From the NCBI RefSeq assembly GCF_900156785.1, contig NZ_FTOP01000014.1, positions 1 to 64,000 of the forward strand: DNA of 64,000 nucleotides, read 5' to 3'. The position numbers and the translations under genes are program-made. Under the pieces are notes generated by a model. That model had not been told where the DNA came from. It saw only the letters and a list, made by a program, of their open reading frames with translations, and made no database searches. This DNA is from Belliella pelovolcani (lineage in GTDB: Bacteria > Bacteroidota > Bacteroidia > Cytophagales > Cyclobacteriaceae). Of the stretch, positions 1 to 64,000 are shown one piece after another. Within the stretch, counting starts at the first letter, position 1; every line of letters starts with the position of its first letter.

Positions 1-102
1 AACTATACCACTAAAACCCACAGAGCAACAACAGGAACTTATCTCTATTATCATGAAAATTTAGAGTGGGTGTCCCATCGCACAAAACAGGAAAAGATTT
101 AA
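1..102 (+). CDS. C-terminal tail of a truncated unknown protein
   Basis: An open frame enters from the left edge and runs 33 codons without a stop to TAA at 100-102. The tail is rich in aromatic and charged residues and ends in ...RTKQEKI. A strong intrinsic terminator begins 15 bases later, which fits the end of a real plus-strand gene. The family cannot be recognised from so short a piece, and a chance open frame of this length is possible. Confidence 0.5.
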   Translation, partial: NYTTKTHRATTGTYLYYHENLEWVSHRTKQEKI

Positions 103-117
103 CAAAGAGAGAAAAGC

Positions 118-146
118 AAAAAACCACCCGATTTGGGTGGTTTTTT
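118..146. terminator. Bidirectional intrinsic terminator between convergent genes
   Basis: AAAACCACCC and GGGTGGTTTT form a near-perfect stem with a four- to five-base loop, with A residues on one side and T residues on the other. It can end both the plus-strand gene entering from the left and the minus-strand SGNH lipoprotein gene ending at 172. Confidence 0.85.
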
Positions 147-171
147 AATTGATTGATAATTTGGATAAGAA

Positions 172-1635
172 TTATCTAGGAAGATCATTTCCTATATATT
201 CATTAGGGTTTGCTCTTGGAATATTTGCTCCCCATTTTTGATTGATTTGATCGATGAAGAGGTTAGCTACAAAAGCATGTGCCCTTGCATTAGGGTGTAC
301 ACCATCTAGAGAAAACCCACCATTCGGTGGAATAATAGAAGCAGTCAGTCCAACACCACCTGAAGAAACTTGACCTTGAAAGACTCTGTCTAACAGATTG
401 TTTACATCTACCAATACCAATCGATCACTATTCGCTTGTACAGCAGCATTGATGAATCCGTTGAAAGCGGTGATTTTATCTCTGATTTCAAGTTGCTCCT
501 CAGGTGTCAAGACAAATTGATCTTCTACGGGGAAGCTAATCCCTCTAATCAAAGCAGGGTTTCCGCCAACTGGCTGACCAAGTGCTGCAGACAAAGGCAA
601 TGTAGCTCTATCAGTAGACTTACTTTGTCTGATAGAAGGAAGTCCAAGCGCTGATAAATCAGTCAGAAACTCATCCTCCATCACAAAGCCATTTTGACCA
701 GCTTGGAATTGAATTCTTCTTCTCTGTTCTTCCTCTGCTGTGATTAAATTACCAGCTCTTGCCATGGCCAATCCACCATTATAAGCAGCATAACCTTGAT
801 TGGCTTGGTCAGCTTGTGCCTGGCTCAGGGGCAATGCATTCCAAGGAACCAATGTGAAATATGGCAATACAGCCAAACTCGGGATATTCGCTACTGCTCC
901 TTTTGCATTAGGATTCGCTGCGAGCATAGCTCCCAAAGCTGCTGCTAACCGCTGTTGAAAATCTGAATTTGAGGTCAATATAGCAGGGTTGGAAGCCCCA
1001 CCAGTTGCATATCCTAGCACATCATTGTTTCCCAACCAGAAAGTAAAGAAAGTCCCACCATTAGCCAAGGCTGCTGCCGCATCACCGATGATCGTGGAAG
1101 TACCAGGATTAGATGCAAACCTCTCGTAGAGTCTATTATAAGCTGGATTGGCTGGTGAAGCAGGCCCTCCTGTCTGAGGGATCAATGCAGTTAGCAAAGT
1201 AATTCCAGGCACGCCGAAGTTATTCAAAGCAGCTTTATTGCCAGTGAAATCACTAGGCAAATCTCCCGCACCTATAGGGGCTGGACCAGTAGCTCCAGTT
1301 TGTGGGTTCACTGTCAGTACAAGCCTTCCTAGTGGACCCTGAGGTCCCATTTGAAAGAAGCCATTTACTGAATTGATATTTGGCACATTGAAGTCTCCTC
1401 CTCCCACCGCTCTTGCTTGTTCCGCAAGAATCACTGCAAAGGAATTCTGTTGCGCCCTATTATAGAGTGCGCCGTCCATAAATCCAGCTGTAAGAGAATT
1501 ACCTACGGAAACTATCTTGGTCAAATCAGCCGAACCGGAGGTTGGCTCATCAATCTGCGGCTCAGGAAATTCATAGGTACAAGCTGCGAATGCACCCAGT
1601 ACCAGTAAGAGTAATAATTTATTGATATATTTCAT
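172..1635 (-). CDS. SGNH/GDSL-family lipoprotein hydrolase
   Basis: This is a predicted secreted lipoprotein of 487 residues. The signal peptide ends in a lipobox with Cys19 (AFAAC). The SGNH block I motif GNSLTAGF follows, with the likely nucleophile Ser47. A WLGNND block lies in the middle, and DGVHPN near the C terminus supplies Asp444 and His447. SGNH enzymes are esterases or lipases; the substrate cannot be read here. The gene starts 13 bases after the upstream TonB-dependent receptor gene, so the two are probably one transcript and may work together at the outer membrane. The body between blocks I and V is longer than in small esterases. Confidence 0.85.
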   Translation of the reverse strand: MKYINKLLLLLVLGAFAACTYEFPEPQIDEPTSGSADLTKIVSVGNSLTAGFMDGALYNRAQQNSFAVILAEQARAVGGGDFNVPNINSVNGFFQMGPQGPLGRLVLTVNPQTGATGPAPIGAGDLPSDFTGNKAALNNFGVPGITLLTALIPQTGGPASPANPAYNRLYERFASNPGTSTIIGDAAAALANGGTFFTFWLGNNDVLGYATGGASNPAILTSNSDFQQRLAAALGAMLAANPNAKGAVANIPSLAVLPYFTLVPWNALPLSQAQADQANQGYAAYNGGLAMARAGNLITAEEEQRRRIQFQAGQNGFVMEDEFLTDLSALGLPSIRQSKSTDRATLPLSAALGQPVGGNPALIRGISFPVEDQFVLTPEEQLEIRDKITAFNGFINAAVQANSDRLVLVDVNNLLDRVFQGQVSSGGVGLTASIIPPNGGFSLDGVHPNARAHAFVANLFIDQINQKWGANIPRANPNEYIGNDLPR

Positions 1636-1648
1636 TTTAGCCGATTTT

Positions 1649-4540
1649 TTAGTTCAACAATTCATCAAATGTGATGGAGATGTAGTAGATCGCTCCAATA
1701 GTCGGACCTCCAAAATTCTGGAAGTAACGGTTGTTGAAAAGGTTTGATCCGCCCAGTTTTACAATTGACTTCAAGTCCTTCAATCTGTAGCTTACCTGTG
1801 CATCGAAAGTGTGAATTTCTGGCACATCTCCTTGTGCAAAAGTTGATTCCCATCTGAAAGCACTTTGATACCTGTAAGTCACTCCAAAGCCTAATTTTTC
1901 TGTCACCTTTCTATTACCAAAAGTAATATTGGTCTTATGCTCTGGTGTGTTGAAATCATTCAAGAAATCTTCCCCTATATCAGAAATCAACCTATTGAAG
2001 TTATAATTACCACCCAAAGTGAAGTTCTTAGGAAGGTTGTAAGTCAAACCTAGAGCAGTTCCGTGTGCTCTAACTTCTTGATCTACGATATTGGTGTAAG
2101 TCTGGAAAGTATTCTCCTGACCAGGAATTGTGATCGGCGTCAACAAAGTAGGCGCATTGATCGCATTGATTGCTCCTTGATCTGTATTTGGCATTGCTCC
2201 TGGGAATACTGGCCCTGGTGCTCTTCTCACAGCTGTCTGAGTAATGAAATCATTGTAGATATTGTAGTAATAAGCAAAATCTATCAACAACCTGTTGCTT
2301 GCCAACAAGCTCTTGTATCCAATCTCGAAGGACTGAACGCGCTCAGGTCTGAGCTCTGGAAGGGAAGTTACTTGCTCTAGCAAACCCGTTGCTCTTGGAT
2401 CAACAGGAGATAATCCCCCACCTACAGCAGCTACATAATCATTTACAGAAGCCAAAGAATAAGCATTGGTGAAAATATCATATTTATCTCTGTAAAAAGG
2501 CAACCCACCAATCAATCTCGCTGACACCACATTCAAATCAATGTGTTGACCTTGCGTGGTTGGGTTTCTAAAACCAGTTTGATAAGACAATCTGATATTG
2601 CTATTACCCTCTGTGAATACACCAGAAATCCTCGGGCTAAACTGACCTTGGAAGTTTTCATTTTTATCATATCTCAAGGATCCAGTCAACTTCAATTTAT
2701 CTTGGATAAATCTCTTGGAGCCTTGTGCAAAAGCTCCAATTTCTTGGATAGTGATATCATTACCCTCCACATCAGCGAAGATGGTTCCATTGGATCTCAA
2801 GTCATATACTCTGTAAGAACCGCCAACTTGTAAGTCCATAAAGTCAATATCATTGCTGAAGTCATACTGACCTTCAAGCATATTCATGCGAGATTGATCA
2901 TTGAATAGCGATCCATTTGGTATCACATCCCCTCTTACAGCAGCTTTTGCAGCTTCAAATTCTGGAGTGCCAGGCAAGAATCTTCCTGTATCGGCAGCTC
3001 CTCTAGCAAATTGGTGAGCGCCTGCCATGAGCTGGGTTGATGGCATTCCTCCAGAATTTGGGTTAAAACCTCCAGCAGCCAGTGCTCCTAGATAGTTTAA
3101 TCCATATTCCCCAAACCATTGAGTATTATTTTTCCAACGATCATTGATAGCTACACCAGTAAGGTCTGCTATGTAGGAATCACCAGAATTTTCAATTGTA
3201 GTATAAGCTCTTAGGAAATAATTAGCTCCCTTCAGTTCCAATTTATGCTGAATGATGGAGAAGTTAGCTAATGAGTATCTTTGTGCGCCAGTGTAGACTG
3301 AAGTCCCTGCTCCATAGTTCATCGTATAAGACAACTCTGATCTATCATTGATTCTATAATGCAATGCACCATTTAATTTCAAGTTTTTTGCATTGTAGTC
3401 CACCAAAAACCTCTCTTCATACCCAGTCCTAGACACAACTTGATCTGGTAAAAATGGAAGAAAATCTCCAAGACCATTCTGCTGAGCCAATTGTTGAAAA
3501 CCAGCAGAATTTCTCAATAGGCCAACATTATTTGACACTTCGTCGCCAAAGACGTGCACCCTATTTGCCCCTGGATTGAAAGGAAGGTCACCTTGGTTTC
3601 TAAATCCTAGATCTGTTTGATCGGTTCCATGCCAATCAAGTGCTTGCATATATGAAGCGTTGACTTTGAAGGCAAACTTGTTGTTGAATGCTTTTGCATA
3701 ACGAATCGACCCTTCATACATTGGCTGAGGGTTGCTAGGCTCCCCTGGTTGGCCATTGATATGGTTGACTCCTTGCTTATAGAAAGCGCTGAGACCTTGA
3801 TACTCAAAAGGACTCTTGCTATTCACTAGCAAAATACCATTAAAGGCATTTGGTCCATATAGCGCAGAAGATGCACCAGGGATAAATTCAACTGATTCCA
3901 CATCCAATTCCGATGGGCCATTGAGGTTACCAATAGGAAAGTTCAAGGCTGGTGCTTGAGTATCCATCCCGTCTGTCAATTGCACAAATCTGGTATTACC
4001 AGTAGAGTTAAATCCTCTAGCATTGATAATTTGGAAATTGATGGAAGAAGAAGTTACATCGACTCCTTTGAGGTTGGCAATACCCTTGTAGTAGTTATCA
4101 GCAGGAGTATCTCTGATCGCCAAGATATCCATCTTCTCGATTGATACCGGAGACTGCAGAATACTCTCTTCTACTCTCGAAGCAGATACGACCACTTCTT
4201 GCCCAAGCATAAATTGCTCTTGCATCGCGACTTGTAAGTTGGACACATTTGCTTCCGTGATCTCAATCTCTTGCGAAGTGAAGCCCACCATAGAAAAAAC
4301 CAATGTCAGCGGTGGAGCCTGACTTACCCTCAGGTTGAAATTCCCTCTCAAATCGGTCACAGTACCGATTACTCTTCCTTTCACCACAATATTCACCCCT
4401 ACGAGTGTCTCCTTGGTTCCTGCTTCAGTGACTGTACCGCTGATGGTAGTTGTCTGTGCATAAACCGAAGATGTGCTTAAGGAAACTATGACAAGTAGTG
4501 ATAAAACTACCTGCCAAATCTTTCTAGTAAAATTTTGCAT
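1649..4540 (-). CDS. TonB-dependent outer membrane receptor
   Basis: This 963-residue outer membrane receptor imports an unknown ligand using TonB energy. A signal peptide ending near VYAQ is followed by a carboxypeptidase-like regulatory (beta-sandwich) domain at about residues 32-115, then a plug domain (SRVEES..., with ...GASSALYGPNAFNGIL), then a long barrel ending in an aromatic-rich C-terminal strand. It is a single-chain receptor with no SusD partner beside it, and the following gene encodes an SGNH lipoprotein, suggesting a two-gene uptake or processing unit. The start is supported by the Lys/Arg-rich N terminus before the hydrophobic signal. The substrate is not inferable. Confidence 0.9.
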   Translation of the reverse strand: MQNFTRKIWQVVLSLLVIVSLSTSSVYAQTTTISGTVTEAGTKETLVGVNIVVKGRVIGTVTDLRGNFNLRVSQAPPLTLVFSMVGFTSQEIEITEANVSNLQVAMQEQFMLGQEVVVSASRVEESILQSPVSIEKMDILAIRDTPADNYYKGIANLKGVDVTSSSINFQIINARGFNSTGNTRFVQLTDGMDTQAPALNFPIGNLNGPSELDVESVEFIPGASSALYGPNAFNGILLVNSKSPFEYQGLSAFYKQGVNHINGQPGEPSNPQPMYEGSIRYAKAFNNKFAFKVNASYMQALDWHGTDQTDLGFRNQGDLPFNPGANRVHVFGDEVSNNVGLLRNSAGFQQLAQQNGLGDFLPFLPDQVVSRTGYEERFLVDYNAKNLKLNGALHYRINDRSELSYTMNYGAGTSVYTGAQRYSLANFSIIQHKLELKGANYFLRAYTTIENSGDSYIADLTGVAINDRWKNNTQWFGEYGLNYLGALAAGGFNPNSGGMPSTQLMAGAHQFARGAADTGRFLPGTPEFEAAKAAVRGDVIPNGSLFNDQSRMNMLEGQYDFSNDIDFMDLQVGGSYRVYDLRSNGTIFADVEGNDITIQEIGAFAQGSKRFIQDKLKLTGSLRYDKNENFQGQFSPRISGVFTEGNSNIRLSYQTGFRNPTTQGQHIDLNVVSARLIGGLPFYRDKYDIFTNAYSLASVNDYVAAVGGGLSPVDPRATGLLEQVTSLPELRPERVQSFEIGYKSLLASNRLLIDFAYYYNIYNDFITQTAVRRAPGPVFPGAMPNTDQGAINAINAPTLLTPITIPGQENTFQTYTNIVDQEVRAHGTALGLTYNLPKNFTLGGNYNFNRLISDIGEDFLNDFNTPEHKTNITFGNRKVTEKLGFGVTYRYQSAFRWESTFAQGDVPEIHTFDAQVSYRLKDLKSIVKLGGSNLFNNRYFQNFGGPTIGAIYYISITFDELLN

Positions 4541-4812
4541 AAGTTAATCTTGGGTTAGTTGTTAATACTTTGTTGATTAGGGATAATAGGTGATAATTAT
4601 TGGGAAAATTAGATTTTTTTCCCAATAATCCTTTACAAATTCAAATAAAAATTAAAAATAAAAATCAGAAACTCCTAACACTTTCTAGGAACCTGTTGAA
4701 AATCAGATAAAAACCTGACTGATCTTTAGTTTTATATTAAAAAAATGTAACGCTTTCTAGGCTATTTTTAATTAACGCTCTTCTAAAACAGTTTTTTAAA
4801 CATTATTTATCT
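4541..4812 (-). promoter_or_regulatory. AT-rich upstream region of the TonB receptor gene
   Basis: About 270 bases lie between the gldC terminator and the receptor start and carry no credible ORF. The sequence is very AT-rich and should hold the receptor promoter, but no convincing TAnnTTTG box was found by eye. The short string CTTTCTAGG occurs twice (around 4681 and 4752). It could be a protein-binding site or chance. Confidence 0.35.
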
Positions 4813-4844
4813 AAAAAAAAATACCTGACTTTCATCAGGTATTT
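4813..4844 (-). terminator. Intrinsic terminator of gldC
   Basis: AAATACCTGA and TCAGGTATTT form a perfect 10-bp stem with a six-base loop. On the minus strand it is followed by a run of T, just downstream of the gldC stop. Confidence 0.85.
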
Positions 4845-4849
4845 AATGC

Positions 4850-5194
4850 TTATTGGCTGGCTTTTTTATTCTCTTCATTGACATGTTTGACTAGTCTATC
4901 GCAGAGTTCTTTCATCTCTTCGGACATGTATTCATCTCCAGTTGCATTCAGGATAGTCTGTGCCATACCACCAACGATATCGATGTAGAAACGCTTCATC
5001 TCAGCTACCGACATATCCTCTGTCCAAAGGTCGATTCTCAGCGTACTGTGATTCAAATTATCCCAAACATTCAAACTGATACTTTTTGTCGCTTCTGCTC
5101 CCTCTCCTTCTTTATCTGAAGCATCCCACTGTATGGATTTTGGAAGGTTTTTATCGTCAAGGTTGACCGTGAATTTTATTTCTGAACTTTTCAT
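4850..5194 (-). CDS. gldC: Gliding motility protein GldC
   Basis: The 114-residue product matches the GldC family in size and pattern: an N-terminal MKSSEIKF beta segment, the central QWDASD motif, the WDN...LRIDLWTEDM segment and a helical C terminus with MAQTIL. GldC is a small soluble accessory protein of Bacteroidota gliding motility and is found mainly in this phylum. It is monocistronic here, with its own terminator directly downstream. Presence of gldC does not by itself prove that the organism glides. Confidence 0.9.
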   Translation of the reverse strand: MKSSEIKFTVNLDDKNLPKSIQWDASDKEGEGAEATKSISLNVWDNLNHSTLRIDLWTEDMSVAEMKRFYIDIVGGMAQTILNATGDEYMSEEMKELCDRLVKHVNEENKKASQ

Positions 5195-5251
5195 TGCTTG
5201 TTATTTAATGCCACAAAACTACAAAAGAAGCCCCATAGTTCCGAGATGATA

Positions 5252-5914
5252 CTAAACTTCGAAGGTCATTTCTGGAATTTCTCCCTCTACTACCAATTTA
5301 CCTTCTGTTTTGGATTGAATCTCCTCCACACTCACTCCAGGAGCTCTTTCCAATAACTTGAACCCTCCTTCAGGCAAAACATCTAAAACAGCTAGATCTG
5401 TAACGATTTTTTTAACACACCTGATTCCTGTAATCGGGAGACTACACTCTTTCAGTAGTTTAGACTGGCCATCCTTGCTGCAATGCTGCATGGCAACGAT
5501 GATATTATCCGCCGAGGCCACCAGATCCATTGCTCCTCCCATGCCTTTGACCATTTTACCTGGAATCTTCCAATTGGCAATATCACCATTCTCGGACACT
5601 TCCATTGCTCCCAAAATTGTCAATTGCACATGACCTCCTCTGATCATTGCGAAAGATTCTGCCGAACTAAAAAGCGCCGACCCTTTGGTCATGGTGATGG
5701 TCTGCTTACCTGCATTGATCAGATCTGGATCTACTTTGTCTTCCGTAGGAAAAGGCCCTATGCCTAAAAGTCCATTTTCTGATTGCAACACCACCTCCAA
5801 ATTATCAGGAATATAATTGGCCACCAATGTAGGTATCCCTATTCCAAGATTGATATATTGACCATTTTTGACCTCTTTGGCTATTCGCTGGGCTATCTGA
5901 TCTTTATTTAGCAT
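5252..5914 (-). CDS. scoB: 3-oxoacid CoA-transferase, subunit B
   Basis: This is the beta subunit (220 residues) of succinyl-CoA:3-ketoacid (or acetate-type) CoA-transferase, which moves CoA between succinate or acetate and acetoacetate. The catalytic glutamate lies in SENGLLGIG (Glu46), and the N-terminal LGIGIPT glycine-rich motif is present. The alpha subunit gene lies upstream in the same direction. The two are split by a 200-base spacer filled with phased repeats, unusual because these subunit genes normally almost touch. The acceptor specificity (succinyl versus butyryl or acetyl) cannot be decided from sequence alone. Confidence 0.9.
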   Translation of the reverse strand: MLNKDQIAQRIAKEVKNGQYINLGIGIPTLVANYIPDNLEVVLQSENGLLGIGPFPTEDKVDPDLINAGKQTITMTKGSALFSSAESFAMIRGGHVQLTILGAMEVSENGDIANWKIPGKMVKGMGGAMDLVASADNIIVAMQHCSKDGQSKLLKECSLPITGIRCVKKIVTDLAVLDVLPEGGFKLLERAPGVSVEEIQSKTEGKLVVEGEIPEMTFEV

Positions 5915-5965
5915 GGCTTTATGATTTATTTGGGTTTGATTCTAATTTTTAAAAGATATAAAATC

Positions 5966-6120
5966 GAAATACAGTAGAAATACAATTGATATAAAGTTGA
6001 AATATGATAGAAATACAATAGAAATATTTCCATCTTATTTCACGAAGTCTATTTCAACTATATTTCACCGAAGGCATATTTCTACATTATTTCGCCGAAG
6101 GCATATTTCCACTTTATTTC
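5966..6120. repeat. Phased GAAATA / TATTTC repeat array between CoA-transferase genes
   Basis: Left half: six consecutive 11-bp units beginning GAAATA at 5966, 5977, 5988 (variant GATATA), 5999, 6010 and 6021. Right half: the reverse complement TATTTC at 6036, 6050, 6061, 6077, 6088, 6104 and 6115, alternating 11- and 16-bp steps, that is a 27-bp compound unit. The 16-bp steps carry CCGAAGGC; on the transcribed strand this reads GCCTTCGG, a potential cUUCGg tetraloop hairpin. The two halves are mutually complementary and could fold into a long hairpin. The array runs into the stop codon of the alpha subunit gene. Confidence 0.85.
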
Positions 6121-6809
6121 CTTACCGTCCTTTGCTCAATTCTCTTTTCGTAATCCTTTCCTTGGAAAATCCGCTGCACATAGATGCCAGGAGTATGGAT
6201 TTCATTTGGATTCAATTCTCCGGCAGGCAACAGTTCCTCTACTTCTGCGATGGTAATTTTACCTGCGGCAGCCATCATTGGATTGAAGTTTCTCGCAGTA
6301 CCTTTGAAAATCAAATTCCCAGCAGTGTCACCTTTCCAAGCTTTTACAAAAGCAAAGTCTGCTTTGAGCCAGCGCTCAAGAAGGTAAAGCTTCCCATCAA
6401 ATTCGCGAATTTCCTTTCCCTCTGCCACCTCTGTCCCTACCCCAGCAGGGGTAAAAAACGCCGGTATCCCTGCTCCACCTGCTCTCACTCGCTCTGCAAG
6501 TGTGCCCTGAGGAATCAACTCCACTTCGAGCTCTCCACTTAGGAGTTGTCGCTCGAATTCCGCATTTTCGCCTACATAACTGGAAATCATCTTTTTGACC
6601 ATCCTTTTTTGGAGCATCAGTCCAATTCCGAAATCATCTACTCCAGCATTATTTGATATGCAAGTCAAACCTTTCAGATCTTTTTTTAATAGTGCTTTGA
6701 TACTGTTTTCAGGAATTCCAGAAAGTCCAAAACCTCCAAACATCAGGACGGCATTGGAAAAAACATCTTTCACGGCTTCTTCGGCATTGGCTACAGTTTT
6801 ATTGATCAT
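6114..6809 (-). CDS. scoA: 3-oxoacid CoA-transferase, subunit A
   Basis: The 231-residue alpha subunit of 3-oxoacid CoA-transferase shows the family motifs [12 protein letters not shown] near the N terminus, SNNAG around residue 53 and [16 protein letters not shown] in the middle. It pairs with the beta subunit encoded downstream. The start follows the ribF stop by only 10 bases, so the gene may be read from the ribF/truB transcript. The last codons and stop overlap the repeat array, so the array has grown up to the edge of the reading frame without disturbing it. Confidence 0.9.
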
Positions 6810-6819
6810 GATTATTGGG

Positions 6820-7752
6820 TTATATCTGGGTTAATATTTTCAATGCATTGTCTTTATCCACCTTCAATTGTGCTCTAAGACCCTCGAGGCTCTCGAACTT
6901 AGTCTCAGGTCTTAAATAAGCTTTGAGTTTGACACAAACACGCTTATCATACAAGTCTCCTTCAAAATCAAACAGATTTACTTCGATTGTTCTGCTATGA
7001 CCATTTACAGTGGGGCGGTTACCGATATTGAGCATACCATTGTAAAACTCCCCCTCCACATTGACTTGCACAGCGTAGGCACCATCGTGAGGAATCAATT
7101 TGTAATCATTGGGCACATGCACGTTGGCGGTCGGAAAGCCGATGGATCTACCTACCTGCTGCCCCTTGATGATGATTCCATTGATTTCGTAAGCTCTGCC
7201 AAGATACTCGTTGGCAATCTCAATTCTCCCATCCTGGAGCGCTGCTCTGATTTTGGTACTGGAAACCCCCACATCGTCTACATCCTGTCTTGAAATTTCC
7301 TCTAGTTCAAATGGATATTGATCTATGTGTGTCTTAAGATAATCGAATCCACCTTCTCTATTCTTTCCAAACCTGTGATCATAGCCTATGACTAATTTAC
7401 GGGTTTGGATCTTATTGATGATGATTTTTTGGATAAATTCTTCAGAACTCAATTGAGAAAACTCCTTCGTAAAAGGAATCGTGACTAAATGATCGATTCC
7501 TGATTCGCGTAGAAATTTGGCTTTTTCCTCAAAAGTAGAAAGCAAGAGCAAATTGTGCTCTTTGGGATAGAGTACCAACCTGGGGTGCGGCCAAAAGGTA
7601 ATCAGAACGGTCTCCCCTCCTATTTCATCTGCTATGTTTCTGATTCGTTTTAGGATCTTTTGGTGTCCCAAGTGTACCCCATCAAAGGTTCCACTGGTCA
7701 CCACTGGGTTTCTTACTGGTCCAAAATCCTCAATTCCTTCATAAATCCTCAT
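6820..7752 (-). CDS. ribF: Bifunctional riboflavin kinase / FMN adenylyltransferase
   Basis: RibF converts riboflavin to FMN and then FAD. The N-terminal adenylyltransferase domain shows [11 protein letters not shown] (about residues 22-32). The C-terminal kinase domain shows [11 protein letters not shown] and ends with a helical tail. The length of 310 residues is normal. The start overlaps the end of truB by 14 bases, the usual truB-ribF coupling in bacteria. Confidence 0.95.
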
Positions 7753-8425
7753 TCGGACGTGATTTTATACTTTCTATTAATTTGGGCAATTCTTCTGCAT
7801 CTTCTAACATAAAGTCACCGATCCTTGTTCGTGTCAAAGCGGACATATATGCCCCAACTTCTAAAATCTCACCCATATCTCTAGCAAGGCTTCTGATGTA
7901 AGTTCCTTTCGAGCAGACGATTCTAAAGTCTATTTCTGGTAATTCAAATCTGGTAATTTCAAACTCCGAAACTTGCACTGGTCTCGCCTCCATTTTCACT
8001 TCTATTCCTTTTCGAGCGGATTCATAGACACGTTTTCCATCTACTTTGATCGCAGAGTGCATGGGGGGCACCTGCATGATATCCCCTGTCAATTGTACAG
8101 CGGCGGCTTTCACTTGATCTAATGTGAGATGCGATGGATCCGCTACAGCGATCACTTCTTTCTCTCTATCAAAGCTCTCTGTGGTCTTTCCAAGTACAAA
8201 TGTCCCGATATATTCTTTTTCCTGACCCATATAGGTCTCTATGCTTTTGGTTTTTTTCCCAGCACAGACTATCAACAAGCCAGTTGCCAAGGGGTCTAAA
8301 GTACCCGCATGACCAACTTTTTTGATTTTCAAGACATTTCTCACCTTTTTGACCACATCAAAGGAAGTCCATTCCAATGGTTTATTGATCAGAAACACTT
8401 CTCCGTATGGTTCTTTTTCCTGCAT
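7739..8425 (-). CDS. truB: tRNA pseudouridine(55) synthase TruB
   Basis: TruB makes the universal pseudouridine 55 in the tRNA T-loop. The catalytic motif HAGTLDPLATGLL places the nucleophile at Asp44. LINKPLEWTSFDVV at the N terminus and CSKGTYIRSLARDMG in the C-terminal half are also family hallmarks. The 228-residue length is the short Bacteroidota form with little C-terminal extension. It sits between uppP (2-base gap) and ribF (overlap). Confidence 0.95.
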   Translation of the reverse strand: MQEKEPYGEVFLINKPLEWTSFDVVKKVRNVLKIKKVGHAGTLDPLATGLLIVCAGKKTKSIETYMGQEKEYIGTFVLGKTTESFDREKEVIAVADPSHLTLDQVKAAAVQLTGDIMQVPPMHSAIKVDGKRVYESARKGIEVKMEARPVQVSEFEITRFELPEIDFRIVCSKGTYIRSLARDMGEILEVGAYMSALTRTRIGDFMLEDAEELPKLIESIKSRPNEDL

Positions 8426-8426
8426 C

Positions 8427-9221
8427 TTATCTCAACAATCCAGCTCCAATAGCAATCAATCCAACTATGGCACAATAAATAGAAAAATAAGTCAACTTGC
8501 TTTTCCTCACCAATGCAATCATCCAAGTACATGCAAAATATCCAGCAATAAATGCAGCAATAAAACCTGCCGACAGGTATCCAAAACTATCCGAATTGTA
8601 AGCCAAAGCCCCATCCAAAATATCCTTTGCAATCTTACCCAATATCAAAGGAACTACCATCAAGAATGAAAATCGAGCTGCCTTTGATTTATCAATCCCA
8701 AGTAATACTGAAGTCGATATCGTAGCGCCTGATCTAGAAATTCCTGGAAGTATGGCGATAGCTTGAGCTATTCCCACCAATATGGCATTTCCATAGTTCA
8801 CTGGCTTATCTGTATGCTTTGCCTTGTCTGCCAAGTAGAGCAAAACCGCCGTGAGCAATAGCATACTCCCTACAAAGACGATCTTTCCTCCAAAGAATTG
8901 TTCGAGTTGGTCATTGAAAAAAACACCAACAATAGCTGCTGGAATCATGGACAACACGATCTTCAATGAAAATTGGGTTTCTTCATTCCATTTGAACTGA
9001 AAAAGCCCTCTAAAAATCTCAGCAATGTCTTTTCTGAACACCAAAATAGTAGCTAGTGCTGTTGCAAAATGAAGAATCACGGAGAACATCATGCTCTCCT
9101 CAGGTAGCTTTGAATCCCCAAGCAATGCAGCTCCTAGCTCAAGGTGTCCACTAGACGAAACAGGCAAAAACTCCGTCAAACCTTGGATGATTCCAAGGAT
9201 AATCGCATCTATAATATCCAT
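8427..9221 (-). CDS. uppP: Undecaprenyl-diphosphatase UppP (BacA family)
   Basis: This integral membrane enzyme dephosphorylates undecaprenyl diphosphate to recycle the lipid carrier of peptidoglycan and O-antigen. The conserved motifs GLTEFLPVSSSGHLEL (about residues 14-29) and PGISRSGATIS in the middle are both present, with about seven hydrophobic segments. The 264-residue length is typical. It lies in the conserved run ftsX-DUF3098-uppP-truB-ribF. Confidence 0.95.
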   Translation of the reverse strand: MDIIDAIILGIIQGLTEFLPVSSSGHLELGAALLGDSKLPEESMMFSVILHFATALATILVFRKDIAEIFRGLFQFKWNEETQFSLKIVLSMIPAAIVGVFFNDQLEQFFGGKIVFVGSMLLLTAVLLYLADKAKHTDKPVNYGNAILVGIAQAIAILPGISRSGATISTSVLLGIDKSKAARFSFLMVVPLILGKIAKDILDGALAYNSDSFGYLSAGFIAAFIAGYFACTWMIALVRKSKLTYFSIYCAIVGLIAIGAGLLR

Positions 9222-9227
9222 TACAAA

Positions 9228-9434
9228 TTATTTTTCGGCCTTATGGAAAATGGCGTAGAACTCAAAAACAAAACCAGCCAAGACAATGATAGGTCCTAAA
9301 GTCAAGCCCATAAATCCAAATCCATGTGGCTCCGGATCAAGCCCAATGATCGTAAACCCAATGACAATGACTGCTATACCGATCAACATCAAGGTATAAT
9401 TCTTCTTAGAAAATGGAAAAGGTTGATTGCTCAT
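9228..9434 (-). CDS. DUF3098 small membrane protein
   Basis: A 68-residue protein with two transmembrane segments. A short Phe/Pro/Lys N terminus precedes TM1 (YTLMLIGIAVIVIGFTII), a short acidic, Gly-rich loop follows, then TM2 and a charged C-terminal end. This matches the DUF3098 family, found in Bacteroidota next to ftsX and uppP. The function is unknown. Position suggests a role in the envelope or division cluster, but that is inference. Confidence 0.8.
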   Translation of the reverse strand: MSNQPFPFSKKNYTLMLIGIAVIVIGFTIIGLDPEPHGFGFMGLTLGPIIVLAGFVFEFYAIFHKAEK

Positions 9435-9438
9435 ATGA

Positions 9439-10328
9439 TTAATAAAGTTCGTCTAAAGACATGTTTAAATATTTATTTACGGCTCTCAAAGTACTGAATA
9501 CTGAAAGCATGGCGCCTGCCAAAACTAATCCTCCAAACAAATAATAGAGCAGCTCATAATTCTGTAACATGGCAAAACCATCAATATTGGCTTTGGTATA
9601 CTCAATGATACCATAGAGAATCGCTGAAGCCAAAATGCCAGAAAGTGCACCAAAGAAGAATGCCCTGCTTAGAAAAGGCTTTCGAATAAAACCTCTTGTT
9701 GCACCCACAAGCTGCATACTTCTGATCAAGAACCTTTGAGAGAAAAGTGCCAGTCTAATGGTATTATTGATCAACATGATCACAGTAATGATCAGGATAG
9801 CTATAAAACCTCCCATGACCAAACTGACTTTCAGCAAGTTTTCATTGATAGACTCTACCAAGTCAGACATGTAAGTCACTTCAAAAACTCCATCCATGTC
9901 TCTGATAGCGGTGACGATCTCTTGAATTTCTTCTGAAGTCTGATACTCTTCAGCTATTGCCAGCGTGTAGCTGTCACGCAGTGGATTATCATCCAAAAAC
10001 TTGGTAAAATCCTCCCCTGTATCTTCAAGAAAACTGGCCGCAGCTTCCTCCTGAGAAATAAAAAGCAAAGAAGTACCTTCTTCTCTTTTCATCACATAAG
10101 GTTTTGTTGCTAATTGCTTTCCGATTTCGGATTTCGTGCATCAGAGATATTTTTATTCAAAAAAACTTGAATCTCAATGTTTTCTCGGATGATCTTGGTG
10201 AGTGTCTTGGCTTGGATAAAAATCACTCCAAACAAGCCTACAATAAAAAGAGACAAGGTCGTACTGAATAGTACAGAAATGAATTTGAATTTACCTACTT
10301 TGGTTTTCTTCCTTGATTTGCCTTTCAT
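9439..10328 (-). pseudogene. ftsX: ftsX, cell-division ABC transporter permease, split by a frameshift
   Basis: FtsX is the membrane partner of FtsE and controls cell-wall hydrolases at the septum. The first 66 or so codons (10328 down to about 10133) give the cytoplasmic tail, TM1 and ...VFLNKNISDAR, then run to a stop at 10110. The rest of FtsX (YVMKREEGTSLLFIS..., three more TM segments, ...SLDELY) lies in another frame. Restoring one base in the short A run at about 10132-10134 gives ...ISDARKSEIGKQLATKPYVMKREE and a continuous 296-residue protein of normal length. The downstream part alone begins ATG-ATG at 10095. Causes could be a base-calling error, a true mutation or a -1 slip; FtsX is usually needed for division, so an error or slip is more likely than loss. 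Confidence 0.85.
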
Positions 10329-10436
10329 ATAGCTCTTGAAGCATTTTTCTTATAAATTCTCTATGGCAATGACAACTGCTAAAAGAGAATTGGTCAAAAT
10401 TAATCAGCTTATGGTATAATACCAATCAATCTTGAT

Positions 10437-11096
10437 TTAATTGACCCGAATTACCTTTTCCTCTGCAATAACGTAAACTTGATCAGATTTGGTACAGGGC
10501 ATGGCTACCAATCCTGTAAACCTCCCAAATGCAGGCATGATCAATCTTCTTTCAGAATAGAAAAAACAAGGCAAGGTGACTTTCTGCCTTCCCTTACCTC
10601 GAAGTGAGATGCCAGGATGAATATGCCCGCAAATATTAATTTTATCTTTTGAGAAATCCTCGAGTGGCTCGTGGGAAAGAAGATAACCTCCTAGAGTCAG
10701 TGGTTCCTCATGAATCTCCCATTTCCCTGATTGGTAACAAGCAGGAGGTAAAATATCATGATTGCCTTTGATCAAATGAAAATTGGTCTCAGAAAACTGA
10801 TCAATAAAAGCCTCTATGCCCCACCAAGACTCATTCAAATCTGAGTGAAATAAATCCCCTAGAAAGTAAACGCTTTTGGTTTGTGTATTTGCAATCATCT
10901 TCGCTATTCTATCTAGGTCTTCATCATGGAGCAATTCAGAAATGGGAATACCTGCCTTCCTAAAATGTCCAGCCTTACCAAAATGTGGATCAGCAATCAG
11001 CAAGGCTTTATACTTAGGCAAAAACAAAGCCTTCTGAGGTAAAAAATGAAACTCACCAAACTCTTCCATAACCACCTTCAATGTATTATCCTGCAT
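10437..11096 (-). CDS. pdeM: Ligase-associated DNA damage response phosphoesterase PdeM
   Basis: A calcineurin-like metallophosphoesterase of 219 residues. The two-metal ligands are visible: ADPHFGK (about residue 35), GDLFHS, KGNHD, LSHEP and CGHIHP. The overall pattern, including FLPQKALFLP at the start and the PCFFYSERRLIMPAFG C-terminal block, matches PdeM, which elsewhere sits with an ATP-dependent ligase, an exonuclease and an Lhr-type helicase. Those partners are not in this window, so here it is an isolated copy. Confidence 0.85.
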   Translation of the reverse strand: MQDNTLKVVMEEFGEFHFLPQKALFLPKYKALLIADPHFGKAGHFRKAGIPISELLHDEDLDRIAKMIANTQTKSVYFLGDLFHSDLNESWWGIEAFIDQFSETNFHLIKGNHDILPPACYQSGKWEIHEEPLTLGGYLLSHEPLEDFSKDKINICGHIHPGISLRGKGRQKVTLPCFFYSERRLIMPAFGRFTGLVAMPCTKSDQVYVIAEEKVIRVN

Positions 11097-11224
11097 GCTC
11101 TGACTTTACATTCCAAATTCAACAACAGGCACAAATTTGTAAAATGATTTCTTACAATCGCAAACATTCCTTAAAGAATTCGTATTGTACTTGTAAGTTA
11201 GAAGAACCACAAAATAATTGTTTC

Positions 11225-11662
11225 ATGAAATCTCTTACTCAACTCCTTACCTTTTCTTTGTTTTTCTTCGCTTCTTATACAAGTATAGCGCAAGATGCAG
11301 ATGCCATCGTAGGTGAATGGTATACCACAGAGAAAGATGCCAAAGTAGAAATCTATAAGGAAAATGGAAAATACAATGGCAAGATCACCTGGCTGGAGCA
11401 ACCCACTGAAAACGGTAAACCTATCCTTGATGCAAACAATTCTGATAAATCGAAGCGAGACAGGAAAATATTAGGAATGGAGCTTTTGGAAGGTTTTGAG
11501 TTTAAAGATGGCACATGGGAAAACGGCACCATCTACGATCCTACCAATGGAAAAACTTATTCTTGCACCCTCAAAAAGAAAAATGATAAAACGCTAGAAG
11601 TAAGAGGATATATCGGTATTTCGCTAGTGGGAAGAACTGTAGAATGGACTAAAGTGAAATAA
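11225..11662 (+). CDS. DUF2147 secreted protein
   Basis: 145 residues starting at ATG 11225. An upstream in-frame ATG at 11081 would add a non-signal extension overlapping pdeM and is rejected, because MKSLTQLLTFSLFFFASYTS is a classic signal peptide ending near SIAQ. The mature part has the DUF2147 pattern: IVGEWYT near the start, KVEIYKENGKYNGKI, the ILGMELLEGF segment, GTIYDPTNGKTYSC and LEVRGYIGISLVGRTVEW at the end. The function is unknown; the family is found in secreted or periplasmic proteins of Bacteroidota and Proteobacteria. Confidence 0.85.
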   Translation: MKSLTQLLTFSLFFFASYTSIAQDADAIVGEWYTTEKDAKVEIYKENGKYNGKITWLEQPTENGKPILDANNSDKSKRDRKILGMELLEGFEFKDGTWENGTIYDPTNGKTYSCTLKKKNDKTLEVRGYIGISLVGRTVEWTKVK

Positions 11663-11691
11663 GCAAAAGAAAAATTTATTCCTTTCCTATT

Positions 11692-12084
11692 TCAAGGTTC
11701 CCAGATCCCCACTGGTACCAATTCTAGTACATGGCCGAAAGGATCCTCAAAATAAATACTTTTTTGCCCTGTTGACCAAGATTGCTCATGGGTGATTTGT
11801 ACACCTTTAACTTGTAGCTTTTTCTTAGACTCCTCGTAATCTTCTTGACTGACTTCAAAGGCAATGTGTTGCTTGCCCTCAGCAAAATGGGGAGGCAAAG
11901 TAGATTCGTTTTTAGTAACCTCAGGAAGAAAACACAAAAGTATTGAACTTCCACACCTGAAAAATATATGTCTATCAGTCACTTTTGAAATGACTGACAT
12001 TTCCAAAATTCCAAAGTAAAAATCTTCGGCGATGTCCAAGTCTGAAATATATAAGCAGGTTTCCTTTATTTGAATATAATTCAT
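11692..12084 (-). CDS. VOC (glyoxalase/bleomycin-resistance) family protein
   Basis: About 130 residues with the paired beta-alpha-beta-beta-beta motifs of the vicinal oxygen chelate fold. It starts ETCLYISDLDIAEDFYFGILEM and ends QKSIYFEDPFGHVLELV; the second half also contains QHIAFEV. Possible metal ligands are the His in QHIAF and the Glu in LELV. The start at 12084 (MNYIQIKE) aligns with the family better than the in-frame ATG 21 bases upstream. The substrate is unknown; some relatives are glutathione or bacillithiol transferases or dioxygenases. Confidence 0.75.
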   Translation of the reverse strand: MNYIQIKETCLYISDLDIAEDFYFGILEMSVISKVTDRHIFFRCGSSILLCFLPEVTKNESTLPPHFAEGKQHIAFEVSQEDYEESKKKLQVKGVQITHEQSWSTGQKSIYFEDPFGHVLELVPVGIWEP

Positions 12085-12110
12085 CTTACAATTTAAAAAA
12101 CTCAATACTC

Positions 12111-12148
12111 AAAAAAAATCCTGACCCAAAATAAATTGGGTCAGGATT
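12111..12148 (-). terminator. Intrinsic terminator downstream of the metY-metX-hom operon
   Basis: AATCCTGACCCA and TGGGTCAGGATT form a perfect 12-bp stem; on the minus strand it is followed by eight T residues. It lies about 210 bases after the hom stop, so the methionine operon probably has a long 3' untranslated tail. Confidence 0.85.
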
Positions 12149-12355
12149 CTAGAATATTTACAGACTTTTAAACATGATTATCCGCTTACTTACAAGTAGA
12201 ACCTACATAATGGAACAAACCTGTGGTTTATAGTCAATATCAATGAATAACTTGTCCGCCGAGGCGGATCCAATATCTATTAGTATCGGATTTATATAGA
12301 CCCTTATTTAAATTGGTTAGTTGTATAATTGCGGATATACATGCTTTTAAATTTT
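12149..12355. other. Spacer downstream of hom with a small GC-rich palindrome
   Basis: About 200 bases without a credible gene. It contains the perfect palindrome TCCGCCGAGGCGGA at 12255-12268, GC-rich against an AT-rich background and resembling a short dispersed palindromic repeat. No second copy was noticed in this window. Confidence 0.5.
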
Positions 12356-13579
12356 TCAAACCATTTCTTCAGCATTTTGAGCACAATTTAAGCCTTCCGA
12401 AATTTGGTCAGCGCTGAGATCATCTGGCAAAGCGATGATGGATACCTCTCCACTTTCATTGAGTCTGTTGAAGTTTTTAGGTTTGACTTTTCCCACAGCA
12501 AAGTGATAGCCATCAATGTGCTGATTTAGCTCTGGAGAAAATAACACAGACTCAATCTGACTCTCAGATTTACTTTTGATCAGCACCCTAACACCCAAAT
12601 TCAGCAGTTTCTCTTCCAAAGGTTTATCAAAATTTACCTTGGAGTAATTATACCCAAATCCATTTTTTGCTTTGATCAAATCTCCATATACGGCTGCCCC
12701 TGTAGGTAGACTACCAGCGCCTTTACCTTGATAAAACTGCTCTTGAAGATGCTCAGAGGTGATTTTTACAGCATTGTATTCATTTTCCACTCCATGAAAA
12801 GGATTGTACTCTGCCACTAAGGTTGGGATAATGAATGCAGAAATTCCTCGATAATCCTTCTCAGCCTTTGCGATCAGTTTGATCTTCAAACCAAGACTTT
12901 TGGCTAAAGCAATCTCTTCCTCTCCTAGGTGTTGGATACCAAAAGTAGGGATATGCGCTTCCCCTATAAACTTCCCAAAAGCATGCAAACATAGGATATT
13001 TAATTTGCTAGCTACATCACTACCATTGATGTCAAACTTCGGATCATCTTCAGCGAAACCCTTCTGTTGAGCCAACCTCAGCGCATCAGAAAATGAAAGT
13101 CCATTATTAAAAATCCTAGATAAGATGTAATTTGAAGAACCATTGAGTACCCCTTCCAATGCTACGATATTATCCTCTTCAAAATGCGTCTCCAAATTGG
13201 TGATCACAGGAATGCCAGCGGCGGCGGCGGCTTCGTAAAGAAGTTTGCCACCAAAAACTCTTTGGAGCTGAATCAATTCAGGCAAGTGGGCAGAAAGCAA
13301 TTTTTTATTAGCAGAGATGACAGTGATTCCTCTCTTGAGCGCTTCTGTCACATACTGATAAGCCTCTTCAGTATTGGAAATAAGTTCCAAAACATAGTCA
13401 GGATTTTTATCAAAAACCTCTTGAGGATTGTAAGAGAACTTGATGTCAGAAGGTCTCCTTTTGAATTTATTTTTCACCACAATGGTATCAGGAATCCATT
13501 GTTCTTTTTGTTTTTTGGCGATTTGATAGTAGCCTTGGCCCACTACGCCAAAGCCAAAGAGTCCGATTCGTTTAGTCAT
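12356..13579 (-). CDS. hom: Homoserine dehydrogenase
   Basis: This enzyme reduces aspartate semialdehyde to homoserine, the branch point to methionine and threonine. The N-terminal Rossmann motif GLFGFGVVGQG is followed by the SANKKLLSAH segment, YEAAAAAGIPVI with the active-site region, the NGSSNYILS motif and FAEDDPKFDINGSD. It is a stand-alone enzyme of 407 residues, not fused to aspartokinase. The C-terminal 80 residues resemble a small regulatory domain. The start overlaps metX by 8 bases, so it is in the SAM-riboswitch-led operon. Confidence 0.93.
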   Translation of the reverse strand: MTKRIGLFGFGVVGQGYYQIAKKQKEQWIPDTIVVKNKFKRRPSDIKFSYNPQEVFDKNPDYVLELISNTEEAYQYVTEALKRGITVISANKKLLSAHLPELIQLQRVFGGKLLYEAAAAAGIPVITNLETHFEEDNIVALEGVLNGSSNYILSRIFNNGLSFSDALRLAQQKGFAEDDPKFDINGSDVASKLNILCLHAFGKFIGEAHIPTFGIQHLGEEEIALAKSLGLKIKLIAKAEKDYRGISAFIIPTLVAEYNPFHGVENEYNAVKITSEHLQEQFYQGKGAGSLPTGAAVYGDLIKAKNGFGYNYSKVNFDKPLEEKLLNLGVRVLIKSKSESQIESVLFSPELNQHIDGYHFAVGKVKPKNFNRLNESGEVSIIALPDDLSADQISEGLNCAQNAEEMV

Positions 13580-14627
13580 TGTTTTCTAGGTAAAATGAGG
13601 TGAGAATGTAGTTTAACTGTCCATATTCAATCAAAAAGGCATCATGCCCATAAGCCGATTGAATTTCACGATAGGTCCCTCTAGGGACATGATTGGCAAT
13701 ATATTGTGATTCTTCTTTGAGAAAGAGTAAATCCTTGTCTACACCAATGGCTAATACCCTAGAAGGTATTTGAGATAGTGCCACTGCGACTCCTCCTCTT
13801 TTCCTTCCCAAATCATGACTATCCATCGCTTTGCTTAGCGTCCAATAAGAAAAGGCATTGAAACGATTGGCTAATTTCTGTCCTTGGTATCTTAGGTAAG
13901 AGCTCGCTCTATAGTCATCTAGGCTTTCACCTAGATCTGCTTGCTTTTCTGCGAGGTTTTCAGGATGTCTATAGGTCAACATCGCTATCGCTCTAGCTGC
14001 CTCCAGGCCCTTCTTCCCGGCGTCTTCGTGCCGTTCTCCCCAAGTTTGATCTGCTGAGATAGCCATTCTTTGTGTTTCGTTGAAGCCAATGATCCATGGT
14101 GTAGCTTTGGCGTTGGAGGCTAGAATAATGGTGTTTTTCACTTTTTCTTGAAGCAGGTAAGCCCATTCCAACCCTACTTGACCACCAAGAGAACCCCCGA
14201 TCAATGTATTGATAGATGCTATACCTAAATGAATTCTGAGCAAATCCAAAGCAGCAGCCATATCACGGCTAGTCAAATTAGGGAAATCATAGTAATAAGG
14301 CTTCCCTGAAAGTGGGTTTTCAGAAAGGGACTGAGTAGACCCATAGCAAGATCCAAGTAAATTTGCACAGACGATAAAATGTCGGGTAGGGTCATAGAAT
14401 TTATCCTCTCCTACCAAACCAGACCACCAGTCTTGCACTTGGGCATCACCAGTCAAAGCATGGATTGCCCAGACAACATTATCTTTGGCTGCAGTCAGAT
14501 GGCCTTGAGTAGTATAAGACAGCTGAAATCCAGGGAGTACCTCTCCAGATTCCAGTTGAAAATCACCTTCATATGTAAAGGTCTCTTGCTTCATATCAAT
14601 AATCAAGTATGGACTTGCTAGATTCAT
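13572..14627 (-). CDS. metX: Homoserine O-acetyltransferase
   Basis: MetX activates homoserine with acetyl-CoA, the first committed step to methionine. It has the alpha/beta-hydrolase fold, with the nucleophile in GGSLGGQ (Ser146) and the C-terminal acid and histidine in GVDKDLLF and YGHDAFL. NLLGSCYGSTQ is also characteristic. The product is 351 residues. It lies 33 bases after metY and overlaps hom by 8 bases. Whether it uses acetyl- or succinyl-CoA cannot be proven from sequence, but the neighbouring O-acetylhomoserine sulfhydrylase supports acetyl. Confidence 0.93.
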   Translation of the reverse strand: MNLASPYLIIDMKQETFTYEGDFQLESGEVLPGFQLSYTTQGHLTAAKDNVVWAIHALTGDAQVQDWWSGLVGEDKFYDPTRHFIVCANLLGSCYGSTQSLSENPLSGKPYYYDFPNLTSRDMAAALDLLRIHLGIASINTLIGGSLGGQVGLEWAYLLQEKVKNTIILASNAKATPWIIGFNETQRMAISADQTWGERHEDAGKKGLEAARAIAMLTYRHPENLAEKQADLGESLDDYRASSYLRYQGQKLANRFNAFSYWTLSKAMDSHDLGRKRGGVAVALSQIPSRVLAIGVDKDLLFLKEESQYIANHVPRGTYREIQSAYGHDAFLIEYGQLNYILTSFYLENND

Positions 14628-14660
14628 TGAGGGGTGTATAGACTTGAATTACTTTACTAA

Positions 14661-15983
<1,323 letters not shown>

Positions 15984-16065
15984 TTATAGGATTGTAAATT
16001 GAATTTGGGAATCCTTTTTGCAAAATTTCTGAAGGAAATAACAGGAAATAGAGTAGGGTAAAAAA

Positions 16066-16089
16066 TTACCTACACATGGGACAGCGCAT
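16066..16089 (-). CDS. Seven-codon Cys/Met leader ORF (MRCPMCR)
   Basis: Between the SAM-I aptamer and metY is ATG-CGC-TGT-CCC-ATG-TGT-AGG-TAA, encoding MRCPMCR. Two of seven residues are Cys and two are Met, an improbable match by chance for a leader of a sulfur-assimilation operon. It could let ribosome progress sense charged tRNA-Cys or tRNA-Met. The upstream spacing lacks an obvious strong ribosome binding site, as is common in this phylum. The role is inferred and no experiment is implied. Confidence 0.5.
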   Translation of the reverse strand: MRCPMCR

Positions 16090-16180
16090 CAAGATAGCTT
16101 GCATTGCTAAATTGTTTGAACTTGTCAAATGGAAATTTTGGAAATCTGAAATGTGTGGAATATAAATCATCTTGTTAAGA

Positions 16181-16288
16181 ATTTATATTTCCGAAAGAGG
16201 ATATTCTCGTTCGGCAGGAATTGGCACCTTGGATTTTCCAGGTTGCCAGAGGGTCTTAGAGCCTGTCTCTCGCCTCTTCTTTATAAAT
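16181..16288 (-). ncRNA. SAM-I (S-box) riboswitch upstream of metY
   Basis: Read on the minus strand, all S-box landmarks are present in order. P1 is ATTTATA (16288-16282) closing with TATAAAT (16187-16181). P2 is AGAGGCGAGAG... with CTCT...CCTCT. Then come the invariant GGCAACC, P3 (CCTGGA...TCCAAGG), GGTGCCAATTCC, and P4 (CCGAA...TTCGG). A third strand, ATTTATA at 16167-16161, can pair with the 3' side of P1 in place of the 5' side, a plausible alternative fold for the expression platform. No T-rich terminator follows. The platform is therefore unresolved. Confidence 0.92.
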
Positions 16289-16317
16289 CCCAACACCTAA
16301 AAAGTGAAAGGATACTG

Positions 16318-16348
16318 CAAAGTAAATTCAGGAAATTTTAGGATGCAA
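16318..16348 (-). promoter_or_regulatory. Candidate Bacteroidota-type promoter of the metY operon
   Basis: On the minus strand TTG (16348-16346) is followed 20 bases later by TTACTTTG (16325-16318), close to the phylum's -33 TTTG and -7 TAnnTTTG boxes with correct spacing. It would start RNA just ahead of the riboswitch P1 stem. Confidence 0.5.
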
Positions 16349-16408
16349 GGAAATTGCGAAAAAATCTTGCTTTAATTTAAAATGTAACACCTAATCGATT
16401 TCTAATCC

Positions 16409-16437
16409 AAAAAAAAGCCCACTCTGAGGCGGGCTTT
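16409..16437 (-). terminator. Intrinsic terminator of the fasciclin gene
   Basis: AAAGCCC and GGGCTTT flank a ten-base loop; on the minus strand an eight-base T run follows. It lies about 150 bases after the fasciclin stop and upstream of the metY promoter, so it insulates the riboswitch operon. Confidence 0.75.
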
Positions 16438-16587
16438 ATTAATTTAACAAGATTGTAAGTTACTTTGCGGAAAATATCAACTCTTTGGATTTAACAGAGG
16501 CTATTGACAAATATTTATCAATAATAAGCTAAATTGAAGTCTACTGACAAAATCCCATAGATGAAAATAATTTAATTTTTCTAAAAC

Positions 16588-17127
16588 TTATTTCGGCAAC
16601 AATACAGCATCGATCACGTGAACTACGCCATTGCTACCAGCTAGGTCAGCTGCTACTACAGTAGCACCATTGATCATAACTTTTCCGTCTTTGATTGAAA
16701 CCGTCAATTCCTGACCTTGGAGAGTAGTCACTACTTGACCGTCAGAAAGGTCACTAGACAATACATTACCAGCTACAACATGGTAAGTGAGTACAGCAGT
16801 CAACTGATCTTTGTTTGCTTCCTCAAGAAGACTTTCCACTGTACCTTCTGGCAAAGCTGCAAAAGCTGAATTGGTAGGAGCAAAAACAGTAAAAGGACCA
16901 TCGCCACTCAACGTTTCTACCAAGCCAGCTGCTGAAACCGCCGCCACTAATGTAGTGTGATCAGGAGATCCTACTGCAATGTCTACTACTGTAGTTGGAG
17001 CTTCTTCAACTACTACTTCTTCCACTACTTCTGTTTCCGTGGTCTCTGTAGTACCACCTCCACAACTCACTGCGAAGATTGTTGCGCTGCAAGCTGCAGC
17101 TAGGGATAAAATTCTAAAGATTTTCAT
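16588..17127 (-). CDS. Fasciclin (FAS1) domain lipoprotein
   Basis: 179 residues: a signal peptide with lipobox FAVSC (Cys22), a Thr/Glu/Val-rich linker, and one FAS1 domain from about residue 45 to the end. FAS1 hallmarks are DGPFTVFAPTNSAFAALP (H1 box) and NGVVHVIDAVLLP (H2 box), with the YHVV segment between. FAS1 proteins are adhesive, cell-surface or matrix-associated. It is monocistronic with its own terminator and is divergent from the rlmF remnant. Confidence 0.92.
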   Translation of the reverse strand: MKIFRILSLAAACSATIFAVSCGGGTTETTETEVVEEVVVEEAPTTVVDIAVGSPDHTTLVAAVSAAGLVETLSGDGPFTVFAPTNSAFAALPEGTVESLLEEANKDQLTAVLTYHVVAGNVLSSDLSDGQVVTTLQGQELTVSIKDGKVMINGATVVAADLAGSNGVVHVIDAVLLPK

Positions 17128-17248
17128 GTTTTTGTTGTTTATGATTCAATAGGTATCCAACACAGAATCTTTCATTTGGTTTTAACCAATTTGAAATAAT
17201 TGATGGTAGGTGAAAAATGAATACTATTGTTTCACATAAGGCTTCCGA

Positions 17249-17530
17249 ATGATATCAAAAGAAAAAAGAGCACATGCACCGTTCAAATCCAGTCTTCACC
17301 CAAGAAACAAACTCAGAGAAAGGTATGATTTTGATCTTTTGACCAATATGATCTATGAAAGCAGGAGATTTGGCAAGCAGTGCAGCTGGTTTACCAGCTT
17401 AGTTTCCAAAGAAGCCAACCTGCCCCAAATCTATAAAGTGCTGGATGTAGTGCAAGCAAAATCCATCAAAACAATAGATATGAGTCAGGGAAATAAAATT
17501 AGCAGGATAGTGGCTTGGAGTTTTGGGTGA
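17249..17530 (+). pseudogene. rlmF: Remnant of rlmF (23S rRNA m6A1618 methyltransferase) with a large internal deletion
   Basis: The 93-residue frame joins the two ends of RlmF. Residues 14-28 (SSLHPRNKLRERYDF) match the N terminus of RlmF. From about residue 34, MIYESRRFGKQCSWFTSLVS...NLPQIYKVL...MSQGNKISRIVAWSF matches its C terminus. RlmF is normally about 300 residues; the SAM-binding core and catalytic NPPF motif are missing. The reading frame is intact across the junction, so a short product could be made, but it cannot be a methyltransferase. A 15-bp inverted repeat lies just downstream. Confidence 0.85.
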
Positions 17531-17567
17531 ATATCAGTTATTAAACCAATGTCATTTAGTGTAGGGT

Positions 17568-17635
17568 AACTTTTCCAAAGTTCAGATTTGTAAACAATTC
17601 TTGTTTTTCACTTTTAACCCAACTTTGGAAAAGTT
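17568..17635. repeat. Perfect 15-bp inverted repeat downstream of the rlmF remnant
   Basis: AACTTTTCCAAAGTT at 17568-17582 and AACTTTGGAAAAGTT at 17621-17635 are exact reverse complements with a 38-base AT-rich loop. It sits between the 3' ends of the rlmF remnant and vapC, and may be a shared terminator-like hairpin or the footprint of a small mobile palindrome. There is no clean T run on either side. Confidence 0.75.
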
Positions 17636-17674
17636 TAAATTCAACTTGTAGTCTGATCTAAACGAAATTGGTTA

Positions 17675-18097
17675 TTAAACTCTTAAACTTAACAAATACT
17701 CCTTAGGAGATAGCACTGGTATTGCTGATTCTTTAAAATCTTTGCCATTTCTGGTAATTATCAGATTGCAACCTGTAGCTAAGGCACAATAATACTGGAG
17801 TGAATTCTCAAAATCTGGAAAATTTGAAGAAAGACCCTTCTCAATAATTTGATTAGTCAAATCCGCAGTTTCTATAATCACTTTGAATTTTCTGATTTTT
17901 TCTTTGACCAAATTTCTATTTTCAAATCTTGACAGTAAATAATAAGTTGTAGAAAAAGTCAGTGAAGAAACAACTAATTTTATTTTCCCCTTATCGGCAA
18001 GCGTAGTGATTTTTGAAATTGCATCATAAAAAGGATCCCTCTCACCTAATAAATCAACTACTACATTGGTATCAAGAAAAAGTTTCTGAATCATCAT
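17675..18097 (-). CDS. PIN-domain toxin (VapC-like)
   Basis: A 140-residue PIN-domain protein, probably an RNase toxin. The metal-binding acids are visible: LDTNVVVDLL near residues 8-17 (first Asp), a middle acidic position, PDFENSLQYYCAL (an Asp and Glu pair) and ITRNGKDF near the C terminus. It is translationally coupled to the upstream antitoxin gene by a 4-base ATGA overlap. RNA target unknown. Confidence 0.85.
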   Translation of the reverse strand: MMIQKLFLDTNVVVDLLGERDPFYDAISKITTLADKGKIKLVVSSLTFSTTYYLLSRFENRNLVKEKIRKFKVIIETADLTNQIIEKGLSSNFPDFENSLQYYCALATGCNLIITRNGKDFKESAIPVLSPKEYLLSLRV

Positions 18098-18351
18098 TTA
18101 TATTTTTCTTCCAAATAATCTCTATAAGCCTTTTTTTCATAGAAATCTGCAGGAAGCTTAACACCTGTTCTCAGACTTTTTACAAAGGGGGAAATCTCGA
18201 TACCATCTTCCGATTTAGTTTCATCTTTATCAATCAAAACTTTTAAATATGACTCAACCAAATTGGACAAACTCCTTTGATGGGAAGAAGCATATTCTTT
18301 TGCTTTTTCAATTACATCTTTATCTAATTTCAGCGTTAATTTAGTATCCAT
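18094..18351 (-). CDS. DUF6364-type antitoxin of the PIN toxin
   Basis: An 85-residue protein beginning MDTKLTLKLDKDVIEKAKEYA, a ribbon-helix-helix style DNA-binding N terminus, then a charged C-terminal half ending FYEKKAYRDYLEEKYK that probably embraces the toxin. The start at 18351 is chosen because the family begins there; a TTG three codons upstream is less likely. It overlaps the PIN toxin gene by 4 bases and is preceded by a likely operator. Confidence 0.8.
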   Translation of the reverse strand: MDTKLTLKLDKDVIEKAKEYASSHQRSLSNLVESYLKVLIDKDETKSEDGIEISPFVKSLRTGVKLPADFYEKKAYRDYLEEKYK

Positions 18352-18365
18352 GACAATCAATATTA

Positions 18366-18397
18366 CTGTACGTACAATTATAAAATATTAGTACGTC
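18366..18397 (-). promoter_or_regulatory. Paired GTACGT operator-like sites upstream of the antitoxin gene
   Basis: The palindrome GTACGTAC at 18368-18375 and a second GTACGT at 18391-18396 are spaced about two helical turns apart, 17-40 bases before the antitoxin start. This layout is typical of autoregulatory toxin-antitoxin operators. Binding is inferred only. Confidence 0.5.
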
Positions 18398-18499
18398 AAT
18401 TACAAGCTATTTGTTTTGACTCACTGAAGTTTAAATCAGGTTAAAGTTTTAAAGACCAAATCATACATTGAGCGTATTATGTCTTTTAAGGCTAAGAGT

Positions 18500-19393
18500 T
18501 TACCTTACCCTTATGGTTGTGTCTTTCCCATCCAAACTATACTTCGGAGTTCCGCCTTTTTGAGTAGCCACAAATGCACCTAGCTTACAAGCGAAGTCTA
18601 AGATATCTTTTGGAGGCTTGCCGTCTAGGTACATCTTCACAAACCCACTCAGAAAAGCATCACCTGCACCTACGGTATCTCGCACTTGCACGCTGTAGCC
18701 TGGGTGTCGGGTGAATTTGCCATGCTGATAGAGCATGGCTCCTTTACTACCCAATGTGATACAGATTGCTTCAATAGGATACTCCTCCACCAAAAATTCA
18801 CAAAGCTGCCCAGCGATATCTCCTGTCTTTTTCAACTCAAAGAATGCTGCCAAAATTTCTAATTCATCCTCGTTGATCTTCAAAATATCTGTATATCCTA
18901 GCAAGCTATCAATCTTGTAGAAATCTACGTATGGCTCACGCATGTTGACATCGAATATTGTCAAGAGCGGTTGATGTACCAGGTGATAGAGTGTTTGCCA
19001 AGATTGCTCATTCCTCACGGCTAGACTTCCGAAAACCAAGGCATCCGCATTAGCAACCATTTCTTGATTTTCTGTGGTCAAACTGATAAAATCCCAAGCT
19101 GCTGGCTCAAGGATGTCATATTGGATATTTTCCTTATCAGCTTGATCAATGATGACTTTGCCAGTAGGCTGACTCTCATCCTCCTGAATAGAAGTAATTG
19201 ACAATCCATACCCTTTGACAAAGTCAAGGAGTTTTTGCCCATCCTCGTCTTTCCCCACACGGGAAATCATCGTCACATCCACTCCCAACTGTTGCAAATT
19301 GAGCGCTACATTCATCGGTGCACCACCAGCCACTGCGCCATCGGGAAATACATCCCAAAGCATTTCTCCAAAACAAATTACTTTTTTAGCCAT
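18500..19393 (-). CDS. PfkB-family carbohydrate kinase, probable fructokinase
   Basis: 297 residues with the PfkB N-terminal motif GGAPMNVALNLQQLG (about residues 23-37) and the C-terminal catalytic signature DTVGAGDAFLSGF. It starts ICFGEMLWDVFP, common in bacterial fructokinases. It overlaps the upstream sugar porter gene by 8 bases, in a cluster with a GH32 enzyme. Phosphorylation of fructose released by that enzyme and imported by the porter is the natural inference. Sugar specificity is not proven. Confidence 0.85.
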   Translation of the reverse strand: MAKKVICFGEMLWDVFPDGAVAGGAPMNVALNLQQLGVDVTMISRVGKDEDGQKLLDFVKGYGLSITSIQEDESQPTGKVIIDQADKENIQYDILEPAAWDFISLTTENQEMVANADALVFGSLAVRNEQSWQTLYHLVHQPLLTIFDVNMREPYVDFYKIDSLLGYTDILKINEDELEILAAFFELKKTGDIAGQLCEFLVEEYPIEAICITLGSKGAMLYQHGKFTRHPGYSVQVRDTVGAGDAFLSGFVKMYLDGKPPKDILDFACKLGAFVATQKGGTPKYSLDGKDTTIRVR

Positions 19394-20729
19394 GATCTTT
19401 CAATAAGTCTCTCTGAATCTCTTCCAATGATCTGCCCTTCGTCTCCGGCATTCTAAATATGACCCAGAGCAACTGGAACAGCATCATCAATGCAAAAAAA
19501 GCAAAAATATTTCCCGCTCCATACTGATTGGCAAATAATGGAAAAACATTGGCTATCACCGCCGCTAAGATCCAATGGGTAAATGACCCCAAGGACTGCC
19601 CGTAAGCTCGGAGTTCGTTAGGAAAGATCTCAGAGATAAACACCCATATCACTGAACCTTGACCTATGGCATGTGCAGCAATAAAAACAAATACAAAATA
19701 AGGCAACCAACTGCTATCTATCGCACCTCCAAAATAACTATAAGCCATCAACGAAAGTGAAATCAAATAACCTATAGAACCGATATACATCAACATCTTC
19801 CTTCCCAACTTATCGATCAAATACAATCCCATCATCGTCGCAAAAAGATTGATCGCACCGATTCCAATGGTAGAAATCAAGGCATCCTCTGTAGCAATCC
19901 CGGCAGATTCAAATATCCTTGGTGCAAAATAGATGATGGCATTTATCCCAGAGAGTTGGTTGAAAAAAGCCATCAAAACTGCCATCAGGCTGATTTTTCT
20001 AAACTTCGACCCAAAAAGCATTTTCAAACTTGCCTTTTCTCTGATCACCTTACTCTCTGCTATCGCCAAGGCGATGGCTTCATCTACTCCTTCTGGATCG
20101 GTCTTAGTCAAGATCACCCTAGCTCCCTCAAAATCCTTGTATTTGGCAATTAGCCACCTTGGACTTTTGGGTACCCTCACGATCAAAAGACAATAAATCA
20201 ATGCAGGCAAGGCCTCCACACCCAGCATCCACCTCCAAGCATTGACTAGATCAGCCGTTCCGATCAGGTAATTAGAAAAATAAGCCATTAAGATCCCAAA
20301 GACGATATTGAACTGGTAAAGTGCTACAAGCTGTCCCCTCCTTCCCGCAGGTGCAATCTCAGAAATGTAAAGTGGAGCCACTACTGAAGACGCTCCTACA
20401 CCTAACCCACCCAGAAATCTAAAAAACATAAAGCTATTAACCTCTGGCGCTAGTGCTGAACCCAAGGCTGAACCCAAATAAAGCAAACCAATCAGTAAGA
20501 GTGATTTTTTCCTTCCCAAGCGATCTGCTGGAATCCCACCAAATAATGCTCCTATCACTGTACCATAGAGTGCTATAGCTACTGCCAAACCATGTTTCAA
20601 GTCGGATAATTGCCATAGCGTCTGAATATCCCGCTCCGCTCCTGAGATCACTGCGGTATCAAAACCAAACAAAAACCCGCCAAGCGCTGCGGTAATAGAT
20701 AGAAAAAGCACGTAGTTTTTACTTTGCAT
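19386..20729 (-). CDS. Sugar porter family MFS transporter
   Basis: A 447-residue, twelve-helix major facilitator of the sugar porter family. The signatures are GFDTAVISGAE in TM1, the RxGRK-type loops (DRLGRKKS and DKLGRKM), ISEIAPAGRRGQ and the PETKGRS motif at the C terminus. It is probably a proton-linked hexose (fructose) or sucrose importer in the inner membrane, given a fructokinase-like kinase gene overlapping its end and a GH32 gene upstream. The 5' leader contains a repeat tract. Confidence 0.9.
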   Translation of the reverse strand: MQSKNYVLFLSITAALGGFLFGFDTAVISGAERDIQTLWQLSDLKHGLAVAIALYGTVIGALFGGIPADRLGRKKSLLLIGLLYLGSALGSALAPEVNSFMFFRFLGGLGVGASSVVAPLYISEIAPAGRRGQLVALYQFNIVFGILMAYFSNYLIGTADLVNAWRWMLGVEALPALIYCLLIVRVPKSPRWLIAKYKDFEGARVILTKTDPEGVDEAIALAIAESKVIREKASLKMLFGSKFRKISLMAVLMAFFNQLSGINAIIYFAPRIFESAGIATEDALISTIGIGAINLFATMMGLYLIDKLGRKMLMYIGSIGYLISLSLMAYSYFGGAIDSSWLPYFVFVFIAAHAIGQGSVIWVFISEIFPNELRAYGQSLGSFTHWILAAVIANVFPLFANQYGAGNIFAFFALMMLFQLLWVIFRMPETKGRSLEEIQRDLLKDHG

Positions 20730-20736
20730 ATTTTGG

Positions 20737-20856
20737 GGATTAGTTGATTTGGTTGATTGAGTTATTAGGTTATTAGGGATTGGGTTATTAGGGATTAGTT
20801 GATTGAGTTATTGGGTAATTAGGGATTGGTTGATTGAATTATTGGGTTATTGAGTG
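20737..20856. repeat. Degenerate GATTGAGTTATTGGGT direct repeats in the MFS leader
   Basis: The 120 bases ahead of the MFS start are built from repeated blocks: GGGATTAG/GGTTGATTGA, GTTATTGGGT and TTATTAGGGATT, recurring about every 15 to 55 bases. The tract is an imperfect tandem repeat and may vary in length between strains. It lies between GH32 and MFS in what would be the intercistronic RNA. Confidence 0.75.
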
Positions 20857-20903
20857 TTTTTATGTTGGATGTTTAAAATAGTAAGCATGTGTATTATTAA
20901 AAG

Positions 20904-22406
20904 TTAATTTCCCCATATGGATTTGAGGTGGTGAATTTTAACTTTTGAATCCATCCCCTTTAGGCTTAGCGCTGTATAAGCTGATTTTGGAAAGATCAGT
21001 TCTGTAATCACAGACTCACCATCATTGATGAAAATCTCAATGGAGGATCTGTCAAGAAAAACACGAATATCTTTCACATCAATACCAAAAAGCGGAATCC
21101 TATGTAAAGCAGGGAATTGATCTGAAAAATCAACTAACCCTGATTGACTCCTATTGAAGCTGATTTCATCTCCTAATTTTTTAATCAGAAGCTTATCCCC
21201 TTCATCATTGGAAAACACCATTTCGAAATCATCACCCAGAGAGGCTAATTCTAATTCTAATAGATCAGAATCTAGATTGATCGATTCTCCTGACACTACC
21301 ATAGACTTGTTCCTCAACTTCTTGAGCTCTGCTATAGGCTTTGAAGCAAGATTGAAGTCATTTCCTAATTTGATAAGTTCCAATGACCTTGGTAAGGTCA
21401 TCGCTGATCTCCATGTCTCCGTTGGGACTTCTTGCGCATAGAGCCAATTACTCATCCAGCCTATGAAAAGCCTTCTTCCATCTTCCTCAGGAATATCAGA
21501 CCAAGTCACACCAGCATAATTATCCGCACCATAATCAATCCATTTGATTGCTGTAGTTTCACTTTTGAATACTTCTCCATCAAAGTCCCCTACAAAATAT
21601 TGCGTAGCGGATCCTCCATTAGGCCCACCAGGATTGATGCTTACCAAAAGCACCCATTTTTCCTCTCCCTCTACAGTCTTCAATGGAAACAAGTCTGGGC
21701 ATTCCCACACGCCCCCGTAGGCTGCCCAAGTAGGGTTGAAGTCACTTTGATAAATCCAGTCTATCAAATTTGGAGAAGTATAAAAACTAATTTTGTCTTT
21801 CACAGCCAGAGACATGACCCACCTGCTACTCTCTTCATGCCACATCACCTTCGGATCTCTGAAGTCCATGATCTCAGGATTAGGCAAAACTGGATTAGCT
21901 TCGTATTTTTCCCAAGTGCGTCCCTTATCCAGACTGAATGCTATGCCCTGTGTTTGAAAGTCATTTTTACCAGCTTTTTCCCCCTCTGCGTCATGATAAG
22001 TAAAAATCGCCACCAAAGGAGGGTTATCCACCGTTCCTAGACCTGAGGAGTTTTGGTGATCAACTACAGCAGAGCCCGAAAAAATGGTACCATGCTCATC
22101 TGGAAAAAGCGCTATGGGAAAATGCTCCCATGAAACCAAATCCTCCGAAATCGCATGCCCCCAATGCATCGGACCCCAAGTATTGCCATCAGGATGATAC
22201 TGATAGAAAAGGTGATACTCTCCATCATGATACACCATCCCATTTGGATCATTCATCCAGTTGCTTGGTGGGGTAAAATGAAATTGAGGTCTATGTTTTT
22301 CATTAAATTGCTCTTCAACTTCAGAAAGGTTATCAACCTGTGGTTGGCAAGCGATCGAGGCTAGTATAGCAAAAGTAATTGCTAAGGCATTTCTCAAATT
22401 CTTCAT
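20904..22406 (-). CDS. Glycoside hydrolase family 32 lipoprotein (levanase/invertase type)
   Basis: 500 residues with a signal peptide and lipobox ending SIAC (Cys20), so it is probably anchored in the envelope. The GH32 catalytic triad is present: the nucleophile in NWMNDPNG (Asp53), the transition-state Asp in DFRDPKV (about residue 180) and the acid/base Glu in WECPDLF (about 235). A C-terminal beta-sandwich follows. It hydrolyses beta-fructosides (sucrose, inulin or levan); which one is not readable. With the porter and kinase it forms a three-gene uptake path. No SusC/SusD pair is adjacent. Confidence 0.92.
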   Translation of the reverse strand: MKNLRNALAITFAILASIACQPQVDNLSEVEEQFNEKHRPQFHFTPPSNWMNDPNGMVYHDGEYHLFYQYHPDGNTWGPMHWGHAISEDLVSWEHFPIALFPDEHGTIFSGSAVVDHQNSSGLGTVDNPPLVAIFTYHDAEGEKAGKNDFQTQGIAFSLDKGRTWEKYEANPVLPNPEIMDFRDPKVMWHEESSRWVMSLAVKDKISFYTSPNLIDWIYQSDFNPTWAAYGGVWECPDLFPLKTVEGEEKWVLLVSINPGGPNGGSATQYFVGDFDGEVFKSETTAIKWIDYGADNYAGVTWSDIPEEDGRRLFIGWMSNWLYAQEVPTETWRSAMTLPRSLELIKLGNDFNLASKPIAELKKLRNKSMVVSGESINLDSDLLELELASLGDDFEMVFSNDEGDKLLIKKLGDEISFNRSQSGLVDFSDQFPALHRIPLFGIDVKDIRVFLDRSSIEIFINDGESVITELIFPKSAYTALSLKGMDSKVKIHHLKSIWGN

Positions 22407-22546
22407 TCACGATGTTTATTTAGCACATTATATTACAACAAAAAACCTGCTATCACAAAAAATTCACTCCTTTACAAAATTGCCTGCATTAGCGGTGCTC
22501 AAAAATGCTTACTTTCGAGTGAGAAATTACCTTTAAAACCAACTCT

Positions 22547-23653
22547 ATGACTTACCTCCAGCAGATCACCTCTCCCACACTTCTAATAGATGAAAAAATC
22601 TGTAGGGATAATATAGCAAGAATGGCAACTAAGGCCAAGAACAATAGCATGAAGCTAGTCCCTCACTTCAAAACTGGACAATCCAAAGCTATCGGCAAAT
22701 GGGCCAAAGACTATAACGTACCAGAAATCACTGTATCTTCTATCAAGATGGCTGAGTACTTCTGTGGAGATGGCTGGGAGACCATTCACATCGCTTTTCC
22801 ATTCAACCCACTTGAAATCAAAAAGCTCAATGAGCTCAGTCAAAATCAAAAGATCTCTGTTCAACTGGTAAATAGTGAAGTAGCTAAAATGTTGGCTAAT
22901 CAGCTACGCAGTCCAGTGGGCTTCTTTATAGAAATCGATGCTGGTTACGGCCGTACAGGTGTCGCTGTCAGTGATTTTGGGAAAATTGAAGAAATCCTCC
23001 GAATCAGTCAGACATCAGATTATTTGCAATTTAGAGGTTTTTATATTCATGCTGGTCATAGCTATTACGCCAAAGATGTAGCTGCCATTCACGAGCAAAA
23101 TATAGCTGCACTCAACATGCTCAAAAACAAATACCGCACTGAATTCCCTGACTTGGTCACCCGCACAGGGGATACACCGACTTGCTCCATGATGGATGAT
23201 TTTGGGGGAATAGATGAAATGGGGCCAGGCAACTTTGTGTTCTATGACCTCACGCAAGCAGGTATAGGCAGTTGTACCAAGGCAGATATCGCCGTGGCAC
23301 TCGCAGTGCCTGTGGTCGATATCAATCCCGAGAAAAAAACCATTTTGATACACGGTGGTGGCGTGCATTTGGCTAAGGATGTATTGTTTGAGCCGAATGG
23401 AGAGAAGAATTTTGGTGAAGTGGTGTTTTTAAGCGATGAAGGCTGGGAAATTCCTAAATCAAGATCATTTGTCAAAAGCATCTCCCAAGAACACGGCATC
23501 ATCCAAGCCTCTGAAGAACTCCTACAAAAAGCACAGGTAGGAGGCCTACTAGGTATCCTACCTGTGCATAGCTGCATGACAGCTGACTGTATGAAAGCTT
23601 ACCTCAGCTTGGATGGTCAATGGATTGATCATACTGAGGGATTTAGCTTTTAA
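22547..23653 (+). CDS. D-threonine aldolase / D-serine dehydratase-like PLP enzyme
   Basis: A 368-residue fold-III (alanine racemase-like) PLP enzyme of the D-TA family. The N-terminal barrel starts SPTLLIDEKICRDNI, with the PLP lysine in PHFKTGQS (Lys42). IEIDAGYGRTGV and a late PVHSCMTAD motif, with His and Cys that bind a metal in relatives, are both present. It could cleave D-beta-hydroxy-amino acids to glycine plus aldehyde or dehydrate D-serine. It is divergent from GH32 and its stop overlaps by 4 bases the convergent barrel gene. Confidence 0.85.
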   Translation: MTYLQQITSPTLLIDEKICRDNIARMATKAKNNSMKLVPHFKTGQSKAIGKWAKDYNVPEITVSSIKMAEYFCGDGWETIHIAFPFNPLEIKKLNELSQNQKISVQLVNSEVAKMLANQLRSPVGFFIEIDAGYGRTGVAVSDFGKIEEILRISQTSDYLQFRGFYIHAGHSYYAKDVAAIHEQNIAALNMLKNKYRTEFPDLVTRTGDTPTCSMMDDFGGIDEMGPGNFVFYDLTQAGIGSCTKADIAVALAVPVVDINPEKKTILIHGGGVHLAKDVLFEPNGEKNFGEVVFLSDEGWEIPKSRSFVKSISQEHGIIQASEELLQKAQVGGLLGILPVHSCMTADCMKAYLSLDGQWIDHTEGFSF

Positions 23654-24117
23654 TTGATAAAATAGACAATCCCAAGCTTAAACATCATGCTATTTCGACC
23701 AAATGCTTGAAACCTCACTTCTGGATTGAACCCAAGTTCGTCTGTGATTTTGAGCATTCCGCCAGCACCTAGATTGAGTGAGTTATGATCAAATCTCCCT
23801 ATTTCATTGAATTCGAATACTCTTCTATAAAAACCATAACCAGCAGTAACATACCACTGCTTTTCTTTTTCGGTCAAATAGTACCGAGCATTGATATCAA
23901 ATCCACGTGCATTTCCTGTAGCTGGTGTGAAGAAAGTAAAAGAAGGAACTACTGAGAAATAATTAAATGGAAAATACTCACCTGTAAAATTCAATCCGAA
24001 GAAAGGTTTATCATAAGCCATTTCATAAGCATGAATCCCCCTGTATTGTCCTTGATACTGAGCATTTGCAAAATATGAGACAAAAGTCAAACAGATGATT
24101 AAAAGATACTTTTTCAT
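23650..24117 (-). CDS. Small outer membrane beta-barrel-like protein, unknown function
   Basis: 155 residues from MKKYLLII (start at 24117; an ATG 12 bases upstream is also in frame). A clear signal peptide ends ANAQ. The rest is alternating aromatic/glycine beta strands (GLNFTGEYFPF, ARGFDINARYYLT, WYVTAGYGFYRRVF), ending in a hydrophobic strand with a final aromatic pattern (LGIVYFIN), as in eight-stranded barrels. It is the last gene of a three-gene minus-strand cluster. Confidence 0.65.
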   Translation of the reverse strand: MKKYLLIICLTFVSYFANAQYQGQYRGIHAYEMAYDKPFFGLNFTGEYFPFNYFSVVPSFTFFTPATGNARGFDINARYYLTEKEKQWYVTAGYGFYRRVFEFNEIGRFDHNSLNLGAGGMLKITDELGFNPEVRFQAFGRNSMMFKLGIVYFIN

Positions 24118-24132
24118 GATTTTTGTCAAATT

Positions 24133-24951
24133 TTAAAATGCAAAATCTCTGGTCAATGGCTTTCTGCTACCTCTGAAATCAATAGTGTACATCACATTCA
24201 ACCTTATGATATGTCTGTTTCTATATGTTCCTGGTGTGTTGGTTGGTCCATAAGTCCACATATGACCACCAAAGAACATGTAATTATTGTAGGTATACCC
24301 TATAGCTGTATAGACCCTGTTTTCTTCAAAAATATTCCAGACTTGCTTGCCTGTTTCGAAGAAAAACTCATTTGATGGAGCGATGAAAAAAGTCTTATTT
24401 TCCATTTTAGACTTATTCAAAGGAATATAAGCCGTAATCTTATACCTCCATCTATCGGTGTAATTGAATTCAGCTCCTAAATCATTGTTCCTTTTGAATC
24501 TATGTTCAAATCTAAATTGATGCAAAATTTTCACTGAACCAACTCCTTGTGTAAATAACCATTGATGCCAAAAACGAGGCTCTAATACCGAATCAACATA
24601 CTCAGGATTGCCTCTCTCAGGAGCAAAATTCCATACAAGCGTTGGGCCGAATGTTACTTCAAAATTATCAGTAAACATATACGTCATCCCAAATCGATTG
24701 TATATCTGACTCATTCGGCCTACAAAATCAAACCTATTATCAGCACTAGACCTTCTTCTGTAATGGTTTTCTTGATACCACCACCATTTATCATTGAATC
24801 GCAATTTCAGATACAAACCATTCCAGTTTTCAGTCGTCGCTGGAAGACCAATTTTCTCTTGAGGAACAGTGATATTTTGAGCCTGAGCAAAAGAAAATAC
24901 GAAAATTAATACAGGAATTATAAGCAGAGACTTTAATAATTTAACCGACAT
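24133..24951 (-). CDS. DUF2490 outer membrane protein
   Basis: 272 residues with a signal peptide ending AQAQ and the DUF2490 pattern: W-rich KLRFNDKWWWYQENHYRRR, RMSQIYNRFGMTYMF, then LEPRFWHQWLF, RFEHRFKR and a terminal aromatic beta strand. DUF2490 proteins are predicted barrels of Bacteroidota with unknown function. It is 15 bases upstream of the small barrel gene and 17 bases after the MORN-like gene, so the three are probably co-transcribed. Confidence 0.85.
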   Translation of the reverse strand: MSVKLLKSLLIIPVLIFVFSFAQAQNITVPQEKIGLPATTENWNGLYLKLRFNDKWWWYQENHYRRRSSADNRFDFVGRMSQIYNRFGMTYMFTDNFEVTFGPTLVWNFAPERGNPEYVDSVLEPRFWHQWLFTQGVGSVKILHQFRFEHRFKRNNDLGAEFNYTDRWRYKITAYIPLNKSKMENKTFFIAPSNEFFFETGKQVWNIFEENRVYTAIGYTYNNYMFFGGHMWTYGPTNTPGTYRNRHIIRLNVMYTIDFRGSRKPLTRDFAF

Positions 24952-24968
24952 ATTTATTATTCTAATTA

Positions 24969-26936
24969 TTAAAGTTCTAAATCTGATTCAATTTTACTGA
25001 TAGAAGACCTCCTGTTGAGTCTTCTTTCTAAACTTCTTGTGTCTGCATTTCGCAGATCAGTCATTCTCATAATCAAGGATTCAATCTTTTTGGTCCAAAC
25101 TTTTACTTGCGTGTAATCCTCTTCTACCTCAATGCTTTCAACATAATGCTCAAACAACCTTTCAGCTGCCTCAAATAATCTGGGTTTAGCCCTTTGATCA
25201 TATCTTGTGTAAGTAAATGGATTAAATACTTCCTCTTGATAAAACTCGTCTAGAATTTCCCAATTCCTAGATACATTAGAAAGTACTTCATGTTGTCCCT
25301 CCATTTCACTCAGAAGATCCAATAACACATTAGCTTCTTCTTTTTTCTCAGAAAAACGATTCGCCTTAGCATATCTTTCATTGATCTTTTCAAAACCTGA
25401 ACCAAGTACATTAGTTTTTATTGCTCTAATTAAGCCTCGTGTCAATCCATCTAAATCTTCTTGATCAGCATATAACTCCTCTATTGTAGACTTTTTATCT
25501 TGTATTCTTTCTTCTAAGGTTTTGAGATCAGCATCTTCCTCAATCCTACTCAACTGACTATCTACATAAGTTTTGAAATTCCTTGTAGTAGCTGCCATTT
25601 GACTAATATAATTATCTAAAGAACCATAAAAATCAGCTATAAAATCACCAGTATTATAATCGATTTCCAGTACCTTTTCTTCCTCTTCAAATGAATAATC
25701 AACCTCGTCTCTTTCAGTTATAAAGCTCAATCCTCCTTCTACCATGTACTTCACATCATAGAACTGAATATCTTTAGTTCTGAATTTCCCTATTACTTCA
25801 TTGAACTTCATCAACTTATCATGCTGAAATTCAAAAAATGAATACGCAGAAGATAATGAATCAGATCGTTGTCTATTCAAGCTCAACGCGTTTCTATCTT
25901 TATAAGTCTCCACCACTTTTACCAACTCATCATATTTAGCAGGTAGATCTTCAATGATTTTTTGTTGTGACCTACTCAATTCAAATACAAATTTTCTAGT
26001 ATGTAATGGGTAGTCAATCAATTCCAAATTACTATTTACAAAAGCTGGATCATATCGAAGTATTTTTACCAAAAAATCTGAAATAAAGGAATTTCCAGCC
26101 AATTGCGCTTTGTACTCTACTGTGTTGGAAAGAAAGCCATCATTAAATAAAATACCAAAAGTCTGATCTGCAATTCTGAACCCTTGATTTTCCCCTGCAT
26201 TGACTTTATTTAACTTGGCAATCGTCTCAAAAAACACCACTTCTTCCAATACCTCATCCGAGTTGAGGTCTCTTTTGACGAGACCTAGCAAAAATCCATT
26301 TTCATAATTCCTAACTTCACTGATCAATTTGCCATCCTCTTCATAGACAAAGGTCCATTCGCCTGTCATGATTCCATCATCTTTCAACTCACCTCTGATA
26401 AAATGGGTATATCTTCCTACAAAAGATTTGAAATTAAATTTGCCTCTGATATTTCCTTCTCTAAACTGGAATTCATCCGCTTGGGCTTTCTTTTTTAAAG
26501 AGCCTTCAGAAAACTCATTCTCTTCAAAAACCCATCTTCCATTTGGCACACCTCCCATGTAATTTGCTCTCAATTTGATTTGAGAACTTTTTAAATCTGA
26601 AATAAGCTCAAAGTCGACTACATCCTTCAACTCAGCTCGATGATCTTCGTCTAAATATTCCCAAGTTCCTGTTTTTTTTCCTTGTTCGTAAGCACCTGAA
26701 ATAACCGTCCTCAAAAATCTTGTTTTATTCTCTGGATCTCTCTCTTTTCTAAGAAATGAAAAATCACCCTGCCTAATGACTGAATTTTCTGGCCCTTCTA
26801 TAAACTGAAAAGTTGCCTCGCCATTGATATTATTAAACTTGTATTCTCCTTTATACTCTTTTTGCGCTAAAGTAGCATCCGGAAAAATTACACAAAAGAT
26901 TATTACAAAAGCTAGAAATATTTGATTTTTTCGCAT
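24969..26936 (-). CDS. Secreted protein with MORN-like repeats and long coiled coil
   Basis: 655 residues with a signal peptide (to about LAQ at residue 25). Residues 26-230 carry repeated GxxxGxW units such as YEQGKKTGTWEYLDED, MGGVPNGRWVFEEN and DGIMTGEWTFVYEEDGKL, as in MORN/toxin-antitoxin-type repeats. The C-terminal 400 residues are highly charged and helical (coiled-coil stretches with many Glu, Lys, Leu). No family could be named for the second half. First gene of a cluster with DUF2490 and a small barrel; a periplasmic or surface scaffold is a guess. Confidence 0.7.
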   Translation of the reverse strand: MRKNQIFLAFVIIFCVIFPDATLAQKEYKGEYKFNNINGEATFQFIEGPENSVIRQGDFSFLRKERDPENKTRFLRTVISGAYEQGKKTGTWEYLDEDHRAELKDVVDFELISDLKSSQIKLRANYMGGVPNGRWVFEENEFSEGSLKKKAQADEFQFREGNIRGKFNFKSFVGRYTHFIRGELKDDGIMTGEWTFVYEEDGKLISEVRNYENGFLLGLVKRDLNSDEVLEEVVFFETIAKLNKVNAGENQGFRIADQTFGILFNDGFLSNTVEYKAQLAGNSFISDFLVKILRYDPAFVNSNLELIDYPLHTRKFVFELSRSQQKIIEDLPAKYDELVKVVETYKDRNALSLNRQRSDSLSSAYSFFEFQHDKLMKFNEVIGKFRTKDIQFYDVKYMVEGGLSFITERDEVDYSFEEEEKVLEIDYNTGDFIADFYGSLDNYISQMAATTRNFKTYVDSQLSRIEEDADLKTLEERIQDKKSTIEELYADQEDLDGLTRGLIRAIKTNVLGSGFEKINERYAKANRFSEKKEEANVLLDLLSEMEGQHEVLSNVSRNWEILDEFYQEEVFNPFTYTRYDQRAKPRLFEAAERLFEHYVESIEVEEDYTQVKVWTKKIESLIMRMTDLRNADTRSLERRLNRRSSISKIESDLEL

Positions 26937-27213
26937 ACTCTTAATTTGATGTTGGGTGAATTACAGTTGGCGCTGAATTACTTAGCAAGACACAAAATTT
27001 CAAAAATCACACCAAAAGTCCAAAATTTTAGTGTTTATTTTAAATTTTACACCAACAACTGGTAATTAAAGCTGATCATCTGGCAAAATTAAATTCCTCA
27101 CTCTTTATAAATTTTCACAATAGGTTCTGGAACAGCTCACATCAGTAATTAATAATTCTGTTTTTATAAAGTAATAAAACTTCTTTAATGTAACCATCCT
27201 ATATGAAAATAAG
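26937..27213. other. Spacer between the arginine decarboxylase terminator and the MORN-like gene
   Basis: About 280 AT-rich bases with no credible ORF, presumably containing the promoter of the three-gene envelope cluster on the minus strand. No clear promoter box was identified. Confidence 0.4.
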
Positions 27214-27237
27214 AAAAGCCTGAAATTTCAGGCTTTT
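27214..27237 (-). terminator. Intrinsic terminator of the arginine decarboxylase gene
   Basis: AAAAGCCTGAAATTTCAGGCTTTT is a perfect palindrome placed six bases after the stop codon, followed on the minus strand by a T-rich stretch. Confidence 0.85.
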
Positions 27238-27242
27238 ACTTT

Positions 27243-28637
27243 TTATTTCACGTATCCCAGAGTCTTAAGCATACTCTCACTGGTCTGCTCAGGGGCAAAT
27301 AACCAATGCTTGATGCTACCGTCAGTATCTCTATCGATAATCACATGCTTTGGTGCAGGAATCAGACAATGCTGAATACCACCATATCCCCCAAGTGACT
27401 CCTGATATGCTCCCGTGTGGAAGAAGCCAAGGTATTGTTTTTTACCTTCCTTGGGATTTGGCAGGTAGATATTGAACTGATGCGCTTCAGAATTATAATA
27501 ATCCATGCTATCGCAAGTCAAGCCACCCAAGTTGATATTATGATATTCTTCATCCCAATTATTAATGGCCAGCATGATGTATTTTTGATTCAGTCCCCAG
27601 CTATCAGGTAGCTGTGTGATAAAACTACCATCGATCATGTACCAAAGTTCCTTGTCATTTTGTAGCTTTTCGTCAAGGATAGAATAGAGTACTGCCCCAC
27701 TCTCTCCCACTGTATAGCTGCCAAATTCTGTGAAGATATTGGGTTCGACAGTGTTGTTTTTGGCGCACATCCATTTGATATTTTTGATAATCTGCTCAGC
27801 CATGTACTGATAGTCGTAATCAAAAAACACATTGGTCTTGATCGGCCAACCACCACCGATGTCCATGGTGTCTAGGCTCGGTGCGATTTTTTTGAGGTCT
27901 ACATATTTTTGGATAAATCTCGTCAACTCTGACCAATAATATGCCGTATCCCTGATTCCTGAATTGATAAAAAAGTGTAGCATTTTCAAGCTGACATTTG
28001 GATTATCCTTGATTTTTTCTTCGTATAGGCTCAAGATATCATTGTATCGGACACCCAATCTAGATGTATAAAACCCAAACTTCGGCTCTTCATCAGCAGC
28101 AATCCTGATTCCCACTTGAAAAGGAACCTTGACATGTTCAAGATAATAGTCAATCTCAGTCAGATTATCCAAAACAGGTACGCAATTGACAAAACCATCA
28201 TTGAGCAATTCTGTAATGTATTGCTTATACAACTCCCTTTTGAAACCATTGCAGACGATGTAAGTCTGCTTGGTGATCTTGCCTTGCTCGTACAGACTCC
28301 TCACCAATGGAATATCAAAAGTGGAAGAGGTCTCAATGTGAATGTCATTTTTCAATGCCTCATCCAAGACAAAACTGAAGTGTGAAGATTTGGTACAATA
28401 GCAATAAGTATACTTGCCCTTATAATCATGCTTCTCTATCGCATTGCCAAAGAATGTCTTGGCGTTCTGAATATTCTCTGAAATCTTAGGTAGATAACTC
28501 AGCTTCAGTGGTGTTCCATAAGTTTCAATGATTTCCATCAAATTGACACCATTGAAATGTAGCTCGTTGTTTTCTACTGTAAACTCTTTGGTAGGAAAGT
28601 CAAAAGTCTGTTGGATAAGATCAATGTATTTGTTCAT
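27243..28637 (-). CDS. speA: Arginine decarboxylase (Bacteroidota biosynthetic type)
   Basis: A 464-residue fold-III PLP decarboxylase that makes agmatine from arginine for polyamine synthesis. The barrel motif YTYCYCTKSSHFSFVL holds the PLP lysine; MDIGGGWPIKT is the glycine-rich phosphate-binding motif, and SLGGYGGIQHCL lies near the C terminus. The length fits the short Bacteroidota enzyme, not the 650-residue SpeA of Proteobacteria. Arginase and argS genes lie 4.5 kb and 5.7 kb away. No agmatinase or agmatine deiminase is visible in the window. Confidence 0.85.
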   Translation of the reverse strand: MNKYIDLIQQTFDFPTKEFTVENNELHFNGVNLMEIIETYGTPLKLSYLPKISENIQNAKTFFGNAIEKHDYKGKYTYCYCTKSSHFSFVLDEALKNDIHIETSSTFDIPLVRSLYEQGKITKQTYIVCNGFKRELYKQYITELLNDGFVNCVPVLDNLTEIDYYLEHVKVPFQVGIRIAADEEPKFGFYTSRLGVRYNDILSLYEEKIKDNPNVSLKMLHFFINSGIRDTAYYWSELTRFIQKYVDLKKIAPSLDTMDIGGGWPIKTNVFFDYDYQYMAEQIIKNIKWMCAKNNTVEPNIFTEFGSYTVGESGAVLYSILDEKLQNDKELWYMIDGSFITQLPDSWGLNQKYIMLAINNWDEEYHNINLGGLTCDSMDYYNSEAHQFNIYLPNPKEGKKQYLGFFHTGAYQESLGGYGGIQHCLIPAPKHVIIDRDTDGSIKHWLFAPEQTSESMLKTLGYVK

Positions 28638-28772
28638 TCGCTAGATCAGGTTTGGATAAAATTGAGGCTACAAAATTTGTTTATATTATTCGGAATTCAT
28701 AATAAACAAAGGGAAAATCCCAATGGAACTTCCCCTTCATAACTTCTATTACCCATTATGGTTTACCTCTAT

Positions 28773-29264
28773 TCAACCAAACAATTCACTTTTCAATAGC
28801 GACTGTTCTATTTCAAACGCTCTTTTATTCTCGATCAGTTTTGAGAGGACAGCCTTGAATTTTAATTCCTGATCAAGCTGCCGTTCTAAATATTCCATAT
28901 GAGCAGAGACCTTGGACTCATTAGCTTTGTAGTATTTCAGTGAAAACAATTGTCTCTCTGCCGAATATTCAAGTATAGCTCCTGCTGTATTGCCCAAGCT
29001 GATCAATCCTCTCAACAAGCCTTTGAAACCTTCAAATTGCTCAGACAGCTGAAAATAGACTACTCTAAATGATTTTCTTGCCTCGGGATAATTTGGAAAG
29101 TCAAACCTCCCAACATCTTGGATCTCAAAAAATCTGCACATCTCCATTTGCTCCAATACAAGCTGATTTACTTTTTGAACTGTGGAGGACTTTTGGATCT
29201 GAAACTCCGTCGTGGATCGCTGTGAAGATTGTGCTACTGACATGATTTTGAAATTTTGATACAC
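28773..29264 (-). CDS. Small helical protein of unknown function
   Basis: 163 residues (155 if started at MSVAQ, 29240-side). There is no signal peptide. The sequence is almost wholly helical and charged, with leucine and aromatic positions suggesting a helical bundle (KSSTVQKVNQLVLEQM, SAHMEYLERQLDQELKFKAV, KSELFG at the end). No family recognised. It is divergent from the following TonB receptor gene and has its own spacer. Confidence 0.55.
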   Translation of the reverse strand: MYQNFKIMSVAQSSQRSTTEFQIQKSSTVQKVNQLVLEQMEMCRFFEIQDVGRFDFPNYPEARKSFRVVYFQLSEQFEGFKGLLRGLISLGNTAGAILEYSAERQLFSLKYYKANESKVSAHMEYLERQLDQELKFKAVLSKLIENKRAFEIEQSLLKSELFG

Positions 29265-29318
29265 TTCATGAATAAATAATGCTTCAAATGTAAAGTGAAA
29301 AATTCTATTATCCTAATT

Positions 29319-29347
29319 ACCCTATAAATTTTATAGGGTTTATTTTT
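29319..29347 (+). terminator. Hairpin followed by a T run in the divergent spacer
   Basis: ACCCTATAAATTTTATAGGGT is a perfect palindrome and is followed on the plus strand by TATTTTTTTT. No plus-strand gene lies upstream, so it would end antisense or leader transcription, or act as a folded 5' element for the minus-strand gene at 29264. Role uncertain. Confidence 0.5.
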
Positions 29348-29591
29348 TTTAATGACCCCATCTTGCAACAATTTGTGAAAATACGCCCCATTTCCGCACC
29401 AAAAAACAGGCAAAAACAGCTAAAACTGGCTTGGTACAGTCTTCGATTTAAGAAAAGTGGATTTCACTTTATATCCAAATTATAAACTAAGAAAGAGATG
29501 AATTCAAATAATTCGAAACTTATATGAAGATCATAAAGTGAAGCCAAAATTGATCTTAACTATCCTAAATCTAAACTTAAAATTTCAAGAA

Positions 29592-32500
29592 ATGAAAAAT
29601 TTGATATACCATACATTATCGATTTCATTCTTTTGCCTATTCCTACTTCCCGCTTTATCTATTGCTCAAGGAGTCACCACAGGCAGTATGAGCGGCTTGG
29701 TCAAAGACGACCTCGGAGAACCTTTGCCAGGTGCTACCATTCAAGCCATTCACACCCCCTCAGGTACCCAATACAATATGGTCACGCAGCAGAATGGTAG
29801 ATACACCATCTCAGGTATGAGAACAGGAGGCCCCTATGAAGTGACCGTTTCTTTTATCGGATTTGAACCTAGGGTATTCAAAAATATTTCACTTAGACTA
29901 GGTCAGCGCTATGTGCTCAATGTGGATATGGATGAGGAGGGAATCGAACTTGAAGGAGTACTTATAGAAGGAAGAAAAGACCCTCTACTCAATGATGAAA
30001 AAACAGGGGCTTCCACCACAATTAACCGTGAGGCTATTACCACTATGCCAACACTGAGCAGAAGCGTACAAGATTTCACGAGACTTACACCCCAATCGTC
30101 AGGGGAATCTTTTGCAGGACAAGATCCTAAAGCCATCAATTTTTCTTTAGATGGCAGTGTATTCAATAACTCTTTTGGTCTGACAGGCTCCATCCCTGGC
30201 GCTCCTACAGAATCTACACCGATTTCCTTAGAAGCTATTGAAGAAATACAAGTCAATATTGCACCTTATGATGTCACCCAAGGAGGGTTCACAGGCGCAG
30301 CTATCAATGCCATCACACGCTCTGGAGACAACGAATTTAGGGGCTCGGCATTCATCAACAACAGAAATCAAAGACTTGTAGGAACCAATGCCAGAGGCTC
30401 AGAAGTCGTCACAGAGGATTTCAATGTTCAGCAATATGGATTTAGATTGGGAGGACCAATTATCAAAAACAAGCTATTCTTTTTCGTAAGCGGTGAATCA
30501 GAAAGGCGAAGTGATCCAAATTCACCATTTGTAGCGGCAGCACCCGGTAGGACAGGCGCTAATGTCACTAGAGTCCAACAATCGGATATGGATCAAATGA
30601 GAGGATTTCTGATAGATAATTTTGGATATGATCCGGGAGCTTATGAAGACTATAACCTCCCTACGATTTCTGATAAGTTTTTGCTCAAATTAGATTACAA
30701 TATCAACGACAATCACAAACTGAGTGCTAGATTCAATACACTGCTCTCTTCAAGAGATCGTCCAGTAGCTCGTACGTCCTTAGGTTTTGGTGGTAGAAAT
30801 CAGAATCTTTTTTCGCTCAATTTCCAAAACTCCAATTACCTGCTCAATGACGATATTTATTCTGGAATCGTGGAATTGCAATCAAACTTTGGAGGAAAGT
30901 TTTCCAATGAATTAAGGTTTGGACTGACTTCTAATCGAAACTCAAGAACTTGGGGAGGCGGAGATTTCCCTATGGTAGACATCTTAGAAGGTGGAAGAAA
31001 TTACATGTCATTTGGTACAGATTTGTTATCTCCTAATAGAGGCCTAGACTCTGACACTTGGCAGTTTCAAAACAATTTTACTGCATATCTGAATAATCAT
31101 ACCATCACAGCAGGTGTCAATTTTGAATATTTTAATTTCAGATACACATTCACTCCTACCTATTTTGGACACTATGTATACAACTCCCTAGATGACTTCT
31201 ACAGGGATGTTGCAGGCGAGGAGGTTGAACTCAGGAGATTTCAGAGACAATTTTCCGCACTACCCGATGGAAGTGTCCCCACTGCTGTCACCCAAGCCTA
31301 TATAGCAAGTGCTTATGTTCAGGATGAAATTAACGTTACTGACAATTTGAAAGTGACCTTGGGTCTGCGATTGGATGTGCCTTTTTATGGTCAGACTGCG
31401 GAGCGAAATCTTCAAGTTGAAAATCTCAACTTCCAAAAACCCAATGGAGAACCAATCAGCATTAGGACAGACAGGCTTCCTGAGCCACAATTCATGTGGA
31501 GTCCGAGATTTGGATTCAATTGGGATGTCCTTGGAGATAGAAGCTTTCAGGTGAGAGGTGGATCAGGTTTATTTTCTGGTCGACCTATCTATGTGAATAT
31601 CTCTAATATGGTCAATACCAATGGCGTTCTACAAGGACAAATCCGTGAAGACAATACCACCAACTTTCCTTTCAATCCTGATGTGAATGCGTACATCCCT
31701 AGCAATGGAGGAGCTCCTGAAACCTATGATCTTGCTTATATTGATCCTGGGTTCAGAAATCCTCAGGTTTGGCGAACAAACATTGGGATTGACAAGGAAC
31801 TCTTTGGTGGCATCATCGGTACCTTCGAAGGCATTTACTCACAACAGGTCAGTGATTTGCTTTTTTATGATTCCAATCTAAGACCATCTTCCAGAAATCT
31901 TGCAGGCCCTGACAATAGACCTCTTTATGGCTTTGGAGATGAAGAAAACCGATTAAATCAAAACATCACCAATGCAGTGGTTCTTGACAACACAAACCAA
32001 GGTTATGCATACAGCTTGACATTTCAACTTCAAAAAAACTTCTATAATGGGCTTCATGCCATGGCAGCATATAACTATGCAGTTGCCAAAAACATGGTGG
32101 ATGGCAATACACAACACTTTCTATCCTATGAAAATATCGCTGCTGTGAGAGGAAGCAATTACCCAGACTTAGGATTCTCACTAGATGACCAGCGTCATAG
32201 ATTAATCAGTTCTATGGGATACAGAAAAGAATACAAAGACAAGTTTGCTAGTTCTATTTCGATCTTTTATGAATTGAGAAACCAAGGTGTTGCATCCTAT
32301 GTGTACAATACTGATATCAATGGGGATTTGATTGTGGGTAATGACCTGTTATTTGTTCCAACAGCGAGTCAATTAGCAGAAATGCAATTCGAACCATTGA
32401 CGATCAATGGGTCTACATTCAGCGCAAGCGACCAGAGAGCTGCATTCAATCAATTCATTGAGCAAGACCCTCATTTGAGTACGCGAAGAGGAATGTATGC

Positions 32501-32834
32501 AGTCAGAAATGGGGTTCAGTTTCCTGTTGTAGGAAGATTAGACCTTTCATTTATGCAGGAGTTCTTTGTCAATATCAATGGCAAAAGAAACACCTTACAA
32601 GTTAGAGCTGATATCTTTAATTTCACCAATATGATCAATAACAATTGGGGAGTTGGGCAAATCATTACCAATGAAACACCAATAGGAATCGTAAATATTG
32701 ACCCTGTTACGAATGTACCTACATACCAATTAAACCCTTCTAGTCAAACCTTAGAATTAGAAAGCTTTACTCGGACTGCAAACATCGGTGATGTATGGCA
32801 GATGCAACTAGGACTACGATACATCTTCAATTGA
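29592..32834 (+). CDS. Oar-like TonB-dependent receptor
   Basis: Start at ATG 29592 (MKNLIYHTL, then a signal peptide ending SIAQG); an upstream ATG at 29538 adds 18 residues that spoil the signal. The order is a carboxypeptidase regulatory domain (GSMSGLVKDDLGEPLPGATI..., residues about 27-110), a plug (GKDPLLND... to IEEIQVNIAPYDVTQGGFTGAAINAITRSG) and a very long barrel. This matches the Oar/OmpA-related subgroup of about 1,080 residues. The plug has a characteristic GxxPGAPTEST segment. Ligand unknown; no SusD partner is adjacent. Confidence 0.88.
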   Translation: MKNLIYHTLSISFFCLFLLPALSIAQGVTTGSMSGLVKDDLGEPLPGATIQAIHTPSGTQYNMVTQQNGRYTISGMRTGGPYEVTVSFIGFEPRVFKNISLRLGQRYVLNVDMDEEGIELEGVLIEGRKDPLLNDEKTGASTTINREAITTMPTLSRSVQDFTRLTPQSSGESFAGQDPKAINFSLDGSVFNNSFGLTGSIPGAPTESTPISLEAIEEIQVNIAPYDVTQGGFTGAAINAITRSGDNEFRGSAFINNRNQRLVGTNARGSEVVTEDFNVQQYGFRLGGPIIKNKLFFFVSGESERRSDPNSPFVAAAPGRTGANVTRVQQSDMDQMRGFLIDNFGYDPGAYEDYNLPTISDKFLLKLDYNINDNHKLSARFNTLLSSRDRPVARTSLGFGGRNQNLFSLNFQNSNYLLNDDIYSGIVELQSNFGGKFSNELRFGLTSNRNSRTWGGGDFPMVDILEGGRNYMSFGTDLLSPNRGLDSDTWQFQNNFTAYLNNHTITAGVNFEYFNFRYTFTPTYFGHYVYNSLDDFYRDVAGEEVELRRFQRQFSALPDGSVPTAVTQAYIASAYVQDEINVTDNLKVTLGLRLDVPFYGQTAERNLQVENLNFQKPNGEPISIRTDRLPEPQFMWSPRFGFNWDVLGDRSFQVRGGSGLFSGRPIYVNISNMVNTNGVLQGQIREDNTTNFPFNPDVNAYIPSNGGAPETYDLAYIDPGFRNPQVWRTNIGIDKELFGGIIGTFEGIYSQQVSDLLFYDSNLRPSSRNLAGPDNRPLYGFGDEENRLNQNITNAVVLDNTNQGYAYSLTFQLQKNFYNGLHAMAAYNYAVAKNMVDGNTQHFLSYENIAAVRGSNYPDLGFSLDDQRHRLISSMGYRKEYKDKFASSISIFYELRNQGVASYVYNTDINGDLIVGNDLLFVPTASQLAEMQFEPLTINGSTFSASDQRAAFNQFIEQDPHLSTRRGMYAVRNGVQFPVVGRLDLSFMQEFFVNINGKRNTLQVRADIFNFTNMINNNWGVGQIITNETPIGIVNIDPVTNVPTYQLNPSSQTLELESFTRTANIGDVWQMQLGLRYIFN

Positions 32835-33124
32835 TAACCGTGTATGACAATGCAGTAAACCCTTTATAATTAGTGATTTGCTCTAAGTAGAGGTCATAGT
32901 TATATTTTTATTTATAACTTATAGTTGGCGCTATTCGACCCCTACATTTTTTTCTTTCTTTGTTTTGATTTTCTCTTCAAACCTACCTTCTACTGCCAAA
33001 AATCAAGTTTGAATTTACTTTTCATCCTAGTTCAAAAATGATAATCTTGCCAATTTTGACTACTTTTGCCGAGCTCAAGCAAGAGCTTTCAGAATACAGA
33101 CCCATTATTATCAATTACCCTTTT

Positions 33125-34075
33125 ATGAGAAAAATCAAATTAGTAGAAGTTCGCTCTGAGATCGCGGCAGGAACCAGGGGTGCCAGCCTAGGCATTGATG
33201 CGCTTAAAATTGCGAGTTTGGATAAGAAGTCTAATTTTTTCACCAAGTTTGATCCTATCAATGTCCCTGATGCCAATAATTACCTTTGGAAAGGTAATAA
33301 GCATCCACACGCCAAATACATTGATGGCGTATATCAGGTTCTGAAAAATGTCTACAGTACAGTAGAATCTCTAAGATTAGAAAAAAAATTTCCAATCGTA
33401 TTAGCGGGAGACCATTCCACCGCAGCAGGTACGATCATGGGGATCAAATCAGCCAACCCTGATAAAAAACTTGGTGTGATTTGGATAGATGCTCATGCTG
33501 ATTTACACACACCTTATACCACACCTTCTGGCAATATGCATGGAATGCCCCTAGCGATGTGTATCCATACTGATAATCTGGATTGTCAAGTCAATGAACC
33601 TGCAGAAGACACTTTACAATACTGGGAAAAAATCAAAAATATAGGAGGCGAACACCCAAAAATCAATCCAGAGGATATCGTATTTATATCAGTAAGAGAT
33701 ACTGAGGAACCAGAAGATCATTTGATCAATAAATACGGCATCAGGAATTTCACTACCGAAGAAGTGAGAGAAAAAGGCGTAGCAAATATTGCACAACAAG
33801 CATTAGAGGTATTGAAAGATTGTGATCAAATATATATCTCCTTCGACGTAGACAGCATGGACAGCTCTATATCTGTGGGTACAGGCACCCCTGTTCCAAA
33901 TGGACTGACTGTGGAGGAAGCTATTCAACTCAATGCAGAATTGATCAAAGACAAGAGGGTATGCTGCTGGGAGATCGTCGAAGTAAATCCAACCCTAGAT
34001 ACAGAAAATCTAATGGCCGAAAACGCCTTCGAAGTCCTAGAAGCCACCACCACATCACTGGTTGAAAACTTCTAA
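33125..34075 (+). CDS. rocF: Arginase / ureohydrolase family enzyme
   Basis: 316 residues from ATG 33125 (MRKIKLVEVRSE); the in-frame ATG at 33038 would add 29 residues unlike the family. The binuclear manganese motifs are GDHST, IDAHADLHTP and SFDVDSMDSS, and the VEVNP block near the C terminus (EIVEVNPTLD) is typical. Arginase makes ornithine and urea from arginine. Agmatinase or formimidoylglutamase are alternatives, but the SFDVD...S and DAHADLHT forms favour arginase. Located between the TonB receptor and argS. Confidence 0.8.
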   Translation: MRKIKLVEVRSEIAAGTRGASLGIDALKIASLDKKSNFFTKFDPINVPDANNYLWKGNKHPHAKYIDGVYQVLKNVYSTVESLRLEKKFPIVLAGDHSTAAGTIMGIKSANPDKKLGVIWIDAHADLHTPYTTPSGNMHGMPLAMCIHTDNLDCQVNEPAEDTLQYWEKIKNIGGEHPKINPEDIVFISVRDTEEPEDHLINKYGIRNFTTEEVREKGVANIAQQALEVLKDCDQIYISFDVDSMDSSISVGTGTPVPNGLTVEEAIQLNAELIKDKRVCCWEIVEVNPTLDTENLMAENAFEVLEATTTSLVENF

Positions 34076-34109
34076 GATATTTAAAAAAACCGCAGTTCAA
34101 TATTGATTT

Positions 34110-34303
34110 AAAATGTTAAACCGCCGTGAATCACAAAGAATACGCACAGAATCGTCTCCGAGAACCCTTGCGCCCTCTGTGGTTAAAAAAATAATATACC
34201 GCGGTTAATGTTGAAAAAATAAAAAACCGCAGTGAAACGCAGAGATCACGCAGAGATAATATTCCGTGAATCCATGCGCTCTCTGTGGTTAAAAATGTAA
34301 AAT
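34110..34303. repeat. Two copies of a palindromic repeat (CCGCAGTGAA... / ...CTCTGTGGTTAAAA)
   Basis: Copy 1 lies at about 34118-34190 and copy 2 at about 34221-34293. Each starts ACCGC[AC]GTGAA and ends with CTCTGTGGTTAAAA, and the end is partly complementary to the start through the AACCGC(A)G / CTGTGGTT pairing. Internal GCAGAG repeats give a further stem. This resembles widespread short dispersed repeats of Bacteroidota and other phyla. It fills the spacer before argS. Confidence 0.75.
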
Positions 34304-34306
34304 AAA

Positions 34307-36094
34307 ATGTACTTAGAACAACAGATTATTTCAGCGATCCAACAAGGTTTCAAAGTGCTCTTTGATCATGAAGTAGGTATAGAAGACCTAGGACTTCAGC
34401 CTACGCGAAAAGAGTTTGAAGGAACCTATACTTTTGTCATGTTTCCTTTCTTGAAAGTGACCAAAATGGCTCCTGAGGCTAGTGGTTCCAAACTGGGCGA
34501 ATATTTGGTAGCGCAATCCGATGTTGTAACGGGCTTCAACGTGGTCAAAGGCTTTCTTAATCTTTCAGTCAGCGAGACATCCTGGATAGGAATATTCGAA
34601 AAGCTTTATAGCAATCCATCCCTAGGTCAACTCCCTTCCAATGGCCAAAAGGTAATGGTGGAGTACTCCTCACCAAATACCAACAAACCCCTCCACCTTG
34701 GGCACTTGAGAAATAATTTCCTAGGCTTTTCTGTATCAGAGATCCTCAAAGCCAATGGCTATGAAGTGACCAAAGCTAACCTAGTCAATGATCGGGGTAT
34801 ACATATCTGTAAATCCATGGTGGCATACCAACACTTTGGAAATGGTGAGACACCTACATCCTCCGGACTCAAAGGAGATCACTTGGCAGGCAAATATTAT
34901 GTGATTTTTGACAAAGAATACAAAAAGCAGATTGCTGAACTTGTTGACCAAGGTCTATCAGAAGAAGATGCTAAAAAACAGGCACCTCTATTGGTAGAAG
35001 CTCAAGATATGCTTCGCAAATGGGAAGCAAATGACACTGAAGTAGTGGCACTTTGGAAGCAAATGAATGAATGGGTTTATGCAGGATTTGACGCCACTTA
35101 CAAAAAGATGGGCGTGGACTTCGACAAGTTTTACTTTGAATCAGATACCTACCTATTAGGAAAAGACATTGTAGAAGAAGGCTTATCCAAAGGAGTGTTT
35201 TTCAAAAAAGAAAACGGATCGGTATGGGTTGATCTGAGTGCAGAAGGCTTGGACGAAAAACTCGTCCTAAGGGGAGATGGTACATCTGTTTACATTACCC
35301 AAGACATGGGTACCTGCGATCTGAAATTCAATGATTTTGGATTTGATAAGTCAATCTATGTAGTAGGAAATGAGCAAGATTATCATTTCGATGTCCTATT
35401 CAAAATCATGCGCAAACTTGGACGACCTTACGATGATGGTCTTTACCATCTCTCCTACGGTATGGTAGACCTACCTACTGGTAAGATGAAATCTCGTGAA
35501 GGTACTGTAGTAGATGCAGATGACTTGATGAGTGAAATGATCGAGACCGCAGAAACACACACCAAGGAACTAGGTAAAATCGAAGGTTTTTCCACTGAAG
35601 AGGCAAATGCACTTTATGAAACACTTGGTTTGGGTGCTTTGAAGTATTTCCTTCTTAAGGTAGATCCAAAAAAACGCATGCTATTCAATCCAAAGGAATC
35701 CATTGAATTTCAAGGCAACACAGGCCCATTTATTCAATATTCCCATGCAAGGATCGCATCTATCTTAAGAAAAGCAGAGCAAATTGGCGTGGATTACCAG
35801 CATGGGTTTGCAGGTATAGACCATTTGGAAGATGCTGAAAGGGATCTGATAATCATTCTCAATGATTTTGAGAAGAAAATCAGACAAGCAGGAGATGAAT
35901 TCTCCCCAGCGCTACTTGCTCAATATCTCTTTGACCTAGCCAAAGAATACAACCGATTCTACGCAGATCTTTCGATCTTCAATGAATCTGACAATAAGGT
36001 TCAAGCCTTCAGAGTGGCACTATCATCGCTCACAGCGAAAACAATCAAGTCAGGAATGAAGTTATTGGGTATAAATGTCCCAGATAGAATGTAA
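34307..36094 (+). CDS. argS: Arginine--tRNA ligase
   Basis: ArgRS charges tRNA-Arg. A 595-residue class I synthetase. An N-terminal Add1 domain is followed by the HIGH-type motif (PLHLGHLRNN, about residues 128-137) and the KMSKS-like KMKSREG motif in the middle (about residue 395). A helical anticodon-binding domain with a C-terminal end in INVPDRM follows. Normal length. The end overlaps the frame of the next gene, whose true start lies 5 bases after the stop. Confidence 0.95.
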   Translation: MYLEQQIISAIQQGFKVLFDHEVGIEDLGLQPTRKEFEGTYTFVMFPFLKVTKMAPEASGSKLGEYLVAQSDVVTGFNVVKGFLNLSVSETSWIGIFEKLYSNPSLGQLPSNGQKVMVEYSSPNTNKPLHLGHLRNNFLGFSVSEILKANGYEVTKANLVNDRGIHICKSMVAYQHFGNGETPTSSGLKGDHLAGKYYVIFDKEYKKQIAELVDQGLSEEDAKKQAPLLVEAQDMLRKWEANDTEVVALWKQMNEWVYAGFDATYKKMGVDFDKFYFESDTYLLGKDIVEEGLSKGVFFKKENGSVWVDLSAEGLDEKLVLRGDGTSVYITQDMGTCDLKFNDFGFDKSIYVVGNEQDYHFDVLFKIMRKLGRPYDDGLYHLSYGMVDLPTGKMKSREGTVVDADDLMSEMIETAETHTKELGKIEGFSTEEANALYETLGLGALKYFLLKVDPKKRMLFNPKESIEFQGNTGPFIQYSHARIASILRKAEQIGVDYQHGFAGIDHLEDAERDLIIILNDFEKKIRQAGDEFSPALLAQYLFDLAKEYNRFYADLSIFNESDNKVQAFRVALSSLTAKTIKSGMKLLGINVPDRM

Positions 36095-36098
36095 TCCT

Positions 36099-36686
36099 AT
36101 GAAAAAATTATTAGCAATTTTCGTTTTCATTGCTTTTGCTTGTACCTCAAGTGTACAAAAGCCTGAAAAAAATAATGAATCTAAAGTCACTCTCGAACAA
36201 ATGCTCATGGAAAAGTCAATTTATGATTTCACATTGAATGACATTGATGGTAATCCCGTTGATTTTGGTCAATTCAAAGGAAAAAAATTATTGTTGGTCA
36301 ATGTAGCTTCCAAGTGTGGATACACGCCCCAGTATGCTGACCTTCAGAAGCTCAATGAAGAATATGGTGATCAAGTGGTAATCTTAGGCTTTCCAGCTAA
36401 CAACTTTGGTGGTCAAGAGCCAGGAACCAATGAAGATATCAAGCAGTTTTGCTCTGCCAATTATGGTGTAACATTCCAAATGTTCGATAAAATATCTGTA
36501 AAAGGAGCAGACAAGCACCCGCTTTATAGATGGCTATCAGATAAGGACCTCAATGGTTGGAATGACAAAGAACCTTCTTGGAACTTTTGTAAATACTTCA
36601 TCGATGAAAATGGTGAATTGAAAAAATTCTTCCCTTCATCTGTCAATCCAATGGATGACGAAATCATTCAATTGATCAAAGCTTAA
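36099..36686 (+). CDS. Glutathione peroxidase family lipoprotein
   Basis: 195 residues from ATG 36099 (MKKLLAIFVFIAFAC, lipobox Cys15). The family motif VASKCGYTPQY contains the peroxidatic cysteine in place of selenocysteine. FPANNFGGQEPG holds the Gln, and EPSWNFCKYF contains the Trp-Asn. Such enzymes usually use thioredoxin rather than glutathione. As a lipoprotein it would act in the periplasm or at the outer membrane. The start is preferred over 36075 because the signal begins there. Confidence 0.9.
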   Translation: MKKLLAIFVFIAFACTSSVQKPEKNNESKVTLEQMLMEKSIYDFTLNDIDGNPVDFGQFKGKKLLLVNVASKCGYTPQYADLQKLNEEYGDQVVILGFPANNFGGQEPGTNEDIKQFCSANYGVTFQMFDKISVKGADKHPLYRWLSDKDLNGWNDKEPSWNFCKYFIDENGELKKFFPSSVNPMDDEIIQLIKA

Positions 36687-36705
36687 TCAAATACGTTTTT
36701 TCACC

Positions 36706-36740
36706 AAAGACCTGTTTTCCATCCGAAGACAGGTCTTTTT
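36706..36740 (+). terminator. Intrinsic terminator of the glutathione peroxidase gene
   Basis: AAAGACCTGT and ACAGGTCTTT form a ten-base stem with T residues following, 20 bases after the stop. Confidence 0.85.
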
Positions 36741-36768
36741 ATTACCTTAGCGGAAAAATTTTACAACC

Positions 36769-37683
36769 GTGGATATCACACTTGCCAATAAAAAACAAGC
36801 TTGGCTTCACGCCATCAGATTGAGAACATTGCCCCTTGCTTTATCCAGCATCTTGATGGGCTCATGCTTAGCTGCTTATAACCAAAGCTTCAGATGGGAT
36901 GTTTTTTTGTTAGCCGCCTTGACCACCGTATTTCTTCAAATACTCTCCAACTTAGCCAATGACTATGGAGATAGTGTGCATGGTGCCGACAGTCAAGAGC
37001 GCCAAGGCCCAATCAGAGCAGTCCAATCAGGCGTGATTTCATTGGCTGAGATGAAAAATGCCATGATACTTCTATCAAGCCTTTCACTGACCTCAGGTCT
37101 GGTATTGCTATACATAGCACTTCAAGATTGGAAGCTCTTCGCTTTGTTTCTAGCCTTGGGCGTCCTTGCCATCATCGCAGCGATCACTTATACATCTGGA
37201 AAAAAACCCTATGGATATGCTGGTCTTGGAGATCTTTCTGTCTTTATCTTTTTTGGTTTATTAGGTGTATCTGGCACATATTTTCTTCACGCATTGACCT
37301 TTGATTGGGTGATTTTGCTACCCGCTGTCTCTCTTGGTCTATTCAGTACTGCTGTACTGAACATCAATAATATCAGAGATATTGAGTCAGATACTATGGC
37401 TGGAAAAAAGTCCATTCCAGTTAGAATTGGGAAAAAAGCTGCTTTGATTTATAATTGGATTCTGATTTTAGGAGGGAATATTTCGATCATCATCTTTGCA
37501 TTTTCAGGAAATCAGTTCTGGGCTTTGGCCCCATTACTGATCAGCCCCTTGATGATCAAGGTAGGTTTTGGAGTTAGCAATGGAAAAGATGCACAGGCAA
37601 TTGATCCTTTCCTCAAAAAAATGGCGATTTCTACGCTTTTGTGGGTGATTGTTTTTGGATCAGCTTGGTTTATTTTCAATTAA
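36769..37683 (+). CDS. menA: 1,4-dihydroxy-2-naphthoate polyprenyltransferase
   Basis: MenA prenylates 1,4-dihydroxy-2-naphthoate to demethylmenaquinone. A 304-residue UbiA-superfamily membrane protein with eight to nine helices. The first aspartate motif is NLANDYGDSVHGAD (about residues 62-75), and the second is NNIRDIESDTMAGKKS. It starts with GTG (36769), since the first in-frame ATG would lose the conserved N-terminal helix. The organism is therefore likely to use menaquinone. Confidence 0.9.
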   Translation: MDITLANKKQAWLHAIRLRTLPLALSSILMGSCLAAYNQSFRWDVFLLAALTTVFLQILSNLANDYGDSVHGADSQERQGPIRAVQSGVISLAEMKNAMILLSSLSLTSGLVLLYIALQDWKLFALFLALGVLAIIAAITYTSGKKPYGYAGLGDLSVFIFFGLLGVSGTYFLHALTFDWVILLPAVSLGLFSTAVLNINNIRDIESDTMAGKKSIPVRIGKKAALIYNWILILGGNISIIIFAFSGNQFWALAPLLISPLMIKVGFGVSNGKDAQAIDPFLKKMAISTLLWVIVFGSAWFIFN

Positions 37684-37824
37684 TGACCTAAATCTTGAAT
37701 TAGATTCATGATTTTTTGTATTTTCCTGAATTATAAAAAAATAGCGCTAGACTTGCTCGGAAATCTCTCTCGACATATCTAAACTTCTTAGACTAGACAA
37801 CCATTCAAAACAAATCCATATCTT

Positions 37825-38670
37825 ATGAAAACTATTCTTGTACCTTACGATTTTTCAGAACAAGCTAAAAATGCATTTGAATTTGCAAAGGGGCTTGCCA
37901 AAAAGAATAATGCTCACCTGAAGCTTTTACATGTACTAGAGACTCCCACCATGACTTCATTAGGCACTATGGGGACAGTAGAATCAGGTCACGAGATTGA
38001 TCAAATCTATGTAATAGAACTCGTAGAAAAGCGAAAGCAACAACTGGCCGACCTAGAAGCACAACACACAGATACTTCCTATAAGTTTTCCACCAAACTG
38101 ATTTTTGGAAATCCATACGCAGGCATCACCAAAGAAGTGACTGACTTTGATGCTCAACTCATAGTCATGGGGTCCAAAGGTAGTAGTGGATTGGAAGAAC
38201 TACTAATTGGAAGCAATACTGAAAAAGTAGTTAGAAATGCTAAATGCCCAGTAATTACTATCAAAGATCAGCGCGACATCAATAATATCAAAAAAATAGT
38301 TTTTGCAAGTGACTTCGCTGATGATTCTCTCAAAGTGGTCAATAAACTCAAAAAGCTACAGAGCACCTTAGGAGCTGAATTATTCTTGGTAAAAATCAAC
38401 ACACCAAGCATGTTTGAAAATAGCAGATTCGCTATCAAGAGCATGCAAAGCTTCATCAAAGATCACCATTTGGAGAACGCCTACTATGAAGTCTACAACA
38501 GTAGCTCAGAAGAAGAGGGCATCATCGAATATGCAGAGGATATCAATGCTGACATGATAGCAATGTCTACACACGGCAGAACAGGTTTCTTACATTTATT
38601 GAGCGGTAGTATCGCTGAGGATGTAGTCAATCATGCCAAAAGACCGGTATGGACAATGAAAGTAAAATAA
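37825..38670 (+). CDS. Universal stress protein with two tandem UspA domains
   Basis: 281 residues in two UspA folds, residues 1-148 and 150-281. Each ends with the ATP-binding-type motif G-x2-G-x9-GS: GSKGSSGLEELLIGS and STHGRTGFLHLLSGS, followed by CPV or RPV. Cytosolic. The function is probably a nucleotide-responsive stress protein, but partners are unknown. It is followed after 4 bases by the SUI1 gene, likely one transcript. Confidence 0.9.
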   Translation: MKTILVPYDFSEQAKNAFEFAKGLAKKNNAHLKLLHVLETPTMTSLGTMGTVESGHEIDQIYVIELVEKRKQQLADLEAQHTDTSYKFSTKLIFGNPYAGITKEVTDFDAQLIVMGSKGSSGLEELLIGSNTEKVVRNAKCPVITIKDQRDINNIKKIVFASDFADDSLKVVNKLKKLQSTLGAELFLVKINTPSMFENSRFAIKSMQSFIKDHHLENAYYEVYNSSSEEEGIIEYAEDINADMIAMSTHGRTGFLHLLSGSIAEDVVNHAKRPVWTMKVK

Positions 38671-38674
38671 TAGC

Positions 38675-39031
38675 ATGGCCAAAAAGAAAAATAACGATTG
38701 GAAAAAAAGAGATGGGGTAGTTTACTCTACGAGTGATGATTTTGAATTTGACTCAGGTGATGGAGAAGAATTTGAGACATTACCACCACAGCGACAATCA
38801 CTCAAAGTGATGCTGGATAAGAAATCCAGAGGAGGTAAGCAAGTCACGCTTATAGAAGGCTTTATCGGCTCAGATGATGATCTCAAAGAACTAGGCAAAA
38901 TGCTCAAAAATAAATGTGGAGTTGGTGGATCAGCAAAAGATGGAGAAATCCTCATTCAAGGAGATCACCGAGACAAAATTCTAAGCATTCTGATAAACGC
39001 AGGCTATAAAGCCAAAAAATCAGGAGGCTAA
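38675..39031 (+). CDS. SUI1/eIF1-like translation initiation factor
   Basis: 118 residues with a lysine-rich, disordered N terminus (about residues 1-40) and a SUI1 fold: VMLDKKSRGGKQVTLIEGF, LKELGKMLKNKCGVGGSAKDGEI and KILSILINAGYKAK. It is the bacterial YciH-type protein, thought to affect start-codon selection, though its role in bacteria is poorly defined. Confidence 0.9.
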   Translation: MAKKKNNDWKKRDGVVYSTSDDFEFDSGDGEEFETLPPQRQSLKVMLDKKSRGGKQVTLIEGFIGSDDDLKELGKMLKNKCGVGGSAKDGEILIQGDHRDKILSILINAGYKAKKSGG

Positions 39032-39044
39032 CCCAAAAATATTC

Positions 39045-39072
39045 AAATCGTCGACTTTGTCGGCGATTTTTA
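39045..39072 (+). terminator. Intrinsic terminator after the SUI1 gene
   Basis: AAATCGTCGAC and GTCGGCGATTT pair over a three-base loop, followed by T residues, directly downstream of the stop. Confidence 0.85.
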
Positions 39073-39093
39073 CTTTCAATATTTTCTTATTTC

Positions 39094-39846
39094 ATGCGCA
39101 GACATTTGATTCTTTCCAGAATTTATTACCTACTCGAATTAATCATGCTGATTCCCTGCTTACCCTTTTTGATCATAGCTGGAAAAAAGCTCAGGAAAAG
39201 AATCACGAGATTAACAGCCTATAGCGATTTCTTGTCTTTTACGAACTCAAGTGCAACTCAGAAATTATTGATCATAGGTGAATCGACTGCAGCGGGCGTT
39301 GGGGCGAGTGATCAAAGTCAAACATTTGCAGCACATACTTTTAACTTATTGCAGCGAGATTACCACATCTACAACATCGGGAAAAATGGCTTGAAAGCGA
39401 GCTCTCTCAGTTGGTTGTTCCAAAAAAACACTCAGAGACTTCCAAACCAATTTGATCAAGCTGTGATTCTCATTGGAGCAAATGATTGCTTTCAATTCAG
39501 TAGTCCACAGAAGTTCTCCAAAGGATTACAAGACAGCATCGATCACTTACATGAACATGGCTGCCAATCAATCACCATCCCTTTGATTCCTCCAGTACAT
39601 CAATTTCCAGCTATTCCAGCTTTGCTACAATTCTTCTTAGGAATTCATAGACAAGTGCTGATTCATGAAATGATGTTTGTAGCTCACAAAAACAAGTCGG
39701 TGGTATACATCCACCAAAACGAAAGGTACACCTCTGATTTTTTTGCAAAAGATGGCATTCATCCTTCAGATTTGGGGTATCAAAAAATGTCGGAAGTAGT
39801 CGCTGCCACTATAAAAAAGGCAAAAGAAAAAGACAGCCAAACCTGA
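39094..39846 (+). CDS. SGNH/GDSL-type hydrolase
   Basis: 250 residues. A hydrophobic N-terminal stretch (about residues 10-28) may anchor it to the membrane. Block I is LLIIGESTAAGVGAS, with Ser in GES, block III is ILIGANDCF (Gly-Asn-Asp) and block V is DGIHPSDLGYQ (Asp and His). It is probably an ester hydrolase of unknown substrate. It is a different type from the lipoprotein at the left edge. Confidence 0.85.
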   Translation: MRRHLILSRIYYLLELIMLIPCLPFLIIAGKKLRKRITRLTAYSDFLSFTNSSATQKLLIIGESTAAGVGASDQSQTFAAHTFNLLQRDYHIYNIGKNGLKASSLSWLFQKNTQRLPNQFDQAVILIGANDCFQFSSPQKFSKGLQDSIDHLHEHGCQSITIPLIPPVHQFPAIPALLQFFLGIHRQVLIHEMMFVAHKNKSVVYIHQNERYTSDFFAKDGIHPSDLGYQKMSEVVAATIKKAKEKDSQT

Positions 39847-39856
39847 CTGCCTTTTT
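39814..39856 (+). terminator. Weak terminator overlapping the SGNH hydrolase stop
   Basis: AAAAAGGCA and TGCCTTTTT are complementary across a 25-base loop; the T run ends the hairpin just after the stop codon. The large loop makes it a modest candidate. Confidence 0.4.
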
Positions 39857-40045
39857 ACCGAAAAATTGAACCACAAACTAAACCTGTTTACCTTCTTAAA
39901 TCAGAGGCAATCTTGTTATGTAATTTGATTTACGAATTTTTTGAGGTGGATGGATTATCTCATTCTTCAGATAATCTCAAAAACTCTAGATCAAAAAGCT
40001 TACCCATTTTATAAATATCACTAATTTTGAACATAAAATATTTCA

Positions 40046-40444
40046 ATGAAACAACGTATAGCTCAGTTTTCACTTTTAGTCAAGGACTATGACGAAGCAA
40101 TAGCTTTTTATACCCAAAAACTGGGCTTCAAATTGCTCGAAGACACTCAAATTTCCGAGAATAAAAGATGGGTCAGAATAATCCCTCCTGGAAGTACTGA
40201 AGAAAGCTGTGGGATTCTCTTAGCAAAAGCAGCTAATGGTCAACAAGAAATTGCGGTGGGAAATCAATCTGGGGGCAGGGTATTCCTATTTTTACATACC
40301 GATGATTTTGAAAGAGATTATCAAAATCTCCTTGATCAGAAAATAAAAATATTCAGGGAACGATCTGAGGAAGATTTTGGCAAAGTAGTGGTTTTCGAAG
40401 ACCTCTATGGGAATTTATGGGATTTGATAGAGCCAAAGCAATAG
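40046..40444 (+). CDS. VOC family (glyoxalase-like) protein
   Basis: 132 residues with the VOC pattern: MKQRIAQFSLLVKDYDEAIAFYTQKLGF at the start, then WVRIIPPGS and a second half ending VVFEDLYGNLWDLIEP. Probable metal ligands are the final Glu (DLIE), the Gln near the start and a middle acidic or His position. Substrate unknown. The next gene, a PAP2-like membrane protein, starts 5 bases after it. Confidence 0.8.
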   Translation: MKQRIAQFSLLVKDYDEAIAFYTQKLGFKLLEDTQISENKRWVRIIPPGSTEESCGILLAKAANGQQEIAVGNQSGGRVFLFLHTDDFERDYQNLLDQKIKIFRERSEEDFGKVVVFEDLYGNLWDLIEPKQ

Positions 40445-40449
40445 ACGCT

Positions 40450-41028
40450 ATGGGGAAACGGTCAAATAAAATAGCAAATCTGATATCTATCATCGGACAT
40501 CCTTTGATGCTAGGGACTGTATATGTAATCTTCATTTCATTTTATGAATTAGAGCAAAATACCGCTTGGATAATCTCTGGTTTGATCATTGGTTTGGTGA
40601 CAGTACCCATCATTATTCACAACTGGATCAAACTAAAAAATGGTAGTTACAGTAACTTTGATGTTTCAGATCAACAAGAACGGATTGGCTTTTACCCATT
40701 CACAATCGCACTATTCACAGTTTGTTTTTTTGTTTTTTTCTATTTTGACTTCCCTAAAATCGTGGTCAAAACAACCGTTTTTTTCACATTGATGTTGTGC
40801 TGTATGGCTGTAATCAACTTTAGAACCAAGGCATCCTTACATCTCGCAATTGCTTTATTTATTGCCACCAAGATTTTAAGCCTATCGCTTCCTCTTGCAT
40901 TTATTTACCTAGCATTCGCCTTTCTGATTGGTTGGTCAAGATGGTATCTTGGGAGGCATACACAAGAAGAATTATTGATAGGCAGCATCGTTGGTGGTTT
41001 CTGTGGGTGGCTTGCGATATTCTTTTGA
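40450..41028 (+). CDS. PAP2-like membrane protein
   Basis: 192 residues from ATG 40450 (an in-frame ATG 33 bases upstream lies inside the VOC gene). Six hydrophobic helices are visible. Two motifs look like PAP2 phosphatases, but modified: KASLHLAIAL in place of PSGH, and SRWYLGRHTQEE in place of SRxxxxxHxxxD. This suggests a degenerate PAP2 fold, with the classic Ser-Gly replaced. Catalysis may be lost. Confidence 0.65.
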   Translation: MGKRSNKIANLISIIGHPLMLGTVYVIFISFYELEQNTAWIISGLIIGLVTVPIIIHNWIKLKNGSYSNFDVSDQQERIGFYPFTIALFTVCFFVFFYFDFPKIVVKTTVFFTLMLCCMAVINFRTKASLHLAIALFIATKILSLSLPLAFIYLAFAFLIGWSRWYLGRHTQEELLIGSIVGGFCGWLAIFF

Positions 41029-41051
41029 CCATTCGTGGAAACTATTCCTTA

Positions 41052-41059
41052 TATCTTTG
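41052..41059 (+). promoter_or_regulatory. Candidate -7 box of the his operon
   Basis: TATCTTTG matches TAnnTTTG and lies 57 bases before the leader ATG. A TTTG that could be the -33 element is at 41024-41027, with 24 bases between, slightly longer than the usual 19-21. Confidence 0.4.
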
Positions 41060-41115
41060 AAAAACAATCCTCGATCTTTGCTAGTTAGACTTCCATGATT
41101 ACCTTTGCTGTATAG

Positions 41116-41199
41116 ATGAACAGAAATAAATTCAATAGCGCACTTTTTTTGAACACAGCTCCCGCTGTGGCTGTTCATCATATGCATCATTCCTCTTAA
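41116..41199 (+). CDS. hisL: Histidine operon leader peptide
   Basis: A 27-codon ORF that ends ...APAVAVHHMHHSS, with four His codons and one Met in five consecutive positions, 110 bases before hisG. This is the expected form of an amino-acid-sensing leader. Hairpins overlap it: CACAGC...GCTGTG just before the His codons, TCCTC...GAGGA across its stop codon, and TGCATCATT (41183-41191), which is the exact complement of AATGATGCA (41244-41252). Stalling at the His codons for lack of charged tRNA-His would change which of these pairs forms. Confidence 0.8.
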   Translation: MNRNKFNSALFLNTAPAVAVHHMHHSS

Positions 41200-41260
41200 G
41201 GAGGAAAATTATTTACATATCGCCCATGGTTGGCTGTTGGTATAATGATGCAGCCCAAAA
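41200..41260 (+). promoter_or_regulatory. Attenuator-like region downstream of hisL
   Basis: GGCTG (41232-41236) and CAGCC (41251-41255) form a hairpin that uses AATGATGCA, so it competes with the long-range pairing to the His codons. No T run follows, so the mechanism may be different from classic attenuation. The exact ON and OFF states were not determined. Confidence 0.5.
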
Positions 41261-41308
41261 ACCCAATTCTATTTAAGTATTGTATTTGATAAACGTATAT
41301 TTGCATAC

Positions 41309-42169
41309 ATGGAAAATATTATTCGTATTGCCGTTCAGAAAAGCGGTAGATTAAGCGACGACTCTCTCAGCCTCATCAAAGAATGTGGCATCAAATTTTA
41401 TAATGGCACAGGCAAACTGAAATCCACCTCCACCAACTTCCCCATCGAATTCCTCTTTTTAAGAGATGATGATATCCCTGGCTACGTAGCTGACGGAGTG
41501 GCGGATTTAGGCATTGTAGGAGAAAATGAACTAGTAGAAAAGGATAAGGATGTCTCTGTCCTTAAGAAACTCGGATTCTCTAAATGTAGATTATCACTAG
41601 CCATTCCGAAAGGACAAACCTATCCTGGAGTTTCCTATTTTGAGGGTAAAAATATTGCCACCTCCTATCCAAAAATCCTCAGCGACTACTTGAAGTCTCA
41701 AAACATCAACGCTGAAATTCACGAAATCTCTGGTTCAGTAGAAATAGCTCCTAGTATAGGTCTAGCAGAAGGTATCTGCGACATAGTAAGCTCAGGGTCT
41801 ACTTTGATGATGAATGGACTCAAGGAAGTAGAGCAAATCTTCAATTCCGAAGCTGTTCTTATAGCCAACAAAAATCTGAATAAAGAAAAATTGGCGATCG
41901 TAGACAAACTACTTTTCAGAATGAATGCCGTACAAACAGGCAAGAGCAATAAATACGTATTGCTCAATGCGCCTAACGAATCTTTAGATAAAATCATCTC
42001 CTTGATTCCAGGAATGCGCAGTCCAACTATTTTACCTTTGGCTCAGGAAGGTTGGTCTTCTGTGCACTCTGTACTGAGTGAAGACCAATTCTGGGAAAAT
42101 ATAGAAGAGCTCAGAGCAGCTGGAGCAGAAGGCATCCTTGTGGTTCCAATTGAGAAAATGGTCATCTAA
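41309..42169 (+). CDS. hisG: ATP phosphoribosyltransferase, long form
   Basis: HisG condenses ATP and PRPP, the first step of histidine synthesis. The 286-residue length is the long form with a C-terminal regulatory ACT-like domain. Motifs: VADLGIVGENE and ICDIVSSGSTLMMNGLKEV, the PRPP-binding loop. The regulatory end (GAEGILVVPIEKM) is intact, so histidine feedback is expected. It leads hisGDCB. Confidence 0.95.
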   Translation: MENIIRIAVQKSGRLSDDSLSLIKECGIKFYNGTGKLKSTSTNFPIEFLFLRDDDIPGYVADGVADLGIVGENELVEKDKDVSVLKKLGFSKCRLSLAIPKGQTYPGVSYFEGKNIATSYPKILSDYLKSQNINAEIHEISGSVEIAPSIGLAEGICDIVSSGSTLMMNGLKEVEQIFNSEAVLIANKNLNKEKLAIVDKLLFRMNAVQTGKSNKYVLLNAPNESLDKIISLIPGMRSPTILPLAQEGWSSVHSVLSEDQFWENIEELRAAGAEGILVVPIEKMVI

Positions 42170-42204
42170 GCACTGACTTTTATTGCTAAACTGATTGCTA
42201 AATC

Positions 42205-43503
42205 ATGAAAACACTCATCAATCCGATCAAATCAGAATGGAAAACTGAATTGGCTAGACCTGTTCAGAAGACCAAAGACATAGAGAAAATTGTCAAGCCT
42301 ATCATACGCAAGGTAAAGCGTCAAGGTGACAAAGCTTTGAAAAAGTTTGCTTTAGAATACGATCATGTCAACATCAAAAACCTACTAGCAAGTAGAGAAG
42401 AGATTGCCGCTGCCAAATTGCTAGTTGCAGACGAACTCAAGCAAGCGATCATTCAAGCAAAAGAAAATATAGAAAAATTTCATGAAGCACAGCAAACTCC
42501 CGACTTGATCATGGATACCATGGATGGAGTCACTTGCATGCGCAAGTCAGTTGCCATTCAAAAAGTTGGCTTGTACATCCCGGGGGGTACAGCTCCGTTA
42601 TTTTCTACTGTTTTGATGCTTGGAATCCCAGCCAATCTTGCCGGATGTGAAGAAATCGTACTTTGTACACCTCCAAACAAAGAAGGGAATATCCATCCTG
42701 CTATCCTTTTCACTGCTGACTTGATCGGCATAGATAGGATCGTCAAGGTAGGTGGAGCGCAAGCAGTGGCTGCTATGACCTATGGCACTGAGACTGTTCC
42801 AGCCGTAGACAAAATCTTCGGCCCAGGCAATCAATACGTCACCGCAGCTAAACAATTGGCAGTAAAAAAAGGGGTAGCTATTGATATGCCAGCAGGACCA
42901 TCTGAAGTCCTGGTTTATGCAGATGAATCTGCAATCCCATCATTTGTGGCATCAGACTTACTTTCTCAAGCTGAGCATGGTATAGATTCCCAAGTGATTC
43001 TAGTAGCTACTTCTGAAAAAGTAGCGCAAAAAGTGATGAAGGAGGTAGATCTTCAGGTGGAACAACTAAGTCGTAGAGAAATCGCCAAAAAAGCGCTTGA
43101 CAACTCTGTCGCTGTGGTCATGCCCAACCAAGACAAAGCCATCGATCTGATCAACGAATATGCCCCTGAGCATTTGATCATCTGTGTCAAAGAAGAAGAT
43201 GAAGATGAGGTAGTAGGCAGAATTATCAATGCAGGCTCGGTATTTATTGGAAACTTCACTCCTGAGTCAGCGGGAGACTATGCCTCTGGCACCAACCATA
43301 CCTTGCCAACCTATGGCTACGCTAGAAATTACAGCGGAGTATCTCTAGACAGCTTCACCAAGAAAATCACCTATCAAAAGATCAGTGCCAAAGGAATCCA
43401 AAACCTCGGCCCTACTATTGAGATCATGGCAGAAAATGAACTCTTGGAGGCACACAAAAATGCGGTCACAATCAGACTCAACTACCTTAAAGAAAATTCC
43501 TGA
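42205..43503 (+). CDS. hisD: Histidinol dehydrogenase
   Basis: HisD oxidises histidinol to histidine in the last two steps. 432 residues. Signatures: YIPGGTAPLFSTVLM, GPGNQYVTAAKQ, DMPAGPSEVLV, LLSQAEHG (Gln, Glu, His metal and catalytic residues) and the conserved EHLI...AGSVFIGNFTPESAGDYASGTNH region. Its stop codon overlaps the start of hisC by one base. Confidence 0.95.
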   Translation: MKTLINPIKSEWKTELARPVQKTKDIEKIVKPIIRKVKRQGDKALKKFALEYDHVNIKNLLASREEIAAAKLLVADELKQAIIQAKENIEKFHEAQQTPDLIMDTMDGVTCMRKSVAIQKVGLYIPGGTAPLFSTVLMLGIPANLAGCEEIVLCTPPNKEGNIHPAILFTADLIGIDRIVKVGGAQAVAAMTYGTETVPAVDKIFGPGNQYVTAAKQLAVKKGVAIDMPAGPSEVLVYADESAIPSFVASDLLSQAEHGIDSQVILVATSEKVAQKVMKEVDLQVEQLSRREIAKKALDNSVAVVMPNQDKAIDLINEYAPEHLIICVKEEDEDEVVGRIINAGSVFIGNFTPESAGDYASGTNHTLPTYGYARNYSGVSLDSFTKKITYQKISAKGIQNLGPTIEIMAENELLEAHKNAVTIRLNYLKENS

Positions 43504-44555
43504 TGGCTTTTGACTTAGAAAAACTTTTACGCCCACATATCAATAAGATCAAACCCTATTCTTCAGCAAGGGATGAATATTCAGGCAAGGCAGGCATCTT
43601 TCTAGATGCCAATGAAAACCCATACGGGTCTCTTGCAGCAGGAAATTTCAATCGCTATCCTGACCCCTATCAGCTCGATATCAAAATGAAGCTAGCTGAG
43701 GTTAAGGATGTGCCTGCCAATCAGATTTTCTTAGGCAATGGCAGTGATGAAGCTATTGATTTGCTCATGCGGGCATTTTGCAATCCAGGTCAAGATAATA
43801 TCATCTTACTTCCACCTACTTATGGCATGTACGAAGTAAGTGCTGGGATCAATGATATCGCTATCAAAAGAGTCAATCTTAGCACTGATTATCAACTGAG
43901 ACCAGAAGCAATTCTAGCTGCTGTGGATGAACGTACCAAAATCATCTTCATCTGCTCACCAAACAACCCAAGCGGTAATAAAGTGAGAAGGTCGGATATC
44001 TATGAAGTCTTGAATAACTTCAATGGTATCGTGGTGGTAGACGAGGCTTATATCGACTTCAGCGATGAACCTAGCTTCACTACTGAGCTGACTAATTATC
44101 CTAACCTACTGGTGATGCAGACCTTTTCCAAAGCTTGGGGATTAGCTTCTTTGAGGTTGGGGATGGCTTATGCTTCCAAAGAAATCATTAAAATCCTCAA
44201 TCTGATCAAGCCTCCATACAATATCTCTGGACTTACCCAAGAAAAGGTACTAGAAGCTTTGGATAATGCAAGTGCAATTCAAAGAATAGTTGAAGATACG
44301 CTAGCAGAAAGAGCGTTCCTTAAAACTGAACTAGAAAAATTCCCTTTTGTATCTACAATCTATCCTTCTCACGCGAATTTTCTTCTGATCAAGACCGAGG
44401 GAGCTAGAAAAATTTACGAATACTTAATCGAACAAACCATCATCATCAGAGATAGATCCAAGGTAGTCCTTTGTGAAGACTGTCTGAGAATTTCTGTAGG
44501 AACAAGAAATGAAAACGAAGCATTATTAAAAGCTCTAGCGCAATACAAGCCATGA
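43503..44555 (+). CDS. hisC: Histidinol-phosphate aminotransferase
   Basis: A PLP fold-I aminotransferase (350 residues). Markers: [10 protein letters not shown] near the start, [28 protein letters not shown], and the PLP lysine in [14 protein letters not shown]. The gene has a 1-base overlap with hisD and a 4-base overlap with hisB. Confidence 0.95.
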
Positions 44556-45646
44556 AGAAAGCATTATTTATTGATCGAGATGGCACCATCATCATCGAGC
44601 CCCCTACTGATTTCCAAGTTGACAGCTTGGAGAAATTAGAATTCTACCCCAAAGCATTGAGCAATCTCAGGAAAATAGCTGAGGAATGTGATTTTGAACT
44701 GATCATGGTCACCAATCAAGATGGCTTAGGTACGGATTCTTTTCCAGAAGACACCTTTTGGCCAGCCCAAAACAAAATGATGAAGACCCTCGAAGGAGAA
44801 GGCATCATTTTTTCGGCTGTGCATATCGATAAGTCATTTGAACACGAAAACTTACCTACTCGTAAACCAGGGATCGGTATGCTCACAGCTTATCAAAACG
44901 GCGACTATGACTTAGCCAATTCCTATGTGATCGGAGATAGGAAAACAGATGTGCAACTCGCAAAAAACCTCGGAACCAAATCCATTTTCATTGGAGAAGC
45001 TTTTGGAGAAGCAGACTTCTGCACTACTTCTTGGGATGAAATCTATGAATTCCTCAGACTTCCAGCGAGAAAAGCATCAGTAGATAGAAAAACTTCAGAG
45101 ACTGACATTAAAATCAGCCTCAATTTGGATGGAACAGGCAAGTGCAATATCAGCACAGGTTTGCATTTCTTTGACCACATGCTAGAGCAACTGGGCAAGC
45201 ATGGCGGTACTGATTTGGATATTCAAGTCAAAGGGGACTTGCACATCGACGAGCATCATACGATTGAAGATACAGCCTTGGCACTTGGTGAAGCTTATTT
45301 AAAGGCGCTTGGAGACAAAAAGGGCATCTATCGTTATGGTTTCCTTTTGCCGATGGACGATGTCTTGGCACAATGTGCAATAGACTTTGGAGGCCGTCCT
45401 TGGATGGTTTGGGAAGCAGAATTCAAAAGAGAAAAAATTGGAGAAATGCCTACGGAGATGTTCTACCATTTCTTCAAATCCTTCTCCGACACAGCCAAAT
45501 GTAACCTGAATATCAAAGCCGAAGGTTCAAACGAACACCACAAAATCGAAGCAATTTTCAAATCCATGGCAAGAGCCATCAAAATGGCCGTGAAGAGAGA
45601 TCTAAATGCCCTCAATCAACTTCCGAGTACGAAAGGGGTTTTATAG
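44552..45646 (+). CDS. hisB: Bifunctional histidinol-phosphatase / imidazoleglycerol-phosphate dehydratase
   Basis: 364 residues. The N-terminal HAD domain starts [11 protein letters not shown] (catalytic Asp pair) and carries [11 protein letters not shown]. The C-terminal dehydratase (from about residue 172) shows [30 protein letters not shown] and [14 protein letters not shown] overlap with hisC. No hisH, hisA, hisF or hisI follows. Confidence 0.95.
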
Positions 45647-45662
45647 AATTAAAAACTTATAT

Positions 45663-45696
45663 AAAGCGAGGCAAATTAATTTGTCTCGCTTTTTTT
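45663..45696 (+). terminator. Strong intrinsic terminator after hisB
   Basis: AAAGCGAGGCAAA and TTTGTCTCGCTTT form a 13-bp stem with one mismatch and a four-base loop, followed by a T run. It closes hisGDCB, so later his genes are elsewhere or were separated. Confidence 0.9.
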
Positions 45697-45759
45697 GCTG
45701 ATTGATCAAAAACTATATCGGTCGTCACTACGTGACTTCTGAATAGCATGGCTACCTCA

Positions 45760-45976
45760 TTGTCAAGGATTGAAATCCATGACTAATATATCGGTCGTTC
45801 CTACGGAGCTGATACGGAAACTCACTCTTATCTTAAGAATTATCCCAGACTTTCCAGTGCCAGCGGCCCGTCCGACCGGGCATCCGGGCGGGCACGACCG
45901 AAATCTTAACGGTGGGTTTCAACACACTTAGCCACGAAACTTGCGACTCGGTGAAAGTCTCGTAGGGATGGACGAT
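45760..45976. repeat. Dispersed 217-bp structured repeat, copy 1
   Basis: This 217-bp block is nearly identical to 48239-48455. Landmarks: the palindrome GTCAaGGATT-GA-AATCCATGAC at the left end (one mismatch); CGGTCGT and its partner ACGACCG; a GC-rich hairpin GCCCGTCCG...CGGGCGGGC in the centre; and TTGAAATCC near one end against GGGTTTCAA near the other, imperfect terminal inverted repeats. It has no coding capacity and is probably a small nonautonomous mobile or REP-like element. Part of it (ATATCGGTCGT) is repeated again just to the left, near 45714. Confidence 0.85.
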
Positions 45977-45999
45977 TATTGCTCTAAAAAAATCAATCT

Positions 46000-46782
46000 T
46001 CACTTTCTGCTAAATTCCAATTCACCGCTCCTTCTCCAATATTTCAAAAACAAATAAACACAAATCAAAACAGAGATCCCAATAATGAAGAAAGTCCATT
46101 TTCCATAAATCATATAACTTTCCAAGTTGTCTATGGAAGTATCAATTTTCAAAAACTCCCCAATTAATATACTCGTCAGGTTGGCTACAGAATGTAACAG
46201 AATTACTAAACCCAAACTATTTGTCTTGATAAATATATAACCAAAAACCAGTCCCATCAATAAAGCTGTAATTATCTGAGCAGGTTGAATATGAATAATG
46301 GCAAATAAAATACTAGAAATAGTCAAGGCTAAATTACTTCCATATTTATCTCTAAGACCATTAAGGATAATACCCCGAAATATCAATTCCTCTACTATTG
46401 GACCAATAAAAACAGCTCCAAATGAGAAGATTGAAAATAATTCCATTGCCATACCTTTGTTTTTATTCTGAAATAAAAGGTTAATCAAATAGTTCAGAGG
46501 ATGACTAATAGCCAGAATCATGGTAACAATAAATAACAAAGAATAAGCAATCCATCGGATGCTAGGTAACCTAAAACTAAAATCAAAAGGCCACTTTCTT
46601 TTGTTCCTTAACCAAGCATAAACAACTATTGTTATTCCATAAATAATAAAAAGTGTAAATCCATAAATTGAATCTTCAATACCAAAAAACAAAAAAGGCA
46701 TACAAATTATTGCTGAAATAAAGAAAGGAACCACGATTAATTCAGCACTATGCAAGATTTTAGAAGGAAAATTATTTTTCAT
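46000..46782 (-). CDS. CPBP (Abi/CAAX-like) intramembrane metalloprotease
   Basis: 260 residues with about eight membrane helices. The CPBP motifs are all visible: EELIFRG (Glu131, Glu132, Arg136), FAIIH (His164) and HSVAN (His197, Asn201). Members process prenylated proteins in eukaryotes. In bacteria many lie beside bacteriocin genes, where they act as immunity or processing factors. Here the gene lies 80 bases downstream of a double-glycine peptide gene. The protease role is inferred. Confidence 0.85.
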   Translation of the reverse strand: MKNNFPSKILHSAELIVVPFFISAIICMPFLFFGIEDSIYGFTLFIIYGITIVVYAWLRNKRKWPFDFSFRLPSIRWIAYSLLFIVTMILAISHPLNYLINLLFQNKNKGMAMELFSIFSFGAVFIGPIVEELIFRGIILNGLRDKYGSNLALTISSILFAIIHIQPAQIITALLMGLVFGYIFIKTNSLGLVILLHSVANLTSILIGEFLKIDTSIDNLESYMIYGKWTFFIIGISVLICVYLFLKYWRRSGELEFSRK

Positions 46783-46806
46783 TTATGATTTTTTTCGATA
46801 AGAGAA

Positions 46807-46836
46807 TGTGCGCACCGTAAAGCACCGATGCGCACA
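46807..46836 (-). promoter_or_regulatory. Intercistronic hairpin between peptide gene and CPBP gene
   Basis: TGTGCGCA and TGCGCACA form a perfect eight-base stem with a 14-base loop containing CCG/CGG-like pairing. No T run follows. It may lower CPBP expression or stabilise the peptide mRNA, as in other two-gene bacteriocin operons. GC-rich against a very AT-rich background. Confidence 0.55.
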
Positions 46837-46862
46837 ATTATGAATTTCTGAATTGTTTTCAA

Positions 46863-47048
46863 TTAATCTACTAATTGATTCCAAATCCAAATGCCTGCAT
46901 TTGCAATGGCCTTACCTCCATTTACAACTGCTTCTGCTGTATAAATAATAGGATTGTTAGTTCCAGTCCAAGAATATTCATAATAATCAACTTTCCCTCC
47001 ATAAATCTCCATCAATTCATTTTTGTTTAATTCCTTAAACTTTTCCAT
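46863..47048 (-). CDS. Double-glycine leader peptide (bacteriocin- or pheromone-like precursor)
   Basis: A 61-residue precursor. Its leader MEKFKELNKNELMEIYGG matches the class II bacteriocin pattern (hydrophobic positions spaced 4 and 7, then Gly-Gly at 17-18). Cleavage after Gly18 would give a 43-residue peptide, rich in Tyr at the start (DYYEY) with a hydrophobic Gly/Ala-rich core (VVNGGKAIANAGIWIW) and C-terminal Asp. No Cys, so not a lantibiotic or microcin with disulfides. No exporter (peptidase-C39 ABC transporter) is visible nearby. Confidence 0.75.
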   Translation of the reverse strand: MEKFKELNKNELMEIYGGKVDYYEYSWTGTNNPIIYTAEAVVNGGKAIANAGIWIWNQLVD

Positions 47049-47124
47049 AATCTAAATAAATTTTCATTCTTTCCCAATCTTTTCCGGGCATTGAGAACTC
47101 CCAATCTCTCACAAGCAAATCGAA

Positions 47125-47478
47125 TTAGCTAGCGTGTCTTTTTACTGATTGATCATATATCAAAGAAATGATAGTTCCGTCTAAAAATTTAGACGCTGGA
47201 AAATAATTTGAAATTTTTCCAGCAGAGATATTCCGAACTTCATCTGATCCAAGAACCTTCAGAGAAAACACCACTGACACTCCGTTGCAACTCTCGTAAA
47301 CAAATGAATTTGAGCGCTTTGAAAATCTAATCTCAATCCCTTCGTCTCTTAAATCATCTAGCATCAAATACAGCTTCGCTCTACTCACCCCCAATCTCTC
47401 CGCAAATTCCTCCGGACTTCCTGTCCGCTGCTCTCTTACTAGCTTGTTTAGCAGCTGATAAAAATGAGTAATGTTTAT
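47125..47478 (-). CDS. Small HTH regulator with a non-standard or lost start codon
   Basis: The conserved frame extends beyond the first usable GTG (47394) back to ATA at 47478: INITHFYQLLNKLVREQ...FAERLGVSRAKLYLMLDDLRDEGIEIRFSKRSNSFVY. The HTH sits in EEFAERLGVSRAKLYLMLDDL (helix-turn-helix of the deoR/type-11 style). Relatives begin with ATG at the ATA position, so either ATA (a rare start) is used or the gene is broken. Translation from the GTG would lose the first HTH helix. It lies directly upstream of the peptide gene, on the same strand, and is probably its regulator. Confidence 0.65.
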   Translation of the reverse strand: MNITHFYQLLNKLVREQRTGSPEEFAERLGVSRAKLYLMLDDLRDEGIEIRFSKRSNSFVYESCNGVSVVFSLKVLGSDEVRNISAGKISNYFPASKFLDGTIISLIYDQSVKRHAS

Positions 47479-47509
47479 CTCACTTAAAAAAATTAAATTT
47501 CAACACCTA

Positions 47510-47843
47510 CTAATCCCCTTCCAATTCTTTTATCAATTGCCTAATTTCTTTATCTGTAATTGATGACCTCTCTGATTTAGTAAAAATAGCCACTAAAAAC
47601 ACAGTAGATTCAGAATAAACAACATAGGTCACTAGTCTAGCAGAGCCTGACTTTCCTTTATTCATACTTGAAATTTGGAACTCTAACTTTGTAGCAGTTT
47701 TTATAAACGAGAACACCTAAAGATGGATTTTCTAAAAGTTTAACGGCTATTTTGTCCAGGTCCTTCAAGATTGAAGGGTACTTCTTTTTAAGTTTCTTCA
47801 ATTCTCTCCCGAAACTTTTCGTAAAAGCTAACTTATAAGTCAT
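47510..47843 (-). pseudogene. RelE-family toxin, frameshifted
   Basis: The first part (MTYKLAFTKSFGRELKKLKKKYP... to NCYKVRV) runs into a stop at about 47658. The rest, ISSMNKGKSGSARLVTYVVY...TKSERSSITDKEI, is in the next frame. Removing one base at about 47677-47681 (GTTCCAAAT to GTTCAAAT) gives a continuous 110-residue RelE-like protein with the typical K-G-K-S-G-x-R stretch. The toxin is probably dead. Its ATG overlaps the antitoxin stop by 11 bases. Confidence 0.8.
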
Positions 47844-48060
47844 CTTTCATTTCTGAAAACATTGAGTAAGTCTTATATTTCACCTTTCCAACCTCCATAT
47901 CTTTGGCTTCTAAATAGCCTTTCTTAATATTATCAAGGGTTTTTTCCTCATCACTAAAACCCTCAGAAATAACAAGAAAATTTATTTTCATTGCTTCAAG
48001 CATTGATTTCACAAGATCAAGCTTCGACTTATCTTTTGTTTCGATTAATAATTATTCCAT
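47833..48060 (-). pseudogene. Antitoxin of the RelE-like toxin with a stop at codon 3
   Basis: Frame from ATG 48060: Met-Glu-stop, then LLIETKDKSKLDLVKSMLEAMKINF... to the charged C terminus ...SMFSEMKDDL, in one frame for 75 codons. The pattern (IETKDKSKLDLVKSMLEAMKI) matches small Bacteroidota RelB-like antitoxins. The codon-3 TAA could have been AAA or similar. Translation from an internal ATG would lose only the first residues. It overlaps the toxin start. Confidence 0.7.
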
Positions 48061-48238
48061 AATACTAATTTACAAATTATAAATGATTATTATTTGAAAA
48101 GAAAAGCTAAAAATTTCAAAAAAAAAGCAACGTTCAAATCCGGCGAATAGAATTTTTTCAGCAGTTTTTTAATTTGCTGATTGATAATTAAACACATCCC
48201 TTACCCCTAGCAGAATTCATGGTATTATGGCCAATTTC
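48061..48238. other. Non-coding spacer left of the second 217-bp repeat
   Basis: 178 AT-rich bases with no credible gene. It contains GTTCAAATCC (48132), which resembles a tRNA T-loop but lacks the flanking stem, so it is not a tRNA. Confidence 0.4.
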
Positions 48239-48455
48239 TTGTCATGGATTGAAATCCATGACTAATACATCGGTCACTCCTACGGAACTGATACGGAAAC
48301 TCACTCTTATCTTAAGAAATATCCCAGACTTTCCAGTACCAGCGGCCCGTCCGACCGGGCATCCGGGCGGGCACGACCGACATCATAACGGTGGGTTTCA
48401 ACACACTGAGCCACTAAACTTTCGATGAAGGGAAAGTCCCATAGGGATGGACGAT
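48239..48455. repeat. Dispersed 217-bp structured repeat, copy 2
   Basis: Same length and orientation as the copy at 45760-45976, with most bases identical, including the whole central GC hairpin. Here the left hairpin is perfect (GTCATGGATT-GA-AATCCATGAC), and near the right end GGGAAAGTCCC is an extra small palindrome. The two copies enclose the accessory genes 46000-48060. Confidence 0.85.
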
Positions 48456-48501
48456 ATCAAACCCTCAAAATTCACTCAGCCTAACTAGTTTAAATAATTA
48501 C

Positions 48502-48535
48502 AAAAAAACCAGCCCTTCATCAAGGCTGGTTTTTT
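48502..48535. terminator. Bidirectional intrinsic terminator
   Basis: AAAACCAGCC and GGCTGGTTTT are a perfect ten-base stem with a nine-base loop, A-rich before and T-rich after. It ends the minus-strand globin-like lipoprotein transcript (stop at 48559) and anything entering from the left. Confidence 0.85.
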
Positions 48536-48558
48536 CTTAAAATGCATATATCAACTGA

Positions 48559-49635
48559 TTACCGCTGAATAATAGCACCTCTTAATCCATCACTATTCAA
48601 TAGCCCTCCAAATTCTTGGATGACTGGCATAGGCACATTATTCTCAAGTGCACCTTCCACCACAGCTTCTACAAACAAATCATAATCAGCAGCAGATACC
48701 AATCCAGTCATTCTCGAATTGACAGCTGGATTGTGAGCGTCTGCCATATTCAGCCCTGTATATTCAATATTAACCGAACCGATTGCCTGCGCTAAAAACT
48801 CAGAGAAATCTGTCACCAAAGTGGTGAAACCAGATAAATTACCTGCTCCCACTTCTGCTAGCAAAACAGAGAAATAAGGCTGTAGATCATCATACTTTCC
48901 TCCTTCATTGGTTGCAATTACCAATACTGTACTGGTCACCACTGCTTCCAGAGGTGCATATCCAGCCTCGACTAATCTTACTGGTTCTCCATCATCAGCT
49001 ACATTGATCAAGCCTGAACCTCCCAATCTAGTGTAAAGGTCTAAGCCTTCATTGTCTGCTCGCTGTACGATAGGCTCTCTTACTGATTCTAACAATTGAC
49101 CTACAGGACCGATCACCTCACTTGAAGTAATATTTGCTTGAGCAGCACCTTCTACCACAGCTTGCACAAAAAGGTCGTAATCTGCGTTGTTGATTCTGCC
49201 ATTCATACGACTATTTCTCACCGGGTCGTGAGCTGCTTCCATGTCTAAGCCAGTGTATTGAAAATTCTTTGCCCCTGTAGCCTCAGCTAAAAATTCCGTG
49301 AAATCTAATACCAAAGTACTAAAACCAGATGTCTCCCCTCTACCTACTTCATTTAGTAAAACAGAAAAATACGGTTGCAATGCATCATATTTTCCACCCT
49401 CGTTTTCTGCTATTGTCAAAACTGTATTGGTCACTACAGTTCTAAGATTCAAGAAACCTTGCTCTATGGTCTGTCCTGGATTAAGTGGGTCAGCGACTCT
49501 CGCTTCTCCACCAAGCTGAACAGCATAAAACGAATCATCCATCATCATCGGCCCATCATCATCTCTATTACAGGAGGTGAAAACCAGGGCGGCTATTACC
49601 ATTGATCCGGTTAGCCATACATTTAACTTTTTCAT
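48559..49635 (-). CDS. Lipoprotein with two tandem truncated-hemoglobin-like domains
   Basis: 358 residues from ATG 49635, with lipobox VFTSC (Cys22). Two homologous halves, residues about 37-170 and 200-335, share the pattern LGG, then VV(T)xTVLxIAxNEGGKYDxLQPYFSVLLxEVG, the FTEFLAEATG / FSEFLAQAIG helix and YTGLDMEAAHDP / YTGLNMADAHNP, then ADYDLFVxAVVEGA. The helix-plus-His pattern is that of group I truncated hemoglobins, with His136 and His301 in the proximal position. Secretion as a lipoprotein and duplication are both unusual for this family. Heme binding is inferred. Confidence 0.7.
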   Translation of the reverse strand: MKKLNVWLTGSMVIAALVFTSCNRDDDGPMMMDDSFYAVQLGGEARVADPLNPGQTIEQGFLNLRTVVTNTVLTIAENEGGKYDALQPYFSVLLNEVGRGETSGFSTLVLDFTEFLAEATGAKNFQYTGLDMEAAHDPVRNSRMNGRINNADYDLFVQAVVEGAAQANITSSEVIGPVGQLLESVREPIVQRADNEGLDLYTRLGGSGLINVADDGEPVRLVEAGYAPLEAVVTSTVLVIATNEGGKYDDLQPYFSVLLAEVGAGNLSGFTTLVTDFSEFLAQAIGSVNIEYTGLNMADAHNPAVNSRMTGLVSAADYDLFVEAVVEGALENNVPMPVIQEFGGLLNSDGLRGAIIQR

Positions 49636-49656
49636 AATCATAAAATTTAGTGTTAG

Positions 49657-50082
49657 TTAATTTTCAAATGTTCTTTGGAAGAATGCTCCCAGCTTCCATG
49701 TCAAAGAATTCTTGTTGATAGCTGGACAACTTTGGGCAAGCATTTCATCTGATGGCTGATAAAGACTTGCGCTGAGGTAAAAATCTTTACTGATTGCATC
49801 TACGATCTCCTGAGGAGCTTTTTTGTTTCTATCATAAAGACAAACTATATGACCTGACTCTTTATTGACCCTCACATCTTTTACACCCTCCATCAGACTG
49901 GTGTAGGTTTTGATTTTGACCGCACTGAGAGAATCTAGGGGAGATTCAAAGTCAATCCTACTCATGGTCAAATTAGGCATAGCGCCCTGCTTCGGTTGAG
50001 TGACCATATACACATGAACGGCTAGCGTTACGATCAACGCTCCGAAAACAATCATTAACCCTAAAACAATTTTTTTAAACAT
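49657..50082 (-). CDS. Membrane-anchored protein of unknown function with an HMA-like segment
   Basis: 141 residues with one N-terminal transmembrane anchor (about residues 5-25) and a periplasmic remainder. The stretch AVKIKTYTSLMEGVKDVRVNKESGHIVCLYD resembles a heavy-metal-associated fold but has no CxxC motif, so it is probably not a metal chaperone. It lies 15-20 bases upstream of the globin-like lipoprotein gene, and the two are likely co-transcribed, suggesting a shared envelope role. Confidence 0.55.
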   Translation of the reverse strand: MFKKIVLGLMIVFGALIVTLAVHVYMVTQPKQGAMPNLTMSRIDFESPLDSLSAVKIKTYTSLMEGVKDVRVNKESGHIVCLYDRNKKAPQEIVDAISKDFYLSASLYQPSDEMLAQSCPAINKNSLTWKLGAFFQRTFEN

Positions 50083-50209
50083 GGCTCAATTCATTTGATT
50101 TTCGAGATATACGACCCTGACAATTGCTTTGGATTTCATGGTTTAAAAAAAATAAGAGATAATTTTTAATTGAATGTCTATTTTATTAGTTTTGAAAAAA
50201 TGATACAAC

Positions 50210-50998
50210 ATGAAAAAACAACTCAACATCCTCATTTTCTTGACCATAGTGGTTTCCTCGTGTCTTGGTAGTTTTTCGGAAGGCGAGCTTCTTTTTAGGA
50301 ATGGAGAGTATGAAAAAGCTATCTCTGAATTTTCTAAAACACTTTTTGTCCATGTGACAGACATCAAATCCCTACACTTGAGAGCAAGAGCTTACGAGGA
50401 GTTGGAAAATTTTGAAGAGGCATTTGAAGATTATAAAAGGATCATCAACATAGACCCAAATTATGCTCAAGCACATGCTGGAATTGGTAAGCTATACTGG
50501 AAAATGGATAACTTCAGGGAAGCAGAAAAGCACTTATTAATAGCAGCCAAACACGATGGTGGTGATTTTGAAATTTTATTCTTATTAGGTCGAGCCATGC
50601 TTCAAAATGAAAATTATAAAAGTGCGGAAGAGTTTCTTGGCTATGCCAAGGAAATGCGACCTAAGGACGCTAGGGTTTATTTCTATCAGGGCATGGCCAG
50701 ATCAGCATTAGGTGACACATTCGGAGCTGCTGGCTCATTTAACATGTCGCTTTCTTTGGATCCTGACAATCTAGTAACACTATACAATCTCGGTATAGCC
50801 AATATGGCAACAGGTGCCTATCATTGGGCATTGGAAGATTTTGAAGCTTTGCTTAAGAGAAAGCCAGACCATGTAGATGCGCTCGCTAGAAGAGGCATGT
50901 GTAAAAAAGTACTTAGAAACCCTACAGCTTGCAATGATCTCATTCAAGCTGCGAATAGGGGAAGTGATATTGCTCGCATGAATATGGAAGGATGTTGA
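50210..50998 (+). CDS. TPR-repeat lipoprotein
   Basis: 262 residues with a lipobox VVSSC (Cys18). About six tetratricopeptide repeats follow, with consensus pairs such as LHLRARAYEELENFEEAFEDYKRIINIDPNYAQ, GKLYWKMDNFREAEKHL and YFYQGMARSALGDTFGAAGSFNMSLSLDP. It is a likely protein-interaction scaffold on the periplasmic side of a membrane. It is divergent from the small HMA-like gene. Confidence 0.88.
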   Translation: MKKQLNILIFLTIVVSSCLGSFSEGELLFRNGEYEKAISEFSKTLFVHVTDIKSLHLRARAYEELENFEEAFEDYKRIINIDPNYAQAHAGIGKLYWKMDNFREAEKHLLIAAKHDGGDFEILFLLGRAMLQNENYKSAEEFLGYAKEMRPKDARVYFYQGMARSALGDTFGAAGSFNMSLSLDPDNLVTLYNLGIANMATGAYHWALEDFEALLKRKPDHVDALARRGMCKKVLRNPTACNDLIQAANRGSDIARMNMEGC

Positions 50999-51206
50999 AA
51001 ACTTAACTATATGGTTTCCAGGAATCTTCCAATTAGCAATTTATGGCAGGTCTGTATTGATTTAACTTGATCCCTGGTCTTCAGGATAGGTTCCACAATT
51101 ACGGAATAGGTATCAATGATTTACTTGTCATTGATGGATCGAATTGAATCAATGACCAGCTATAAATTATCTATCTGGCATTATTCCTTATCTACATTTT
51201 TTTATA

Positions 51207-52172
51207 TTAAAGCGTATGCTTGAGTGCTCTAGTTACTGTCTTCTTTTTAGCAGCTTTATCTAAAGAAACATTGATTTCGAAGCAAACCAGAATAATCAAG
51301 GATGTAATAAAAAGCCACAACATCACAGCTAACATAGTTCCAATGGAACCATAAAGCTTGTTGTAAGTAGCAAAATTATTCAGATAGAAAGAAAAAAGAT
51401 AGAATCCCAAAGTTATCAATAAGCCTGCTGTCACAGAACCAGCAGAGAAAAACTTCCACTTGTCATGTACTGCTGGTGCGAATCGGAATATATAAGCCGT
51501 CGCCACCATAAAGACTGCCAAAAGGACAAAAAACCTAAAAAAGGCTAGCAAATAATAATATAAATTGCTGGACACAATTTCCCACTCCGAAATATTATAA
51601 AGAATACTACTTCCCAATATCATAATGACTACAGCGCCACAAATAGTCATCACCAATACAAAAATTATACCCACTGCAATCAACCTTGTCTGCAAGAAAG
51701 TCCTGTTTTCTTTTGTTCTGTAGACTGAGTTAAAAGCACTCATCAATGACATGACTCCATTTGTCGCAAGAAATAAAGCAAGAAAAAAACCTAATGAAAG
51801 TAAGCTTTGCCTTGGACGACTGACAATATCCATGATCGTAGATTCAGCTTCACCATATATGCTTGGTGGTATGATCTCCCCAATAAAGAGTAGGATGTTT
51901 TGCGTGGTCACATTTGGAAAAAAATAACCGATATAGGGAATCATATTAAGTAAAAAAAGCAACAAAGGAAACATTGCAATTGTAAAACTGAATGCAACTG
52001 AGCCAGCTCTTTCTATGATCTCATCTTTTCTAATTTGTTCAAGAAAAATCTTGCCTACATCATAGACATTCTGGTCAGGATTGCCAAAATGAATAGATCG
52101 CAATTTCTTTGCCTCTCTTGTAAATTTGATCGATAATAGTCTGAGTCTTTTTTTCACCAAATCACTATTCAA
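51207..52172 (-). CDS. YihY/BrkB family inner membrane protein
   Basis: 321 residues with an N-terminal cytoplasmic helix and six transmembrane helices. Family features: RAGSVAFSFTIAMFPLLLFLLNMIPYIG near residue 55, the MDIVSRPRQSLLSLGFFLALF segment, and the FRFAPAVHDKWKFFSAGSV block. Function is unknown despite an old 'ribonuclease BN' label. It overlaps the thioesterase gene by 8 bases. Confidence 0.88.
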   Translation of the reverse strand: MNSDLVKKRLRLLSIKFTREAKKLRSIHFGNPDQNVYDVGKIFLEQIRKDEIIERAGSVAFSFTIAMFPLLLFLLNMIPYIGYFFPNVTTQNILLFIGEIIPPSIYGEAESTIMDIVSRPRQSLLSLGFFLALFLATNGVMSLMSAFNSVYRTKENRTFLQTRLIAVGIIFVLVMTICGAVVIMILGSSILYNISEWEIVSSNLYYYLLAFFRFFVLLAVFMVATAYIFRFAPAVHDKWKFFSAGSVTAGLLITLGFYLFSFYLNNFATYNKLYGSIGTMLAVMLWLFITSLIILVCFEINVSLDKAAKKKTVTRALKHTL

Positions 52173-52578
52173 AATAAGGTTTCAATATTTCCAAAAGGTA
52201 CTGCGGAGGCCTGCTTGGCCTATGTGTATCAGTCTTCAGAAAGGTTAAAGTCGTCTTTCCTGTGGTAATCAATTCACTGGCCTCATTAAGAACTTCATAT
52301 TCAAAAGTAATCCTAATTCCAGGCATTTCAGGGATTTTAACTTTTATGGTCAATAATTCATCGTACTTTCCTGGCTTAAGATACTTTGTTTGTTGTTCCA
52401 AAACAGGCATCATGATTCCATCTGCCTCCATCCTTTTGTATGAAAAGCCTACTGACCTTAGCGCCTCTACCCTACCAACTTCGAAGTACATGGCATAATT
52501 GCCATAATACACATAACCCATCTGATCGGTCTCTGCATAGCGGACTCTGACTTGTGTTTCTGCTTGGAACATCCTCAA
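52165..52578 (-). CDS. Acyl-CoA thioesterase of the 4HBT (YbgC/FadM) family
   Basis: 137 residues in a single hot-dog domain. The motif RYAETDQMGYVYYGNYAMYFEVGR near residues 14-37 holds the catalytic Asp, as in YbgC-type thioesterases. It probably hydrolyses an acyl-CoA or aromatic CoA ester. It overlaps mltG by 4 bases and yihY by 8, so the three are translationally coupled. Confidence 0.88.
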   Translation of the reverse strand: MRMFQAETQVRVRYAETDQMGYVYYGNYAMYFEVGRVEALRSVGFSYKRMEADGIMMPVLEQQTKYLKPGKYDELLTIKVKIPEMPGIRITFEYEVLNEASELITTGKTTLTFLKTDTHRPSRPPQYLLEILKPYFE

Positions 52579-53618
52579 TAAATTTTAGCTTTGTTCAATG
52601 CATTTTGATACCTTCTGGCATTGTTTAGGTGCTCATTGAGATTGGTGGCAAATGCATGATATCCTGAGAAATCATCTTTTGCGCAGAAATAAAGATAGTT
52701 ATGATCTTCATAATTCAAAACTGCATCCAATGCAGATATCTCTGGTAGATTGATTGGGCCGGGAGGAAGACCTAAATATTTGTAGGTATTATAGGGACTT
52801 TCTATTTCTTTGTGAACATTGAGTACTCGCTTGATAGAAAAGTCACCAACTGCAAAAACCAATGTCGGATCAGCCTGTAGGGGCATGTTAATTCTCAACC
52901 TATTGAGATAGACTCCCGCCACCTTAGGTCTTTCATCAGCCTTTTGTGTCTCCGCTTGCACAATAGAAGCCAAGGTGGACACCTCTAATTGAGAAAGTCC
53001 AAGATCATTGGCTTTTTGCTTACGCTCCTCAGTCCAAAAGCGCTCGTATTCTTTATACATCCTATCGAACAGATTCTCTGCACTGGTATTCCACCATACT
53101 TCATAGGTATTGGGAACAAACATAGACATGATGGTTTCCTCTTCAAACCCAAATTTTCTGATATAAACCGAGTCTGTTAAGAGTCCATAAAAATCCAACT
53201 CTTGTACTTCTATGTTCTTGGTGATTTTCTCTGCTAGGTCCTCTTTTGTTCTCACATTATTGAAAGTAATCTTCACGGGAGTCTGATCTCCAGATCGTAG
53301 TTTTCTCACCAAAGCTAAGTTATTCATCCTCGGCTGTATGGTATAAAGCCCTGGCTTCACCAATTCTTGATACCCAAGCACCTTGGCCACGAAACTAAAA
53401 GAAATCACATCCTGAATGGCTTCAGCATAGTACAAACTATCTGATACCGTCTGAAAAGTTGCATTACTTGGAATTTTGAGTAAATAAGGCTCCTCTTTCT
53501 CTAATAAAGTATTGGGGCTGAAGAATGCCTGATAAAAATAAAAGGACAACGAAGTCAAAAGCACAGAGAAGGTTATGACACCGACGAGGTAATATTTTGT
53601 TTTCTTATCGTCAAACAT
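52575..53618 (-). CDS. mltG: Endolytic transglycosylase MltG
   Basis: 347 residues with an N-terminal cytoplasmic/transmembrane anchor (about residues 10-30) and the YceG-like domain. MltG cuts glycan strands of new peptidoglycan in the periplasm. Markers: VSTLASIVQAETQKADERPKVAGVYLNRL (Glu in QAET is catalytic), MPLQADPTLVFAVG, SPYNTYKYLGLPPGPI and the YLYFCAKDDFSGYHAFA ending. Confidence 0.93.
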   Translation of the reverse strand: MFDDKKTKYYLVGVITFSVLLTSLSFYFYQAFFSPNTLLEKEEPYLLKIPSNATFQTVSDSLYYAEAIQDVISFSFVAKVLGYQELVKPGLYTIQPRMNNLALVRKLRSGDQTPVKITFNNVRTKEDLAEKITKNIEVQELDFYGLLTDSVYIRKFGFEEETIMSMFVPNTYEVWWNTSAENLFDRMYKEYERFWTEERKQKANDLGLSQLEVSTLASIVQAETQKADERPKVAGVYLNRLRINMPLQADPTLVFAVGDFSIKRVLNVHKEIESPYNTYKYLGLPPGPINLPEISALDAVLNYEDHNYLYFCAKDDFSGYHAFATNLNEHLNNARRYQNALNKAKIY

Positions 53619-53694
53619 ATTTTTAAAGAAATCTCTTTGATAAAGCGCAAAAATAGGGAATTTTGTTCAGCGAGCTTTTCAATTTCAAATTTTG

Positions 53695-54111
53695 ATGTCA
53701 TTAAGGATACAAGTCACCTGCGCAATTATCATTCAAGAGGGGAAAATCCTATGCGCTCAAAGGAGTCAAGAAATGTCACATGCCCTGAAATGGGAATTTC
53801 CTGGTGGTAAAATTGAATCAGGAGAAACCAAAGAGGAATGTATCAAAAGGGAAATCAAAGAAGAGTTAAACATAGAAATAGAACCGCTTTTATTGCTCCA
53901 ATCAAATTTTCACAGCTACCATTCTGACAAAGAAATTGAACTTATTCCTTTTGTTTGTCGCTATATAAAAGGTAAATTGATACTCAGAGAGCATCAGCAA
54001 ATCATTTGGGTAAAACCTTCTAAACTGGCCCTACTTGATTGGGCAGAGGCAGATATCCCAATCATCTCTCAAATCAAAAGTCTAGAAGCGGACAACAAGC
54101 TGCCGCTTTAA
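53695..54111 (+). CDS. Nudix (deoxy)nucleoside triphosphate pyrophosphohydrolase
   Basis: 138 residues from ATG 53695 (a TTG precedes it in frame). The Nudix box GGKIESGETKEECIKREIKEELNIE is complete. It resembles MutT-like enzymes that act on modified NTPs (for example 8-oxo-dGTP or CTP analogues). Whether it is an antimutator cannot be decided from sequence. Confidence 0.88.
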   Translation: MSLRIQVTCAIIIQEGKILCAQRSQEMSHALKWEFPGGKIESGETKEECIKREIKEELNIEIEPLLLLQSNFHSYHSDKEIELIPFVCRYIKGKLILREHQQIIWVKPSKLALLDWAEADIPIISQIKSLEADNKLPL

Positions 54112-54138
54112 AATAAAACTTACCAACTACCTAAACCT

Positions 54139-54768
54139 ATGGCCGCAGAACTAATTAAACTATATCCTGAAAATCCAGAGATCAAGAAAATTGAGCACAT
54201 CGTCAATGTATTGAAGAATGGAGGCATCATCATTTACCCAACAGATACCGTGTACGGTATGGGCTGTGACATTCACAATCAGCGAGCAGTAGAGCGAATC
54301 TGTCAAATCAAGGGAATCAAACCAAAAAAGCATAACTTTTCGTTTATTTGTTATGATCTGAGTAATATTTCTGAATATACTCGAGCTCTAAACACCCCTG
54401 TCTTCAAGATGATGAAAAAGGCATTACCTGGCCCTTATACCTTTATCTTAGAAGCTAATAATTCTGTCCCGAAGATCCTCAATAGTAATAAAAAAACGGT
54501 AGGGATCAGAGTTCCGGATCATGCTATACCGAGACTTCTGGTCAAGGAGCTAGGGCAACCAATTCTAACCACGTCCATCAGAGACGAAGATGATGTAATC
54601 GAATACAGTACAGATCCTGAGTTGATTTTTGAAAAGTATCAACATTTGGTAGATATCGTGATTGATGGTGGGTATGGGAATAACGTCGCATCTACAGTCA
54701 TTGATTGTAGTGGAGAGGAGATAGAAGTCATCAGAGAAGGCTTGGGGAGTATCGAGGAGTTACTTTAA
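54139..54768 (+). CDS. Threonylcarbamoyl-AMP synthase (Sua5/YrdC/YciO)
   Basis: 209 residues with the family motif GGIIIYPTDTVYGMGCD near residues 28-44, the KxR-type KGIKPKKHNFSF segment, LPGPYTFILEA and VGIRVPDHAIPRLL. It makes L-threonylcarbamoyl-AMP, used for the universal tRNA t6A base, or is a YciO paralog with unknown role. No Sua5 C-terminal domain. Confidence 0.85.
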   Translation: MAAELIKLYPENPEIKKIEHIVNVLKNGGIIIYPTDTVYGMGCDIHNQRAVERICQIKGIKPKKHNFSFICYDLSNISEYTRALNTPVFKMMKKALPGPYTFILEANNSVPKILNSNKKTVGIRVPDHAIPRLLVKELGQPILTTSIRDEDDVIEYSTDPELIFEKYQHLVDIVIDGGYGNNVASTVIDCSGEEIEVIREGLGSIEELL

Positions 54769-54790
54769 TTAAAATTAGGGGATATTACTT

Positions 54791-55411
54791 ATGGCAATCA
54801 TAACGGAGTTGTTTTATCTTCCATCGATTGAATATTTCTCGGCAATTTGGGAAGAAGACGTAATCTATCTTGATTTAGAAGAAAACTATCAGAAACAAAC
54901 CTACAGAAATAGAACTCAAATTCAATTAGCCAACAAAACAGAAACCTTAAGCATACCTGTATTTGGAGGAAATAAAAAGATCAAAACAAGTCAAATCAAA
55001 ATTGATCATGATCAAAAATGGCTTAATGTGCACCTTAGAGGTATCCAAAGTGCCTATGGAAAAGCCCCATATTTTGAATATTATTTCCCATATTTCGAAA
55101 AGGTTTTCGCTAAAAAGTTTGACTTATTAGCAGATATGAACTTGGCCTTACTGACAGTTTGTCTGAAAATGCTTCAAAGCAAAACTCAGGTTCAAAAACT
55201 GGACGAGCGCATGGCAAATGAAGGAATTAGAGATATCAGGGGGGTAATCAATGCCAAAAAGTCGTATACAGAGAGGAGCATATACAGAGCTATACCTTAT
55301 CCACAGTTATTTGGCTTAGACTTTGTTCCTAACCTGAGCATTATCGATCTATTATTTTGTATGGGTCCAGAATCCAAAAGCATTCTGATCCAATCACAAA
55401 AAAATGATTGA
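54791..55411 (+). CDS. WbqC-like family protein
   Basis: 206 residues with the WbqC pattern: LFYLPSIEYFSAIW at the start, then TYRNRTQIQLANKTETLSIPV and the conserved lysine-rich KIKTSQIKIDHDQKW. Proteins of this family occur in polysaccharide (O-antigen) loci and in the core genome of Bacteroidota. The enzymatic role is not established. It starts 22 bases after the threonylcarbamoyl-AMP synthase gene. Confidence 0.8.
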   Translation: MAIITELFYLPSIEYFSAIWEEDVIYLDLEENYQKQTYRNRTQIQLANKTETLSIPVFGGNKKIKTSQIKIDHDQKWLNVHLRGIQSAYGKAPYFEYYFPYFEKVFAKKFDLLADMNLALLTVCLKMLQSKTQVQKLDERMANEGIRDIRGVINAKKSYTERSIYRAIPYPQLFGLDFVPNLSIIDLLFCMGPESKSILIQSQKND

Positions 55412-55491
55412 ACAATGAGCAAAAGGATTGTGTTTTTAAAACAAAATCGGTAACATTAGAATAGAATTCAAATCATTTAGAAAGGATATAA

Positions 55492-58017
55492 ATGGAAGCA
55501 AAATTTTCAAACAGAGTCAAAGAGGTGATCTCCCTAAGTCGCGAAGAAGCTTTGCGCCTAGGACATGATTACATTGGTACAGAACACCTCTTGCTGGGCA
55601 TGATTCGTGAGGGGGAAGGAGTGGCTGTTTCCATATTGAAGAAGTTGGGAGTTCCATTGGATGAACTCCGTAATTCTGTGGAACGTGCTGTCAAAGGCAC
55701 CGCAACACACAATGTAAAGAACCTTGCCAATATCCCATTGACAAGACAATCTGAAAAAGTATTAAAAATCACCTATCTGGAAGCTAAGATCTTCAAAAGT
55801 GCCTTGATTGGTACAGAACACTTATTGCTATCCATCTTGCGTGACGAGGACAATATTGCCACACAGATTTTACAAAAATTCGACACCAATTATGATGCGG
55901 TGAAGGAAATGTTGGAGTTTCAAACAGATGGTCCAAGATCAAAAGCTGAGGCTGATGATCCAGATGAAGATAGCAGCAAGCTATTTGGATCTTCTGGAAG
56001 TGGATCTTCTGGCTCGTCAAAACCAGGTGCCGAAAAATCTAGAACACCTGTTTTAGATAACTTTGGACGTGATTTGACCAAAATGGCAGAAGATGACAAG
56101 TTAGATCCAATCATCGGTAGAGAAAAAGAAATCGAGCGAGTAGCTCAAATTTTATCTAGAAGAAAGAAAAATAACCCAATTCTTATAGGTGAACCAGGTG
56201 TTGGTAAAACAGCCATCGCAGAAGGCCTCGCACTGAGAATTGTTCAGAAAAAAGTCTCACGTGTGCTTTTCAATAAGCGCGTGGTCACTTTGGACCTAGC
56301 CTCTTTAGTAGCTGGAACCAAATACAGAGGTCAATTCGAGGAGAGAATGAAAGCTGTCATGAACGAGCTTGAAAAATCTCCAAACGTAATCCTATTCATT
56401 GACGAGCTACACACCATAGTAGGTGCCGGAGGCGCCAGTGGCTCCTTAGATGCTTCTAACATGTTCAAGCCTGCATTGGCTAGAGGAGAAATCCAATGTA
56501 TCGGCGCCACTACCCTAGATGAATACAGACAATACATCGAAAAAGACGGAGCTTTGGCGAGAAGATTTCAGATGGTGATGGTAGATGCTACCACACCAGA
56601 AGAAACTGTACAAATCCTGAACAACATCAAGGATAAATACGAAGATCATCACAATGTCATCTATTCTCCTGAGGCGATAGAAGCTTGTGTCAAGTTATCT
56701 GATAGATATATCTCTGACAGATTCTTGCCCGACAAGGCTATAGACATCTTGGACGAGGCGGGTGCTAGGGTGCATATAAACAACATCCATGTGCCCGAAG
56801 ACATCTTGAAACTTGAGGAAGAGGTAGAGCAGATTAAGATTGAGAAAAACAGAGTTGTCAAAAGCCAAAAATATGAAGAGGCAGCACAACTTCGGGATAA
56901 AGAGAAAAAACTACTCGAGCAACTTGAGAATGCCAAGGTAAAATGGGAGGAAGAAAGCAAAACTAAACGCTACAAAGTCGAAGAAGAAAATGTGGCTGAG
57001 GTAATTGCGATGATGACTGGCATTCCTGCCAAAAGGATCGCTCAAAAAGAAGGGGCTAAATTGCTCAACATGGCTGAGGATTTGAAAGGTAAGGTCATCG
57101 GTCAAGACGAAGCGATCAAGAAGCTAACCAAAGCAATTCAAAGAACCAGAGTTGGATTGAAAGATCCAAAAAAACCAATCGGTTCATTCATTTTCCTAGG
57201 ACCAACAGGTGTAGGTAAAACAGAATTGGCTAAAATGCTTGCCACCTATTTATTTGACAAAGAAGACTCTTTGGTCAGAATTGATATGTCAGAGTACATG
57301 GAGAAATTCTCCGTATCCAGATTGGTAGGAGCACCTCCAGGTTATGTAGGCTATGAAGAAGGTGGTCAGTTGACAGAAAAAGTCAGAAGAAAACCATACT
57401 CAGTAGTATTGCTAGATGAAATAGAGAAAGCACACCCAGATGTATTCAATATCCTACTGCAAGTATTGGATGATGGTATCTTGACAGATGGGCTCGGTAG
57501 AAGGGTTGACTTCAGAAACACGATTATCATCATGACTTCAAATATCGGTGTAAGAGATTTGAAAGACTTCGGAGCTGGGATTGGATTTGCGAATAAAGCG
57601 AAATCTGAAAATATGGACGACATCATGAAATCCACCATTCAGAGCGCATTGAAAAAAGCCTTCAGCCCTGAATTCCTCAATCGCTTGGATGATGTAGTGG
57701 TATTCAACTCCCTAGAAAAATCACATATCCATCAGATCATTGATATCAGCTTGAATAAGCTATTCAGCAGAATCACAGATCTAGGCTACACGATAGAATT
57801 GTCTGATAAGGCTAAAGATTTCTTAGCTGAAAAAGGTTATGATCAGCAATACGGTGCAAGACCACTCAATAGAGCTATCCAAAAATATCTGGAAGATGCC
57901 CTAGCAGAGGAAATCTTAAAAGGAGAGCTTTCAGAAGGCGATATCATCCTAGCAGATTATTCTGGCGAAGGTGAAGAGTTGACGATCAAGGTTCAGAAAA
58001 AAGAAAAAGCTGAGTAA
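55492..58017 (+). CDS. clpC: ClpC-type AAA+ unfoldase
   Basis: 841 residues. Two N-terminal Clp repeats (residues about 1-145), a Ser/Gly-rich linker, AAA domain 1 with [15 protein letters not shown] (Walker A) and [11 protein letters not shown] (Walker B), a UVR-type middle helix ([19 protein letters not shown]), AAA domain 2 with [14 protein letters not shown] and [14 protein letters not shown], and the C-terminal sensor region. It unfolds substrates for ClpP. Monocistronic with a strong terminator after it. Confidence 0.95.
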
Positions 58018-58035
58018 AACGCTCAAAAACCAAAT

Positions 58036-58072
58036 AAAAAAAAGCGGCTAAGTGATCCTAGTCGCTTTTTTT
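58036..58072 (+). terminator. Intrinsic terminator of clpC
   Basis: AAAGCGGCTA and TAGTCGCTTT pair over an eight-base loop, with A residues before and T residues after. It can also serve the convergent DUF4097 gene. Confidence 0.85.
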
Positions 58073-58098
58073 ATTCCAATTGTTGATTATTTAAAACA

Positions 58099-59043
58099 TT
58101 AATTTTCAATACTGATCGAACCAGAAACGACAGATCCATTGACAATTTTTGAAGAGCCGTTATTGATTTGAAGTGCTTTCCCTTTTGAATTATTCCCCAC
58201 TCGCAATGAACCTGAAGAAGCTTTTAAATTATAGTTATAATCCTCAATACTCGATGTGGTTTTAATTTTTATACTCCCTGAACTAGATTTTAGATTGGTT
58301 AAATCTGATAAGCCTGACTTAGTAAACTCTGCTGAGCCTGAAACTGAATTGACTGATTCAATTTGCTTAACCTGTGCTAGTTTGGCACTTCCTGAGCTAA
58401 TTTTAAGTGACAATGGACCTTCAATATTATTTCCTTTCACTGAACCACTTACCAAGCTTACATTGGCCTTACCCATGATGTCTGTCAAGGAAGCTGAACC
58501 TGATGATGCACTCATCATCAAATCACCATTCAACCCCCTGATACTAATTCTTCCGGATGATGCTTTGGCATCTAAAGCACCTGTCACATTAGAAACATCC
58601 ATGCTACCAGAAGCTACTCTGACTTTTGTTTGTGCAGCAATAACTTGATCTACTTTGATAGTGCCAGATCCTGCACTAAGTTCCAAAAGCATTTGCTCCG
58701 GACCTGAAATTTTAATATAACCTTTAGTTTGACTACCTTTCCAGGAATTGCTCCCACTATTATTCTGCTGATAGGTGATTTTCAACACATCCCCGACGGC
58801 TACAAAAACAACATCCTGATTTGTATTGGTGGACTCCAAGTACACATCTACACTTACATCTTGCTTGTTAGGATCACCTAAGTACTCCATTTCCAACATA
58901 CCGCTACTCGCTTCTATTCTCTGGATACCACTAAAATCCCGCTTTGTATCAATCAAAACTTGCCTTTGAGCAATCGATTCTGATGACACCATAAGCACGA
59001 GCACACCAACAATAATTTGAAATATACTTATTGAATTTTTCAT
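58099..59043 (-). CDS. DUF4097-type beta-helix protein
   Basis: 314 residues from ATG 59043 (MKNSISIFQ, signal peptide ending SIAQ); an upstream in-frame ATG at 59082 overlaps the barrel gene and lacks a proper signal. The mature part is a ladder of short SGS-x-SL/KI repeats (SSGSIKI, ASSGSLRV, SGSAKLAQV) as in DUF4097 right-handed beta-helices. Probably periplasmic or surface-attached. Last gene of the sigma-factor operon. Confidence 0.85.
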   Translation of the reverse strand: MKNSISIFQIIVGVLVLMVSSESIAQRQVLIDTKRDFSGIQRIEASSGMLEMEYLGDPNKQDVSVDVYLESTNTNQDVVFVAVGDVLKITYQQNNSGSNSWKGSQTKGYIKISGPEQMLLELSAGSGTIKVDQVIAAQTKVRVASGSMDVSNVTGALDAKASSGRISIRGLNGDLMMSASSGSASLTDIMGKANVSLVSGSVKGNNIEGPLSLKISSGSAKLAQVKQIESVNSVSGSAEFTKSGLSDLTNLKSSSGSIKIKTTSSIEDYNYNLKASSGSLRVGNNSKGKALQINNGSSKIVNGSVVSGSISIEN

Positions 59044-59053
59044 TTCTTTAGAG

Positions 59054-59845
59054 TTATAAAATGATACCAAAACTAATTGCATTTACTCGTGGCCCTTTGT
59101 CCTTTTGGAAGTATTCGTTCAAATCATAATTGAAAAAAAAGTCAGTCCCTCCTACCCCAAGGGCCAATCTTGCTCCATACCTATAATTGTTAGCGAACAT
59201 ATTATTTCTATCGAAAGTCTTGTTTCTTGAACCAGATTCGTCTTCGAAAACAAACTTGCCTCTTCCTCCTAATCTGTACCCTGCATATGGACCAACTCCG
59301 AATCTGAATTTACCATTTGCAGTATGAAAAGTGGGAATAAAACTCAGATTTACGTAAGATGAAGTGATTTTTGACTTGGTTCCTTCTCCATCTTCAAACT
59401 GCTCAAAAAGGATTCCATCAGCTCCTCTTTGAGCTATTAGATTCCTGTCTTCAAACTTGAAATTGAACCAATTCACACCAATGGCAGGATTCAAAGAGAA
59501 GTTTTTACCAAGCTTATATTGATGCTGATAATTGATCCCCACCATCCAACTTCCCCAAGGTTTTACTTGAGGTGCTGCATCATTTTCCAACCAAGTATTA
59601 ATTCCCAAATCAAGGTTGAGGGATCGCTCATGTCTACGCTTCTTTTTACCTTCCATATCAATGGCACCACCTTCTGTTGTTAAGCTCCAAGTCTTGTCTT
59701 CATACTTTTCATAATGCCATTCCTCACCAAACATTCTAAAATCTCGGGACTTCACAACCTCTTTGCCAACAGTGTCTTGCTCTTGAGCCATAATGACTCC
59801 TATACAGATCATAGTCATTGTAAATGTTAAAAAAAGCCTTTTCAT
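59054..59845 (-). CDS. Outer membrane beta-barrel protein (paralog of the upstream barrel gene)
   Basis: 263 residues with a signal peptide (ending IMAQ) and an outer membrane barrel. Segments INTWLEND...PWGSWMVGINY, YAGYRLGGRGKFVFED and FFNYDLNEYFQKDKGPRVNAISFGIIL correspond closely to those of the neighbouring 342-residue protein, so the two genes arose by duplication. Function unknown; expression is presumably under the ECF sigma factor of the operon. Confidence 0.7.
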   Translation of the reverse strand: MKRLFLTFTMTMICIGVIMAQEQDTVGKEVVKSRDFRMFGEEWHYEKYEDKTWSLTTEGGAIDMEGKKKRRHERSLNLDLGINTWLENDAAPQVKPWGSWMVGINYQHQYKLGKNFSLNPAIGVNWFNFKFEDRNLIAQRGADGILFEQFEDGEGTKSKITSSYVNLSFIPTFHTANGKFRFGVGPYAGYRLGGRGKFVFEDESGSRNKTFDRNNMFANNYRYGARLALGVGGTDFFFNYDLNEYFQKDKGPRVNAISFGIIL

Positions 59846-59895
59846 ATAATTACATTTTACTATTCAGAAATAATCAATCTTTTAATTTGTTGTAT

Positions 59896-60924
59896 TTAAA
59901 ATATCACCCCAAATGTGATCGGATGCAACTCTGGACCACGACCATCTTGAAAGAGCGTATTGAGGTCATATGTTGAGAAGAAATTGAATCTACCTACACC
60001 TACTTCACCTCTTAGACCATATCTTAAATTACTCAAATAGGTCCCAGTATTAAGTTTCTCCTTTCTTCTTCCTCCACCATCTAGCTCTCGATAGACATAC
60101 TTACTTCTACCTCCTACACGGTAACCAACATATGGGCCAGCAGCTATTCTCAGTCCTTTGTCACCATTATCATTCATCCTTCCAAAATCTAATTTGAGTA
60201 AGGACTGAGCAGTCAGGTAAGACGCAGAAATCTTACTTTTGAATCCATTCACATCTGTTCTTTGGATGAAATCTATTTCTCCATCACCTCTCACCGCTTG
60301 AAAATCTCTATTTTCAAACTTGAAGTTATACCACTGGAAACCTATCCCGAAATCCCAATAAAAACCTTTAGCGATTCGCTGAGAGGCCATCCAGTTCAAC
60401 CCAACATTCCAACTTCCCCAACCCTTAGTAGCAAAAGGCTCTGCTGAGGAAGGAAAATTACCGTCTCCATCCAAATAAGTATTGATACCCAAATCGATAT
60501 TAAAAAAAGTTCTGAAGGTCTGTTCTTTTTTCACTTTCTTTTCACCAGACTCAACCTTCACTTTGGTATTCCCTCCTGATTCGTCTACAGTCACCTTTAC
60601 CCTCCCTACAGTCACCTCTGTTTCAGGCCCTTGTTCTCTGACTGTGATGATCTCTTTGTTACCAATCTTGGCTTTTTGTTCTACAATATTCCACTCACCA
60701 GTTTCCTTATCTAGTTCTATGTCCAATTGTCGAATGATTTCATTGACATCCATCGCTTTGAGCTTATCAAAATCCTCTTTGCTTTCAATAATCAATACGA
60801 TCTTACCAGATTTACCAAATTCAACAATGATGCTGTCTTTTTCTGCAAATTTCCCCATATGGCTGTTTCCAAACGCAAACTGTACTATAGCCATTAAACC
60901 GAATAACAACAAATATTTTTTCAT
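59896..60924 (-). CDS. Outer membrane beta-barrel protein with an extra N-terminal domain
   Basis: 342 residues with a signal peptide ending FAFG. Residues about 20-130 form a charged, beta-rich segment absent from the paralog (IIVEFGKSGKIVLII, KIGNKEIITVREQG). The remainder, INTYLDGDGNFPS, FATKGWGSWNVGLNW, YVGYRVGGRSKYVYRE and TYDLNTLFQDGRGPELHPITFGVIF, is the same barrel type as the downstream 263-residue protein. Confidence 0.7.
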   Translation of the reverse strand: MKKYLLLFGLMAIVQFAFGNSHMGKFAEKDSIIVEFGKSGKIVLIIESKEDFDKLKAMDVNEIIRQLDIELDKETGEWNIVEQKAKIGNKEIITVREQGPETEVTVGRVKVTVDESGGNTKVKVESGEKKVKKEQTFRTFFNIDLGINTYLDGDGNFPSSAEPFATKGWGSWNVGLNWMASQRIAKGFYWDFGIGFQWYNFKFENRDFQAVRGDGEIDFIQRTDVNGFKSKISASYLTAQSLLKLDFGRMNDNGDKGLRIAAGPYVGYRVGGRSKYVYRELDGGGRRKEKLNTGTYLSNLRYGLRGEVGVGRFNFFSTYDLNTLFQDGRGPELHPITFGVIF

Positions 60925-60946
60925 AAGTCTTTAATTCAAATTTTGC

Positions 60947-61714
60947 TTATTTACTTCTCTCTTTTCTAGTGGTGATTGTGGCAAAAAGATTGTTTTTTGC
61001 ATCCTGCAGTTCTGCAAAACCCTGATCTACTTTGTTTAGAAATCCACCTATTTTTTCTACTTTTTCTTCAATTTCATCTATCAGCCCTTGCTTGGCAGGC
61101 TCTGCTTCTTTGATTCCACTTCCTCGTATGGTAATGGTGTATGACACCTCCTCTTGTGTGTCATCTATTTTGGCTTCTGCTATGGCCTCTTCAATTTTCA
61201 ACTCTGGCAACTTCAATTCTGGCAAATCCAAAAGCTCAGTGCTCTTTTCCATCTCGTTTTTCACCTCAGCTACCAATTCCTGCTTTTGTACTGTTTCTTG
61301 TTTTTTAGAAACATCAACATTTACAGCTGTTGCTTTAGGCGAAGGATTAGAACTCGTCTTCTTGACTTGTGATTGACTTTGATTTTCAGAATCATCCTTG
61401 AAAGCCTCCTCTACTTGTTTATTGTCAACATCTACCGAGTTTTCGGACTCTTGATTGAAGGAGGGTACCGATTCATTGAAGGCTACTGGAATATCCTCTT
61501 GTACTAGGTCATTGGATAGGAACCAGCCTAGATAAGCCAAGCCCAGCAATACTAGTATGGATGCAGCAATTCGCATCAATGGGAAATAAACTCCCCCTTT
61601 CTTTTGAGGTAATTGACTTTCCAATTTTTCCCATGCAAGCGCTGAGGGTTTCACTTCATGATTAGCGAGTTTATTTCGAAACAACTCGTCTATTCTTTTA
61701 TCTTCTTTAGCCAT
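60947..61714 (-). CDS. Putative anti-sigma factor (single-pass membrane protein)
   Basis: 255 residues. The first 40 residues are cytoplasmic (KRIDELFRNKLANHEVKPSALAWEKLESQLP), followed by one transmembrane helix (about 48-68), then a long Glu/Val/Gln-rich periplasmic stretch. The gene overlaps the ECF sigma gene by 8 bases and the layout matches Bacteroidota anti-sigma factors, but no FecR or ZAS motif is visible, so the role is inferred from position and topology. Confidence 0.6.
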   Translation of the reverse strand: MAKEDKRIDELFRNKLANHEVKPSALAWEKLESQLPQKKGGVYFPLMRIAASILVLLGLAYLGWFLSNDLVQEDIPVAFNESVPSFNQESENSVDVDNKQVEEAFKDDSENQSQSQVKKTSSNPSPKATAVNVDVSKKQETVQKQELVAEVKNEMEKSTELLDLPELKLPELKIEEAIAEAKIDDTQEEVSYTITIRGSGIKEAEPAKQGLIDEIEEKVEKIGGFLNKVDQGFAELQDAKNNLFATITTRKERSK

Positions 61715-62276
61715 TGATTCTCCTTTCTTTAAGTTCTTGTTCGGCTATTTTTTGCTTTAGCAAATTTCTACTTCTGTTCAATTGAGATTTTGAGGTGCTT
61801 TCAGTTATCCCTAGAAGCTCTGCAATCTCTGCATGACTATAGCCTTCTACCGCATAAAGGTTAAATACCGTTCTGTATCCAGTAGGCAGGCTAGTCACCA
61901 AATCCATCAGCTCTTCAGCCTCAAGATGATTAGATTCGTAGCTTGGTTGGTTGTAATCTCCTTCTGATTCTAAATTGACTTCCATCAGTAAGTTCTTGTT
62001 ATTTCGGAGTGTCAGCAATGACTGGGTCACAACTACTCTTTTCATCCATCCTTCAAAACTTCCTTTGGATTCAAACTGATTGATTTTCTCAAAGATCTTC
62101 ATGAAAGCTTCTACCAATACATCTTCTGCTAGGTCTCTGTCTTTGATGTATCTCAGACAGATCGCATAGAATTTTTTAGAATAGCTATCATAAAGTATGC
62201 GCTGAGCCTTTCGGTCTCCCCTTCTGCATCCTTCGATGATATCTTGTTCACTTCTAAAAATTCTATTTCCAAACAT
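61707..62276 (-). CDS. ECF-type RNA polymerase sigma factor
   Basis: 189 residues from ATG 62276 (MFGNRIFRSEQD); the in-frame ATG 39 bases upstream is less likely. Region 2 has the core-binding DSYSKKFYAICLRYIKDRDLAEDVLVEAFMKIFE pattern, and region 4 the HTH GYRTVFNLYAVEGYSHAEIAELLGITESTSKSQLNRSR. It belongs to the sigma-70 ECF class. It probably controls the following anti-sigma, barrel and DUF4097 genes. Confidence 0.9.
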   Translation of the reverse strand: MFGNRIFRSEQDIIEGCRRGDRKAQRILYDSYSKKFYAICLRYIKDRDLAEDVLVEAFMKIFEKINQFESKGSFEGWMKRVVVTQSLLTLRNNKNLLMEVNLESEGDYNQPSYESNHLEAEELMDLVTSLPTGYRTVFNLYAVEGYSHAEIAELLGITESTSKSQLNRSRNLLKQKIAEQELKERRING

Positions 62277-62410
62277 TGTAAATCGTCTTTCAAGTAGGTA
62301 GATGCAGGTTCTCAAAAATTGGTTGCATGAAGTTGTGAAAAAAAGTTAATTATTATCAATCATTCTTAAATGTATTGGGAAAAAAGGTCAGAAAATAGAT
62401 AGAGGCCACA

Positions 62411-62435
62411 AAAAAGGGAGCTCCGAAAAACTCCC
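62411..62435 (-). terminator. Intrinsic terminator of the zinc-ribbon gene
   Basis: On the minus strand GGGAG and CTCCC flank a ten-base loop with TTTTT following, 37 bases after the stop. Confidence 0.6.
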
Positions 62436-62472
62436 AAATGATCAAAGATTGTATCAACAGTGATTTTACTTT

Positions 62473-62841
62473 TCACTCAAACATATCTTTGACTACCAAT
62501 ACCCAGTCTTTGTCCAAAACCAAGTATCCATAATCAAAGCAGTATTCATATTGGTCACCTTTGTAATCTACCTGGAAATTGGTAAGGTAAAGAAAATTAT
62601 ACCCCAGTTTCAACATTTTGTTCCTGGGTACTCTTACATTTCCAACCCCTCCAGTGTAAATTTTTTCTAGGATTTTTCTGTTTAACCGCAATTGCTTGTA
62701 AATTTTTACAACACAATCGTTGGTTTCCTTTCGATGAATGTTGTTGTAAGCATTTCTACATCCATCATCGCAAAACACCTTGTCCGAACGTCCATAAATT
62801 GGCTCGTTACATTTCTTGCAGTATCTTTTTTCTATTATCAT
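62473..62841 (-). CDS. Zinc-ribbon protein of unknown function
   Basis: 122 residues. The N terminus has four cysteines in C-x2-C...C-x3-C (Cys8, Cys11, Cys24, Cys28: RYCKKCNE and VFCDDGCRN), a treble-clef zinc site. The rest is alpha/beta with tyrosine-rich strands (GYNFLYLTNFQVDYKGDQYEYCFDYGYLVL). It lies between the ECF operon and the helix-hairpin-helix gene. No family name could be assigned. Confidence 0.75.
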   Translation of the reverse strand: MIIEKRYCKKCNEPIYGRSDKVFCDDGCRNAYNNIHRKETNDCVVKIYKQLRLNRKILEKIYTGGVGNVRVPRNKMLKLGYNFLYLTNFQVDYKGDQYEYCFDYGYLVLDKDWVLVVKDMFE

Positions 62842-62914
62842 AAAAGTAGTAGGGTTAAAAGTTATACAACAAATTGAATTACAATAAGTTAAAATTAACT
62901 AAACAATCACTTTG

Positions 62915-62942
62915 AAAAAATACCCTGTTCAGGGTATTTTTT
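62915..62942 (-). terminator. Intrinsic terminator of the helix-hairpin-helix gene
   Basis: AAAAAATACCCTG and CAGGGTATTTTTT make a 13-bp perfect stem with a two-base loop, six bases after the stop of the minus-strand gene. Confidence 0.85.
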
Positions 62943-62948
62943 ACCAAT

Positions 62949-63644
62949 TCAAAAAGTAAGGTAGGGCCTGATTTTATTGATCCATTCTTCTGTAAAAATT
63001 CGCACTTTGAATAAGTCATCAGCTGAAGCAAATGGACCATGTTGATCTCTATACGCAACAATCACCTTTGCAGAACCATAATTAATATAAGGATGCATGG
63101 CAAGAGATTGGACATCTGCAGTATTGATCGAAATCTTTGATTTGATTCCCGGCGAAAACTCAAAAAATTCAAAAACTCTTGCGCTGACTTCCTCTGTCAT
63201 CCCATAAACATCAAGTAGCTGATCCTTGCTATGCATTCCTCCTAACCCATCTCTAAACTTGATAATTCTACCTGCCATTGTTTGACCAATACCTGGTACT
63301 ATTTGAAGCACAATAGAATCTGCTTCTTCAAAATTCAACTTCTTGTAAACTTCTTGCCTTCTATTACTAGACTGCTTTCGCGATGTATCAGCAATTGAAT
63401 TTTGGTAATTGGGCATAGATGCCATTTGGATCCAACCACTTTTCTCCAAACTGTCCAATTGAGACAAGTAGTGCTCGTTGTCTAAAGATTTTCTACTCAA
63501 AACTATATGTTCGTAGACAATAGGAATAGCATAGAGTAAAACAACAATTGGTAATAACAACATGAACCCCCTCGATTCCCTGTTGGTGAACCCAAAATAG
63601 GTTTTGAAGAAAAAATAAATCTTTTTGACCATACCCGACAGCAA
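62949..63644 (-). CDS. Helix-hairpin-helix (ComEA-like) membrane protein
   Basis: 231 residues. One transmembrane helix lies at about 26-48. The C-terminal part carries two helix-hairpin-helix units: ADSIVLQIVPGIGQTMAGRIIKFRDGLGGMHSKDQLLDVYGM and ISINTADVQSLAMHPYINYGSAKVIVAYRDQHGPFASADDLFKV. The family is linked to DNA binding at the cell surface (competence) in relatives of ComEA; whether this one acts in uptake is unknown. Confidence 0.85.
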   Translation of the reverse strand: MLSGMVKKIYFFFKTYFGFTNRESRGFMLLLPIVVLLYAIPIVYEHIVLSRKSLDNEHYLSQLDSLEKSGWIQMASMPNYQNSIADTSRKQSSNRRQEVYKKLNFEEADSIVLQIVPGIGQTMAGRIIKFRDGLGGMHSKDQLLDVYGMTEEVSARVFEFFEFSPGIKSKISINTADVQSLAMHPYINYGSAKVIVAYRDQHGPFASADDLFKVRIFTEEWINKIRPYLTF

Positions 63645-63836
63645 TTAAATCAATGAAAAGTAAATCCAAGATTCCATTATAGATCGTATCTATAGGTCAT
63701 AAGTTAATAAAATTGGATTATGAAGTCAAGAATGGCGATATTTGTATCTGAATAAAGAAAATAAAAACTCTTATTTAGACAGATTTTAAATTAATCAGAC
63801 ATTCTTCAAAATTTTCTTTTGCTCTGTTTAATGAAT

Positions 63837-63844
63837 TAAATTTG
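63837..63844 (+). promoter_or_regulatory. Candidate -7 box of hemA
   Basis: TAAATTTG is a perfect match to TAnnTTTG, 19 bases before the hemA ATG. A TTTC stretch near 63813-63816 could be a weak -33 element. Confidence 0.45.
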
Positions 63845-63862
63845 TACCGTAAATTACCTGAA

Positions 63863-64000
63863 ATGCAAAACAACTTTAGAGCTATAAGTTTATCTCACAA
63901 GAGTGCTCCTGTTCAAATCCGGGAGATCATTGCTTTAGACGAGGCCTCTATTCATTCACTTTTGGTCAAACTGAAAGACTTTTTTAGCATTACAGACACT
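63863..64000 (+). CDS. hemA: Glutamyl-tRNA reductase, N-terminal part (cut by the window edge)
   Basis: 46 codons from ATG 63863 to the edge. The N-terminal pattern FRAISLSHKSAPVQIREIIALDE is that of HemA, the first enzyme of heme synthesis from glutamyl-tRNA. The catalytic Cys and NADPH domain are beyond the edge. Divergent from the helix-hairpin-helix gene. Confidence 0.85.
   Translation, partial: MQNNFRAISLSHKSAPVQIREIIALDEASIHSLLVKLKDFFSITDT

Follow-up and report, generated by a model that had tools for sequence, protein, structure and literature searches.

A probable remnant of a class II-like bacteriocin island between hairpin-rich direct repeats in Belliella

A small gene island enclosed by two direct repeats in a Belliella genome (Bacteroidota; presumably family Cyclobacteriaceae) is probably, at a rough probability of 0.78, a deletion derivative, or remnant, of a class II-like bacteriocin island that moves between related species by recombination. 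It lies in a stretch of 64,000 nucleotides (the window) on contig C22 of a 4.1-Mb draft genome of 44 contigs (G000). In complete relatives of the island, genes for HlyD, a C39-peptidase ABC exporter and an HTH protein come first in the row. Next are one to three genes for double-glycine (GG) peptides, in many cases preceded by a conserved leader, and in most cases genes for CPBP proteins. The ABC protein would cut the peptide at the GG motif and export the product, and the CPBP protein would shield the producer. The window lacks HlyD and the exporter as well as the beginning of the HTH gene; with the peptide and CPBP genes that it retains, the peptide would be silent or unexported, and the cell would still be immune to producing relatives. 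Judged by its genes, the window strain most likely does not produce this class II-like bacteriocin but is immune to it. Strains with bacteriocin immunity but no exporter, known above all from Gram-positive bacteria, pose a long-standing question in the study of bacterial competition. Entry and exit of the island would occur by homologous recombination, through the his genes on one side and from one hairpin-rich repeat to another, in agreement with the identity tract and the mosaic repeat described below.

Table 1. Features of the island and its left flank (positions in the window).
Feature	Position	Strand	Basis
Direct repeat copy 1, multi-hairpin element; 217-nt core 45760-45976	45694-45976	+	Self-comparison, genome search
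Direct repeat copy 2; 217-nt core 48239-48455	48173-48455	+	Self-comparison, genome search
hisC 3' end and whole hisB, left part of the tract common to G003	44201-45646	+	100-bp bin identity
Likely immunity protein of 260 aa, a CPBP (Rce1-like) membrane protease with an uninterrupted frame	46000-46782	-	Pfam Rce1-like, 4.5e-22
Double-glycine peptide precursor, 61 aa, GG at 17-18	46863-47048	-	Pfam, NCBIfam
Conserved leader: 85 nt upstream and first 17 nt of the peptide gene	47032-47133	-	Profile, covariance model
HTH gene without its first 10 codons; junction 47457/47458	47125-47457	-	Comparison with the G003 gene
RelE/ParE-like toxin gene, split across two frames (47658-47843 and 47510-47716)	47510-47843	-	Pfam
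59-aa ORF upstream of the toxin, possible antitoxin	47833-48012	-	Position only

The original prediction saw here four unrelated small loci, comprising a GG peptide, a CPBP protease, an HTH protein and a dying toxin-antitoxin pair. The peptide call is borne out by scores above the cut-offs of Pfam Bacteriocin_IIc (29.0 versus 27.1) and NCBIfam bacteriocin_sig (21.9 versus 15.7), and the peptide has the double-glycine leader of precursors in class II bacteriocin systems. The CPBP call is confirmed by Pfam, and the protein contains EELIFR, which we take to be the EExxxR motif of CPBP proteins. CPBP proteins confer immunity elsewhere; the window's gene is a candidate, and likely, immunity gene. 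The HTH gene is real; it matches its G003 counterpart only from codon 11 onward, with unmatched sequence upstream, and by this comparison it is damaged, the start codon being gone as well, which the original prediction had not noticed. As for the toxin-antitoxin pair, the toxin is indeed broken, its two pieces matching RelE (47510-47716, 3.1e-5) and ParE (47658-47843, 5.1e-4), both under Pfam's own cut-offs; the antitoxin is unproven, the 59-aa ORF having no Pfam or NCBIfam match. That ORF resembles the N-terminal part of the PADLOC profile PDC-M12B (7.1e-5), in keeping with the weak matches that were all PADLOC returned on the island. The toxin-antitoxin stretch had no match among plasmids and, among the other loci compared, matched only the window itself and the repeat end.

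The four loci are not unrelated. In Belliella aquatica (G001, NZ_BMFD01000004), the HTH gene, leader, peptide and CPBP gene are neighbours on the same strand and follow HlyD and the exporter (order HlyD, exporter, HTH, leader, peptide, CPBP), and in G003 the same genes occur with both. The idea of a peptide system made of GG peptide, CPBP and HTH genes therefore holds, as does the statement that no exporter lies nearby, HlyD and the C39-peptidase ABC exporter being absent from the window island. What does not hold is that the system is a minimal one: with the exporter and HlyD present at the same site in G001 and G003, the window appears to contain a remnant. A third genome, G004, has the exporter and HlyD beside the same gene families at another place (C43), where a complete system is accompanied by one repeat. 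The exporter of G003 passes the NCBIfam bacteriocin_ABC cut-off (536.7 versus 523.85). A class II-like bacteriocin with CPBP immunity agrees with the family signatures and with the presence of the exporter and CPBP genes.

Comparison of the site between hisB and a lipoprotein gene in seven Belliella genomes, a contig break hiding it in the eighth (G002), revealed that a single site ranges from empty through single-repeat, remnant and complete to expanded. In G004 and G006, 48 and 63 bp separate hisB from the lipoprotein gene, without repeat or genes. G007 has one repeat and a leader remnant, and the window has two repeats enclosing CPBP, peptide, HTH remnant and toxin remnant. Two repeats also occur in G001, where hisB is followed, up to the lipoprotein gene, by two CPBP genes, peptide, HTH, exporter (716 aa) and HlyD (391 aa). 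G003 contains three repeats, the peptide-CPBP stretch, two further CPBP genes, a GG-peptide pair, HTH, exporter and HlyD. In G005, 12 repeats, several in rows with a period of ~255 bp, accompany genes for CPBP, an aspartyl-protease-like protein and others. In G002, the array comprises 13 pieces on L047, two of which are partial; it occupies the end of one contig, and hisB the end of a different one, so that the array is likely at the same site.

Part of the island has been shared recently between species. From 44 to 47.46 kb, 1-kb bins of the window are 94-100% identical to G003, versus 66-81% in the other aligned bins (22 to 58 kb; some bins unaligned). In 100-bp bins, identity jumps within hisC from 82% (44101-44200) to 96% and more from 44201, and all bins up to 47100 reach 96-100% except one of 84% at the end of hisB (45601-45700). 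Identity to G003 is 97.9% for hisB, 99.5% for the CPBP gene at the nucleotide level, and complete for the peptide gene (186 of 186 nt). Because the peptide-CPBP stretch was exchanged so recently, its intact frames are no proof of use. The first 750 bp of the stretch in G003, in hisC, are 92-96% identical to G001; past them, identity to G001 falls to ~80%, and the window is matched at 98%. This switch suggests that the hisC-hisB-peptide tract probably passed from a window-like strain to G003.

The dS values between G003 and G001 are 0.169 for the exporter, 0.104 for HlyD and 0.127 for CPBP, against 0.77, 0.42, 0.96 and 1.64 for the four genes to the right of the island, which serve as the yardstick because the hisB of G003 (dS 2.18) is itself imported. 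Exporter bins of these two genomes are 96-98% identical and most neighbouring bins 77-90%, although identities of 91-95% occur in some bins toward the his genes and in some at a greater distance. The low dS and high exporter-bin identity indicate that the island spread after the species split. The dN/dS ratio is 0.075 for the exporter and ~0.31 for CPBP (window/G001). The window peptide is 98-100% identical to that of G001 and G003, and a search of 59 genomes, that of the window among them, found the 61-aa peptide in these three, all Belliella. A Bacteroidetes MAG gave a weak peptide match, 42% over 31 residues.

The two 217-bp repeats, predicted to have the same orientation, are as described: their cores are 91% identical (E 8.9e-84), and similarity reaches farther left in both, giving 283 nt at 84%. 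At E <= 0.001, a search of the genome picked up these copies and a single fragment of 74 nt. Each unit consists of consecutive hairpins and has inverted ends (CCCTACGGGACTT ... AAGTCCCGTAGGG), the terminal hairpin occurring, with up to 3 mismatches, in 0-24 copies per Belliella genome. Rfam gave no island match at the gathering score, and three weak matches near 48.5 kb (E up to 1) were taken as chance. Gain and loss through these repeats, as originally proposed, is supported by sites with 0, 1, 2, 3 and 12 copies and by the single repeat of G007, whose left 116 nt are nearest to the first copy of G005 (94.8%), its middle 65 nt to the first copy of G001 (93.8%) and its right part to the last copies of G003 and G001 (83 and 80%). 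The comparison thus supports a first/last mosaic, such as would result if a first and a last repeat crossed over, although with the middle part near the first copy of G001, one crossover between the compared copies does not explain everything. As for the one-repeat site named in the original prediction, G007 has the single repeat, and the leader remnant beside hisB marks a scar; we rejected G007 as a virgin one-repeat site.

By eye, the RAYT transposase genes of G005 (C10) and G002 (C32) are flanked by the same hairpin types in the same order, as RAYT-associated REP elements are. This order beside the RAYT genes is the likeness to REPtrons and TIRtrons (PMC3733652). Compared with these, the island repeat is a low-copy, long multi-hairpin unit of ~250 bp, the units of G002 and G005 form head-to-tail arrays, and by eye no GTAG tag is visible, nor a CGTC tag of the 8-9 bp type. 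Given the low copy number and the tags that do not fit, assignment to a known REP class was rejected.

Outside the genus, the HTH profile (E up to 1e-8) matched 139 of 390 genomes of the family sample, in 51 of 84 genera, many matches being weak and short. Among the best 30 loci overall, 25 were out-of-genus, and 20 of these, from 14 genera, were examined. HlyD is present in 18 of the 20, the exporter in 18 and both in 17 (12 genera); a GG peptide lies within 3.5 kb downstream in 18, with close peptide pairs in 10. CPBP relatives occur in 11 and all four kinds of gene in 9. In the same stretches, the GG pattern yields 34 ORFs on the gene strand versus 1 on the other. GG peptides and CPBP genes beside this HTH family, which the original prediction had proposed to seek in relatives, are therefore found, mostly with HlyD and the exporter alongside. 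Exceptions include L148 (HTH gene only), L139 (short exporter piece), L130 (exporter split into two frames) and L132 (running into a contig end). L129 retains a 90-nt piece of HlyD along with two peptides and two CPBP genes but is devoid of the exporter, and is the sole locus of the 20 with the hairpin repeat (73.7% over 266 columns); in gene content, it is the window's state repeated in another genus.

Could the window still be a working minimal bacteriocin, its peptide being made and exported by another C39 exporter of the genome? The peptide and CPBP frames are intact, and the search for an exporter elsewhere, suggested by the original prediction, did find one C39 gene (G000:C9), the only one detected in the 44-contig draft. 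It belongs, however, to a grasp-with-spasm operon (TIGR04192, 243.3 versus 230; TIGR04193, 196.2 versus 175), where it sits with its own maturases, and it scores 386.4 against the bacteriocin_ABC cut-off of 523.85. This exporter might accept the peptide; with the HTH gene damaged as well, we regard a working system as unlikely. A signaling role is more improbable still. The peptide would then be a signal, the CPBP protein its processing protease and the HTH protein a receptor or regulator, which would agree with the adjacency of the peptide and HTH genes and with the fact that CPBP proteins process some peptides. Yet the relatives' exporter carries its own C39 peptidase, the diverse, often paired peptides and the several CPBP genes of some loci are what would be expected of toxins with immunity, and the HTH profile gives only weak BirA-like and other N-terminal matches.

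The direction of transfer bears on the alternative to which we give the least credit, namely, that the peptide and CPBP genes came together at this site with no exporter and that G001 and G003 are later fusions. A window-like lineage does seem to be the donor of the tract found in G003. Nevertheless, the HTH remnant starts at codon 11, its 3' end and the leader are as in complete rows, and HlyD and the exporter precede the HTH gene in most of the out-of-genus loci examined. We therefore prefer the remnant reading, in which exporter loss is deduced from the relatives; the peptide and CPBP genes could also have come without the exporter. Points that weigh against this reading are the draft state of the genome, the detection of CPBP similarity in no more than 11 of the 20 loci and the lone HTH gene of L148.

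The closest working model of the island system is the pneumococcal blp locus (PMC4860687). Both combine GG-leader peptides with an ABC exporter and a second protein, include CAAX proteases among the immunity genes and have variable peptide and immunity genes; many blp strains, like the window, are without an intact exporter, blpA being full length in 0.249 of genomes (PMC4860687). The island differs in its Gram-negative host, its HlyD accessory protein, an HTH gene instead of the response regulator BlpR, the conserved leader with hairpin and the large hairpin repeats. In addition, blp peptides are thought to be type IIb (PMC4860687), whereas the window has a single GG peptide rather than two adjacent precursors. 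Bacteroidetocins are likewise GG-leader peptides of Bacteroidota (leader of 15-16 aa) with a double-glycine-peptidase ABC exporter (PMC6671954); genes for a transmembrane protein and, mostly, a thiol oxidoreductase lie next to theirs. They have at least two cysteines, whereas the island peptide has none in 61 residues; Pfam matched no thiol oxidoreductase among the window island ORFs, and the transmembrane protein found there, the CPBP protein, is of another kind. No obvious immunity gene is described for bacteroidetocins (PMC6671954), whereas CPBP genes are frequent in island-type loci.

The conserved leader and its hairpin (CTCAAT-GCCCGGAAAAG-ATTGGG) are an addition of this analysis, which we do not claim to be unpublished. 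A profile built from the window's copy gave 41 matches in the Belliella loci and 20 other loci, 27 of them followed by a GG ORF, 25 at the same offset; since the start codon is part of the leader model, some of the constancy of the offset follows from the model, but the GG motif is not included in it. The 14 matches without a GG ORF include remnants beside hisB in G002, G005 and G007, plus other genes. With a covariance model, 31 of 390 genomes, representing 15 of 84 genera, proved to contain the leader; the window genome has it once. Of the 31, 21 had supplied model sequences and 10 had not. Six further stretches from six genomes contained nine leader sites, six of which begin a GG-leader ORF at the same offset.

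RNAalifold, given 24 hand-picked sequences of the 41, predicted a single hairpin of 6 bp, and 4 of its 6 pairs show changes on both sides. Double-changed cells numbered 8, a value reached in 1 of 500 shuffles; the covariation score was reached in 2 of 500 and the further pair types in 45 of 500, all figures that shared ancestry inflates. Sliding the partner by two columns also left 4 pairs with double changes, but 31% of cells then pair versus 93%. The leader thus likely forms a 6-bp hairpin, and G-U in 27 of ~134 paired cells argues for RNA rather than a DNA palindrome. An alternative hairpin (columns 30-35 with 40-45) was unsupported, 205 of 500 shuffles being as high on cells paired.

We tentatively propose, as a possibility rather than the probable case, that these loci belong to an undescribed mobile bacteriocin platform that would range over the Belliella family and move horizontally. 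Its constant 5' part, made up of the peptide leader and, before it, an RNA leader whose hairpin covaries, would be combined with changing peptide cores and CPBP genes; in Belliella, the RAYT-type repeat arrays would be the crossover sites at which modules are swapped or deleted, with the window's immune non-producer as a result. Such a system in Belliella or relatives was absent among the matches listed by a literature search that covered mainly sources other than subscription journals. The conserved leader provides a simple probe for such peptides.

In a genome from another genus (G098), locus L129 (G098:C4:42500-56500) carries peptide and CPBP genes together with the hairpin repeat, without the exporter, and is a remnant parallel to the island in the window.

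Among the Belliella relatives, G004 has two small ORFs (contig G004:C43, L080:9579-10111) that by eye resemble an intact toxin-antitoxin pair; they lie between the repeat and the peptide genes, much where the window has its broken toxin. In G005, the conserved leader is followed directly by an aspartyl-protease-like protein instead of a GG peptide (L052:6883-7836).

Both direct repeats of the window contain a 26-nt insertion in one hairpin, which is also present in one G002 copy and in the G004 copy, and absent from the G003 copies. In G002 (L057, G002:C32:402000-419000), hairpin pieces form a series recurring about every 2 kb, with a RAYT gene lying within it.

Features of the window discussed here
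Feature	Position	Strand	Details
SAM riboswitch	16180-16289	-	Rfam RF00162, 81.3 bits
Direct repeat	45694-45976
Direct repeat	48173-48455
Lipoprotein	48559-49641	-	360 aa

The window lipoprotein appears to be built of two similar halves, and its counterparts in G004 and G006 are 193 aa long. A short contig of the window's genome (G000:C9, locus L084, 6594 bases) carries a RiPP operon of the grasp-with-spasm type, which has a C39 exporter of its own.
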